Shown one piece after another: positions 1 through 64,000 of a stretch of DNA of 64,000 bases (its first letter is position 1; each line of letters starts with the position of its first letter). The translations under genes and the position numbers were made by a program. The stretch is from the NCBI GenBank assembly GCA_021399445.1, contig JAJTUQ010000001.1, positions 3,038,001 through 3,102,000 on the forward strand. The letters are read 5' to 3'. A model generated the notes under the pieces. That model worked only from the letters and a program-made list of their open reading frames with translations, did not search any database and was not told the origin of the DNA. Origin of the DNA: Xylogone sp. PMI_703. Taxonomy: Eukaryota; Ascomycota; Leotiomycetes.

Positions 1-3000
1 ACCATGGGCATGGGGCATCCTGCATTGCATGGCATGGCATTGCAGCGATGCAGAAGGGCTCAGGTGTCGTTGCCCTACATGTCTACACAAGTACATGAGT
101 ACAACCCTCTTGTTTTGGCTCGAGGTGCGCTGCTCCGCACGGACGCTGACGGAACACCACGCATCGAGATAATCACGCGAGATGGAAGATGGAAGATTCG
201 CTTGCATGAGGCCCCGGCGCTGGCCCTGCTCTGAAACGTCCTGCAATCCCGGTCGATGACGCGCTTCTCCATTTCGCACCTTTCTCTCTCCTTGGGGCCA
301 AAAGCAAAAAAGAAACATTCCATCAACCAGCAGCCAGCAGAGGGAGAGAGAGACCACCACCAACCCCCACCACCACCCAACCCAAGCGCCTCCCCGGGGC
401 AGTGAGGAGAGCCTCGGGAGGACATCGAGGACCAACAGATAGAGCTGAGAGATGCTGAATACCACAACTCCGGGGCAGAGGACATGGGGCGCGTAGACAT
501 GACAGCGGCAAAGTACTTGTAGTAGCAGCGCAGGGCAATCGAAGCGCAGAGGAAATACTTAGTTACTGCTGTACCCGGTACTTAGAGCCAGCCCTCTTCG
601 CCAGCGGAGCGTTGTTGCTGGGGAGTCATGGTATGGTACGCGCACTGGATACGCAGCAGAACATGACCATGACACGGTCTACTCTTGCCAAGCGCCCAAG
701 TGCTGAGCGACTGGCTGTTGCGTGCATCAATACGATGTGGTAGTCTCGCGTCGCCGAAAAGGCGATTGAGAGAGGAAGGAGAGTCGTGCTGTCTGCGGAT
801 GGGGTTACGAGAAGACACAGGAAGAGAAATCATAGTCGTCCATGGTCTGAACGCGGCCTGACCTTAGCCTGACCGGTCTGCTAGCCGGCCGCAACGTCTC
901 TGGCGGTCGCCGTCTGCGTGTGCTCGATTGCTGTGTTTGTCGAGCCGCCCTGGGTGACTTCATCAATGGAGAGTAGGCGCTGGGACGGGTCGTGGTTGAT
1001 TTTGGGGTTGCTTTTTCTGTTACCTCTTTCTTCTTCTCCTTTGGCTTCCTCTGGCTTTGAGCTGGGGTGGGACGTCCCCAGGGTTCTTCAGCAGAAAGAA
1101 GCATGGTTACGTGCCTGAGCGTTGCAATTGAAAGGCCGCTTCCTCGGTCGTGGGTTTTTTCTGTTGCTGCCGTTGGTTGCTTGTTTCGAAAGGGTACCGG
1201 CGACTGGCTGGTGTGGGTTTTTGTTTGGTTGCTCGCTGCTGCGCGGCGGTGAACAAAGAATGCCAGAGGCGACGCAGCCCGAGAAGGTTGTAGACGTGCC
1301 CGGCGAGCCAGCCTGCCCCAGCGGGCCTGACTCACTGGCCTTAATTGGCCCAGGAGGCGTCCTTCCCTAACCCCTTCCTGCCAGCGCAGCATGTATCGCA
1401 AACGGCTCCTCAGGATGACCTCGCCCCTGCCCAAAAAGTGACCACGAGATCACTTCTTGAGAGCAAGGCGTCTAAGCAGCAAGCTGTTGGCCCGACGGGA
1501 GCGGTCTGCAGCGTGCGTGCCGGCCTTGCAAAACACGATGCTGCTCTGCGCTCTCTCCCTTCGCTGCTTTGCTCAGCGCTTGCCCTCTCTTGCCTGTTGT
1601 TATTGCGCCCGAAAAGTATGTGACAGGGCAGCAGGGTCCGCGGTGATGCTATTCGTGCCATCGATGCCGGCGTGCGCACTGCACGCACCAGGTACACAAC
1701 CATGGGAATCCAGCGGAGCAGCCCGTTTGGATGCTGCTGCCAGCGTCATCAAATCGAGCAGTGATGGGCCCAAACCCAAAAAAATACCCCCAATGCCAAA
1801 TGCCAATCCCAATCGCCGACCTGTACAAAGGATCCTGACGAGCCGCAGCACGATGCGGATCGTCTGCAGAGTGCTTAAAGAAGCAGCGTGCTGCCGCTCG
1901 AACGTACGCAAAAGTCTTCTTGTTGTGTTTTGTATGCTTTGAGCGCCGGTCCACTGCAGTACTTACAGATAACTCCAGTGCAACTCCACTTGGTCGAAGG
2001 GCGTTGAAGGTTGACCCTCTCTCCTCTCTCCAAGGGTTATTATTAAGTCCCAGAGTTGCAACACCAGCGCTGTGCAACCCTCCTCCCGCAGGACAGCATC
2101 TCTCTGGCATACACAGGTATCTGCCAGCAAGCCAGCAGCAAGGCAACACGCAGAAAGTAACCAGACCCCAGGGCAAGAGACAGGGCAAGGCACGCCTCAG
2201 CAACAACTGCCAGCAATCCCTGAACTTCCTTCCCTAAAGGACCCAAAACAAGCGCAGAAGAGCCAGTGTCGTTGCCAGCGCCGCATCTCCATTATTCAGC
2301 ACGCCCATCCCACTGCGATCCGCGTCGCGATTCCCCACACTTCGCACATCAGTCTGATCAGTTCTGATCCGCCTGGCGCAGGCCCATTCTCACTACCGTA
2401 CACTGTTTTGGGCACAGCGCAACTCCCCTACGCCTGCCCCTACAGTACTGCGGCCATCTTGACTGCCACGGTCCCCTCTCGCTCTCTCTTGGGGCGACTG
2501 GCACTGCACGGCGCTGGACTGTACAGCACCGGTACCACAGCACCCAGCAGGCAACGCACACGCTGCCGGCCTGCCCTGGTGGCCCTGCAACCCCGGCCGG
2601 TGATCTCTCTCCAGCGCGCGCCTGCAACCAGGCATTTTGAGCGCGGCCTCATCATTGCAGGACCTCAAGTCCCAGTCATCAGTCACAACTATCAATCCGA
2701 CCAACTATTAGATCCCAGCCACTGCCTGCTGTTTTCTTGCGCAGGTCGTCCATCCTATCCTGAGCTGTCCTCGAATCGAAACGCCGGTGCGCATCCGCAA
2801 TTTTAAAAACTCATTCCACGAAGAAGCCCTACCCCCGAAGCAAAGCGTCACACACGGCAGCGGAGGCAAGCCAGGCGAGCAAGTGACAACCACAGGACAT
2901 AAGGCAAGAAAAGAGGGCGAAAGGAGAGAAGCCTTGTCTGGTGAAAGCGTACCGGTACAGTAGCTATTTCCAGAAACTAGGTTTTGCCCCCTGGATCCCG

Positions 3001-3798
3001 TCCCTGGTCAGGCTTCCCTCGGCGCAAAAAAGAAAAAGGGCCACTAAACTTCAGTGCCCTCTCCCTGCGAGCGTCGGCTCGTAAAAAAAAGGAAAGTCAG
3101 TAGTTGCGTCAAACCACAAAAATTTCCCATCTCCCGGGCGCTGGGAAATTCCTACCCGTGTGCTCCATAGAAAACCAAAGACACACCACGCAACCCTCTC
3201 CTTCCCCCGAAAAACACACCAAAGGAAAAAAATATCATAACCCTCCCAAAATCAACAATTTCTACTTACTTTCCGTCCAGCGCAACACTCGGATTGCTGT
3301 CCTCGGCTTGACGCTCTGTGCAGTCTCGGCATTCGAATATATACATACGAAACCCTGCAGGCCTGGGATAAATTTATTATCATTTTCTGCGAGTCGAACC
3401 CCCCCGCAGACCAACCACAACTGCCGCCCTCAGTACATTATCTAGCGATTCGCCGCAATTCCAACGCCCACGACACGCCTGCTGCAGCTGCACGAAGCTG
3501 TTATAGAATGGAAGATACTCGAGAACGATCATACACTACCACATGACGTGAATTGCTCACAAACACGAAAGAGACAGCAATCGGCTTCTGCACCATACGA
3601 CCTCGGCGGGCGAGCCAACCGCAAGAGCTGCCCCCTTCTCGCAACCCTGTCTTGTCAGACAAAACCTGGAGAAGACATGCGTGCTCTCACGGTATAGCTG
3701 GACTATGTTCTGAGCCTCTCGTTACTTATAAGCCTACTGGGAAGGCCATCTTTTCTGAGCAATTCATTCAATGCGCAAGGCGCAATTCTGCATTCACA
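1..3798. other. GC-rich non-coding region upstream of the phospholipase C gene
   Basis: No supportable gene was seen. Several long open frames exist on both strands (for example 805-1434 on minus and 2072-2806 on plus), but they overlap one another, mostly begin at non-ATG codons, are rich in Pro, Ser, Arg and Cys, and lack recognisable domains. They are what high GC alone would give. A short CCA/CAC-rich microsatellite lies at about 352-380 and A-rich runs occur at about 3025-3235. The last kilobase, with pyrimidine- and A-rich stretches before the ATG at 3799, is the likely promoter and 5' leader of the phospholipase C gene. Confidence 0.6.
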
Positions 3799-6700
3799 AT
3801 GTCGTCCACCTCGGGTAGCATCATAGCTACTCCTTCAACCATGATAACCACAACCACCACCACTACCCCTACCACTACTTCTTCTACCTCGAGCCCTACC
3901 TTAGCTCCCACCACGACCTTTGGAGCTTCTTCTCTACCGCCCTTACCTTCCATTCCTCTTCAACGCCAGGCCATGCGAGCTACCAGGCCCAGCCATGTCC
4001 TGCAAACAACCTCCATTCCCACCTCGACTCCTGCCTCTCTCCCAGCATCCGCTGTCAGTGCCTCCTCTGTTACCACCTCGAGCTCACGCCAGGCCTCGCC
4101 GATGATGTCTCCATACACCACCCACCACAACACCAATAACTCGTCCTTGCAGAACTCCCCCGAAGGCCCTGTCGGCCGCAATGCCGATGTCATGCCACCG
4201 GCCTTGGACCTCGATGAACCCATGCCACGATACTCATACCAGACCACCACCTCCTTCGAATCCCACGAGACCGTCGTGTCACGCAAGTCGAGCCAATCTG
4301 CCATGAGCGACGTTGTAACCAAATCCCCTGGTTTAATGAGACGATTGTCGAACAAGGCATCCCAATTTGCCGGCCGACGACGACGACTATCTTCCAGCAC
4401 GGCCATGAGTCGAGACCATAGTACAGGCCCTTATATCATGCGAAGGAGGAGCGACAGCACGAACACGGCACCAGATGGTGGAAAGAACTCTCCGTTTGAC
4501 TCAGATGACGACCCGAGTGATGACCTCCTCCCTGATGAGGCATCCGTGAACATGGAGAGCATCCGAGATTGGCCGTCTGCCAGTGCTTCAGTTGCTGGCT
4601 CCTCAATCGCCGCTTCTACCAAGGAAGCCACCGGCCCGGTAATACCATCCATTCTGCTACAAGGAACCACAATGACCAAGGTCACGAAAAAGAAGAAGAA
4701 GCTGTTGACCTTCGTCTTGGAGAGTGAAGCCGCGAAGGTCTGCTGGGACAAAAACAAGCCTTCCAAGTCCTTCTATATCGACGATATCCAGGAGATCAGA
4801 GCCGGCGAGGACGCTCGAAACTACCGACAAGAGTTTGGCGTGCCCGCTACAGAGGAGACTCGCTTCTTCACCATTGTCTATGCTATCTCCGACAAGTCGA
4901 AAGGCCGCTCGCAAAAAACGATGCATCTCATTGCCAGGAACGATGAGACCGTGGAGCTTTGGGTCTCAACCTTGGATGCGATATCGAAGCATCGCCATGA
5001 TCTCATGGCATCCCTTTCCTCCTTCCATGACAAGGCGGTCAGGACCTACTGGCGCAACGAGATGAATAGGCAATCTCAGGACCGCCCCCGGACTGAAGAT
5101 GAAGAAGATATCGACTTTAATGGTGTTGAACGATTATGTCGCAACAACTTGCATATCCACGTCTCGACGGCCACGCTTCGTGCCAAGTTCAACGAGGCGG
5201 ATGTCACCCACACCGGCCGTCTCAACTTTGTCGAATTCCAGGAATTCGTTAGGTTAATGAAGAGAAGAGAGGATGTTCGGGCCTTGTATCGTGAAATCGC
5301 ATCTGACATCAGCAAAGGTCTTACCCTTGACGAGTTCCTTCAATTCATCAGTGAGATTCAAGGCGATGACATCTCCGACAAGACGTACTGGGAGGGAGTT
5401 TTCGCTAAGTTCGTGCGACGCTCGAAACCAAAAGACCAAGCGGCACAGGGTCTCGTTGACGGCGAAGCGCCACGGATGAATGAATCGGCTTTAACCAGCT
5501 ATCTTATTTCCACATTGAACCTTCCAATCGCCAAAGCTCCTGCTCAATATACTCTGGATCGGCCGATGAATGAATACTACATATCCAGCTCTCACAACAC
5601 ATACCTACTCGGACGACAGTTCGCCGGGCAATCCAGTATCGAGGCCTACATTTCAGCTTTAAGCAAGGGATGCAGGTGTGTTGAGGTAGATTGCTGGAAC
5701 GGCAACGATGGGCAACCTGTCGTGATGCACGGCAGAACTCTCACCAGTCAGGTATCCTTCGCAGATGTCATGGCCACAATCAGTAAATATGCGTTCGTCA
5801 AATCACCATACCCTCTCTGGGTCTCACTTGAAGTTCACTGTAACCCCCAACAGCAAGCTATCATGGCTCAGATTATCAAAGATACTTGCGGTTCGAAATT
5901 GGTAACATCACCGATCGATCAAGAGGGCGAGCAGCTCCCGTCTCCTTCTCAGCTCTTGCATCGCATCCTCATCAAAGTCAAGAAGCCTCGAGAATTCAAG
6001 GACCAGGTTCTTCCGGAGTCACGTGTTGGCCGCCTTCGTAGCAGCAGTCTGAGCTCTCCGTACATGCGGCCAACGCAGCTCGATAATTCTACAGTTTCTG
6101 CCGGTCTTTTGCCACCAAGCAACTATCCCCGGATACCAAGGTCGACGACCTTGCGAATCGGGGGATCGGTGAGCGAAAGTCCTGAGATCCTCAGCAGCAG
6201 CTCTAGCGACAGTGACAGCATGATTGACGAAGCTGCAAAAGCAGTGGACGGTACTCGGAAGGCTAAAACCAGCAACATCATCAAGGTCCTTGGAGAGCTA
6301 GGAGTATACAGTGCAGGCATCAAATTCCACGGCTTTGACGATCCAGAAAGCAAGACTTACAACCATATTTTCTCATTCATGGAAGCTACATTCATGAAGA
6401 ACACAAAAACTGTTGAGGATAAACGTGCTCTTATGAGACACAATATGCGCTACATGATGCGGGTCTATCCCAACGGATGGCGTGTAGCATCTACCAATTT
6501 CGATCCTCTTACCTACTGGCGACGGGGTGTTCAGATGGCGGCCCTGAACTGGCAGACTTACGATCTTGGTATGCAGATGAACGACGCCATGTTTGCAGCC
6601 GGGACGGATCAGTCGGGTTACGTCTTGAAGTCCAGCGACCTTCGGGAAATCAAGATGATCACTAGTGTTCCAGAAGAAGCCGGTATCAACCATACCAAGC

Positions 6701-7323
6701 GGGAACGCAAGAATGTCACGTTCTCGATCGATGTCATCTCTGCTCAGCAACTTATGCGACCAAAGAACCTGCCGGCAAACCGCACTTTCGACCCTTATAT
6801 CGAGGTCGAAGTCTTCCATGCTGATGATAAGGCCAAGGATATCAAGGGAGTCATTGGAGAGGGCGGCCTTGATGCTTCCAACGGTAGCGGCGTATCTGGA
6901 ATTGGTGCACCACATAGGCGACGCACGCAGATCGTTCAAGACAATGGCTTTAACCCGATCTTCAATAAGAAGTTTAACTTCGCTCTTACAACCAAGTTCC
7001 CAGATTTAGTCTTCGTTCGCTGGACTGTGAGAAACTCCAGTGACGGTCACAATTATAACGACCGTGGTCAGCCTCTAGCAACCTACACCGCAAAACTCAG
7101 CAGTCTCAACCAAGGCTATCGAACTCTTCCCCTTTACGACCAGAATGGTGACCAGTACCTATTCTCTACACTCTTCTGCCGCACCAAAATCGAGCCTGCC
7201 ACAAGCATCTACGTTGATGGGCCAGAAATGACGCCATCTGTCGGCAAGTTCAAGAGCATCAGGCAGACCTTCAGTCGTAATTCGTCGTCTCCGAGACCAT
7301 CAACGGATAGCAATCATTCCTAA
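3799..7323 (+). CDS. PLC1: Phosphoinositide-specific phospholipase C (delta type, Plc1-like)
   Basis: A single 1174-codon exon. The frame is open upstream to 3553, but only through non-ATG codons; the first ATG in good context (CACAATG) is at 3799. A long Ser/Thr/Pro-rich N-terminus is followed by a PH domain (about residues 285-405), an EF-hand region (about 450-535, with loop DVTHTGRLNFVE), PI-PLC X box (about 588-704), a Ser-rich acidic linker, Y box (about 824-935) and a C2 domain (about 973-1128). Both catalytic histidines are visible: SSHNTYL (His599) and VMHGRTL (His644). The family hydrolyses PtdIns(4,5)P2 to IP3 and diacylglycerol in a calcium-dependent way at the plasma membrane or nucleus. 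The domain order is that of yeast Plc1 and animal PLC-delta. The N-terminal tail before PH, about 280 residues, is low complexity. Confidence 0.95.
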   Translation: MSSTSGSIIATPSTMITTTTTTTPTTTSSTSSPTLAPTTTFGASSLPPLPSIPLQRQAMRATRPSHVLQTTSIPTSTPASLPASAVSASSVTTSSSRQASPMMSPYTTHHNTNNSSLQNSPEGPVGRNADVMPPALDLDEPMPRYSYQTTTSFESHETVVSRKSSQSAMSDVVTKSPGLMRRLSNKASQFAGRRRRLSSSTAMSRDHSTGPYIMRRRSDSTNTAPDGGKNSPFDSDDDPSDDLLPDEASVNMESIRDWPSASASVAGSSIAASTKEATGPVIPSILLQGTTMTKVTKKKKKLLTFVLESEAAKVCWDKNKPSKSFYIDDIQEIRAGEDARNYRQEFGVPATEETRFFTIVYAISDKSKGRSQKTMHLIARNDETVELWVSTLDAISKHRHDLMASLSSFHDKAVRTYWRNEMNRQSQDRPRTEDEEDIDFNGVERLCRNNLHIHVSTATLRAKFNEADVTHTGRLNFVEFQEFVRLMKRREDVRALYREIASDISKGLTLDEFLQFISEIQGDDISDKTYWEGVFAKFVRRSKPKDQAAQGLVDGEAPRMNESALTSYLISTLNLPIAKAPAQYTLDRPMNEYYISSSHNTYLLGRQFAGQSSIEAYISALSKGCRCVEVDCWNGNDGQPVVMHGRTLTSQVSFADVMATISKYAFVKSPYPLWVSLEVHCNPQQQAIMAQIIKDTCGSKLVTSPIDQEGEQLPSPSQLLHRILIKVKKPREFKDQVLPESRVGRLRSSSLSSPYMRPTQLDNSTVSAGLLPPSNYPRIPRSTTLRIGGSVSESPEILSSSSSDSDSMIDEAAKAVDGTRKAKTSNIIKVLGELGVYSAGIKFHGFDDPESKTYNHIFSFMEATFMKNTKTVEDKRALMRHNMRYMMRVYPNGWRVASTNFDPLTYWRRGVQMAALNWQTYDLGMQMNDAMFAAGTDQSGYVLKSSDLREIKMITSVPEEAGINHTKRERKNVTFSIDVISAQQLMRPKNLPANRTFDPYIEVEVFHADDKAKDIKGVIGEGGLDASNGSGVSGIGAPHRRRTQIVQDNGFNPIFNKKFNFALTTKFPDLVFVRWTVRNSSDGHNYNDRGQPLATYTAKLSSLNQGYRTLPLYDQNGDQYLFSTLFCRTKIEPATSIYVDGPEMTPSVGKFKSIRQTFSRNSSSPRPSTDSNHS

Positions 7324-9079
7324 TATCACGATGTGGACATGACCACAACTTTTTTCTTTTTCATATTCGATTCACTTGTACAAATTACGCCGTGTATTCC
7401 TTCACGTTCAGCGATATTTTTACTTTGTATCAAGATCGGCGTTTTCTTTGTTCGGAGTCCAGTTTTTCTAGGACCAACTTCAGGTCACACTCGATGGCTT
7501 AGGAGGCTTTGCACGCAAGCAGGCATTCGGCCATTTGGTTTTTATCTCCGTTTCGCGTTTTCTGTTTTCGGGCGTCGCATAGAGGGAAAGATATCCATAG
7601 TAATTGGGCTAGCATCATATAAAGGAGGAAACAAAAGTGGCTCGCGCTGCGTCTGCATAGCAACGATCGAATCTTTCATGAGTTCTATTGGCAGCATCAG
7701 TTCGGCAGGTGGGCCAGGGGGCGCATTTATAGTCATGACCGGTTTCCCATCATTCGTGTCATAGAATTTTTGTTTGTCGAGTTATATCCCTTTGAAGTTC
7801 CTGTGATCTGGACTCCGCAACATGCGATGAATCCCTCGATCTCCATTCGCTGGTCGAGTGGACAACATCTATTCATTTTCTTTCTCAAATCTGCGTTGCA
7901 ATCTCTATTTGCTTAGCATTATCAGGGTGGAAAATTCGTTTTGGCGTATGTTTTTACGGATCTTGGCTGGCTGGTTTGACGATTTAAGCAGAAGGCTGGC
8001 ACGCTCTTCTAGCTCATCACAGGGAAGGAGGAAGATCTGGAAATTGGCCTTCCTTTACTGTACACGTATATTGAATATTGATTTTCATATGCAACGATCG
8101 TCTCACGGAAAGGCTTGATCGATGGGGGAGGGAGGGATTCTCTAGGGTGGCTGCATTATTTGGCTGGAGGAATTGCATATTAATCCGGGTGGGTGGATTA
8201 ATGGGTGTTGTCTCTTTTTTTATATTTCCTTTTTCAATACTTGGGAATTCATGATATGAGAGAGAGAGAGGGAGGATGAGGACTGGTTCGTTTTCAAAAG
8301 TTGCCTTTCCGATAGGGAGAAGAGCGCTGGGAGAGAAAGAAAAAGTCCCCCTGCTATGCAAATGCAACACAGCTACCTCAAGTATTATAATCTTCTGCTA
8401 TTACATGTGATTTTTGCCAATCTTCATTAGTATTTTTCAATTCTTGTATTGTACTGTACTGTACTGTACTGCACGACAGTCCTTTGGTGTGTACAGATTA
8501 ATTGTGTATGTGTACATCAACAGCGGATGGTCCCTGAACGTGGCAAGCAGTCTCACACAGCACTGACCAACCACCAACCCGCGTTTGCCATTTTCAGCTG
8601 GGCCAGGTACAAGAGGGACCCCGCCCTGCCCCAGCCGCGCCCAGCCACGTTACTGGCTTCGGACATGTACCTAGAGATGCGCGACAACTGACGGCGGCTA
8701 CCGCCAGGACATTAACACATCTCTCCATCTGCCTCTCTCCCTTTCTCTCTGTCTATCTACCTGTCTGTCTAAATCCGCAATTAGACTTCCCTTGTTGCAA
8801 AACGGGAAGTTTTTTTTATTCTGTTTTGGTTTGCTGTGTTGACATAGAATCGAGAGGATCTTGGTCTAATCTGGAATTTTGGACGGTATAGGACGGTACG
8901 GCGGTTACTTGGAGGAATTCCTGGAGTTATATATATACCGAAGTTGCGTCTGCGGTTTCTTGCTCTCATACGAGGTTTACGGAGTCGATTGGATTGAATA
9001 CGCAGATCACTGTCTGGGTCTGGATTTGGATCATACAAGAAAGAAAGAAAGGAAGGAAGGGATAGATAGATAGGACACA
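7324..9079. other. Intergenic region with microsatellites
   Basis: This is the 3' flank of the phospholipase C gene and the promoter of the SMR gene. No gene is supported. It contains a GAGA run near 8258-8275, a TGTAC tandem (four to five copies, 8450-8472), a TCTG/TCTA pyrimidine-rich tract near 8720-8770, and a GATA repeat at 9061-9072 just before the SMR start codon. Confidence 0.6.
8450..8472. repeat. (TGTAC)n microsatellite
   Basis: A short tandem run of TGTAC/GTACT pentamers, directly visible in the sequence. The same GTAC-containing pentamers recur in other non-coding parts of this window. Confidence 0.8.
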
Positions 9080-9971
9080 ATGTCGGCGCAGGGTTCGTAT
9101 GAGATGTCGCATATTGGTGGACATGCGTTCAATCATTCCACCAGCGAGGATGCTGAGAGGGAGTATGATCGATTAAGAGATTTGGCTAGGGAGGAGGCTG
9201 CGAAGAGGTCGTCTTGCTTTGAGAGGGTGCGTTTTTCACCTACATTTTCTTGACCTCCCCTCTTGTGTTATACCGTGCTATTCCTCCTTTCTTATTCTCT
9301 CCCCTACATACATATGGATACGAAACTAACAATCCTTCCAGTCCAAACGTGCATACGCCGAAGGCGACGGCGCCCTGGCCAAGAAACTCTCTGACGAAGG
9401 CAAAGCCCACGCAAAGAAGATGGATCAATACAACCAACAAGCCTCCGACTTCATCTTCCGCGAGAATAACGCCCCCGGCCGCGTCGCCGACGACACCATT
9501 GATCTCCACGGCCAATTCGTTGAGGAAGCCGAGCGGATCCTCGAAAAGCGCATTCGATACGCACAGCAGAGCGGACAGACGCACCTGCATGTCATTGTTG
9601 GCAAAGGGAACCACTCTGTGAATCATGTCCAGAAGATCAAGCCGCGTGTGGAGCAGATTTGTCAGGAGTTGGGCCTGCAATATGCTACGGAGGAGAATGC
9701 GGGGAGGATGTATATCAATTTGCAGGGTGGAGAGGCGGTTATGCCGCCAATTCATGATGACGATGATGATGATAGGAGGTATGGGAATGGGCACGGAGGA
9801 CAAGAAGGGGAGAAGTCTAGGAGGAAGCATCGGCCTCGGCCACAGGAGAGTCAGGGCCAAGGATATTCTAGGCCACACAGACCACAGCAGCAACAACAGC
9901 AGGGTGATGAGATGGAGGAGGTGGCTGATGATCTACTGAAGAAGCTGTGTGGGTGCTGTACTATTATGTGA
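9080..9971 (+). CDS. DUF1771-SMR domain protein with C-terminal CaaX box
   Basis: Two exons, 9080-9226 and 9342-9971. The intron has donor GTGCGT, branch site CTAAC at 9326-9330 and acceptor CCAG, and splices in phase 0 to give 258 residues. Residues about 26-90 form a basic helical DUF1771 segment. Residues about 98-175 form the SMR (MutS2 C-terminal-like) domain with the hallmark DLHG motif and the VGKGNHS loop. SMR domains are generally nucleic-acid binding or endonucleolytic. A poly-Asp stretch, an RK-rich tail and a Gln run follow. The last residues, LCGCCTIM, end in CTIM, a CaaX motif with Met at X (farnesyl type), with neighbouring cysteines that could be palmitoylated. The domain architecture resembles yeast YPL199C. 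Membrane attachment is inferred from the motif alone. Confidence 0.9.
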
Positions 9972-10572
9972 GGAGAGTTACAGGATTCCCTGGTACTTCT
10001 CCTTCCTCTTTTGACTACTTGATGTGCTTTACGTTGGATACCTGGGACGCTGTTATATTTGGGAGTACAGCAATCATGGAAACCGGGGTTTTAATACCAT
10101 TGACATATATATGTGTGTATATATCATAGAGTATGTATCTATGAGAAAGATTACGATTTATAGACTTTGATGTCTTTTTTACTTAGATATTGGCATGTTG
10201 CTCATAGGCTTGTTATTATAGTGATGTGGTTAACTATGGTGGCTACCATTAAGTTGTGCGAATCACCGTTCCCTTCTATTGCTATCTTCAGACTGCCATA
10301 TCAATGTTCCTGAGCAGTAGAACTAGGCAATTAAGAGTTGGGTATCTTCTTGCAGTTACTCTTCGAGAATCTACTACAGCATTCAGAAATATTCGAGTAT
10401 ATACGGCTAGGATCTGATTCCTCCAAGAAGGCATAATTAACTCATCCCAAGGAGATTTTTGTCAATTCAAACCATGTTTATAAAGCACATCTTGATTAGC
10501 CGCCCCCCATGATAAGGCCTGATGTGCTCGAACTCCCAATTCAAACTCTCCCGAGGCGTCGCCACACTAAAT
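9972..10572. other. Intergenic region, no gene seen
   Basis: AT-rich 3' flank between the SMR gene and the 3' end of the minus-strand gene at 10573. Apart from short TATA/TGTA-rich runs near 10100-10130, nothing distinctive was seen. Confidence 0.5.
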
Positions 10573-11965
10573 TCAAAATGAATCAATCAGGTCATTCATA
10601 TACTCCACGATCTCAACATCTCTCCTTAGCACTTCCTGGCTCTGCCCGAAACATCCGGTGTCCGAGTACAAAACCATCTGTTGCTCTATGAAGCTTCGAT
10701 GCTGGATATTCTAGTTTTGAAATGTCAGATATCGGGCAAATCGGTGAAGCTCTCCAGTTCATAGATCATATCGGTAGACTTGCGATACCAAAGAACGAAG
10801 AAAGAAAGAATGGTGAAAGGTATACATATTTACCGCTCTCAGGATCTTGTATCAAGGAAATCTAACCCCAAAAGAGAAAAAGAGAGACACGAATCAAAAT
10901 ACAAGGACAAATACAACTCGTAGGAAGTCATACATACCGCTTTTCTACTAGCCCATAATGCCTGCAGCCATGCCACGGAATCAAAAACCGGGCTCTGATG
11001 ATCCCATCGCCAAAACATCTGTCTCTCTTGGATCGAATGCAGAAACTTAGTCGTTGCTGCAATGAAGGAATGGAATTCTCCTATCGTAGACGGACAGTTA
11101 TACTGCGGAGTTTCCTGGATCGGGGAATGTGAGAATGAGGACGTATCAAATAGAGATTAAGTTGAAATAGTGGATGAGCTGGGCAGGGTGGACATACCTG
11201 GAATGAGGCATCCAGTGGCTTTTCGAGCTCATGGAGGAGATCGGCCGCGAGGATTCGTAGGGTGGCTGAGACTGTCTGGTAATTCGAGATCTCTGTTAGT
11301 AAAAGATAGGCTTGTTGGGGTAGTAGATATGCCTGGTGAGCCATCCGGGTTGTGTAAAGGATACAAATTTGAAATATAGATTTGCTTGACATATCATCTC
11401 TAGCTTCCCCTTTATTCATCCTCAGGGGCAACAAAATCTGATGATTAAAGAAAGGAAATAAGACCAAAAGTTCATAGTAGAGTGTTTTCACCCAGCCGTC
11501 ACGGACATAGAAACAATCTCACAACACCTGCTCACCATCGATGCCATCTATAACACCAATCCACAAATACACTGGTAAAAAAAGACAATGGGACAAACTC
11601 CAAATCTAACAGTGTACAAAATGACGCAACGAAGTGACCAACAAAGTGACAAAGAAAAAGAGAAGCAAAGTCAGAGATCAACTCACGGCTTCCACCTGAT
11701 CCCCATCCCCAGCTCCATCCCCAATCCGAACTCCATCAACCACCAACGCCTCGAAAACAGCCTGCTCTCCCGGTCCTTGTCCGAGCCATTTCATAGCGCC
11801 TCCCCCTCTATTCTCATCCCTGCTTGCTAATTCTCCAGAATCGATGACCCTCTCTAGACATTCATTGGTAATAGTAGTGAGATTCCTTATCGTCTCCAGA
11901 GTAACCAGCGCGAGGACAGTGTCAGTTCCGATAACGAGAAGGGACAGAATCGAAAGTACGCGCAT
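10573..11965 (-). CDS. Unrecognised multi-exon protein with hydrophobic N-terminus (hand-built model)
   Basis: I do not recognise this gene. Proposed exons, in transcription order, are 11965-11687, optional 11605-11528, 11437-11198, 11114-10938, 10861-10826 and 10710-10573. All junctions are in phase 0 and all have GT..AG borders (donors GTGAGT, GTGTTG, GTATGT, GTATGT, GTATAC). A CTGAC branch site lies 18 nt before the last acceptor. The product would be about 289-315 residues. The N-terminus is a hydrophobic, signal-peptide-like segment, MRVLSILSLLVIGTDTVLAL. The middle contains amphipathic stretches such as TLRILAADLLHELEKPLDA and FLHSIQERQMFWRWDHQSP, which read like real protein. The last two exon borders are the least certain: an alternative acceptor at 10780 would end the protein early. 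A secreted or membrane protein is inferred only from the N-terminus. Confidence 0.5.
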
Positions 11966-12843
11966 CGTTTTTTCCTTTCAAGTTAACTTGCTTATTATAT
12001 TATAGAATTATAATTACTGTCATTGAATAGATTTTGTATTGAATACAGAGTTTGTTGTAATCATCTTGATAAGATGGATGCTAAGAGCTTAATAAAGGTA
12101 CATTCGGTTCGCGATTGGTCAGTTGCAAGGCTGCCTGGAGCTTGAACGGCTGCTTAAATTTAAGGTAATCAATTAAGAAATATTTGAGGATTCAAACGTG
12201 TTGCCCGTAGATATATCACATAAAACATCACCAAAAGAAACTTTTTGCTACATAGAGTGCATCAATGGTATCAATCAGTCTATGCAACTACTTATACCAA
12301 CATCCAACCCTCCTACCATCATCCACCCATAATCAGTAGTCCACCTCCCCAGGACTACGCATCCCCCGCATGAGAAGTCGATTCCCCCTCATCCTCACAG
12401 CCTGGTTCCTCCTCGTTACAATGAAACCAGACCGTGTGAGAATACTCCAATGGGAAATTCCAACAGTCGTTGCTATTAAATGACATTGCGGGATACAATA
12501 GAGAAAAAATAAAGGAAAATTTAGTATCAACCAGAGTAAACTAACTCCCTCAGTGACGAACCAAGAGAAAAAAATGGAGAGCATTGAGAGAAAGGAGAAG
12601 AAATTACACAATGAAGCAGATAAAAGCCAGGATGTTTCCGCTAGCGTAAAAGCAATCAGTCGCCTTGATCCACAGCACCGAGATGAAAAAAGAGCGCAAT
12701 GCTTGCTGGCCGCGTGCGATGAGAAGTCCTTGGTACATGTGAAAAGACCGCCGTAATTTTAAGAGGAACGCCGTTTCAATCCCGAGAAGGAATGCTGTTC
12801 TGTAAAATCGTACATCCAGACAGCTGTCTGAAGATTAAGGTGA
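11966..12843. other. Intergenic region with a 43-codon ORF
   Basis: The region lies between the G-alpha stop codon and the start of the 11965 gene. It contains one ATG-started minus-strand frame at 12486-12355 (43 residues, three Cys, acidic C-terminal half), which may be a small gene, an exon or chance. Otherwise it is AT-rich, with no recognised signal. The part nearest 12843 would be the 3' UTR of the G-alpha gene. Confidence 0.45.
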
Positions 12844-14070
12844 TTAGATCAAACCACAGAGACGTAAGTTCTCTTGGATGATGATATCTAGGGATGGATA
12901 TTAGCATATTATGAAGGTGATGTAGACAGGAAAACAAACCATTAACAGCAGCCATAACGAATCGGATTTGAGTGGTATCGGTTGCGCAGGTGAAATGGGT
13001 ATAAATTTGCTTGGTCTCATGCTGGTTTAAGCTGACGAATCTATTCAGGATGTAATCGCAGGCAGCTGCATAGTCATCGCCGCCCTCATAGTCGGGGAAG
13101 TAATTCTTCATTGGGCTCACTGGGAGCTTCTCCTTGAATCTATCAATCTTGTTGAGGAAGAGGATTATCGAGGTCTTGATGAACCATCGGGAATTGCAGA
13201 TTGAATCGAACAAAGTGAGAGCCTCTTGCATACGGTTGACCGTCTCATCTTCGAAGAGCAGCTGGTCGTATTCAGAAATGGCAACCAAGAACAAGATTGT
13301 CGTCACGTTCTCGAAACAATGAATCCACTTCTTTCGTTCTGATCGCTGTCCTCCGACGTCGAACATACGGTATGTAAGATCGCCAATAATGAAAGTTGTC
13401 TCAGTAATACCAGTGGTCTTGACACGAGAGCGAAGGACATCCTGGTCGTTGGGCATGTAGTCATGCTGCGCGATACGTTCAATGTTGTCGAAGTAGCTAA
13501 AGTAGGCGACGGTTAGAGTCAACAATCCAAGAGAACAAGTGATTTCAACTTACTATTTCGCTGAATCGTTCAATTGATATTCTCTCGATCGCTTGAAACA
13601 CTCCTGAACACCAGCATCCTTCCACAAAGCCTGGATGGCGCTTCCAACCTCGGGTGGTAAGTTGTCGCCTTCGATCTGCTGTGGTTGCATGAAGATGGTT
13701 TGGACGTGGTATTCTGCTCGCTGATCGTCCAAAGGAAGTTCCAACGACTCCATAGCTTCAAGGATGACTCGCATCGATTGTACAGTGTTGCTGAAAATGA
13801 TTTCTTTGAACGACTCCCTCTCGTCGCGCGAGTAGCCGCCTTCGTGGATGAGCTTCATCTGCTTAAGAATTGTGGACTTTCCAGATTCTCCAGCTCCTGT
13901 TACATATTAGTCGACTGCAGCTGATGATGAGGGCAGGAGCGCGTCTACTGACCAAGAAGCAGCATCTTAATCTCATTCCGCTGCAACATCTTATCCCGCT
14001 TCAACTGGTTCTCGATCTCCTCATTACGGGCCTTGCCCTCCTTCTCCTCAGTGCTCATGCCGCAACCCAT
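12844..14070 (-). CDS. GNA1: Heterotrimeric G-protein alpha subunit, group I (GNA-1/BCG1 type)
   Basis: Four exons: 14070-13953, 13896-13554, 13496-12940 and 12887-12844. They total 1062 nt and encode 353 residues, the usual length of fungal group I subunits. The N-terminus MGCGMS has the Gly2 myristoylation and Cys3 palmitoylation pattern. GTPase motifs are all present: GAGESGKST (P-loop), RVKTTGITE (switch I), DVGGQRSE (switch II), FLNKIDRF (NKxD) and TCATDT. The C-terminus NLRLCGLI carries the Cys at -4 that pertussis toxin modifies in Gi-type subunits. The first intron interrupts the P-loop region after the codon for Leu39. The protein couples seven-transmembrane receptors to adenylate cyclase and other effectors at the plasma membrane, controlling growth, mating and pathogenic development in relatives. 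Confidence 0.97.
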
Positions 14071-17000
14071 CTTGATGGATTGTTGTGTTAAGAATTAAAA
14101 GGTTGGTTAAAGGATTGTTGGTAATGTAAAATGGGCGAAAGGAATCGCGATCGAACTATGGGGCTGTCTCTCGTTTATTAGTGGAAGGCTCCCGGAGGCG
14201 TATGAATTGAAAGGAATGTAAAGCCAGAACGACGCGACAGGAGCAATTGCAACTGCGATGCTGATGAAGCGCACGAGCTGGCGAAAAGAATTTGGAAAGG
14301 CCTCTAGACTGTTTTGTTCGATGGTAACCGTCAAGCGTATCCCAATGTTTTGACGACCCCCTAAATAAGGGTCGTAAGCTCAAAGTGACCCGCTAGCTTT
14401 ACCCAAAACGTCCTGGGACAATAAACGAAGGAAAGGTGGTAAACGAGCACGGCAAAGCCTCGTCAATTGATGGACTGACCTTGGATTGATGCTTTCCTGT
14501 GGCCCTATGCAAAATATGCCTTCAGCCCCTCAACACTGTGGTTGTCGATCCAGAGTGCAAAAGGGATGCAGAGATGGAATAAAGAGGCAGAAGAGATTAG
14601 AGGCAGGTCTGACCTTCCGCGTCTGGCGAGGGTTTAGGGGGTGGATGCGACTGGGCGGAGCTGCCGGGTTCGCTGCTGCTGTGCTAACCGACCTCTCTTA
14701 CGACTGGTCCCTACTACGCAGAAGGAACGCGCACTCTGCTCTCGAAAACGATGCAAACGACCGACACTGCAAGAAGGAAGACAGATTGCTGCCACACACC
14801 AGCACCACGACAAAAAGATTATGGTTCCGGGAGAGGAAGAAAGTCAAAAAGCGACGGGAGAAGAAAATGAGGAGAGGAAATGGGGGAGTAGAGGAGAGGC
14901 CGTGGTCCTCAGTGGTCAACGGAGAGTATTATTAAAGCTGACCTCGATCGCGCAGCCTCCAGCGTCGCGTTGTACCGAGCGTTAAACCACAAGGGGCCTG
15001 CCCAAATACCGTTCGCTACTAGCCCAGGGGGACGGTCTCCACCAGTGCAGAACTGGTATCAGACCTTTGGCAGAGGCTTAAAAGGGGTTTCTATTGGCGT
15101 GGGTCACCACAGTCACGACGTGCCTTCTGGCTAGCCCAGAGGAGTGGGATTTGCCCCAGGATGCGCTGCTGGCCGTGCTGCTTTGCTGCTGCTTGCTTTT
15201 GCTCCAACCCTCAAAAGGACCGGCCGTCCGTCTCAGGATGCACCTGTTTCGAGGCTCGACGTGACGGACAGGCACAAAGAGCCACCCCAGAGCACCACTG
15301 ATCAATTATCACCTTCACATCACTTCCCATGGCAGCTATGATCACCTCTGCTCCATCGGCGCTGCGGTCGGGAGCCCTGCCTCAACCGGCACCTGCAGCA
15401 GCTGCAGCAGGCATGATCTCTGCGAGTCCTTGATCCGCATCTGGTTTCGATCTCGGACCCAGACTCCTTTGAGCTGTAACTGGTCTCCGCCGTCGCGAAC
15501 GACTCGCCGCCGAAAATGTACGGGCAAATTAGCTGCCATGCACGCCACGCCGCCACAGCCTTTGGCGATGGTATTCAGATCCAATGGCAGATGTCGAATG
15601 GAGAGCAGGCTTGACTGCCACCGTACAAGTACGCTGCAATGTCCGTCGTACTGTTAATTAGTGGTACACAAGTGGCACTTTTGGCTAGGAACGGGAAATC
15701 TGTCTCTGGTCCCAGTTGTCGAGAACCAGCTGCTTGCCCCCAAAATGCATCTGAAACACCTGCACCATCCACGGCAGTTCCATCGTTGGTTACTATGCGA
15801 TATCCTTGAGCCTCATGCATCGACATTGCCACATGCCGACTGAACCGTGCTGCACTTTACAGTGGCGCCTTTGCTGTACTGTACTGGAAAGCCGAGTCTC
15901 GTCCCGTACACAGCACCGTATTCTCTGTCTCGTACAGCATATTTAACCTTGAAAGCTCCAGCAGTCAGGACCCGTGGAGCAACCAGAGCCCGACGGACCT
16001 GATGTTCGTTGCTCGAGCCCCTTACCGGTACGGGACCCCTGTCCTCCACTTGCGAAATACTTTTGGGCCAGAAAAAAATCCCCGGCCAATCATCCTTCCT
16101 ACAGCGACATGACGACGATTTCACCTCGACTCCTGAAAATGGATTGCAACAGGGGAGAAAGCACGGGACGACATGCTGTGGCTGCACTCAGCAACGTTTT
16201 GCTGTAGTAATCATGAACATGCTTCTAGAAGCTATTCAAGGATTTCCCGGTGTTCTCACATCAGGTGCGCCTGGGTAATGTTACCCTATCACGTCCCAAT
16301 GGGGTCTGCATCATTTCGCTTCCTTTGTGAGGACCGCAATGCAGGCTTGGGCATACCGCAGTAAACGGCTCGGGTTCCTGGATTTCCTTTCGCAGATTAG
16401 AAGAGGGAAGGTCGGACCATTAATTGCGGGATTGCCACGTGGAAAATTTTCTTTTCATCTCTCAAGCTAATTCTCCCTTTTTCTGGCACTGACGCAAAGG
16501 GTGGAGATGGCGTTCCCGCGACAGAAAAGGGATCGTTTCTGATAATTGCACCAGGACAGTGCTGATTTTCTTTGTCCATGCCTTCCAGAATCCCAGTTAC
16601 AGAATAATTTCCACTAATGAAAAGCCTTGGTTTCCGAGTTTCGGTCATATCGTCATAGCTAGCCCTAGAGTGATAGACAGAATACCATGTGGCTGGCCTG
16701 TCGGGACAACGAAGCTTAGATGTATACGACGTAGTACTTTTACTATCTTTACTCTCTTTCGGAGGATTGTATCACAGCATGACTTTCCCACTTCTTGTCT
16801 GTGCGGATAGGACAGTACTATTACACAGTACGGCACAGGAAAAGCATTAGCATCATGTTGTTTTCATATGCGTTGACCATTATTTGCGGTTGAGCCCCGG
16901 ATGAGGAGTCAATACCAATAAGCTAAGGTATATTTATGCTTCCCGCTTCCCCCTCACGCGGGACGGTACGGTACTGCTTCAATGGGGCGTTCATTAGTGA

Positions 17001-18387
17001 CAAAATAAACCTATGAAGTAGAACACGAGGAGGTATGCTCCGCAGCAAATTGACTGCCGGTGTATTCTGCGCTCTGTAGCCATGTACGTCGGCTTGAACC
17101 GATCGGTCAGAAGTGTAAGTATCTGTAAGTTATCAATTCCGTTTCTCAATGTACATTATGTGTCAGGGATATAGAGATTTCCGTCTATGCTTTTATTATA
17201 TCTCCCTCCCTTCCTGTTGTCGGGCCACAGCCTGCACATTCCGCCTTTTATATTACCCTTATCTATTCTAGATAGTTATTGCCTACTCAAGAAGGAAAGA
17301 ACTCAGGTGCAGAAACCATGCAGGTGGCCTAGTGAAAGCCGCCTCGCGATCTCGTCATCGTCTGACAACTCCCAATTGAGTTGGACCGGCTTATGTGCTG
17401 GGGATAGTAATGTTACATTACAACGCTCTATTGTGCAAAGGGTTCATAAATATTGCTAGAAGTGAAGCAGAGTCTTCCAGCTCTTCATCATTCTACCGGC
17501 GATAGTCGATTCATATCGAGTCTTCTTTTGCCGCGACGATAAGTAATAGAACTTTCAGTCGTGAAGTAGAGGCGACAGAATACGAGCTTGTGAAAGCCTA
17601 GGAGGCTGTGCTTATATTCAGCAGGCATGGGAGGGCTGTCAGCAGGATTATTCCCACCTCAGTCCTAAATGCGATCTAGACAAGGGGTCGTCTACTAAAT
17701 GCTGTTCTAAGTAGTCCATGGCTGAATTCTCTGATCTCCAGGAGTGCTAAGAAAGGAAAATATCTGGAGTGAAAGCTCTCTTGAAAGATATAAATGTTAA
17801 TCTTCGCTAGGCGTGGTATGTATGACCCCTTGATCATGTCTAGGATGTCTCGAGGCTACGATATTACAGTATGCAGCTAAAAAGCCTAAAGCACAAAGCT
17901 AGAACCCACGCATTATGCAAGTAAGCTCTACTTCTGTCAGAGATAGATAATTAGACGCCAGCCTACATTGTCTAGAGTAGAAGCTAAAAAATAAGACGTG
18001 CAACAAAAGTCGGTTGTCCCTTGGCCTCCCACCCGTGACTTCAGCTGACGACCTTTTTGGTGTGGGAGTTCCAAAAATATAATTTTCCCGACAGCTGGCA
18101 GGTGTAATTCTGCAGTCAAAAGGCGTTTTTAATAAATCGCTCTCAGCTCAGTATACCATCCGGCCAAATAGAGCACGCAGAGCCAATGATTCATAAACAC
18201 CATTAAAGTCTACCCAAAAATAATGCCAACAGTATCCCATATGGGACCATATAACACGTGAACCAAGTACGGCTCGAAACTCTGCGGACCCTAACAGGAA
18301 CATGCATTTATACAATATACATTCGCGCTTTCAAGTCTATAAGCACAAATAGTAAACGTCTTTTACACATCGTCGTCTGTACTGCCC
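14071..18387. other. Long intergenic region upstream of G-alpha, no gene supported
   Basis: 4.3 kb without a supportable gene. The first 2 kb (about 14400-16500) is GC-rich with overlapping chance ORFs on both strands. The rest is more AT-rich. Pentameric GTACT/TGTAC motifs recur, for example near 15872-15890 and 16960-16975. The 14071-15000 part, on the 5' side of the G-alpha gene, would contain its promoter and leader; the remainder is unexplained. Confidence 0.5.
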
Positions 18388-18785
18388 TCAAGGCCGTGAA
18401 GCCGCGCCGTTCTCCTTCGCCGACCGGAGGAATGAGTTGTTACACTCTTCGTAGGCTCTTCCAGCACCAAAGCCCAATCCAACCCAAGCAGGCCAAGTCC
18501 TTCTCTTAAATAAGAGGACTGAGAAAACAATACCAAAGGACACACCGAGTGACGAGCGGATTATCATGGAGGAGAGACATCGGTCCCACTAATATACCAT
18601 TAATCTGTTAGCCTAATACCTCAACCACTAGCTTAAAACCATTGTACGTGTTGAATATATAAGATAAACTGCTGCATTTCACCCCAGTATGGGAAGGAAA
18701 GCCATACCTTCTCGTTCAGAAGAGCTTCACTAACTGGCTTGCTGGGTCGCGCGACCGGTGGAGGGGGAATCGAGGTCTCCGGCAT
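18388..18785 (-). CDS. MIC10: MICOS complex subunit Mic10
   Basis: Two exons, 18785-18708 and 18588-18388, split by an intron with donor GTATGG, branch site GCTAAC and acceptor TTAG. The product is 92 residues, close to the family's usual length. A Pro-rich N-terminus is followed by NEKWDRCLSSMI, a first membrane segment (SSLGVSFGIVFSVLLF), a short charged loop KRRTWP, and a second membrane segment carrying the diagnostic glycine motif GLGFGAGRAY. Mic10 bends the mitochondrial inner membrane at crista junctions through oligomerisation driven by these glycine motifs. The gene lies head to head with URB2, with 309 bp between the two start codons. Confidence 0.92.
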
Positions 18786-19094
18786 GGCTGCAAAAATAAT
18801 CTATTCAAATGTTAATAAACTAAATTGCAGTATCTCACTATCTCAATTGGCTTACTGCAATATGTTATGATACACACTGAGGGGTATTAAAGAGCTCTTG
18901 AAGCTGTGGATATTCGGGTTCACGGTTTCTTGTCTGCCAACGCCTTGGAAATCGCCTCGGCGGTGAGGTGTTCCGGCCTGATCAGGAATAGTGCTAGTTT
19001 TCTGCCAATTTTATTTTCGTAGATTGCTGCTGTGACCTTTTTTTCCAATTGGAGGATACCATATACGGGGAAGCACTGGGATAAGATATTTATT
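18786..19094. promoter_or_regulatory. Shared divergent promoter region of MIC10 and URB2
   Basis: The 309 bp between the two start codons must hold the promoters and leaders of both genes. A minus-strand open frame (19129-18920) crosses it and ends with a protein-like stretch (LTAEAISKALADKKP), but it lacks a convincing start or splice partner. No binding site was identified. Confidence 0.5.
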
Positions 19095-22000
19095 ATGGTA
19101 AGACAGTACAAATACTTTATGGGTATCAACTAACTGACAATGCCTGTGTCAACGTACAGTCTTCCCAGTCTCGTGCTGCGCAAGAGAAGCTTGCGGAGCT
19201 TGAAAATGTTTCCGCGCCTTATGAACATCAACTTTTAGAAGCTGCGAAATTCATTGGCGTTGACCTATATGCAATTGGGAAGGAGAGTAGCAATGTCTCA
19301 AAAGAGGCAGATAAATATCGATTTTCTGCTTTCCATGCTAGAGAGGAATGGTTGCTACGTTGGCTACTAAAGAAACTTCAGTCACCCAAGGATAACATTC
19401 CAAGGTAAGTAGCTTATATTGTCTGGTTGAACCGAGTTCTAATCGAGGATATAGGACTTCCTCCCTCTCATGGCGACTCCTTCGGCACAGTCTCCAGTCT
19501 ATCCCACTATCCAATGCCTCTCGAATATTGAACGAGAGAAAATTTATGACCATATTGCAACAAACTGTCTACGATGTTCAAATGCAGCAGGAGAAATCCG
19601 AAGCCCAGATGAACTATGTATCTGAATCAAGTTCGACAGTACAAGAGCAGCCAGCGAAAGTGTCTAAAAAGCGCAAGAGGTCCGGAGAGTTAGTCAAAAC
19701 GGCTACTGGCAGCGGGAATTATGTGTTATCAGACATAGTTGACTCGATATTTTGCTGTATAAGTGATATCATCGCTGCCTCGAAGCCAATATTTGTCGGC
19801 GTAGAGGGTGATATAGACGCTTCCTTCTCAGCCGAATGTATTGGATCTGTAATCCGGACTTCAGGCGCTGAATCAGCGAAGATCTTGGGCTCGTGGCTTG
19901 CCATCTGTGAGAAGACATTGAATATAGAGATATCGTCTGTTCCTATTAACGCAAGGAGATGGCTTTCTCCATTCCTAAGCATATGGGAGTCTCATGCGAT
20001 AGATAATGGGGACACATATCTATTCTCCCAATCCTGCGCGAACCCACTTCTATCCCTGCTCCGGTCTCTGAAGGAATCCTTTAATACTATATTGTTAAAT
20101 TCTGTAAGGTCGGAGTGGCTCATAGAGTTAGAACAGTTTGTTGCACGCCATATCATTATTCCTGCAAGGGCAACAGGTGGAGAATCTGGCACTTCCGATT
20201 TCGACACAATTCTGGGTGAAGGGGCTTTGGCGCTGCATTCTGATTATGCTCCCATCTTGTTTGATATTGCGATAAGGTTATTAACCTCCCACGCCTCTCG
20301 AAAGTGGCGGCCTCAAGATGAGAAGTGGCTTCAAGCCACATTTGCAACATTTAAAGATGCCATATCGTCGATGAACCCAGATGATCGAAATAAATCTATC
20401 TATGGAATGCTGGAAAGTGTTATGCGCTTCAAATTAGACTTAGACTTGTCTATGCTCAAATCTATTGCACTAGAGTATGCCTTGTTAGATCCGTATACTG
20501 ATTGGAAATTACTTGCCATGGTTATGCGAATCGACATCAATACATTTCTTATACCAAATGACGAAGATAATATATTAGAAAATGTTCTGAGACGGGTTAC
20601 CAAGGCCTCTTTGGACGAAGGAAACATGAGACTGATATCAAAAGAAATCGTACCACAGATTATCATCCCTCTAATGCGAGGTTTTTCTAAAGCTAGGGAT
20701 TTATCAGGCTTTATACGTCACTGGTTTTTCCAAACTGTGGCATTAGAACAACTTCGTAAGAAGTCAAAAATCCAACCAGCGGGTTTCGGTGTATGGGAAG
20801 ATGAGGATCTCCAAGATGAGTTGAGTGAACTTTTCGAAGCCTCGCTCACGCTTCAGCAAATCGACGTGCTTCTAGATTGGCTTTGTTCCCAAGCATTAGA
20901 AAATATAGATGCCGTGTGCTTGATCCTCGACGCTGTTGCCGGCTCTATCCGTCAAGAAGAAGTTGTAGACCATATTGGGCTCCGTCTTTATCATATAATA
21001 TTCGATGGTGGACACGCCGAGAGATTGACTGATGCATATAAGTGGAGATCCTGGAGAATACTATCCAAGACATTAGGATGGATCTCAGGTGCCTCAATTA
21101 CGGAGTTTGAGGATCTTTGGGAAAGAAAGGCCAAACCGTTCGATCAACTATCAGCCTCTGTTCCTGAAATTGGACATAAGTCTATAGAGCTCGAACCACT
21201 TGAACATTTTAAATGTCTATGTGCGTGCTGGGACAATGCTAGAGCCGGCGCTCAGGTGGAGCAAGAGCTGAGCCCCTTAATACAGAAGTCGGTGGGAAAG
21301 ATGAGTAGAGGTATGGGCAAGATAGTGAGACGCATGCGAGATGGTAAAGCCTTGAATACAGTCAGTATTAGCACCAAACTCTCTGGTTATTTACCAGGAG
21401 AGCTATGGGCATATTGGTCACTTGGTCAATGCATATTTACAGAGCATCCAAAAGCACTTGAGTACGATCTCATTAATTATTCTAATTGAAGGTCCATCGT
21501 TAATATTTTCACAGGTTATGCTCTGACTCGCCGGACGATCCTTTCAAATGTATAATGGAAAGCATGCTTGATCTTGCGACTTTCCAGATAACATCCAATG
21601 ACACTGAAATTTTACCTGGATCGCCCCAAGAAGTCTTCTCAAAACTATGGCTATCTATACTTTCGGATGACTGTATTTTGAATAACCAGACGGTTACGAG
21701 TATGTGCTACAGTGCTTATGGTAGTTATTAAGCATCTCTTTTGACTAACATTACTCCCAGGTCACATAATCGATGTCTTGCTATCAAATATCACTACAGA
21801 TTCTGAAAAGGATGTGAAAGTTTGGAATAAGCTCTCCGCTGAGTATTTACTGCGGCTCCCACTGGAGGCGTTTTCAAAAAGACAGAGGGAACGGATCCTA
21901 GGTGGTTGGCTACCTAGAGCCCTTGATTCGTCACTTAGTCAGATCCAAGATGGTACATATGCTTCGGTCCTAAGCTTAAAAGTAAAGATTCTGCAACGAC

Positions 22001-23811
22001 CGACAGCTTATAAGGTAATATTTCAATTGATTCCATTTTCTATAGCCTTAGGTGATTGACTGGACTCAGGACATGAAGTTTGAGGATCTTGTTCAGTTGG
22101 GTATGTACCTAACTTCACAGATACCACAACCACGAGTTATCTTAAGCTTGTACAGAGAGCTAGCACGATTAACATTATCGTAAGTTAACCACAGTCCTTT
22201 TATTGACTGACATTAATATGGTTCTAGATTCGTCGCCACTAACATGGATCAAACCTGGAACCGGGAGTATATGCTAGAAGCGATCCAATTCCTCAAAAAG
22301 AGAATAGAGGTAGACAAGAAAAGTGTGGAAAATGATTGCTATACCCTGGATACACTAGCACAAGTGGTTGCCACTACACTTATTTCAAATTCCGTTACCA
22401 TAAATAAATTAAGTGTGGTCAGCACATCTGAGTATGAGGATATCATTTCAACCTATCGATCAGCTCTTCTATCTAGATTGAAGAGCCTTCTACACAAACC
22501 AGGCAAATATGACAATGATGATAGTGCAAGATCGCTATTGCTTCTTGCCACCCTGAATGCTCTAGAAACCGTTGGCGTTGACGAAGGAAAGCTATCTAAG
22601 CGCGCTGAAGATGCACAAGCTTGTGTTGCGTCTATGAATGAAAGAAATCTAGAGATAGGAAGGGAACTAGGTACCTTTATGGCAGCTCACACGCACCTAG
22701 AAACCCCTTTCCAGGGTCTTGCAACAACGACATCGGGAAGAAAGGCTATAAGCGTTAGCACACTTGGGCTACTTGATGGCCTAGATGAGTACGGGAAATT
22801 GCAGGTTCTTCAAAGTCTTTTGGAGGAGGCTTTTGATGGCCCGGATGCTCTTGAAAACCTGCTTGCAGCGAGGCAGATTATTGCATCTTGTCAAGGTAAT
22901 CACCTACCAATTGTGTCTACGCCAGTATAGCTTGCTAATTTGAGATTTAGATGTCCGCCGTGCTAACCATACTTCTTCTGAGGAGCCAGACTATGATCTA
23001 TCAGAAACCTATTCTCAGCTATGTTCTCGCATGTGGAAAACGACTAGCGTGCGGCAATTCTGCTTAATAACTGAAATCATGGAGGTGATGCTTCGTATTA
23101 AGGTGAACACCATTAAGATCTAATTATGTAGTAATCTGCTAACGTCAATTTTAGGGCAGAGCATTATCTCAATGGAACATCGACGGCACGCTTGGTAGTG
23201 TAGCCATAACATGCTCTCGTAATGGCCCATCCCTGAATTCGAGTCGAGCCGGAACGATCTACCTTCATCTTTGCCGCCTTGTACAGGTTGTCCTTACAAA
23301 CCATCGCCTCAAAATAGAAGGCCACTTCCATCTTGTGGTTCAAACAATGCAGTCACTCCTCCGTTGCTTCTTCGCACCTCTCCCGTACACTAACAAAATA
23401 TTTACCAGGCGAGTTGCCCCACCACCCTGGCTTTCTACCCGCCCTCAATATCAGCTCACAGCCGTTCATGGTGCAGCTTATACACGTCTCTTGACTTTGA
23501 TCTGCAACCCTTCCGTCTCTACGGTGACACACTCACAGCACAATCCACTCACATCTGCAACAGATAAGGCAAAACGCATAGCAGGCCAGCATATGCAATT
23601 CGTACTAGCCACCTATATCAAATTGCAGTTGGAGATGAGAATGAAACCTGAAGTTAGGGAGAAGATGGTTCCAGGATTATATGCTATCTTTGATACTACG
23701 ACCGTGGAGATGAGAAGAATGATAGGAGATGGGCTAGACTCAAGTGGAAGGGCGCTATTAGGGACACTAGTCCGAGACTACCGGAAATTTGGGAAGTGGA
23801 AGGGCGGTTGA
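19095..23811 (+). CDS. URB2: Nucleolar 27S pre-rRNA processing protein Urb2/Npa2
   Basis: Nine proposed exons: 19095-19097, 19160-19404, 19455-21461, 21515-21699, 21761-22014, 22052-22179, 22228-22895, 22951-23102 and 23155-23811. They total 4299 nt and encode 1432 residues, with all phases matching. The C-terminal Urb2 domain is clear: EGHFHLVVQTMQSLLRCFF, YTRLLTLICNPSVSTV, ATDKAKRIAGQHMQFVL, PEVREKMVPGLYAIFD and DSSGRALLGTLVRDYRKFGK. The N-terminal part has the family segment WLLRWLLKKLQ...SSLSWRLLRHSLQSIP. Urb2 is a large alpha-helical nucleolar protein of early 60S pre-ribosomes. The start is odd: the only in-frame ATG with a donor is the isolated ATG|GTAAGA at 19095, joined over a 62-nt intron (CTAACTGAC branch region) to the second exon. 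That first junction is inferred; the rest is well supported. Confidence 0.92.
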
Positions 23812-24026
23812 TCTATTATTTGTGGGGAATACAAGATGTGATAGATAACTATTACTCCGCGTACCTAGTTATTTCAGGATAGGCCATAGGCACAATATGG
23901 ACATACTCACCACTTCTTTATTGCCTTTGTAATATTGGATTGGGCACATATTTCCACAGTGAAATCAAACACAAGATACATACTGTCCCGCTTCGTGGCG
24001 CCAATATTTTCTCTCAGGTCCGCAAC

Positions 24027-25072
24027 GCCGAGTGTTATAGTGACGAATTTCATGAACAAGATCCGCAACGTAAAACCGTCATAGCCAGTCTTATTGCTAG
24101 TTTCTTGCCGAGATTAATAGCGTTGGATTTCGAGATACAGATGGTGAACGAATTCTGGACAGAAATATTCAATTCCAGATGCTCATGCGCCGAGCAATAT
24201 AGCGCTATGGTATCAAACATAAGGGCGCAACAAAACATTTCCTATAGTTTTATATACCTTGGATGCCAAGATCTTTAGTGAAGAATTTTGATATCATGAG
24301 ATGCAACGGAATACTATACTTTATACTCATTTGCCCTGCTCTCCGCTGAGCTTCTCAGTGATAGGTTTCTAAATGTTAAAGAATTTACAGACATATTTCG
24401 ATCGCCAAGACATATAGTGAAGAGTTTTCACGGATAGAGACGCAACGAAATAGATCTACTTACAGCTGTATCTATGCCGAGCTTTATAGTGACGAATTCT
24501 TAAAATCAGATCCGCAACGAAGAGATATACTTTCTTGTTAGCATGGCCAAATACCGGCTTAGTACGCCGAGAAATATAGTGACGATTCTCTGATCTCAGA
24601 TTCGCAACGAAGGAACATGTTTTCATGCCAAACTACGTATTGCAGCGGCAACTAATCAAGCTGAGAGGAATAACAGTGTTTTCAGTTATCAAGATATGCA
24701 TCAAACTTTTGCACTCAAGTATATTTTCTTTACCTACTTATACCGAGCTTTATAGTGAAGATTTTGAAGTATCAGATTTGCAACGAAAGCTTCTTTGTCG
24801 CTGTGATTTATATTAAAAACCAGAGCCTTCACGCCGAGTGATATAGTGATATATTCCTCCGTACAGATCCGCAACGAAATTTTGGTTTTCACAACCACTC
24901 TCTTTCTCATGTGACTGACGGCTAAAGACTTACCCTTTCGTTGCGGATCTGATACTTCAAAATCTTCACTACAAAGCTCGGCGAAGCAAAGAGCCTGGCG
25001 GAGTTCTTAATCTCGTAAAGTTGAATTTCGTTGCGAGTCTCGCAGGTAGCATCCAGCGCTATATTGCTCGGC
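24027..25072. repeat. Array of thirteen 47-bp repeats with unique spacers, last two inverted
   Basis: Units on the plus strand start at 24027, 24107, 24189, 24265, 24345, 24404, 24476, 24566, 24660, 24742 and 24833. Minus-strand units lie at 24936-24982 and 25026-25072. All align without gaps over 47 nt. The left end reads GCCGAG then three variable bases then TATAGTGA; the right end reads CAGATCCGCAACGAAA; about 12-15 central bases vary. Units at 24345 and 24660 are decayed. The spacers of 12-56 bp are unrelated to each other. The unit length is not a multiple of three and each unit is not itself palindromic. I do not recognise the family. It is not a CRISPR array in the bacterial sense. Confidence 0.9.
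24742..24982. repeat. Inverted repeat formed by two near-identical array units
   Basis: Unit 24742-24788 (plus) and unit 24936-24982 (minus) differ at only about four of 47 positions and are in opposite orientation, enclosing 147 bp that includes the unit at 24833. A transcript across them could fold into a long hairpin. Confidence 0.85.
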
Positions 25073-25687
25073 ATGATATTCGTAAGACTAGATGAGGACA
25101 TTCTAGGATATATAGAGCATAATAGACTATCTTACCCTTTGTCTACCTTGGTGATGCTTAACAAAGTCTATCTTCGGAGTTGGAACGTTGATCAGGTACG
25201 GGCCGTACGGCATTAAATTGGACCGGCATAGGCCAGCCCAGGCCATAGCCGGGTCTTTTCTTTCCCCTGACCCCACCTCCGGCACAACGATCTAGGTGGG
25301 GTTCGGGTTGAGCACGGCGAGCACTGCGAACACGGCAATTCCATCGACAGCGTAAATATCATGCCTAGAAGCTAGAACATAGATCCGAGATTAGAGCTTC
25401 TGACGTTACACATATAACTTAAGTATAGATACATTATCCTTATTTCACGAGCTGAGGATTTGGCGCCTATTTCATTTGGCCTCAGACGGTTACAGTGTAT
25501 GTGTTAACCAACAGCCCTATCTATATCAGAGCAGACATCATATATGTACTCGAGCATACCAACATTTCGCCTATTAGATCGAAAGTTGCTGAATAGTTGT
25601 ATTTTCCCCATATGCCCATCGCGTCGGTATCCTTTGATTAACTAAATCCTTTAGCAAATATCGATCCCCTTTTTGTCTACGGCAGAT

Positions 25688-26701
25688 ATGGATCAAGTCA
25701 GAGACCTACACGCCTTGGGCGACGACTCCATCCAAGCTGTCATCCCAGTCACATACAAGATCTTCACACCACTCTTGTTGGCTCACAAGGCAGAGATTAA
25801 AGCTATCACGCGTAAAACTGAGCCATACGGTCCACATCCGCGACAGAAGCTCGATATCTATAAGCCCCCCAACTTCACACTTCCCGGACCAGCCCCTGGA
25901 CCAATCCTCATCTTTCTCTACGGGGGAGGCTTAGTGAGAGGAGACAAGATCCAGCCAACTGTGCCAGAGGGCCTTGTTTACGCCAATGTAGGCGCTTGGT
26001 TTGCAACTCGTGGTATCACAACAATTATTCCAGACTATCGACGGGTGAACTCTTCTTTTGGGGGAGAAGATGCAGCGTATCCTAGCGGTGGTGAAGATAT
26101 CAGTCTTGTGATGAGCTGGATAGAACGATGGCTTTCTACTGCAGGCCCTGCCGATGGTAAAGGAAAGCGTGATGTCTTTCTCATGGGTAATTCGGCTGGA
26201 GGCTTACACGTGACAACATTTTTGCTTGAGGAGCGCTGGAAGGAACAGAGGCTGAAGTATCTGGACCCCCGTGAAGGGCTGGTATTGAGAGGCGCCATAG
26301 GACTAGCACCTGCCTTCTATTTCAGCCTTAAAAAGTCCGCACGGATGGATATGCTCTCTAGGTACTATGGCTCCGACAAAGATATCGAGGACCACGCCCC
26401 TTACGGCCTCCTAACCGCGCTTGGCAAGTCAAAAACATCTCGTGCCCAGGCAGGCGTGCCACCGATGTTGGTTTTGTTGGGAGAATGGGATCCTATTGAA
26501 GAAATTGGCAAAACTTGTGAGGATTTTGTGGAACTTTGGACCAAGGTTTGGGGAGAAGGGATGGACTTTCAGATTATGGCTGGTCAGAATCATATCTCAC
26601 CGCCGCTGGCCTTGATGAGTGGAGATGAGGAGGGCGAGAAATGGGCCAAAAACCTAGTTAAATGGATTGAAGGTCACGTATCCCCTCGCAATAAGGAATG
26701 A
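25688..26701 (+). CDS. Alpha/beta-hydrolase, esterase/lipase (BD-FAE-like)
   Basis: A single exon of 337 residues from the ATG at 25688. The frame is open five codons further upstream from a TTG, which is not preferred. Fold landmarks are in order: LIFLYGGGLVRGDK (oxyanion region, with Tyr in the place of the usual His of HGGG), nucleophile elbow GNSAGG (Ser169), acid residue in LLGEWDP (Asp268), and catalytic His in GQNHISP (His302). No signal peptide is evident, so a cytosolic carboxylester hydrolase is likely; the substrate cannot be told. The segment HPRQKLDIYKPP matches the usual strand preceding the oxyanion loop in this family. It stands alone, with AT-rich intergenic DNA on both sides. 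Confidence 0.85.
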   Translation: MDQVRDLHALGDDSIQAVIPVTYKIFTPLLLAHKAEIKAITRKTEPYGPHPRQKLDIYKPPNFTLPGPAPGPILIFLYGGGLVRGDKIQPTVPEGLVYANVGAWFATRGITTIIPDYRRVNSSFGGEDAAYPSGGEDISLVMSWIERWLSTAGPADGKGKRDVFLMGNSAGGLHVTTFLLEERWKEQRLKYLDPREGLVLRGAIGLAPAFYFSLKKSARMDMLSRYYGSDKDIEDHAPYGLLTALGKSKTSRAQAGVPPMLVLLGEWDPIEEIGKTCEDFVELWTKVWGEGMDFQIMAGQNHISPPLALMSGDEEGEKWAKNLVKWIEGHVSPRNKE

Positions 26702-27131
26702 GAAATTCTACATGCTATACAACTTCATCCCTCTAAACTGTAAAGTTTTCTTCTTTCTAGTGCCATGCGGTTTACACCTCTTCGTGTGCGTATAATATAT
26801 TCTATTATTTAGATATCAGATGGTGTTCTGATATATGTAGATGGGGATCTAGAATGCGAAACGTATATTTGGAGATAATAGTGGGAGGGAAAGAATGGAC
26901 GTTGTCAGGTACTGCTCATTTTGGATTAGCTTGCTCTTGTCCCCATAAAGCCACAAACAGCCACAGCTTTGGGGTTTTGAGCCACACTAGGCTTCGATCC
27001 CGCACTACCCTGACATTGTTACATTACAGCACGTCGTTTTATCTCTCCCACCTGCAAGATCAGCTCTCTTTATTCATTCTCCACATATTAGTAACTACTA
27101 CTGCTATAAAAACAGCTACGATAACAAAATA
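26702..27131. other. Intergenic region, no gene seen
   Basis: 430 bp between the hydrolase and the USE1 start. It should contain a terminator for the first and the promoter for the second. The CT-rich stretch and A-rich leader before 27132 look like a transcription start area. A GCTTCGATCCCGC string near 26993 resembles a tRNA B box, but no cloverleaf or A box accompanies it. Confidence 0.5.
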
Positions 27132-28248
27132 ATGGCTAGACTTTCGACTTCAGGAGTTCCGCCCCCAGCATTAGATACTACATCCATAAACCTAGCTCGA
27201 ATGATTGCTCGTCTGCAAGCAATCTTGACAACACCTGATGCGACAACTGAAGCTAGGCTACGAGCATCGAGTTACGAGCGAGAACGAGTGGGTGCTGTGA
27301 GTGATCTGACATGACAGAATATTTCTATAAGATTTATCTATCTGACATGAGAGGCTTTGAATGGAAATCCAGAACCTGGAGTATGCGCGGTCGTTATTGC
27401 TGCGATTAGAGCAAGATGCGACGAACATCAAGGTCCAGTCGCGGAGACAGGAGACACAGGTGGATTTAATTCGCAAACGGGAACAGCTACAGGGATTAAC
27501 CGAGAGATTGCAAGAGCTTAATGAGGTATGCTTTGGCCTTGCGCTTTTAGCCTTTACATACTATATGATATACTGAACTATCGCCTTCATCATCCAGCTT
27601 GCCTCGTACGAATCGCATGATTTTACTAGTTCGGAAGGGGAAGATTTATTGGGCCAAGATACTCCAAATGAGACAGACGATCAGACATCTAATTCAGAGG
27701 ACGTTGATGAAACAAGTCCTTTACGAGAGACGACTCGAGAGCCGACCATTGAACCTCCTACAACTACTGCCTCTGCACCCATTCCAGAATCGACACTGCG
27801 AGCACGCAGTATCCAAACCTCTGCACCATCCGCACCCTCTTCAACTGAGGCAGGAAGGACTACCTCTACGCAGCTCTTCCCTACTCAGACAACAGCAACT
27901 ACGTCATCCACCCTCTCTACTGCTACAAAAGAATCACTCCTTACACACAACCGTCACGAGCAAGAAGCGTTAACGTCATCAATGCTTTCGATGGCGCAGG
28001 CGCTAAAATCATCGTCGAAGGCATTCTCCGACTCGCTGGACGCGGAGAAATCCATTCTGGACCGTACAACGGACGGTCTGGAGAAGAACAAGAGCGGCCT
28101 TGATGCTGCGCAGAAGAAAATGGGCGTGTTGAGAAAAATGAGTGAAGGTAGGAGCTGGTGGGGGCGGATGATGATGTATGCTTGGATTTTTGGGCTTTGG
28201 GTCGTCGCTCTGGTTATTGTTTTCGTGTTACCAAAACTGAGGTTTTAA
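27132..28248 (+). CDS. USE1: ER SNARE protein Use1
   Basis: Three exons, 27132-27296, 27373-27525 and 27598-28248, all joined in phase 0, giving 322 residues. An N-terminal helical part (LARMIARLQAILTTP, LEYARSLLLRLEQDA, a coiled coil around 60-100) is followed by an acidic then Ser/Thr/Pro-rich linker. A SNARE-like heptad region follows (SMLSMAQALKSSSKAFSDSL to LEKNKSGLDAAQKKMGVLRK), and the protein ends with a C-terminal tail anchor (MMMYAWIFGLWVVALVIVFV). This is the layout of Use1, the Q-SNARE used for Golgi-to-ER retrograde COPI vesicle fusion together with Ufe1, Sec20 and Sec22. The identification rests on architecture and segment similarity; another tail-anchored SNARE is possible but less likely. 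Confidence 0.85.
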
Positions 28249-29412
28249 GAGGGAAGATTCATAGTTCCGTTCTATACTGCTTTATTTCCACTAATTTTCA
28301 ACTTACATTTCGCGGGGTAGGGAGCTGGATGAAAGGAGGAAGAGTGTGGGAGGTGTATTCTTAAGGTTAGGGCCATACTGAAAAGCATGGCTTGTGTTAC
28401 GTTTTTACGACCTTTGACGATCATATTAGATACCATGTATATCTCCGTTTTCGCGGATTCTATTCAAACGAAGCAAACCGGAGAAAATAGTTGGGCGGAC
28501 GCTGAGACGGCATCTGTGGAAGAATATGTTAGACATAGATATCTATGTTAGACATATCAGCGGAGAAATCACTTGGATCTATTTACTCGACCCACTCCAT
28601 TAGAGGGCTTTTGGATGGACGAATCTGAACGAAATCAATACCGTCTTTTGGACTGTTATTATTAAGACTCCTATTTTATAAATTCCGAACTAATGCACAA
28701 TAATCACATCACACTAAAGTTGGCACATATCGAGATTTAGATAGTATGTCCTTCTTCTAATTTAAACTATATACACTGTCATTGCTCGCTCTACTATGTA
28801 AAGAATTTTGCTGCAAGCGCGATTCTCTTGAACCAAAACTATTCCAAAATAATATCATTGTCAAACAAAACACAAAGCAAAACATAATACAAAGAATCAA
28901 AAAAGCAGAAAACAAATATTTGCGCAGTCGTGACAATCATCAGTCATAAAATCATCAATCCAATCAAATGAGAGAACGCTCCGTTCCTCTCAGTCTTCTG
29001 TATCTTCCTCAAGGGAGCTGCATCTTTATACGTGCCTCAAATCTTTAGGCATATAGCCAAGATTCGTGACATATTGCATGTAAGATGATCTGCAATCGAT
29101 CTCCAAGTAGCTCCATCCACGGGCGGGTGGGCTCAAATATTTATCTCCAGGGTAGTCTGATCTAGTCTATTCTGGCTGGCTACAGTATCCGCGGCATCCT
29201 CAGTAACTCTCCAGATCAAATCCTGGGTTGCTCATTATCCTTTCCATGGCCCAGTTATTGGTTCATCATGGTTGATAGCAAGCCTGCTGGAATTGTATGT
29301 TCCAGTAGAAGGGTGTAAACCTCAGTTTTATCTAAAGAGATCAGTTAGTCAAATTGCTAAGTAAATAGTCGGAGTGCCCGTACTCACTGTAACTATCTGC
29401 TTCTGAAAGCGT
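28249..29412. other. Intergenic region between convergent genes
   Basis: 1.16 kb of AT-rich DNA between the stops of USE1 (+) and the zinc-finger gene (-). No gene is supported. A-rich and CAAA-rich stretches lie near 28860-28920. Confidence 0.5.
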
Positions 29413-31267
29413 TCATCCAGAGTGGTCACTGAAGCGTCGAGGAGAAGAAGATCCATGGATGCGCTGCGTTGTCTGTGCCATCAACTTGATGCATTCAGTG
29501 GCATCGCGAAGAAATTGCATGTTGCTAGCATTCTTCGGGTCATGAAGTTGCTTCACTGTTTCCAGGAGCCTTTGCTCAGTCTGGCGGTAACGGTCAATCA
29601 AATTTGACTCCGGCGATGAAGCAGGGCGCGGTTGCACACGTGGTGACACTTGCCTCGGTGCCTGAACCTTCTTCACCTGCCCTGCTTTATGGATCCTGGC
29701 ATCGCCAGTCTCCGTCTTCCTCTTCCTGGACCCTTTGTGAATTCCGCCAGGTGAGAGGGACTTGGACTCGGGATCACTTCGGGAAGAAGTTCCTGGGTCG
29801 TTATGGACACGCTTCATGTGATCACGTAGATTCCAATGGCGGGGAAAGCCATTTCCTGGTTGGCCACGCTCGCAGCCTTCGTATGTGCACAGATATGGCT
29901 TGTCACCATGGCCATGCATAGCGTGGGCCTCACGTTCGTGGCGGAGTAGACAAGCAGTAGAAGAGAAGCTCAGGTTCTCGCATGTGGCCATCTTGCACCG
30001 ATATGGTTTCAGGTGGGAATCAACGTATTTGCTGTTACACCATATTGTTAGCTTTGCCAAACAAGACGTTGCAGAAGAGGGTAAGATGCCATACTCATAA
30101 TTGCACTTGAGTTTTTCCGGTCGATGCTGGCAGGAAGCATCGCCTTCCCAAGGGCAGTGGTACAATCCGTCAGGCCCGGCCGCAGCATTATGATAAAGGG
30201 GATGATCCCGAGCAGAGTTATCGATCTCACCGCTGGTACGGCGGATTACCTGGACTGGTTCCTCATGGATATCAATATCACCAGTGACTTTGGAATGTCG
30301 CGCTCCCATTGATTTCCTGGAGGATTTGGAGCTGTCGGCATCATATGAATGCAGGTCCAAAATTTCTGGCAGTTCCTGAGCATATCTTGGTGATTTACCT
30401 TCAAGAACAGGGGAGTAATCTATTGGGCTGTTTGTCGCCTGTGTCAATTGTGGAACCATAGACCAGTCTTCAAGTGCTGGTGACGATTTCCGGGATTCCA
30501 TAAAGGTTTGGCTGTCCCATGTAATTGGAGCATCGTTGGCTTGAGGGTTGTAAATCACAGAGTCACGCATGATTGCATTTGGATCAGCTAATGATCCATG
30601 ACCATTTTCCAAGGAAGTAGTGAAGGTGATGTCCTCTGGGCTTGTTTGATACAAACTGTATGATTGCTCTTCAGTCAATAGACCATCAGCAGTCGCATTT
30701 GACATGCTGATAGCAGAATCTGCATAGAGTGTAAAATCTCCGGACAATTCATCTCCATTTTGGTATGAATAGTTATCCATAGCCTGGTATTCCATTGTTT
30801 GGGTAGCTGGGTAGAAAGCAGAGCTAGCAGGGCTGTGGGACCTGCCAGTTATATCTGAGCTCGCAGATGTCATCCGGAATGACATCTGTGAAATGTTTGG
30901 ATACATGTTAGATCTTGTGTGATCATAGTAGTTAGTAGATCTCTGGGACATGGCTCCGATGGAATCCTGGGAATTGAAACGTGACATGGACACGGACTCA
31001 GAAGGTGTTGCAGGTGAATCAGTAAAGATATTGGACTCTCGCCGAGGATTCCGCCCGGGTCGGGCCATCTGGGCTAGAGCTAATGGTGTGAAGTTTTCAA
31101 AGCCATTAGGTTTATGGGATTGAAGTGTGCTGTCCTGTTGCAAGTACTGGTCACTTGTAGCATCCCAGGAAGATCCACTGTAATGACCCTGGCTAGGTTC
31201 TGTTTGAGAAAAGGAAATTCCAGCAATTCCAGGAACAAATGCATCTCCATTGGTAATGTCAAAGGTG
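29413..31267 (-). CDS. C2H2-type zinc-finger transcription factor (5' end unresolved)
   Basis: Two exons are clear: 31267-30095 and 30031-29413, joined by a 63-nt intron with donor GTATGG, branch site GCTAAC and acceptor ACAG. Together they encode about 597 residues. The upstream border at 31267 has an acceptor (TACTAAC...TGTACAG), so at least one more 5' exon must carry the start codon; I could not place it. The first 300 residues are Ser/Thr/Gln-rich, as in fungal activation regions. The finger region follows: CPWEGDASCQHRPEKLKC, HLKPYRC...CENLSFSSTACLLRHEREAH and YLCTYEGC...FPRHWNLRDHMKRVH, giving at least two C2H2 fingers with a preceding Cys-rich motif. A basic stretch, KGSRKRKTETG, may be a nuclear signal. 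The target genes are unknown. Confidence 0.82.
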
Positions 31268-34200
31268 CTGTACAGTCAAGGGTTAGTATGCGAAACATCT
31301 ACTAAATGCAAATATAAAACCAAGAATTGAACAAAAAAATGCAGTGAGGCAATATCCATCCGAGCGACCTAAGACATCAAGTCAGTAACCCAGAACAATG
31401 ATACAGCGTAGGTGAATTGACAGACCAGAGAGGAACGTCCATGAGGTAGAATGTAGGTCCATCCAGGTAGGTAATGCAAGTAATAATCGGCCAGGTAAGC
31501 GGAAAAGAGAGCAAAAGGAGCGAGCCAAATGAGACACCATATTGTGGTGTAAAGACATATCCAGATAAGGGATTGGGGGTCTGTGGGTGGCAAGTTCATA
31601 GTGCAAGTGACATGGGAACTTCATTCTGCAAGAAGAGGAATCACGAAATAGTTAGTTTGCACTCAAGGCAATTAGGGGATAGTATGCATGACTTGTAGTC
31701 GGCTGACTAGGTGTACGTACTCAACGGCATAATTGATGCCTTGCTTTTAAGATCCAATGCCGGTTGGCATATAGCAGGGAGTGCAAGGGGTCTCAAGAGT
31801 TGATTGAGAATGAACTGCATCCAGGTCCCTTTGATATCATCCACTGTAGGTATCCTTGGTCCATATACATGTGTTGCAATCCTAGGAGTTGTGGTTCCTT
31901 CTCCAGTTGCGGCTGCAGTACAACTTGAATTAAAGTTGTTCAATGGTCTTTGTCACTCAGACACCATCAGTCTATGTCGGCACAGGAAGGGCACGTGTCC
32001 AGACGGTCCGTTAAAAGTTGATGTCGAAACCCCTGATATTCCAGCACGGCGTGCTCAACCAGAGGGATCCTAAGCCATTGAGGTATGCCGATTCAACAAG
32101 ACGATACTCGGATTCACAAATAAGAAAACTAGGTCCAAGAATATCCAGGAAATGCGAGAACCAGGCAAAACGGAACAGGACGGAAACCGATGACTGGCCC
32201 ATAGGACTTACCATATGCCATACGGCTGGTAGATTTCAATTTCTTTTTGTTCGACATATCAACGGATGTGACAGTCACCTGCCACGGCTCGTGGTCAAAA
32301 AACCCCTAAAACGCGGTCCAGGCGCCGCGGAAGCTGCCTATGGTATACTCCGGGAAACAGTCTGGATTCTGTGGACTCCATGGAAGCTGGTGTGGATTGC
32401 TCTAGCATGTGAAAGAAAAGCATACATGATTTATCGCGCAACATTATCTCGCAACAGCCTCAAAGCAAGAAAAGAAAAAACAAAAGTACCTCGGAGCCTT
32501 TGTCCTGGAGAGAGTTTGTGGTTCGAATGCCTCCATGGTATCCGGTTGATGGGATTGGACAAAAATCATCTGGATTCCTGTACAAAAAGGAAGAAACAAC
32601 GGCGGCGATATATATGCAAATACTTGAGCAAGTGGTTTGGGGGAGGAGCAGGTGAAGGGTGTTTTGAGTGGAGGAAGTTTTCCTAGCAGTGATGATCTAC
32701 GAGCATTGGTTGGATAAAATATAAATATGCTTATGCTTATGTCGAAAGGCTTGCATAAGTTGTATTGAATGTATTGTGGAAGGAGGTTGTATGGAGAGTA
32801 AAGATGAAAAGAAAAAGAAGTCGCAGAGTGGGGATCAGCGCATCTTATGAAGGCGTCAGGTCAGCTAGGACGGACGATGCGCTGGCAGTACTATCGGCGC
32901 ATTAGCCAAGTTATGGACGTCAGTGCAATTGCGGGCATCTGCAGTGCGAGCATCCGGGAATTTGGTTGGAGCAAAGGGAGAAGGACACTGCATTAGATGT
33001 GACGGAAATCCTTCGAGGTGCAGCGAGGTTGCGAATCATGGTTTGGCACCAGGGTACGTGGAGCACCAGAGACTGGATATCAACATTCGACCGACCGGGC
33101 GACCCTTTGTGCGAATGCTGGCAAAGCAGACAACCGCCCGCACGAGGCGCAAATTCTGCACGATGATTGCAGAAAAGCGTGGGCGCAGCTGACAATAGCG
33201 CAGCAATCTGGCGGATCCAAGGAAGCGTGCTGATCCAAGCAATTCCAATTCTGAGACGCGGGCATCCTGGGCGACCGAGCTTGGAGGGAAAATTTGCTGC
33301 CGTTTTCTTGCTCCCTCGCTCCCGTATGGACGATCCGCGCCTGGCGGGCCGAGCCAAAGCGCTCCCAGCGGCTCGTCACACAAAGGGACTTGCCACAGCC
33401 TCGTGCTTTTTTTTGCCTGTGTAGGATGATAGATACGAGTCGTGACTTAGGACTTGAGGCAAATTCTGTCCCTGAGTTCCTGAAGATCTCAGGGGACTCC
33501 ATCATTGCTCGAGTCCACGGAAAGAGGGATCGTCATCATGGAAATTGCGACGAGCTCTGCTCTCACGGCTCCCTCCATGCGTGCCCCTCCTCTGTCCGAA
33601 TACTGCACACAGCTTGGCGCAATCATTCGACTCGCATTGTCTTCCGACTGCCACGTATGTAACCTCCAGTGTGAGCGAGATCGTGATCTATTGGTTGACG
33701 TCCTGCGGGTTGGATGAAGGCCATCACCCTGCGACCGGAGAGTATTTAGCTTCTGGATGACTTGCTTAGACATCACCATCAGCCTCTCACCAATCCGTGA
33801 GCTTGGGACACCTACCAAATTACGAGAATATATGCACTTCGTCCTCGTACGCATTGTGAGGCCGAATCAGATGTGGTGCAGCTATCTGTGACCGCCTCAA
33901 CTCAAGTCTCACGTCTGCCTAATGCACTGCAGGCGCAGGAAAAGCTATTCGAAGATTAGTGAGAAATTGCACAGTGGAATCGTGCATTGCAGGACTAAAG
34001 CAACAAATCAATACCGAAGGCTTGAAATTCGTCTTTAGTTGCAGACGCATATATGTTATGTGTGATCAATGCGAGGCTTAATTGCGGGTATGATTCGGTT
34101 GTGGAAAGTGATAATGACGACACCTGAGGCTCAGTGCGGTTGGAGGGGAAGTTGCACCACTTTTTGTGGGGAGCACAGTTTGAATCCCTTCAGAAATCAC

Positions 34201-35138
34201 CGCCCTAGCAATACTAACCGCCCGGTCTATGTGAATTTTTTCGTGTCAGCTGGTAATTTATCACATCTCTTCGCTGTACGTTGATACAGATTCGAGATAT
34301 CCAACTCAGTATGTGTAATCACGATGGGCCACTTCCGTGGCTATGTTCTGCGGACCCGTATGACCAGAGGCCGCACGAACAAGTTGCATGCAGCCGTCAT
34401 TTTCGTGATTGTGCTCTACATCCTTTTGCAACTTGAGACGTGTTTGCTATTTGATGGTGGGTCAGAAAATGGGCACAACGATGCATCTCGAGTGAACGAC
34501 GACAGCATGTGATATATTCGATCTTTTGCCAACTCAAGAGTTCGTTTAGAGCTCTAAATTTGATGTAACGTCTGAAATGCTGTCTACCATTATATTTCCC
34601 GGAGTAACGAATACACTGGCTGGATTTGATGTTGTTATATTGGCTGGATGGTAATAGACCGCCCCAGACCAAAAAAGGAGTAATGTAGTTCTCTAAGCAT
34701 CTTTACAATATTGTTGGATTGATAGTCCTCAATGATGCTCCACCGGATCTATCTGACGAAATTTTCTATCGAAATTATATCTTTGATTACGAGTATCAGG
34801 GAGCCATTGTTATTCAACCTTCCATAAAGCGTAGATCTTGGTAGGAACGGAATATTAGCGGCTATCTAGAAAAGTCCATGAACACAGCCAAGTTAGAGAA
34901 TGGTCATAGAGCAATATCATGGAATGTAGACGGCACATGAAGAAGTCATGATGGAATTCTTCAGCCTCGAGTAGCATGCAGCAAAGCTACCCCTCGTTTG
35001 TGGAGCTTTGTAGTGTGCAGTTGAAGCGGGGTGGCTCTACACGTGACTCACAATCAGCTTATCGTTGGGAGCAAACAAGGCAAACTTTGTGCCCCTCCTT
35101 CGAAGTTTTTGTAAGGATTAATCACAATCAAAACTTCA
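31268..35138. other. Long intergenic region upstream of the zinc-finger gene
   Basis: 3.9 kb in which the only gene evidence is the missing 5' exon or leader of the zinc-finger factor (probably within 31268-31700, where further splice-like signals occur on the minus strand, for example CTGACTTGATGTCTTAG). A plus-strand ATG frame at 32021-32686 (221 residues, rich in Lys, Arg, Trp and Cys, no known domain) is longer than expected by chance but unsupported. The section 32850-33900 is more GC-rich with overlapping chance ORFs. Confidence 0.5.
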
Positions 35139-36171
35139 ATGCCTGTAAGTTTTGATGGTGGCCTATCTTAGATATTATACTGACATAGTTAAGCTAATAA
35201 TAATATCTGGGTACCCAACATCGGGGAAGACCCACCGCGCCGAGCAACTCCTTTCCTACTTCAAAGATCGCATTGCGTCTTCTCCCACACATAACCTTCG
35301 AGTGCACTTGATATCGGACCATACATTATGTATCCCACGTAGTGTATATGATCTTGAATCGAAGAATATACATGAGAGATCAAACAATGCCTCGGAGAAA
35401 GATGCTAGAGCAACAATTTATGCAGCAGTAAAGCGAATACTGAGCAACAAAGACATCGTTATATTGGATGGCGCGAACTACATCAAGGGATGGCGGTATC
35501 AGCTATATTGCGAGGCGAAGGCTGTACGAACACCCTGTTGTGTTGTACATGTCGGGACAACAATTGAGCAGGCAAGAAAGGTGAATGAGGAAAGACTAAG
35601 CAGAAGGCCAAAGGATGTCGAGGGTATAAATGAGGAGGGGAAAGAGAAGCAAGAGATAGAGAAGGGGCTCCCGTATGGAAACGAGTGCTGGGAGAATCTT
35701 GTCTATCGATATGAAGAACCTAATGCTATGGTGCGCTGGGACAGCCCTCTTTTCACCGTTGTTTGGGAGGATGCGGAACCACCTTGCCCAGCAATCTGGG
35801 ACGCACTTATAGGCTCAGATGCCGAGGGTGGTAAGAAGACCATCCGGCCTAATCAAGTTACTATTCTCAAGGTAGCCAGTAGCGAAGATTACCTATATGA
35901 ACTAGACCGCACGACCCAAGGTATTTTAAATAGAATTCTGGAGTGGACCAAGGATCACCCAGGTGAAGGGGGAGAAATTGTTATTGAGGAAGGAAAGGAT
36001 GAAGATGACAGCGGTTTAGTTGTGGAGTTACCAGCAAACCCTATAGGTCTTCCAGCCCTGCAGCGGCTAAGGAGACAATTTATTACACTAAACAGGCAGA
36101 CTTCTGTACCAGTTAAGAGGATTCGTGAGAGCTTTGTGGGGTATCTTAATGATTCTTTTGGCTCTGGTTAA
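35139..36171 (+). CDS. KTI12: Elongator-associated regulator Kti12
   Basis: Exon 1 is only ATG CCT (35139-35144). It is followed by a 49-nt intron (GTAAGT...CTGACATAGTTAAG) and exon 2, 35194-36171. Splicing gives the N-terminus MPLIIISGYPTSGKT, which is the typical Kti12 start with its P-loop GYPTSGKT at residues 8-15. The total is 327 residues. The middle contains DGANYIKGWRYQLYCEAKA and CVVHVGTTIEQARKVNEERL. The C-terminal half includes the family's tRNA-binding-type domain with LRRQFITLNR. Kti12 is a PSTK-like nucleotide-binding protein that supports Elongator-dependent wobble uridine modification of tRNA. The gene is convergent with the BRCT-WGR gene, 299 bp apart. Confidence 0.94.
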
Positions 36172-36470
36172 ATGCATTCACTATAAGCCGAGTTATTCTC
36201 ATTGGCGTTGATAAGGTGGAACTGGCATTCATTGATACCCTAATATGATTGACAGTGGTATAGAAAGATATAACGATTAAGACGTGAAAATGCTCAAGTG
36301 GTTATGGATAGTGGTGTTTATATAAAAAATGGCCATGCTATATAAGAGTAATTCTATATCTAAGTTCAGAATGCGAAAATGTTGGCTCCTAGTGACTATA
36401 AGCAAGAGTCATAGAGCCACAGGGATAATGATAAACTGTGCTTAGTCAAACCTAGGGCCTAGAGCCTTGT

Positions 36471-37510
36471 TCATTCGAACTTCCACTCTTCTGGTATTAT
36501 ATAACCCTCCGGTAATTCGCCAATAGGTCGACCTAGTTTCGGCACCTCGTACGCAAATTCCGTATCTTTTCTTCCTTCTCTCTTTTCAAGCCTTTGGTCC
36601 CATGGCACACCAGTCTTATTTTTAAACAGTCTTTTGAAGTCCTGAAAAGCATCATCGAATGTTTTTGGCTTGCACATCAAGTCTCGGTAGAAAACAGTTG
36701 GAGCACGACCTTTGTTAAATTTTGCACCGGCCATATAGGTATGTGGCACTGCGCGGGACTGGAAGAGCTAGAGGACACGAGTTAGTTGACAATGGAGCCC
36801 ATCATTTGGAACAAGTTAGAGGACTAAAAGGACCCACACAGAGAGTGTATCTTTCGTGGAGATTTCGTGCCTCATTTTCATAGCGGTGGAGTTTTACTTC
36901 ATACTTGAAGCCTGTACAATCAGCGTATATGTCATGAAGTCCTACAGGATACTTTATGTTAACGGCTAGGTCCCAGGCCTATCCAGATGACAAGAAAATG
37001 CTCACTGGGGTCAACTAATTGTCTTGTAACAGTCGTGCTGTCACCATATTTTGTGCAGTATGATGGATCATTGTTTGCTTTTTTAGCATTCTTGAGTTTG
37101 CTGCTCAAGGTGTATTTCTTGGGGGGCATGAATCTCTTCTTAGAATCTGACTGCGGTAGACAGTCAATAAGCCATCTGATGCTCACAATAGTGCAGGCAC
37201 GACCTCGTTTCAACGCTTTGCGGACTTTCAGAATCAGTTTCTGACTAGAACACGGTGGCATGCTAGATTAACAATCATCCTCACCTTGACTACTCCTTCT
37301 TTTATACTCATCAACCGTAGATATTAGAATTGTAGTATCACCCGTGACATTGCTAACAAATGTGCCTCCGTGAATGGTGATCCATCGGGCGATATCACTA
37401 TGGGACATATTTGCCCCGAAATCTCCAGTAACAGATATTGTATTTCCAGCAAATATTTGCCGCAAAGATCCTTTCTTGGAAGAAACGCCTCTCGAGCTTC
37501 TTATAGCCAT
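36471..37510 (-). CDS. BRCT-WGR domain protein lacking a PARP catalytic domain
   Basis: Four exons: 37510-37285, 37224-37006, 36941-36838 and 36767-36471. They total 846 nt, keep phase throughout and encode 281 residues. The first intron (60 nt) sits inside the BRCT domain and ends CTGAAAG. BRCT (about residues 15-110) shows GNTISVTGDFG, ARWITIHGGTFVSNVT, TILIST and the Trp motif CTIVSIRWLIDCL. A lysine-rich spacer follows. The WGR domain (about 160-270) then shows FKYEVKLHRYENEA, ERYTL, FNKGRAPTVFYRD and AFQDFKRLFKNKTG. BRCT followed by WGR is the N-terminal half of fungal poly(ADP-ribose) polymerases, but the frame stops at 36471 and only 299 bp separate it from KTI12, so no catalytic domain follows. 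A role in DNA-damage recognition is plausible by family, not shown. Confidence 0.82.
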
Positions 37511-39058
37511 GGTTTCACGTAGATGCCGGGTTGAAGAGACACCTTACGGGCCTCTGGCAGGTAGTACGTGCGGCAATGGCTGATCGAAGGGGTTAGGACT
37601 AGGTCGTAGCTAAAACTGAATATTGCTGGTGGAAAGGGATGTGTGGAGATGCGATCAGGATATATAATGCTGTAAGACTGTTAGTTATATTGGAGGAAGA
37701 TATCTAGCGGTAAAAACCATTGACATATGAATAATGATGATGATGATAGTAATTTTCGTCCAAAAGGCATAGTAACCCGACCTCCCTGGGGGTATAAGGA
37801 CGTGCTAAGCTAAGATGTCATATACAATCAATAGTACAGATGTCAAAGACCTCATAGGGAAAAACTCTATGCTTGAAAGTAAACCTCAGAAAGCAGATCA
37901 TACATAAAGCGTATGACTAAAAGGTTTTGTAATAGTATTTCTCCTTGCCGTTTAGGAAAAACACCAAAAAAGGTATATCATCTGAAAGAGATATTCAAAA
38001 TCTTTTAGAGCTAAATCCTAGGTAACTTGACGTAAGTCAAAAAACCTTTTAGACAGATTTATTAATAGTAATTTTGAACTTTTCTTTCCAGACAATTAAA
38101 GCATAATAACATAATATCAAACTCGTCATATTGTCTTTCTTTTTCTTATTCCTTTCCTTATAACCTTTATCCGTTAATCAAGTATAAAGTCATGTTTTTA
38201 TATATAACAGTCTGTTTTTTTTTAAAAAGAAAACCTTCTTCTTTGCCCTTAATCCTCTTTCGTAATATTTATTCTTACCCTGGGTATACATATCGTTGTA
38301 AAAATTGGTAATAAAGACTTAACTCAAGCAAAGCGTGTAAAAACCATCGAAGTAAGGCAATATATTGTTGTGATCAATTCGACCAGATCTATAATTCGAA
38401 TTATGGCGTGGAAGCGATAGTGTGAGCGTAACAATAACGCTGGCTAGAGCATATAGGGATAGAGCTTATGCGACGGGATCACGCAGAGCAACATAACAAC
38501 AAATACACAAGGCAAAACGAACGAACCACTCCCTTGGTTGAGTATGAAAAGGTTGTTGGTTTGTTAGCTAGAACCTCTCGCCAGTTTATACCAGCCCGGC
38601 TCCGGAATGACTAATACTGTACATGACATGTTTCCCTACCACAATGGTTGTGGAAAAGGTTATAATGGCTAGATCGTGATTGTAAAGTAATTACGCGGTC
38701 AAGACTCAATTTTGGTTCTAGAATAATAGAAAGTTAAGCTTTGAAGACCACTTAGCTTTGAATATCCTGCAGTATGTAACAGAGTGAGCGAAGATCTTCT
38801 ATCTCTTCAGCTTCACTCTTCTCTATAGAACCTATGCCTAAATAATCCTGGGTTCCCCCAGCCTAACCTCGTTGGGAGCAAGTATTCATTGCAAGAGACT
38901 TAATTCATAATCATAAAGGGGGGAGCGAAGGAGATATATTGCCATTATATCATAGTTATTCATATGTCAGGGGGACGACGACTCAATACCTGTACGATGG
39001 TGTCCCCTACTAACCTTGGATTTATGGAACTACTCAGGTATTTGGAAATAGCTACTCT
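37511..39058. other. AT-rich intergenic region
   Basis: No gene was found. The stretch from about 37650 to 38800 is clearly more AT-rich than the surrounding genes, with poly-A/T runs (for example around 38215-38230) and a TGATGATGATGATAG run near 37737. No terminal inverted repeats, transposase remnants or tandem units were recognised. Confidence 0.55.
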
Positions 39059-41406
39059 CTACCTGCTATTTTTGGCGGCTTGAATGAAAGCTCTGATTTT
39101 TTCTATGCTTTGATGTCCACCCTCCTCTATTCCACTACTGACATCAACGCCAATGATTCTCTTTCCAAGATCGCCTGTTGATTTGAGAGCCCCTGCTACA
39201 TTTTCAGGATTAAGGCCGCCTGCCAATAGTACTTGTACACCTAGATCCTTTGACAGCGTATCTTTGACTTCTGCCATATCCAATTTCTGTCCAGTGCCAC
39301 CGATTCCAGAATCAAGGAGAGCTACGCTATGATACCCTCTTCTTCCAAGGCCAGTTTGGCCAGGCTTGAAACTTTTGATGACTGGAACAGGTATTAATCT
39401 AGCCCATTCCAACGGCTCATCTCCATGGAGTTGGACGACATCTAGGCTATACTCTTTCTGCAGGGTTAGAATATCTTCCAACGGCTGATTTTGAAAGACG
39501 CCAACTAGCAGTGGCTTATCCGTGTATAAGAAAGATGTAGAAGCAGTAAAAAAATCTGAAGCTTGAAGATCATTCACTGTCCGAATACTTGGACCATTTT
39601 TAGAGCTGTGAGATTCATGAACAGCTTGAGATATGGCGAGAGCTGCCTCGCGAGAAACACAACGACTTCTGCCAGGAACAAGAATCATTCCAATAAGGTT
39701 AGCTCCTGCTCTGATAGCCTCAGAAGCTGCTTCCGCTGTCCTTGTCCCACAGATCTTCACCAGAACAGACTGATCCACCTGAATAGTTTGTTCTTGTGCA
39801 CCACCAAGGAGGTCCCGAATGAAGCTAGACGTGTCTTTGGCCCGCATTAACGCCTCACCCACCAGCACTGCTCCAACACCATTCTTTTGATATGCTTCAA
39901 CATCTTTGGGACCTGAAATACCACTAAGTGCGCACACAATGGTTCCTTTGGGAACTTGGTCGAGAAGGCGGCTCGTCGTATCTAAGTCCACTTCAAAACT
40001 AGTAAGGTTTCTATTATTCACACCGATAACTTTTGAGCCTAGTTTAACAGCAATTGTCATCTCTTCTGCAGTGTTAACCTCAACCAGCGGTTCCATTCCG
40101 AGGGATCGCGAATAATTGTAAAGCCTTGTTAATGTGGCCTCATCTAGCATTTTGACGATCAGAAGCACGGTATCGGCACCAGCCAGCCTAGCTTCTAGGA
40201 TCTGGTACTCTTCAAATATGAACTCCTTGCGTAGTACAGCAGGCCTATTGGGCATACTTTCTAGTGCCTGCCTCACTGCTCGCAAATCATCAATGCTTCC
40301 TTTAAACCATTCCGGCTCGGTCAACACAGAGATCACGCTCGCGCCAGCTAGAGCATACGTCCTTGCCTGGGCTGGAGCACACGTAGCTAAAGAAATGATG
40401 CCTTTTGATGGTGATGCTCGCTTGATCTCTGCCATAAGTGATAACGGAAATGGAGACTTTCTCAGGCGATCCACAAATGAAACGAGTGGAGGGGCAATGC
40501 CCAGATCATAGGCAGCTTGCAAGTCACTGGGGCGTTGGGATGGAATCTCCTTTTGTTTATCTACAGCGGCTTTGCGATGTGCAAAAATCTTGGTGAGAAT
40601 GTTCTCCTTTTTCGGACCTGTGCTGCCATTGATACTCGAACTCGCGTTCGCGGGGATATCTTTTTGTAGCTGACTGTTTTCTGCCCATGTACCTCCCTGC
40701 ATATTTAGAAAGTTCTTCAGCATGAGCCTCCCTTCGGCTGTTAATATGCTTTCAGGATGGAATTGGACACCTTCAAGCACATACTCCTTGTGACGAACGC
40801 CTAGAATGACCCCCTTGCCGCCTGCATTATTCGATTCGGTCCAGGAAGACACTTCTAGACATTCTGGTAGCGTGGGATATGTACCTGCAAGTGAATGGTA
40901 CCGAGTAACTGGCAGGTCCTGAGGTACGTTCGCATAGACACCCTTTGAGTCATGTTTAAGTGAAGACGTCTTCCCATGTAGGATCTCGCCAGCGTAAGAT
41001 ACATCGCCTCCATAAAGGTCGAGTATGCATTCCCTATCGTATTTATCAGATTTAGTTCTCATAAATCCGGCAGTTGCGCTACTCACTGTCCCATACAGAT
41101 ACCTAATACTGGAATCTTGCCAGCAAAGTGCTTAATAGCCTCTCTGCTAATGCCGGAGTCTGTTTTTGGATGTCCGGGCCCGGGGCTGATAACTAACTGG
41201 GTAGGCTTTAGTGCAATGAGTTCTTCTATTGTGATGGCATTGTTACGATAAACTGTAACTGTTGCGCCTTCCAGCACCAGATATTGGTATATGTTCCATG
41301 AGAATGAGTCAAAATTATCGATTAGTATAACATTTGAGGCGTTGGGCAATGGTGCAACAGCCTCAGGTTGATGGGGGGAATAGTCGATCAAATCACTTGG
41401 AGCCAT
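39059..41406 (-). CDS. TRPC: Trifunctional tryptophan biosynthesis protein TrpC (GATase, IGPS, PRAI)
   Basis: Two exons, 41406-41087 and 41033-39059, split inside the glutaminase active-site region (GICMGQ, Cys104). They encode 764 residues, the normal size. Domain order: glutamine amidotransferase component of anthranilate synthase (about 24-220; [32 protein letters not shown]); indole-3-glycerol-phosphate synthase (about 260-510; [40 protein letters not shown]); phosphoribosylanthranilate isomerase (about 535-760; [39 protein letters not shown]). All key motifs look intact. It catalyses three steps from chorismate to indole-3-glycerol phosphate in the cytosol. The gene is head to head with NUP188. 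Confidence 0.98.
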
Positions 41407-41899
41407 TTTGGATAGAGAAGCCGTGATGCAAACGATATCTCCGTTGTATAACAGATTTTAATATATGACTCTTATAGTCATATCCTAGCAGAAGTCCCCG
41501 CTACGGAGTGCAGCATCCCTCTATTGGCAGTATTTACTTCTAATCTGATTATACGCAATTGCTCCAAAAAAAAAAGCGGATGTTAGTTCAATTGACATGA
41601 AAAACTTTTTGCTAATTCTACAATTACCTTATTTGACAAAGCAAATGCTATGAATTGGTACTTATTAGGAGCGTATTTCTGGCATTTTAGGTTACTTGGC
41701 AGCTTGATGCTGGTCACTCAAGGCGGTGTAGCTCCTATGCGCACACCCCCAGTCGTAAAAATTACCAACACGCGAGAAGCTCAAGCGCGTCAACCAGCGA
41801 GCTAGACAGGAACTCGACTTCATAGATCCTGGAAGTAAGCTTTCTCATGCTTCACAAAACTCCCTTACTGCATAGTCTACCTTGTAGTCATTGGTAGCT
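41407..41899. promoter_or_regulatory. Divergent promoter region of TRPC and NUP188
   Basis: 493 bp between the two start codons. A poly-A run lies at 41566-41573. I looked for the TGACTCA element of the Gcn4/CPC1 amino-acid control system and saw no copy in this gap. A TRPC leader with AT-rich sequence lies next to 41407. Confidence 0.5.
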
Positions 41900-44800
41900 A
41901 TGGCGCCAGTATCGGAGATCAGCTATTTTCCTCCTCTGGATAAATGTCTTAATGGAGATTTGTTAGTTATGTGAGTATTTCCTTTCCCGAGATGAACTAG
42001 GTAGACCTAATCGCAATATAGCTCCTGGAAAGCGGTTTTTCATGCGATTAAAGGTATCGATGCTTTAGGACCAGAGAACCCGAATACTGTGGATGGATTT
42101 CTTTGCGATCCCGAGACTCTAGATATCTTGGCGCAACCATTTAATGCTTTCCCCAAGCCTTCGTCACAGAGTAAATCCGCATTTGAGAGAAAAACCTCTG
42201 CCATAAACGTTACCCCTTCATCCAAGGCGAAATTCGACATAAAAGAAATCAAGGATGATGCTCAATGGTTGAGCAAAGAGGCGGATATTAGTGAAATCTC
42301 AGCGTTGCGGGTGGTTATTGAGGAGTGCCAGTCCCGTCCATATGCGAAATTACGAGGTCGGTTTTCGGAGGAAGAATTAATTAGTATTCAGGAGGCAGCC
42401 GGGGATAATAAAGCATCGCACGTGTTGCCACTATCACTCCTGTCTAGCGGTCTTGATGTGCAAACAATCAAAGCAGATTTTGACTCACTAGATAGCAGAC
42501 GGGCAAGGATAGTTGCAACATATTTCTCAGAGCGACGATATATCTTGAAATGCTTGGAAACATTACTTCAACGTCATTTATATCGCACAGCCCCTCAAAA
42601 TGAGCGGGAAAGCCGAATGGGGCTGGATGTATTTTGGATCGAAAATATTGGCGAACGCCTTTGGAAGAAACTGTCGATATCCGACGAATTCTTGCTAAAT
42701 TGTGTTAAGCATATCCGGTCATGCGTTGAAAGCATAACGGCAGGGAGTGGTATCTACAAAGGTGAAGGTGGCCGTGAAGACCTTGAGATGGACTGGACAG
42801 GTACACAGCTAGCTGAAGCAACTCATGCAATCGAGATTGTATTCCAAGTTGTAGATACCTCAACAGATATCCAATCATCCGCCGTCGTTCTTGAATGGTT
42901 CCAGCTCGTTTCTCAATTTGGCTTTTTTAATGATTTCGCTATGGTATGCCCGCTCCAAAACAATTATCATCTTGAAATACTAATTTTTGATAGCCGGATC
43001 CATCCATTCAAATATTACTTCTCCCTTTGCAGTCCGTTGTGTCCATGGTCTCATTAACGATTCTGAGTGTCGGAGCCTGTCGTTCCTATTTTACCCAGTC
43101 TGGAGGAGTTTTAGAACTGGAGAATGGCAATCCAGCGTATATTATGAATCCAGGGACGTTGACAACTCTTCAACGCATATTTATGGATGCAGCAGCAGAA
43201 AATTTTGCCACAGCGGGTCCTTCGGTGTTTGGATGGGGCATTATTCTGCAGGCCATGCGGGTTGTTTTGACGTCCAGGAAATTGCTCCCTGGGAGTGAGG
43301 AAATGGATGTTTCTCATCGACTCTCCCTGGATAGCTCCTATGATGTAGAGCCTACCCCCTACGATGCAGTTTTGGAAGATATTATGGATAGTACAGAAGA
43401 GGACCCTATTCAGTATCTAGTAAACAGCGCAGTCAATAGTAGCCATGTCCTTGAGAATCTATCTACTCTCTCAGCGCACTTGGGGGGTTCAGCAAACGCT
43501 TATTTTTCAAGCACTATAGGTGCCCGAATGCGAATTACCATTTTGGATCTCATCAGCAGTGCTGTATCCGACGTGGGGTATATATCGGAGTTGATAACGG
43601 CCACTCTTTCCGCCATGACGGGAGGGCATACCTTTTGGGATCTGGCAAATGTCTCGCAACTCTCGACAATTAATGAGCCTATTAATGCATTTTTGAGCGA
43701 CTCTTCATTAATGAACGATCTTCTGAAGGCATCATCATTGAGGTACCCTTACGAATCACTTCCATACCTAAAAATGGTTCGTGCAATAGCGGCTTGCACC
43801 ACTCCTCTTGTACCGGGACAGAATATCCCTGCAATAGAGATGCTCAGAAAACTCCCGACGTTCACATATCTCCTAACAGAGGATTTCATGCACTATGAGA
43901 CTGCCAACGAAGATGAAAATAATAATACCGTACGCCTCACAGAATCTGTGCAGCTTTTCGAACCAAGATCAAGATCGAAACTACTACTTACTCAAGGAGA
44001 CCTTTCCCAGTCGCTTGTACGTGTATCTGATACGGATTTTTGCATCAGGCAAGGAACCTTGGGCCGTATCATATATGAATCGGGACCGAAAGTTGCCCTC
44101 TGGTTTCACGAGTACTCAGGCCTAAAATACTTTGGAAAGCTGTTAGAAACATATCTTACCGCGGCTGAATATTTTGACGCTACAGTCGGTGGGCCTGCTG
44201 ATTCTGAAGCTGTAGCTGAGATCATTGGTATATTCGCCACAACTTTACTTAGTATCACCAATTCCCTGGAACCCGGGACTGAGTCTAAGGATAAAGCTAT
44301 CCAGATTCTGGAAGAGGCTAGTGCTGGCCTACACCGTAATGGCGATATTATCACTGTGGTATTTAGCATATTTGAAGAAGAGATCCAACGGCAATCTGCG
44401 AACATCGGATCCGAAGCTCTGGATATCCTCATCAGCTGTGTGCAGTTTATCTACGCGTTAATACCAATTTGTCCCAGTCGAGTATGGCCTCTCCTGAGTC
44501 GGAGTGGACTCCTTGATGGTAGTCGTGACGGTGATAGAATTTCAAATATTGTTGACAAGGTTGAGCTTGTATCCGGTCGCTACGATCTTCTTTTGTCGTG
44601 CACATTTTTGTACGACTCCCTGGTCGAGGACTTCGTGACTAGGGCTGTTCTGAGAAAATGCGGTTCCAAGTCAGGAGCTCGATTTGGACCTGACGAGGAT
44701 GTAGGAACTGGTGTTCCAGATCAGGTCATATCAAAAGTGCTGCTGTCGTTTACCCGATATATGGTAGATACGATTGAGAGCTCTTGTACCTGGAAATTTG

Positions 44801-47548
44801 AAACGGACATTGATCGGCTGTATCTGAATCGAAACATCATGTCAACATTCGATAATATTCTACATTGTGCATACGGCGTTGATATAGACTCCAAGTCAGC
44901 ATCAAAACTTCTTTCCTGCATAACTCCAGCCGCAAAGTATATCGCGGAAGGTTTCTTACTCAAGTCTTCCGGGTTGATGAGATTCCAACCTCTTTTAAGA
45001 GCATATCTTGATGGCTTCCATACTGCAGATACAACCAATTTCACCCAGCTTCTGAATCTATGGACAACCCAAGTCAATACCACGCTCGCGTTTACTAGAA
45101 CACTACTTCGAGTTGCAATCCTGCTTGATATCCCAGCGTCCCAGTTTGAGGGGCAACTTTTCAAAGCTTCTCCTCTCCTTGCACGCCTATATGCATCTAA
45201 TGAGGCTTACCATCTACCGATAGTAACCCTTTTTGAAGCCCTCATTGTTAGTGCTTCAGGTAGTCCTTCCGAGCCGCCTTCTTTGCTTGGACACATGGGA
45301 GCCCAGACATCGGCGAGTTTTCTAACCGTCTTGTCAGACCTAGATAAACCATTGGCAAGAAAAGACACTGTTATTGCAATATGGCACCTATTGTCTATAG
45401 TGGTAAGCAGTCGTCAGCAGTGGTTTGCGAACTATCTGCTCACCGGAAAAACACCGAAAGATGCCCTCCAAAGCGCATCAAGCAAGGAGCAGGTCGTTCT
45501 CAGTAGACCTCTCCTCAACACTGCACTTGATGCGCTGTCAGCTATTGATAAAATCTCGAAACCCGAGGCATTGGCGATGCTTGAGTTTGTGGCTCTAGCA
45601 CAGAACTTCTGGCCTTGGGCTATGTATGGCCAGGACAAGCACACAGATTTTATCACTGGCATTTCTGAGTTTGTTGGTCATCTTAAACCTATCCAGCCAT
45701 CAACGGCGTTGCCAGGTGGTATCGATGCCTGCTATCAAACCCGAATTGCTGCATATATTGCTGAAATCCTAGCGATGCACCTTTTCCATCTGAGGCAAAG
45801 GGGCGATGTCTCACTGATCAAAGGGTTACTGCCAAATTTGAGTTATTACTCGAGGTTTGCTGTATCACCGCCAAGCTATAATTCCTCACTTCATGGGAAC
45901 CTGAAACGAAATTTTGAGGCGAAGTTCGTTGGATGTAGTCTTGATGATTTTAAACGGACTACTCTAGAAGATCGGAAGCTAGGAAGAGATTTCTTCTACG
46001 ATATAGACTTAGCCAGTAAAATGCTTCAATCTGACGCTGCATGGGCTGGCAAGAAGAATGACGGCTTTAGCTCAGAGCTGGAACACGCAAATGTTAACTT
46101 GTCACTGGTCGATACCCAGATCGTAAGTCTTTTCCTATTTGATGTATTTGATCAAAGCTAAGAGTCCATAGGCCTTGTTGCATGGCTGGAAATTTTTAAT
46201 TCTGGAGCTGAGTAGTAATATCTCCAAGGAACCTGAGCTCCAAAAGATTGTGGTCAAAGTTATCATCGATTGCTTAACATCAAACCGGAGATCACAACTC
46301 TCTGAAGGGATATTCACAAAACTTAAGCAGACAAGAGCTGATCTTGCACTAATTCTGATGCAACGATTGATAGAACCAAACATCCTGGTATCTGAGATGG
46401 ATGATGTTCTTTTCAATGTCTGGGAAACAATTCGTAGCTCGAGCCTCACTTTTGAGCTAGCACTGGGTTCTGAAGATGTCTTTTACTATCGATCGCTGTT
46501 AAAGATGCTCTTCCTTGCTCTTCGCGTTCATGTTATGAAGAAGTCGCCTTCAGACGGTAACAATAAAGTAGGTAACTCTTCACAACTACCACCGATGTCT
46601 CCAGTTATACAAACTGTGCTTGAAGTTCTGGAACGCGTCGTAGCGCAAGGTATTCGCCACTTAGCAACTGCAATCCATGATCAACTGGCTGGATCATCAC
46701 CTGAAGACATAGCCCTCCTTACGGGTATTCTACAGACATGCCTCCGAATACCACATATCGAGTTCTTTTACTCTCAAATAGTTACTACCATGGCATCTTG
46801 TGATGCGGCTCGTGTTGCGACCACATTATTCTCTTGGTCGGATAATCTTGCCATCGACGGTGACCCGATTTATGGAGAGCTAAGCATTCTCTTTCTCCTT
46901 GAGCTCTCGAGCATGCCGCCTATGGCTGAACAACTAGCCATAGATGGAGTGCTCGGTCACATTAGTTCAGCAAATATTACAAACTACATGCGACGAGGCA
47001 GCGTAAGCCCATTCGCTGATTCTGTGGGACCGCAACGATGTTATAGTATTTGGGTTAGAGGCATTCTACCTCTCCTTCTTAATCTCTTGGATGCTGTACA
47101 AGGTTCCATCGCATCGGAAGTTTCTCTCTTCCTCAATCAGTTTCCTAGTCTCATTACGAACTCAGCTAAAGCATTCGATGCTCCTGAAATATCCCGCACG
47201 GCCTCAAAGACACAGCCCAAGTACATAACTCTTAGCATGTGCGCGGAAGTGCATTCTCTTGCACTTATATCATATATTCTGAATATTTTCAGAGAGAGAC
47301 AAGCCGGAGTGGTTGATATTCCCGAGGTGAAGTGGGATTCGGCCTCTGTCCTTGAAAACGTGGATTTTTGGCTTGGGACAAGAGCTATGCTAAGAGACAG
47401 GATATTACCAATGGGCGGGAGAGATGTAGAACTCACAAGACAAAACACAGGAGAGAGCGGGCTTTACGGAGCAAAGAATAGACTAGAAGAGCGGGTCGTT
47501 AGTGAACTCATGGGAATTAGGAGCATACTAAATGGTGGGGATGCTTGA
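41900..47548 (+). CDS. NUP188: Nucleoporin Nup188
   Basis: Four exons: 41900-41970, 42022-42943, 42994-46122 and 46172-47548. They total 5499 nt and encode 1832 residues, typical of fungal Nup188. Every junction keeps phase and has GT..AG borders (donors GTGAGT, GTATGC and GTAAGT). The N-terminus MAPVSEISYFPPLDKCLNGD followed by SWKAVFHAIKGI, and YFSERRYILKCLETLLQ further on, match the Nup188 N-terminal domain. The rest is a long alpha-solenoid with no enzymatic motif. Nup188 is a structural inner-ring component of the nuclear pore complex, pairing with Nic96 and Pom34-associated nucleoporins, and influences passage of membrane proteins. It is the largest gene in the window. Confidence 0.93.
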
Positions 47549-48041
47549 AATATTAATGATAAAGACTCAAAGTAGGAATGCACGGCGTCAAGGGTGGTTT
47601 CAAAAATGATATCTATTGGGTCAACTGCAAACCATTAGAGCCTGTTTATACAGAGGCTTTTCCTAATTCAAGGCTACTTATGTAGCTTATCATGCATATT
47701 TTGATGACTTCGTGTGTCTTTTCTAACTAACTGGGCTTGAAACAAACGAGACGCACGGATATTGCCATTACTAGGTGATAGCATTTCCGCTGATATGTAT
47801 AGCACCATAAACCTATTATAAAGGCATTCTGTCATTAAAAAAGTTTGGAGTTGATACCTTCCGAATCATTTACCCATGCTAAAGGAAAATAGTATGGGTA
47901 CCCAAAGGAAGATTTTATGTGCCATCAGTATAATACAATAACGATACCCCATCAATCCCAATACATTTATTTTACAGAGTCGTGTGCGGCAATTCGTTTA
48001 AACCCGGAGGCTATTCACTTCTTTTATACAAGTCAAACCCT
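47549..48041. other. Intergenic region between convergent NUP188 and TIM9
   Basis: 493 bp of AT-rich 3' flank. No gene or repeat was seen. Confidence 0.5.
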
Positions 48042-48425
48042 TTATCGTCCAGGAGGAGGCTGGTTCATCATCTGCGCTTGTTGCTCTTGGAACCTCTGCC
48101 CGATACGCTCACTTCCAGCCATAAACTTCTTAACACATCGGGATACGCAGCCGGTTTCGCGCTGCATTAAAGATTTTGTTGTAAAATCATCAACACAGGA
48201 GTCAAAGCAGTGAGAGACTAGGTTGGAAAACATCTGTCCATCAGGATATGTAAGCATCTAGAGATTACATCCAAGGCCCAGCTATAGATTGAAACCTACG
48301 CCCATGAACTCCTTCATTTGCTTCCTCTCCATGCGGCTTTGGAATTCCCGCTGCTCCGCTGGTGTAAGTCTGCAAAAACTGTCAAAGAAATTCCCACATC
48401 AATTGGAATTTACGAACCCGTCCAT
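48042..48425 (-). CDS. TIM9: Mitochondrial small Tim chaperone Tim9
   Basis: Three exons: 48425-48418 (8 nt), 48369-48300 and 48233-48042. They total 270 nt and encode 89 residues. The protein begins [20 protein letters not shown] and carries the twin CX3C motifs CFDSC and CVSRC with 15 residues between them (the Tim9 spacing), then the conserved [12 protein letters not shown]. Tim9 forms a hexamer with Tim10 in the intermembrane space and chaperones carrier and beta-barrel precursors; its cysteines form two disulfides through Mia40. The first coding exon holds only ATG GAC GG, with a rare GTTCGT donor. The assignment to Tim9, rather than Tim8, Tim10 or Tim13, follows from the N-terminal and FSNLVSHCF segments. 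Confidence 0.95.
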
Positions 48426-49647
48426 GTTGGATTGGATGGAGACGTCTCAATATTGTCTCGGAGTGGAATGTAGCAGTCTACGCTCCAAAGTGTGTGTAGC
48501 GCTGAATTGAGTCGATGTTGGCAACGAGGCTGATGGATAACTGTCGTAGCTTAACCACCAGAACGGAACTTTTTGGCTCTACGTCTTGGACGTTGTAGCC
48601 CGTTCTTCATCATAAGCGAACCAATGACGAAGAGCTGTCAAGGTAACCGGTTTATGCTTATTTTCCGGCGCTCAAGAGGCTAGATTTGTCTATATATAAA
48701 GCTGCTTATTTCAGAGGAGATGGTATTAGAGAGTTCTTGAGGGAAGCCCTATCGGTTTCTCTCTAAATAGGCTGGCTTTACTCTTGTCGTAGCTTTGGCT
48801 GATTGCTATTTCTACTTAAGACTAAGCCGTTGAAATCTAATTATGGAGCATCCAGATCTCGCTAGACTCGCTTGGCTGCGATGTTCTCATTAAAACTTTG
48901 TCGTTGCGGTAGCTCAGTAATGAAGCCACAGGGCAGGATGAACGAAGGCTAATGTATCTGAAGTTGTAATGACTGTGTGCATTTCCATAGAAACCGCAAT
49001 CCAGTCTACTCCTTATAATCCAAGTAAACATAAAAGTCAAAATAGTCACGTGTGGTATTCCTTTAAAAAGAAGAGCTGGACTGTCGGACTGCGCTCATTG
49101 CTGAAGTTCGTCACTGTCTTAGCGTCTCTTCGGTAAGGACGATCAACCACAACCACAACCTTTGACTCTCACTGCAAGTCTTTCTTCAAACAACTGGTTG
49201 ACTATAACAACTTTCTGAAGTCGCGCACTGCATAGCTATTGCTTTGAGAAAGATTCTTCGTCGCTGTCATTCTTTATTGCCAAAGCCTCGGCTTGATTCA
49301 CTCCGCTCGCAAGTGCTCCTCCATTCTATCCGGTCGCGTCTTGCGCCGTCCAAGCGCCTCGCCCACCATCACTCCTCCAGTCGCTGATCCTCAAGGCCTT
49401 TTCGCATCTGTCGCGTCGATCTGATGTGTTTGATCTCTATTCAGTCCTCTGACGGGAGAGTTATATAAGTTGTAAGTAATTGCTAGCAACTTGTGTTTGG
49501 GTGAGCACTTTCCCCTCTTACATCTCCGATGTGAATGGATCTAAGATCGACTAGGTCGAGTCCCACCCGATCTGCAACAATATTCACTCCAACCACAATA
49601 TCCCCTTTCTTCACTCTGGCGACTGGTAAATTGAATCAGCTGTCAAG
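48426..49647. other. Intergenic region and RhoGAP 5' leader
   Basis: 1.2 kb between divergent TIM9 and the RhoGAP gene. From about 49080 it becomes pyrimidine-rich, which suggests the transcription start area. An upstream ATG at 49535 opens a frame to 49750 that overlaps the main start in another frame, unless a leader intron (possible donor GTGAGC at 49501) removes it. No other gene was seen. Confidence 0.5.
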
Positions 49648-52565
49648 ATGTCGTCCGGATTGGGCGGTTCATCGTCCTCTCATCAACCATTTGCCAGCCC
49701 TCAACCTGCCCCAGTCCCAGCAGCCTCACCTCCGACGAAACAAAGTTTAAAGTCCTGGTGGAAGACTTTCCGGCCCCCAGCAAAGAATCCAGAACCCCAA
49801 GGTAAATATCGGAGCGTTTCCTGGTTTATAGAAGATTTAGATGGTAGTGATCGTCCGAAAATATGTGAAGCTTTGTGCAGTCATCCGATCCTAAAAGACA
49901 AGGAAGATGAAGATGATGAGGGATATGAAGCGGATGGAGAAGGCGAATTTTCATCCAGCGCGCCGTTATTCAACCGTTCCTCACGAAATAATATACCTAC
50001 TACTCCTGCAGCCGGTTCAAGAAGTCTCTTGGCCTTATACCCCAGTCACCAATCTATGTCAACTGTCCATGCCCAGCGCCATAGGGGCCTCACACGAACA
50101 GGCTACAGAGAAATCTGTAATCCTTCCACCGCCCAGGACCGCGACTCAAGTGGTCAGGTTCAAGAAATATCTCAAATACTTTCACATAAAGAGGACCGTG
50201 ATGTTAATGAACAGAGCTTGAAGTCGTCTTGCTTTGGCCGTATTTTATCAAAGATCAAATCTGGAAAGTGGCGAAATAAGCAAGTGCAGCTAGCCAGTCC
50301 TCAAATAATGAAAGAAATCAAAGGGAACAAAAAGTACGCAGCTAAACAGAATCTTGTAACAGAAGAACGACCCACCGGAATCTTTGGTGTCCCTCTGCGA
50401 CAGAGTATTACCTATGCCAATGTTGCTATTTCTCTGGTCGATGATGATGGAAAAAGTTATATTTATGGCTATGTACCAATTGTTGTGGCCAAATGTGGTG
50501 TTTTTTTGAAAGAAAAGGGTAAGTATCCAACTCTGTGTGTCTCGTTTTATCCTAACAAGTTAAAGCTACGAATGTTGAGGGGATCTTTCGTTTAAGCGGT
50601 TCTGAGAAACGCATAAAGGAGCTCCGTAAGATATTTGACTCACCAGATCGTTATGGGAAAGGGCTCGATTGGGCAGGGTATACCGTTCATGATGCAGCAA
50701 ATGTTCTACGCAGATATCTTAACCAGCTCCCTGAGCCCATTGTTCCGTTGGATCTTTATGACCGGTTTCGAGACCCTTTGAGAGGCCATACTATGCAGGC
50801 TGTTGGTGATGCGGAAGGTCCCCAGTTCCAAGAAACATTTGATGTGAACAAAGCTATCAAGACCTATCAGCAACTGATTACAGAACTCCCACCACTTAAC
50901 AGGCAGCTCTTACTCTATATCCTAGATCTCCTTGCTGTTTTTGCATCAAAATCTGAAGAGAACCGAATGAATTCACAAAATCTTGCTGCGATCTTTCAGC
51001 CAGGAATGCTTTCACATCCACAACATGACATGGCGCCCACTGAATATCGTTTGAGCCAGGACGTGCTGATCTTTCTAATCGAAAACCAGGATCACTTCCT
51101 TATTGGAATGAGGGGAACTGCTGCAGACGAACAAACTGTCCAACAAGTCCAGCAAGGTCAAACTCCTCCGCCTGGAACACCAACAGGGCGATCCAAAACA
51201 GGCATTGGAAGATCGGGATCAAATGCTAGTGCAGGTGCTGAGAGCGTTCGGAAGTATGGTGGTATTCGAAGAAATGTCTCTGTATCATCTGGCCACTCAA
51301 GACAATCAAATGGTGCGCCGAGCCCTGCGAGCCCTGCGCTGCCGCACAGCCCTGGTGTTGGCGTGCACCGAAGCAACACAGTCCCTTCAATAAGGTCTCC
51401 AAGTCTGCCATCTGCCAGAATTCCGAGGCCGTCTGACTCCCCCTCCACCCCAAATACACCAAATACTGTATCACTTCAACCTCCAACATCGGCAAACCCA
51501 CAGCATGGTACCACACCGGACAATACGCATCTTGACCCCAACCAAGCTGTCACCAAAAATCTAACCCTACCATTGCCTGATATGCATGACCCAAAAGGTC
51601 AACAAAAACTACTGGGAGACGAAATGAGAGGCCGCCAGGATGTTAGCACACCTAGCAAAGAGAGAAACCTCAGCTCTCTTTTCCAACGATCACCAACTGG
51701 AGATCTCGAAAGGAGACCGCCAAATAAATTGAAGAAGAGGCGCGGCCCCAGCAGTACAAACCCCAGTGCTCAGAGTTCCACTCATTCTCTTCATGGTCAG
51801 CATGTAGCTACTAGTTCTCAAGCTCCTCTTACGGGCGATCCCAACGAACAATTCCATCCCGAGAATGCACAAAGTGGTGCTTCATTTATGTCTGATACTG
51901 GAATTCCCCCACAAATGGCGCAAACTCCTAGGGAGGATATGCATGGTCCATTTCCCCACTCCGCCACGGCAGAGGAGCATCACCAAGCAGCCGAGAGAGT
52001 TCTGAAGCCATTAGCCTCTCCCACATCATCATTGCATTCGCACTCATCATTCAATGATCACTCAGATGCTGATCATCGTGATGACCCTGCGGCTTCGGAA
52101 CGTGAAAAACGCTCACACTGGAGACTTTCACGTCGTAAGGACGAGTCTCAGCCGTTCGGACTTACAAGCCCAAGACGACTTGGTAATATAGATAATGGTG
52201 CGGGAGCCAGCACTAGCTCAATCAGCAGCTCCAGTCGCCCTCGAAAAAGCTTTCAAGGAGAGCATCCCCAACTAAGCTCAGAGCCATCACTCGTCAGTGC
52301 CCACATGCAACACTACGAAAGTACTACAACACCTACAGATGAAAAAAAGGGACCGTTCGGTTGGATTAAAAATAAGGTTAGGGAAAAGCGTGAAGAGATC
52401 AAGGAAAAGGAGGCCGAAAAGGAGAGAAACAAGAGCCCTCCTGCTTCTACTGATCGCGCTCCATTCCAAAACACATCGAGTTTCCAGGTCAGGGGCAAGA
52501 GTATGGACATTAACCGGGAGCATTTTCAGCGATTTCACGACGATAGACGTCCGCACGAGCAGTGA
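49648..52565 (+). CDS. Rho GTPase-activating protein, Sac7/Bag7 type
   Basis: Two exons, 49648-50518 and 50566-52565. The intron (GTAAGT...TTAAAG) interrupts the RhoGAP domain just before the catalytic loop, and the encoded protein has 956 residues. The RhoGAP domain covers about residues 245-460: GIFGVPLRQSITYAN, YGYVPIVVAKCGVFLKEK, arginine-finger loop EGIFRLSGSEKRI (Arg299), LPEPIVPLDLYDRF and NLAAIFQPGMLSH. The N-terminal 240 residues and the roughly 500 C-terminal residues are Ser/Pro-rich and probably disordered. The tail ends in a charged helix (WIKNKVREKREEIKEKEAEK). In yeast, Sac7 and Bag7 stimulate GTP hydrolysis by Rho1 and so control the actin cytoskeleton and cell-wall integrity. 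One or two small introns in the less conserved N-terminal half (49800-50330) cannot be excluded. Confidence 0.93.
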
Positions 52566-55500
52566 TCTCCACCTCAGCTAACAAGAGGGCGATAATGGGA
52601 GGGAGTACTACTATGAATGTATCAGCCGGCCGATTATATCACATCTTGTCAGCACACGAGATATGTCAGCTACGATTTCTTTCTTAAATCAGGCGTTTGG
52701 GGCTGGCGTTTGCACGGTTTCGTTCACGTTATTCCACCCTACAAATACTGTTTTTCGGAGATCGGATACCCCGGGAATATTGTTGATCTTTATCGACATG
52801 ACACCCACATGAATCGCGTTTCTGGTTCAATTTAATTTGTTTGATATAATAAGGGCGCGATGCTGCTCTATGGGTAATTCATAAGATGTTTGAGTAGTTA
52901 GCCATTCGGGAAATCGTTTTTTTCGTCAACAGGAGTGGTTGGCAAGCAGGGGATCATTATAGAGGGCCCAAGGATTAGGGAAAATAAGTGACGAAAAAGT
53001 GTCAACCTATGGCAATCTCTTTCCGGACTTGATCCTGGATCGGATCATGTCATCTATCTAGGTCATTGGGTGAATGCCCCGAGCTTCATGTCATGATCTG
53101 GTATGTTGGAGTCTTGTTTATATTTTCTATTTTCTTTTCCTTTTCTCAAAATGATGTGCCCATGATCAACCGGACGATGAACTATTTCTTTCCCCATTTC
53201 CGGCACCCTGTATGTAGAATTCTACCAATAATGAGATCCTTGCAAGCAGGCATAATGATGATTTGGGAGATTCATGAGTGTGTTGTTTCTTCGATATGTT
53301 TTCTGTGGTGATTTGACTCAGGGATTTCTTTGATAATGCACACCACCTATAACCTCTATATTTCCTGTATATTTCCTGTGGTTAAGAAAGAGAAGGAGAT
53401 GACTTACCTGTAGCACAAGTGAATCTCATCTTTAAGGTGATCTTCATTACCTTTGGCTTTTCTCTGGCATAGGCCATTTAGTCCGTTAGAATCAGACCTC
53501 ATTCCACGGTATGGATGCCTTCTAATAATAAATAAAACCTGCCGGCCAAAACCAAGGCAGTTATCTTAGTTTGTAGCGAGATTACAACCATTGTCATATC
53601 CTATTAAATGAGTAGAGGGAAAGGAAGAACGTTGCAATGGCGTATTCGAACTCCTAATCAATACTGTAAAAAATTATAATTCCACATTGAGCAGTTATGC
53701 ATGCACGTTGGCATGAAGATATGTGAAACATTGAAATGAGCGGCGTCTGGGAAGTGTCAAGTCATACAGAACGTTGTTGATATGGTCTTGGCAGGCAATG
53801 TTGAGTTAGATTTCCATATTACATACGGTCAAAAGAGGAGTTGGACACTGGGCCCAAAGACAAATTCATGATTGGAAGCTATATATTCTAGACTTAGAGG
53901 CTTCTCGAACGAGAGACTCTTTACACCACGTGCTCTCCCAGGCTCTTTACGTAGTGCATTGGCAGTTACTTCGGACATTTGATAATACAGGTAGCACAGG
54001 ACTAAGCCTCTGCTCAAGTGAGCATCGGAAGATTCTCTGTTCTTGGTATTGTACTCTAACGCGATGTCTCTCGTGCCTTAGCCGCTACTGTAGTTTGAAA
54101 CCCAAAAAGGGAGACTATTAAGCACAAGAAACTAAAACTTAGCACGAGCAAACCATTTTGACACCAACATCTTCCGGAAGCCCTCAACCGACCACGACAG
54201 CTGCTTACCGCAACACGCGCAGGTGGGCAGGGATTTGCGATGTCTTATGTCTTATTCTCAGACGGAGGGCTCGCGGTGGACAAAATAAGTTAGTTGGCAC
54301 AGTATTACATAATCCGACACCAAAACGCAGTGACCTATTAGGTACCACTGTGGCAATTATTTTGTCCATCGCGAGGGAGGGCCATCGGGCTAGTTTGACG
54401 GTGGATACTGTACACTGGTACGCGCGGATACGACATCAGCCCACGACGAACAGAAACAACTTTGCTCTGGATCTCGTATTAGTGCGGCAAAGCCTCGTTC
54501 TCCCTCGTTTGCCGCTGGCAGCCCATCCATTCTTACACACAAAACACACACAAACTACGACAACCACCCCCAATCTGCAGATTATGGGGGGCCAAGCGGC
54601 TGTGTCGTGAGCCCGCACCATCCTCTGGAATGCTGCGCGCTCCATTGGCCGTCGATACATCTGCGACAAAGCTCGTACTGAGGAGGGCTGTCTGCTTGTT
54701 GCTATGAATAGAACCATACAGTAGAGTATGTACAGTACTGTGTGTGGTCGATAATAGTTCTGATAGGTGTTTTGGGCTAGATCTGGAAGAGGGACTATCG
54801 TCAAACAGCCGTCACCGCCCAGAATAGGAAGACGACGTCGCCACCATCTTGCCGCATGCTGCGGACTGCGACGGAGGTTGGGAAGGTTCATGCACTCGCG
54901 TGGAGCCTTTTGGCACTCGAGGTACTGTACACCAGACGCTACAGGATTACGGAAGATGTGCAAGTGCCGACGTACTATGCACTACCGTCGTAGTCCTTGT
55001 TGAGCTTGTACACAGTACAGTACGATACTTTTCCAAGCTCTACCGTGCTAGAACGGTATAGTCTTAGGGCATTTCCAACCTGTCTTTTGCCTGTTGTTGC
55101 CGAACCGAACCTCCAAAGCAAGTTTCACACGAAGAGAGAGGAGCAGACAATCCCACGTATGGCTATCCACCTGTCTGGTTCGTCCCTTCCTAGTGGACCG
55201 TTGTCCGCGCATCTTCTGGCAGGCCCTGGACGATAGCAGTTGCTGGATTATTTCATGGTTATTTCCTTGCGTTGCATCCAAAACAGCTGGTGATGCTAAT
55301 GATGATGGTTATGATGGTCAATTCCCATTCCCATTACTTTTTTTATTTGCGATTACTTCATGCCCACCGTGCGCTCGCGCTGGCCCCATCAGGGGATGAC
55401 GTAGCAGTGGGCAAAGCCTGGCAGGAGCCTCTTATCACTGCCTGCCATCGTCCTAGCTTGGGCCGGGACGGGGGAGTTTCTGGCTGGTCTGGGTCAACCC

Positions 55501-56019
55501 AGTCTCGGCTCTCCCAGCCTTCACATTAATCCGGCTCAAGCGCGCTGGCCAACCCGGAGCTCCTCTTCCTCGCTCGGCGCCTTCAATGCCAAATAGTTAT
55601 TGTCTTACTTTCTACTTAATGTCTAGTACCGCAAGTTCACCTCCTCGTGCTTCCGCATCCAATTGACCGGTCCCTCACCTTGAGCTCTGGGGCTCTCTGC
55701 TCACCCTGCAGTCTCCATCGCCCGCCGTTTCATTCGTTGTCGACCTGTGACTAACTACGGTTGAATCTTCCAGAGCTCCAGAGAGGTACTGCACGCTTGC
55801 TGCAAAGTCACAAAGTGGACTGAGCCCGGCCCCGCCACTTCCTGCCTCTCTAAGCCCTTCTAGGTCAAATCCACCACTCGTGCTAGGAAGCTTTTCAGAG
55901 GCCACCGGCCCAACTTGCATCGAGATATGTATCTCTCCACGGGCAATAAGTTGGGCGAGGACCCCGAAAAGCACAGCATTCCTCTCGTTGAAGCAAACAG
56001 GAGCCCTCAGAGAAAAACC
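52566..56019. other. Long intergenic region, no gene supported
   Basis: 3.5 kb. The first half is AT-rich 3' flank of the RhoGAP gene. From about 54150 it becomes GC-rich with overlapping chance frames on both strands (for example 54158-54610 plus and 54436-54963 minus) that look random. GTAC pentamers recur near 54720-54745 and 55005-55035. The last few hundred bases before 56020 are CT-rich and are the probable promoter and leader of the GPI-type gene. Confidence 0.5.
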
Positions 56020-57190
56020 ATGTTCCGCGTCAGTCGTTTCATCCTGGGCTTTCTGGTCCTCTCGCTCTTCACCTTCACTTTGATATCGGCCTCCACTGAT
56101 CCTCGAAATCCTCGAAATCCTCGAAATCCCAATCCTGTTCCTTCAGACCAGCAGCGAGATTTCCAAAGCTTGCTGGACTCCGTCTCACCTAGCAGTCTCC
56201 ATGACATCCTTCACAAGCATCTGAAGGACAAGTTCAAGCACGGCGTCTATTCCGAGGACAAGGCTGCTTTGGAAGCCGTCCACAAGACAAATGCTGCTGC
56301 TGCCACCAGCCTGGTTGAACTTGCTAAAAGACAGTCTGGTCCCACGGGAAATGGCACCGTCTCCTCTCCTCCTACATCGAGCTCTGTTCCGCCTCCACCT
56401 CCGTCCTCAACTCCGACTTCGACACCATCAAGTGAGGCTCCTCCGCCATCTTCTACCACCACTACCACGCCTCCGCCAACCTCGTCCCAGGCTCCTCCTT
56501 CCACGACTCCTTCTACTACTCCCCCAACTACTTCAACTTCATCCTCGGTTTCTAGCTCAGGTACGCTTCGTAATGATGTGTTGATTTTTAACCGCAACTC
56601 TGATTCCCTGCCAAAATATACGCTTGGCTTTACCCTCCTGTGCCCCCCTTTCCTTATCATTCTCAATGTTCTCTATGGCTTATATGCCTCTTGCAGGGCT
56701 CTCATCTTCCACTTCTTCAAGTGTTGCTCAATCAACGGCTGCTTCGAGCTCGAGCTCTGTCTCGATAGCCTCCAGCACCTCGAGCAGCCCTTCAACTCTT
56801 TCCTCTTCTACATCTTCAACTTCAACATCTTCAGATTCTTTACCTTCTTCAGTATCTGACAGTACTTCCATAGCAACCTCCACACCAACCAGCACGCCGA
56901 CGCCCTCCTCAGCACCACCCCCTGCCTCTACTCCAGATAATACGCCAACACAGCGCTTTACCACATCAAAAGTGATCGTTACTAGTACGCTTCCGGGTGG
57001 AGAGGTCAGCACTGTCACTGAACTAACCATTGTTGCTGCAACTGGGGATAGCACGGCGTCCGCACCGAGCAAGGCTAGCATCAGCGCAAGCTTGCAGTCA
57101 GATAAGAACGTTGCAAGTAGCCTCAAGAGTCAAGGTCCCGGCATCATTATCCTCGGAATCGCTGGAATGGCTCTGCTAGGATTGATATAA
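56020..57190 (+). CDS. Ser/Thr-rich GPI-anchored type cell-surface protein
   Basis: Two exons, 56020-56560 and 56697-57190, with donor GTACGC and acceptor TTGCAG, giving 344 residues. The start is the ATG at 56020, because a signal peptide begins there (FILGFLVLSLFTFTLISAS). A four-copy 9-bp tandem repeat then encodes an RNP-type repeat (NPRNPRNPNP). A charged segment follows, then about 180 residues made almost wholly of Ser, Thr and Pro, and a C-terminal hydrophobic tail (GIIILGIAGMALLGLI) after small residues, as expected for GPI attachment. Such proteins are heavily O-mannosylated and sit on the plasma membrane or cell wall. The segment FTTSKVIVTSTLPGGEVSTVTE is common near the C-terminus of fungal surface proteins. 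No enzymatic domain is visible. Confidence 0.8.
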
Positions 57191-58778
57191 ACCACCATTA
57201 CTTTGATAATGGTAATGACTCTGGGAGGCGAAATTTGCAGGAGGATAGGGATTTTTTTTAATTGCATAGCGTTGCGAATTTACACCATGGTGTCTTAACT
57301 AATGTCTCTCCTTTTTACGACTACATTTCGGCGGAATAGACGGGCAAAACAAGGGAATTTAGCATTCGGTATTTGGCAACGGATAATAAAATCACTCACG
57401 TGCAACGGGCACGATGTTTATCGGGACATGATTCACGGAAAATAAAAGGGATATACGGCCTTTAATTCTTGGGGAGATATACATAACACAGAATATGCAG
57501 AAGGGATAAAACCGGAACGGGGGTGAAGAATGCATTGTAGGATAGTTTGAGGATAGTCGGGCCAAAGAATAATCATTCCAAGGGACTAGTTCTGGATTTG
57601 AGCGACTCTACTGTCAATGTGACATAGCAACTAATAGGGAGACGGACAGATGGGATCACCAACCACGAATTTCGGAAGTGGTATTAGGATCTGTCATAGG
57701 TATTAGTTGGATGGCTGACGGTGGGGAGTGAAAGGGAAAGCATATTGAAAAACCAAAAAAACAATGAACATAATCACACTCTAAACAGCGCGTCCCAACT
57801 GTCCCAAACCAGAAATACGATCAGCCAGCCCTATGAGTCTCAGAACAAACTCTCAGCAGCGCCATAGCCACCTTGCTCTTCCTTGTATCTTCGTCACTCT
57901 TCTATCCTTACAGCATTGTTTCTCTTCTTTACTAGGTAACGGTGCACATACCCCCTTTTTTTTACGAATCTTCCAACGGTTTCGGCTACTTCCATCCGGG
58001 AAAACTTGCCTTCCTTACCAAGCAACCTTGGGCGGCCCCCCTTTTTTCCCGTACCGTACTCTGTGCGTCTTACCCCACCTCGTATACGGTACTTGTGCAC
58101 AAATACGTACTGTACACCTGTATGATAATTCTATTCATAGGTCCGGAATCTGCCCTCGTGTTTGCGGCGCCACGTTTTGGTTTTTCTTTTGTGTTTCAGC
58201 TTTTTGGGGGGAGGCGGTCCGGGTGAGTACTCTTATCATAGTGCGAGTGGTTGGTTTACGGGATGCTGTGTTCGAGATGCTTGTGCAATACTGGAGTGGA
58301 ACGTAGCGTAAAGGCATGAAGCAGGGACTATCGTATCGGTAGGATTACTGGACTGAATCGGAAAGTTTCGAGAGTCTACTTTATATTCTGTCATACCGTA
58401 TATTCTCACATTTAACATAGTTAGCCTAGCCTAACCTGTCCCATCCCTGATGGTATAACTATGTTAAATCCGAGTAACTATGGCAATCCCTCCACAATAG
58501 AATGGATAACGTGTACCGCCATACACAGCTTTATGTGGATTAGAAAGCACCAAAATACCTGGTTCCACGTGATAATAATTTTCAATATATATCTACTTTT
58601 ACTAGATATCTGTAGCTGTTTTACACGTACTTGGCTACCTTCTCTCAGATTCACAATACTACTAGTAATGTACAATTCTTCACATCTGCCCTCTAGTAGA
58701 AAGATGTATCAGATGACGTCCGATAGATCCGCAAGATAGCAGAGATAGAAATGGGAGCAACCATCTCCACAGCGCCTG
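57191..58778. other. Intergenic region between convergent genes
   Basis: 1.6 kb. Short overlapping frames around 57833-58420 have no protein-like character. GTACCGTAC and GTACTGTAC strings occur near 58050-58115. No gene is supported. Confidence 0.5.
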
Positions 58779-59404
58779 TTATCCGGGTCCGATTCTTGGC
58801 CTATTGAGAAACAGGTCAGCACGTGACATTTGAAAAAGATCCGGAAATCATAAGAGGGCTAGGAGAGCTCAAATAGAGTTGGGGAAAGCTAAGGAAACTT
58901 ACATATCATGGTGCTCAGAGAGATTCGATAAGTATTTGTTAAGTTCTTCGACGCGCTCTTTGTGCGTTTTGACGCCTTCTTTTTTGAGTCTATCTTCCAA
59001 CTGTGTCGAGCAAAAGCAGTTAGTTATACCAGGGAATTATGGGGAAATGGTAGCCATCTTAAGTTCTAAAGTGAAATATCGATAGAAAAAGGATTGCATA
59101 GGGATGACCTTACCCTCTTACGGCGCATTTCTTCATGTGCACGCTCCGCTGCCGTCTTCCCATCATCTCCTCTCTCCTCCAATTCTGCTAATGCAGCATC
59201 ACTCAGATCGCCTTCAGCACCTGCTGGTTTGGAAGAGGAGCTGGCATCTTCATCTTCCAGTGCTTTCTGGATAGCTGTACTCTGGGCATCACCGTCCTTG
59301 CCTTCCTTCTTCTTTTTCTTCTTCTTCGTGATGCCGGCTGGCTTTGCGGCGCCTTTGAGCTTCAGACCACCACGGACGACTAGTGTGTAGTCGTCGCTTG
59401 GCAT
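58779..59404 (-). CDS. FAM32A-like protein
   Basis: Three exons: 59404-59114, 59000-58903 and 58800-58779. They total 411 nt and encode 136 residues. The N-terminal motif YTLVVRGGLKLKG is followed by a lysine run. The middle is acidic and Ala-rich. The C-terminal conserved block reads LKKEGVKTHKERVEELNKYL then LSEHHDMPRIGPG, matching the FAM32A family (THKxRVEEFNxxLxxLTEHxDIPK). The human homologue is found in catalytically active spliceosomes near the 3' splice site. A nuclear role is therefore likely but inferred. The last exon encodes only the final seven residues. The gene is followed, in the same orientation, by the nitronate monooxygenase gene 219 bp away. Confidence 0.88.
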
Positions 59405-59623
59405 TTTATATTGGTTTGCTGATTTGAATAGGTCATTAGAGGAACTTGGGTGATGATGGAGGTATGGATCTTGAAGCTAGTCGATGCGGGAGCTAGCCTC
59501 ATTTGGGAATCTGCAAGCCGGTGGCCAATCAATGGCCTTGGCACATTTATGTTATTTTGACCTCTCAACGTCTCTGCATCTTGATGTAAATAGGTCATAT
59601 TCGCAAAATAAAAGAGCCTGGTC

Positions 59624-60697
59624 CTACAATTTGCTAGCTACTCTACCTAAGATGTGTTTGCAATCTGCCGATACTTCCTTGACAATATCAGCAGCTGGAA
59701 TGATCCTATTGATCAGACCAACTCCTGTTCCGGCATAAGTAGTCATTCTACCTTCAGCCCCCCATCCTGCATCCCCTAGCTTGATGGCTTCCTTATAAAG
59801 CTTTTTGTTCTCATCTTCAGACATACCGTTCTCACTATCCCAGAAGCTCTTGTTTAAAACCCCTCGCGCATTGTATCGAGATGGCCAACCAGTGGTCCCT
59901 CGTAGCTGATCATATACACTAGTCCTTGCAGTGATGGCCCCTCCATCGCTGGCGTCAATGAGAGCCTTCTTATATCCATTACTGATCATTGCCTCTGGAC
60001 TAGCAAGGAACCGTGTGCCCATGCCTACACCGCTTGCGCCAAGTGTGAAAGCTGCCGCAACACCTCTGCCATCAACGATACCTCCAGCGGCAATCAGTGG
60101 GATATCCCCAAAGCCTGCTTTTTTCAGTGCATCAGCACATTCAGGTAGTAATGAGATAAGAGAACTGGACCTTGCCAGGCCATGTCCACCGGCGTCAGAA
60201 CCCTGTATCACTAACGCATCGGGACGACATATTTTCGCAACATCCAGTGCATCTTTCACTGTACCAACCTGGACCCAAATCTTTGAAAGTCCATTACTAG
60301 CCTCCCTGATACCACTGGCCCAAGAGCCAAGATGGTTAATTTCTTTAGGCGCGAAGAGCCAGGCAGCACAAGGCTTCAGCTTTGTGGATTTAATCGCCGA
60401 AACAGCAGCTTCAAGGTCTGCTCCCCAACATATGAAGCCAACCCCGACTGGAAGTACCCCAGGAGCCGCAAGCTTAGCAGAAGCCTTCTCCAAAACCGTA
60501 GTTGCTGAAGACAACAATGGCTGGAGGGTAGAGGTGTCTGTTCCAACACCAAGGAATCCAATTCCTCCTGCTAGAGTCACAGCTGTGGCAAGGTTCTCGG
60601 TTGCAATAAGTCGCATTGGTCCGGAGCATATCAATGGAGAAGAAATCCATGGATATTGGGACTTGAGGCTTCGGGAAAGAGAGGTTATGGATGTCAT
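59624..60697 (-). CDS. Nitronate monooxygenase (2-nitropropane dioxygenase family)
   Basis: A single exon of 357 residues from the ATG at 60697. This is a TIM-barrel flavoprotein. Family features include SSPLICSGPMRLIAT near the N-terminus, LAGGIGFLGVG, VIQGSDAGGHG (with the catalytic His of the family's GxxAGGH motif), PLIAAGGIVDGRGVAAAFTLGASGVGMGTRFL (the FMN phosphate loop) and AGTGVGLINRI. The enzyme oxidises alkyl nitronates such as propionate-3-nitronate using FMN and oxygen, a detoxification role in fungi and bacteria. No targeting peptide or membrane segment is evident, so the cytosol or peroxisome is possible. Some family members act on other substrates, so the precise substrate is inferred. 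Confidence 0.92.
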   Translation of the reverse strand: MTSITSLSRSLKSQYPWISSPLICSGPMRLIATENLATAVTLAGGIGFLGVGTDTSTLQPLLSSATTVLEKASAKLAAPGVLPVGVGFICWGADLEAAVSAIKSTKLKPCAAWLFAPKEINHLGSWASGIREASNGLSKIWVQVGTVKDALDVAKICRPDALVIQGSDAGGHGLARSSSLISLLPECADALKKAGFGDIPLIAAGGIVDGRGVAAAFTLGASGVGMGTRFLASPEAMISNGYKKALIDASDGGAITARTSVYDQLRGTTGWPSRYNARGVLNKSFWDSENGMSEDENKKLYKEAIKLGDAGWGAEGRMTTYAGTGVGLINRIIPAADIVKEVSADCKHILGRVASKL

Positions 60698-61334
60698 GGC
60701 TGAAATCAGTTAATGTTGATTGTACCCACAAATAAAATAGCCTATAGTAGAGAAAGGGAAGATAAACTGGATGGTTATTTGGGCCACATATCAAGCTATA
60801 AATACAGCTATCCCCGCTTGATTCATCGAAACAATGGTATCGGTCGTGGGATAGCTTCCCCGCACTACCCGTCTGCCCAGATCGTGTAGCCGAAGGGTGG
60901 GCGTTCCTTCATGTGCTGGATATCTCGTGAATTCCAATGAAAATACTAAAGTAATAGTATGGGGACTTTGAAATCTAGCCAGCTACAGCTTCGATAGACG
61001 TCGACCTTGCTCAGTTGTAGATTGCTTCTTTTGACTTCGTGCTATGAGACGAAAGCTATAGCATCATGCAAGGCTACGTCTGCAGCCTCACGTCACAACT
61101 GCGGATGTTAGTGTTGACGGAATATAATTGTTCCGTGTTATCGTTAGACCGCGATAACGCTTTTGGAGCTTTCTTCATTCCTCTCCGCAACTCCAGAACA
61201 ACACTGTCGCGTGCAAACGTCGAATTTTGGAGTCTGCGGCCGTCAATTTTCTCTTACAAGGCATCTTTGGTTATTGCTTGGTACGCGGCTGTGCGCGAAG
61301 TGGCTTCTTTCAAAATAGACATCAAGCCGCAAAC
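60698..61334. other. Divergent promoter region of the nitronate monooxygenase and RPB11 genes
   Basis: 637 bp between the two start codons. No additional gene is supported. The open frame at 61066-61338 ends at the RPB11 start and has no protein-like features. Confidence 0.5.
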
Positions 61335-61945
61335 ATGAACGCCCCGGACAGGTTCGTGAACTATATCTTCACTTTTGCTATCACTTCAAAATTTCCTCTT
61401 TGCAAGTCATACAAATACTATGCCATACAAACCTAAAGCAAAAGGCGGCATGGATTCATCTGGCGAGCAACCAGCTAACGAATCTAGATTCGAGTTGTTC
61501 CTTCTTGGAGAGGGAGAGAAGAAGTGCACTGAGACAGCTGATACTCGTATGTATTTTTGGGCTGATTGGTACAAAATGGTTTCCGGTATTGACAACTATG
61601 TTCAGGAACTCCGAATACATCTATCTTCACATTCAATAAGGAGGATCATACTCTTGCCAATATGCTCCGTGCTCATCTTCTAAAAGATCACCATATCCTC
61701 TTTGCTGGCTACAAGAGTAGGAACTTGCCATCACTTTTGACATTTACGTACTTACACATATAGTTCCTCACCCTCTCTTTGCTACCTTCGAGCTTCGAAT
61801 CCAGACCGACGGAGAGATTACACCCAAGGAAGCCCTGGTCAACTGCTGCAAGAGTCTTGTTTCTGATTTGGAGATTCTCAGCCGAGAGTTCACCAAGGAA
61901 TACGAGCTCCGAAAGATGGTCAGCGGTGATGGAACGAACTTTTAA
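61335..61945 (+). CDS. RPB11: RNA polymerase II subunit Rpb11
   Basis: Four exons: 61335-61351 (17 nt), 61488-61546, 61606-61716 and 61764-61945. They total 369 nt and encode 122 residues, close to the yeast length of 120. The spliced N-terminus [18 protein letters not shown] is the conserved Rpb11 start. It is followed by [40 protein letters not shown] and [19 protein letters not shown]. This is an alpha-N-terminal-domain-like fold that pairs with Rpb3 to nucleate assembly of the polymerase. The 136-nt first intron is the longest in the gene. It is convergent with LSM5, with 330 bp between the stop codons. Confidence 0.97.
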
Positions 61946-62275
61946 TGAGCATGCATTGAATTCTGGTTTCCACGGCGCAGTGATGGCGGTCTTCAATGAA
62001 TATATTGGCGTTTGGAAAGGAAAATGATTCACATGGATTGGAGATTTGGCAAACTGCATTTAGTTTAGGCTATTGGAGTATTGCAATTAGAATCATTGCA
62101 TTTCGAGACACATTGCACACGTCCTTGGATTGTGTTCATGCTTTTATATCTGCGCAGAAATAACGAAGACTTTGCCTCTGTTTCTCATCGTCTTGATTCC
62201 TGCCTGCTAGCCCAGGGTATCTACCATCCGTGGATCATATAAGTAGAGTAAGTACCACCGCTCTATTTTAAATAA
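61946..62275. terminator. Shared 3' flank of convergent RPB11 and LSM5
   Basis: 330 bp holding the 3' ends of both genes. It is AT-rich with no gene. Polyadenylation signals for both directions must lie here but were not pinpointed. Confidence 0.4.
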
Positions 62276-62782
62276 TTATTCTGCTGCAACTGGCCCCTCT
62301 CCACCTGGTATTAACTGCACTCCTCGTTAATCCCTGGATAATGTGTAAGCCTTGCAAGGTAGCTTACCATGCAGATGTTATTTCCATTTAATAGGATCTT
62401 GGACAGCTTTGTGTGGTTCCCAGAGTAATCACTATGGAATGTAAGCACGGCTAGTCGGAAAGCTATCTGAGAAGCTTACAATTCTGTAACATCCTCTAAC
62501 ACCATGTCTGCGCCGTCATTAGCCCAAGGCCACTGATACGTGAAGCTCGATGTTATACTTACTGACATAATCATCAAATCCTAGAAGAGTTCCACTGAAT
62601 TCTTCGAGTTGGTTAGTATGATTCTTAGAAAAGGCTGGTTTCTTAGTTTACCTTTATCACCTTTCATCACTACCCAGATTTTGGAACCAACACATTTGTC
62701 GATCAACTCTGTGAAACTTATCAGAAGAGCGTGATGGGGCAGCCCTGTGATGCCTACCGAGAGGTAAAAGTTGAGAAGCCAT
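62276..62782 (-). CDS. LSM5: U6 snRNA-associated Sm-like protein LSm5
   Basis: Six very small exons: 62782-62758, 62708-62652, 62601-62563, 62507-62480, 62431-62368 and 62314-62276. They total 252 nt, and all phases match to give 83 residues. The protein reads MASQLLPLELIDKC then KIWVVMKGDKEFSGTLLGFD (the Sm1 motif), VNMVLEDVTEF, and the Sm2 motif ILLNGNNICMLIPGGEGP. LSm5 is part of the LSm2-8 ring on the U6 snRNA 3' end and of the cytoplasmic LSm1-7 mRNA decay ring. Five introns in a coding region of 252 nt is dense, but high intron density is known for LSM genes of filamentous fungi. Confidence 0.96.
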
Positions 62783-63375
62783 GACCTCAGAGCCCTGCTC
62801 TCCAACGGTTGAACTGGGATTGAGATTAGCTCAGCAACTGAAATGAATCAGTTATCTTCTTCTCAACACAACCTGGGCAAAAATTTGGGCGCCAAAGCCA
62901 AATTATAGCAGAGCATGATATCATAGCAGAAACGAACAAATAAAATATACAGGTAAATATAGTAGCTCTAAGCCAAGAATCGCACAGTAAGTGTCACAAA
63001 GGGTTTAGAACTTGATATAACCTTTGCATTGGCAATGCCTCGAGAAAGTAAAGCAAAATACTTACATAAATAAACAAACACTCTCTTAAACTGGTATATG
63101 AAGAATATTGGAGGATCTTACATTCAAGCACCTTAGTGGTTAAGTATTGACAACCAACTCCGAAATTCTCGTGACTTTGACCTGCATATCCAAGTTTGCT
63201 CAAAAAGCAAACAGTCGCATTTCCCTTGGATCAACATCTACCCTGACGGCATGACTGCCTGCCATTGACGGATTAGAGGAGGGAATACAATCAAGTCCAT
63301 GCTCGAGTCATGCTCTGTTGTGGATATGGAGCATCAACGTTGGGCAAAATACTTCGGCGACCGACTATTATAACC
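62783..63375. other. Divergent promoter region of LSM5 and the 63376 gene
   Basis: 593 bp between start codons. No gene is supported; AT-rich in the first 350 bp. Confidence 0.5.
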
Positions 63376-64000
63376 ATGTCCGGCTTTGAGGAGGCTGTAG
63401 GCCAGGCATCAGAAGCTCTAAGAGCAACTTCTAGCACACCCACAGTTGGGAGGCTACTGTAAGTTTGAAGACGATTTTCTTTCATGGCAGCCATCTTACA
63501 AACTCCTCGTCTCTAGCTCCTCACATGCCTCTCCACTATCTTCACGTTCCCTTAAAATATGGCGCAAAGACCAGGCGATCGTATTCAGCAATTCTGGGCG
63601 CGAAGTACAAGGCTTGACCCGATCAATTAGCACAACTGTTGTGAGCGGCACTGCTCACGACCTCATTTTGAATACTGTTTCCGAATACAATACAAAGTCT
63701 ACTAATAAGTCCGATGGGAATTTATCGTCAGCATCGCAAAGCAACAACATCCCTTCTGAGACAGAGGGTGAAACTTCTGACTCGAGGGCGAAAGATGAAG
63801 ACGGAAATAAGGATGGGCAGACTCCCAAAATTGTGGGAAATGGACTCCCCAAAGATTACGACGAGCTGCCTCCCTCGAATTTATTGTTTAAAATATCAGA
63901 AGACGCATTCAAAAAAGCAAAACTTGCGCCTGTGGACTCCGAGGAATCATTCTGGTCGCATACGATGTATAGAGGACCTGAAATAGATGGTGTCCCGCAA
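63376..64000 (+). CDS. N-terminal part of a probable 3'-5' exonuclease-domain protein (cut by the window end)
   Basis: Exon 1 is 63376-63458. A 58-nt intron (GTAAGT...TCTAG) follows, and exon 2 begins at 63517 and runs off the window. The visible part has 189 residues: MSGFEEAVGQASEALRAT, then a Ser-rich region, an acidic Asp/Glu/Lys region (SETEGETSDSRAKDEDGNKD), and near the end SFWSHTMYRGPEIDGVP. That last motif resembles the segment just before the DnaQ-like (WRN-type) 3'-5' exonuclease domain in fungal homologues. The catalytic domain itself lies beyond the window, so the identification is tentative. A different protein with a disordered N-terminus remains possible. Confidence 0.5.

Follow-up and report, generated by a model that had tools for sequence, protein, structure and literature searches.

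The window, that is, the whole 64,000-nucleotide stretch of Xylogone sp. PMI_703 DNA that was analysed, contains an array of imperfect 47-bp units lying between ORFs (Table 1). The ORFs on its upstream side, which we take to be Urb2-like, gave no Pfam match. On the downstream side lies an alpha/beta-hydrolase gene, with Use1 beyond it. The hydrolase shares 84% identity with a protein of Scytalidium lignicola, and its other named Leotiomycete matches are near 50%; by this one protein, the fungus is placed close to S. lignicola.

The array was scanned with an iterated 47-base profile, which found 11 units (24027-25072), and with a 51-base profile, made by adding two bases on each side, which found 12. 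Neither profile matched the control of reversed, uncomplemented loci (0 matches in 216,020 bases for the 47-base profile and 0 in 229,828 for the 51-base profile). The initial annotation had counted 13 units; 12 were recovered by profile, and one further degenerate copy, below the thresholds, could be placed by eye near 24345. The conserved ends that it described (GCCGAG..TATAGTGA and AGATnCGCAACGAAA), with a variable middle between them, were borne out by the scans. The two bases added on the left are also conserved (A/G, then C/T), indicating that the site is nearer 49-51 bp.

Table 1. Array units in the window (positions of the window) and features at other loci (locus:position).
Feature	Position	Strand	Score or remark
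Whole array, 12 detected units	24025..25074	.	ten + then two -; profile scans
Unit 1	24027..24073	+	profile score 55.2
Unit 2, weaker, TAGCG subtype	24107..24153	+	29.3
Unit 3, degenerate, TAGCG subtype	24189..24235	+	16.0
Unit 4	24265..24311	+	40.5
Unit 5	24404..24450	+	48.2
Unit 6	24476..24522	+	61.2
Unit 7	24566..24612	+	59.9; aligns with flanks to the array at C1:5.97 Mb
Unit 8, very degenerate	24660..24706	+	51-base profile 12.8 (cut 10); missed by 47-base profile
Unit 9	24742..24788	+	57.1
Unit 10	24833..24879	+	53.5; TTCCTCCG middle resembling single units in several other arrays
Unit 11, inverted	24936..24982	-	58.8
Unit 12, inverted, TAGCGCT subtype	25026..25072	-	46.2
Right-half motifs between full units	L024:3236-3895		four motifs
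Small divergent array	L041:210-390		C1:5.394 Mb
171-base repeats of putative LTR element	L013:5335-5505, L014:2538-2708		C12:113.8-120.2 kb
Dispersed ~210-bp element, copies in or beside fetched arrays	L009:4622-4867, L030:39-276, L034:500-698		3 of at least 40
Short tandem repeat, ~67 bp	L021:2824-3021		upstream of a two-unit array
Myb_DNA-bind_8 ORFs	L010:2769-3179, 4967-6013		first below Pfam cutoff

The units form a dispersed family

Across the 29 loci that were fetched, which lie on six contigs of this 50.1-Mb genome, the unit recurs about 250 times. At a 51-base profile score of at least 10, 232 units were found across the 29 loci, and 250 after gapped matches at E <0.001 were added. The gapped search of the reversed control gave two weak matches (E 0.023 and 0.18), so half-unit matches of that strength are not secure. 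In pattern searches, the 16-base end motif with at most two mismatches occurred at 135 genome places and at 20 in the control. The 35-place patterns with at most three mismatches occurred at 200, 202 and 43 genome places (overlapping sets) and at none in the controls; among the matches listed for them, the only contigs were C1, C12, C19, C20, C21 and C22. The family motif carries 55 bits of information.

Whether the copies cluster in arrays had been left to a genome-wide search, and they do: two or more units lie in 28 of the 29 loci, with a median of 7 units per locus (range 1 to 19), and both orientations are present in 13. Six extra units were found in three further small loci (one in L038, one in L039 and four in L040). 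The arrays are positioned between ORFs, as judged from ORFs and not gene models. They are mildly clustered along the contigs, since 11 of the 29 array positions, entered by hand for this test, have another within 100 kb, versus a mean of 3.6 in a null on the same six contigs (P 0.005). Outside this genome, the exact 35-place pattern, which diverged relatives would escape, matched bacterial and archaeal contigs once (Bacteroidales, nhmmer E 1.6e-4), which is taken as a chance match. The same exact pattern, with the same blindness to diverged relatives, gave no match in viral contigs.

The distance between the end motifs is nearly fixed

The motifs GCCGAG and AGANNYGCAACG were found with N26 between them at 145 genome places and at none in the control, versus 8 places, and 2 in the control, for N28-58 pooled; N26 and N28-58 were the spacings covered by the search. 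Among the N26 matches listed, single places outside the fetched loci were C12:6.00 Mb, C21:0.728 Mb and C1:5.4196 Mb. Among 191 full-length gapped matches family-wide, 174 had no net indel, 12 had -1, 4 had +1 and 1 had +2. The unit length is thus nearly fixed, not absolute. No palindrome was found in the unit, the best centre having a mean complement probability of 0.40 over 8 pairs versus a background of 0.25. The spacing counts and the indel tally, together with the column-wise constraint described below, give good support to the earlier suggestion of a two-part site whose spacing is constrained, and a two-part protein-binding site appears the likeliest of the options then offered.

Some spacers are related between arrays while the motif columns are kept

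The spacers had been described as unrelated and not copied, and this view proved wrong in part. By all-against-all blastn, the window aligns with the array at C1:5.97 Mb with 86.6% identity over 224 bases, spacers included; L018 aligns with L033 (83% over 271 bases), L028 with L029 (82% over 279 bases), and L011 with itself when shifted by one repeat (68% over 911 bases). When the 20,301 pairs of downstream spacers were scored, 47 reached at least 20 and 22 reached at least 28, while the maximum in 20,000 shuffled draws was 17. Thus some spacers align between arrays, indicating that pieces of arrays have been duplicated, with later divergence of the copies. Alignment of spacers between copies had been named beforehand as an outcome against a site array. 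It was found in part, and the site-array idea survives it, with the motif columns kept while spacers and free columns diverge.

The extent of this divergence was compared in the 22 strongest pairs, chosen on spacer similarity alone. Differences were seen in 25 of 528 cells (4.7%) at the conserved columns, defined on 51 units from uninvolved arrays, and in 107 of 330 cells (32%) at the variable columns. The spacers themselves differed at 215 of 940 positions (23%), plus 28 gaps, a figure biased low because the pairs were picked by spacer similarity. A looser cut of 47 pairs, for which the columns were defined on all units since only 19 units lay outside, gave 64/1,175 for conserved columns, 265/705 for variable columns and 483/1,888 for spacers. 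The cells are not independent, which tempers the very small Fisher values. Over all unit pairs, the mean identity was 0.868 at the conserved columns and 0.323 in the middle, which is near random; profile detection favours the conserved columns, and the free columns and spacers serve as an internal control. As read within this one genome, the pattern points to constraint on particular bases and not to homogenisation, because whole-unit homogenisation would not spare just the conserved columns.

These data also bear on the class of repeat. Head-to-tail repeats related by descent, a feature of satellites and minisatellites, are present here, as self-alignments shifted by whole repeats and spacer homology indicate. 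The arrays could accordingly be pictured as a neutral, old and diverged minisatellite whose motif is simply what stays recognisable, and the head-to-tail order, the L011 self-alignment and the spacer homology do fit a decayed tandem repeat. However, unconstrained decay would level the conserved and middle identities (0.87 and 0.32), the pairs chosen by their spacers give the same split between conserved and variable columns, and the spacing period near 10 bp reported below is not expected. This explanation was already disfavoured and we consider it very unlikely. A homogenised uniform monomer was rejected, as only 4 of those 22 top-scoring pairs lie within one array and spacer lengths range from 7 to over 60 bp across the family.

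CRISPR was rejected as well. The repeats are not near-identical in their middle, as the mean identity over all pairs shows, both orientations occur in the loci, and mutually unrelated spacers are contradicted by the spacer scores. No cas families were found among the 50 scanned of 124 flanking ORFs (20 loci) or among 5 window ORFs. The CRISPR-like layout in the initial annotation, which itself proposed no CRISPR function, is an outward likeness only: the units differ among themselves, and part of the spacers are related by descent but diverged.

Units tend to be spaced by whole helical turns

Between 51-base units, same-strand gaps concentrate near 8-11, 20-21, 28-34 and 39-40 bp. For the 155 gaps of at most 60 bp (43 of the 198 same-strand gaps, those above 60 bp, being excluded), the power spectrum peaked at 9.8 bp with a power of 16.3, which none of 2,000 smoothed nulls reached over 8-13 bp. 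When one spacer was kept per homology cluster (125 clusters from 155 spacers), the power was 11.8 and none of 3,000 nulls reached it, although a null made by smoothed resampling could still carry duplication history even with homologous spacers thinned. The phase resultant is moderate (0.32), and the mean phase is near zero, indicating that successive units lie roughly an integral number of turns apart.

Inverted neighbours were also inspected. The gaps of ten head-to-head pairs are 1, 9, 9, 10, 10, 10, 11, 11, 13 and 122 bp, three of them sharing a spacer by descent. An eleventh pair has a 10-bp gap and is split by the LTR insertion described below, so that 9 of 11 fall at 9-13 bp. Of 13 tail-to-tail gaps, 8 are at most 60 bp, and these are no more than suggestive (P 0.06-0.16). 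Inside the unit, a peak near 10 bp is seen in the column information, but it is weak, as an autocorrelated null reaches the peak in 77 of 5,000 trials for periods of 9.5-10.75 and in 600 of 5,000 for 7 to 16.

Transcription of each unit, as a structured or guide RNA gene or from a Pol III-type internal promoter, was weighed against these results. A and B boxes are bipartite and lie at a fixed distance, which the unit layout recalls, but the box letters fit poorly. RNAalifold gave no consensus pairs on 69 units (47 unit columns without flanks), Rfam gave no matches in the window and none in six array loci at E <=0.5, and ARAGORN with the bacterial code found no tRNA genes in 20 loci. Moreover, the spacing follows the helix, which is a property of duplex DNA. 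The structured-RNA option raised earlier is not supported by these folding and family searches, and RNA genes of any of these kinds are, in our judgement, highly improbable.

Subtypes and inserted elements

In one subtype, TAGCGCT stands in place of TAGTGA, and columns 15, 17 and 20 change together with it. Units of this subtype are more frequent at the two ends of a locus (18/38 first or last units vs 39/194 others, P 0.0008). In L024, full units alternate with four right-half motifs that bear another, mutually similar left part. In L041, a small divergent array has the same end motifs with a different middle (TGAGAAGAAG) and a wider end-to-end spacing.

Several elements were found in or near the arrays. 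Between L013 and L014, a segment of about 6.4 kb is enclosed by two copies of a 171-base repeat (TG...CA), identical to each other, and by a 5-base duplication, ATATT. It is probably a young LTR element that landed in the 10 bp separating a head-to-head pair and split one array, and a gag pre-integrase match below the cutoff lies inside it. A dispersed SINE- or MITE-like element of about 210 bp has at least 40 scored genome copies (at least 57 candidates) with 70-93% identity excluding the query, and weaker matches to it occur in array loci L021, L022, L023 and L026. It had looked like an array partner, but three of the 40 scored copies lie in or beside fetched arrays (Table 1), and it is provisionally treated as independent. 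L021 also holds a short tandem repeat.

No shared transposon ends, terminal inverted repeats or array borders were found by all-against-all blastn of the 29 loci, of which L029-L036 are short with little flank. The blastn matches outside detected units were the LTR pair, the ~210-bp element, local repeats (L012, L021), degenerate units that had been missed, and short alignments. No Pfam transposase was found among the 50 scanned flanking ORFs or the 13 ORFs (>=100 aa) overlapping arrays, and the latter gave no Pfam match at all.

The arrays could nevertheless belong to a selfish element, as transposase, recombinase or replication-protein sites of mobile DNA; the motif would then be kept since only arrays retaining it spread, and the host would not need it. 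Such a history would suit arrays at unlike loci on six contigs with segments common to different chromosomes, and no host gene class is tied to the arrays among the scanned ORFs. Multi-copy recognition sites also occur in transposon ends. Against it stand the lack of shared termini or borders in the comparison above, the varying number of units per locus, and scanned ORFs without a transposase, save the weak gag pre-integrase match. We regard a selfish origin as unlikely.

Nameable neighbouring genes belong to unlike families

In 20 loci, 124 flanking ORFs of at least 100 aa were listed and 50 were scanned against Pfam. Half of the scanned ORFs (25/50) had a match, and no family ranked first at more than one array. 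The named neighbours fall in unlike Pfam families: NAD kinase, gamma-tubulin component, Sec62, Psf2, Rhp7, TGT, SDH subunit and Kin17. PF01266 (DAO) is the best match beside L025 and a secondary match beside L018. One array, in L010, is flanked on both sides by Myb_DNA-bind_8 ORFs. Where ORFs of at least 150 aa lay on both sides (17 of the 20 loci), 8 loci were convergent, 8 tandem and 1 divergent; this tally uses ORFs in place of gene models, and 8 of 17 convergent is just mildly above a quarter.

These neighbours are relevant to an ordinary cis-regulatory function, in which the arrays, bound by a shared transcription factor, would be enhancers for adjacent genes. Sites in several copies and either orientation, lying between ORFs, are what enhancers could look like, and helical phasing is common among cooperating factors. 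But the nameable neighbours belong to unlike families, and with one locus in 17 between divergent ORFs, few arrays face two promoters. An enhancer role thus seems rather unlikely to us. It and the selfish role are the main rivals to the interpretation given below.

Discussion

We lean, by a modest degree, to the reading that the array in the window belongs to a set of about thirty dispersed arrays, built of a double-stranded DNA site of about 49-51 bp, and is a candidate platform for protein copies in helical register. A cooperative large protein site is the simplest reading because of the near-rigid unit length, the column-wise constraint, the helix-period spacing and the pair geometry. In the mechanism that we propose, a sequence-specific protein or complex would read about five helical turns, and neighbouring protein copies would assemble in helical register, so that the array would serve as a multi-copy docking platform. 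Ectopic copying of array pieces would create new arrays, in which selection would then keep the binding sites while the spacers drift. The platform might have a chromosomal role, as a boundary, tether, pairing site or enhancer-like hub, rather than serve one neighbouring gene; this part is a guess, made because the nameable neighbours belong to unlike families, and the wide dispersal together with these neighbours leads us to lean to a chromosomal over a gene-specific role.

A bolder form of the platform reading can be stated. The family could be a putative chromosome-organising code, with about thirty platforms of up to 19 five-turn sites each, bound by a multi-domain protein that is cooperative in helical register and that would join distant regions or mark boundaries, the site being selected at every platform. 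Judged from sequence patterns, we find this full version unlikely.

By analogy, the family would work most like baculovirus homologous regions (hrs) or box-bearing satellites. A CENP-B-type box outlasts the rest of its satellite repeat, and Drosophila 1688 and Tribolium TCAST1 are satellites with a recognisable monomer. The hrs are enhancer and replication-origin regions bound by IE-1, dispersed in the genome, with several direct repeats in an hr whose core is bound by a protein acting in trans (PMC2834656), and dispersed arrays with a conserved core are likewise found here. However, the hr core is an imperfect palindrome of 28-30 bp in a virus, whereas the present core of 47-51 bp has no fold or palindrome, lies in a fungal nuclear genome with up to 19 units per locus, and has a binder that is only putative. 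Alpha satellite carries a protein-binding box, the CENP-B box, inside tandem repeats (PMC5615363); this box is 17 bp long and lies in centromeric arrays, in contrast to the short dispersed arrays described here. The same paper reports the 1688 and TCAST1 families in short arrays scattered through euchromatin, a distribution similar to ours; unlike them, the present family lacks a uniform monomer, and what recurs is a constrained core in helical phase. In MER41, tandem STAT1 sites are repeat-borne and preferentially lie 21 bp apart, close to two turns of the helix (PMC2897888), and this resembles the phasing seen here. Yet MER41 is an LTR, and its consensus carries two short sites for a known factor. 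CRISPR arrays share the alternation of repeat and spacer, but here the units are imperfect, spacers are homologous between some arrays, both orientations occur and the genome is fungal.

Searches of the openly licensed literature for such an array family in fungi yielded none. To our knowledge, dispersed arrays of very long, phased and constrained sites are rare in eukaryotes. With its 55 bits, the motif has sufficient length to be used as bait for the putative binding protein, and the natural variants in the genome, about 250 in number, could be used for contact mapping. If the arrays organise chromosomes, they would offer a compact, sequence-defined system for asking how this is done; if they are selfish, they would illustrate how arrays of binding sites are able to spread although no transposon ends are seen.
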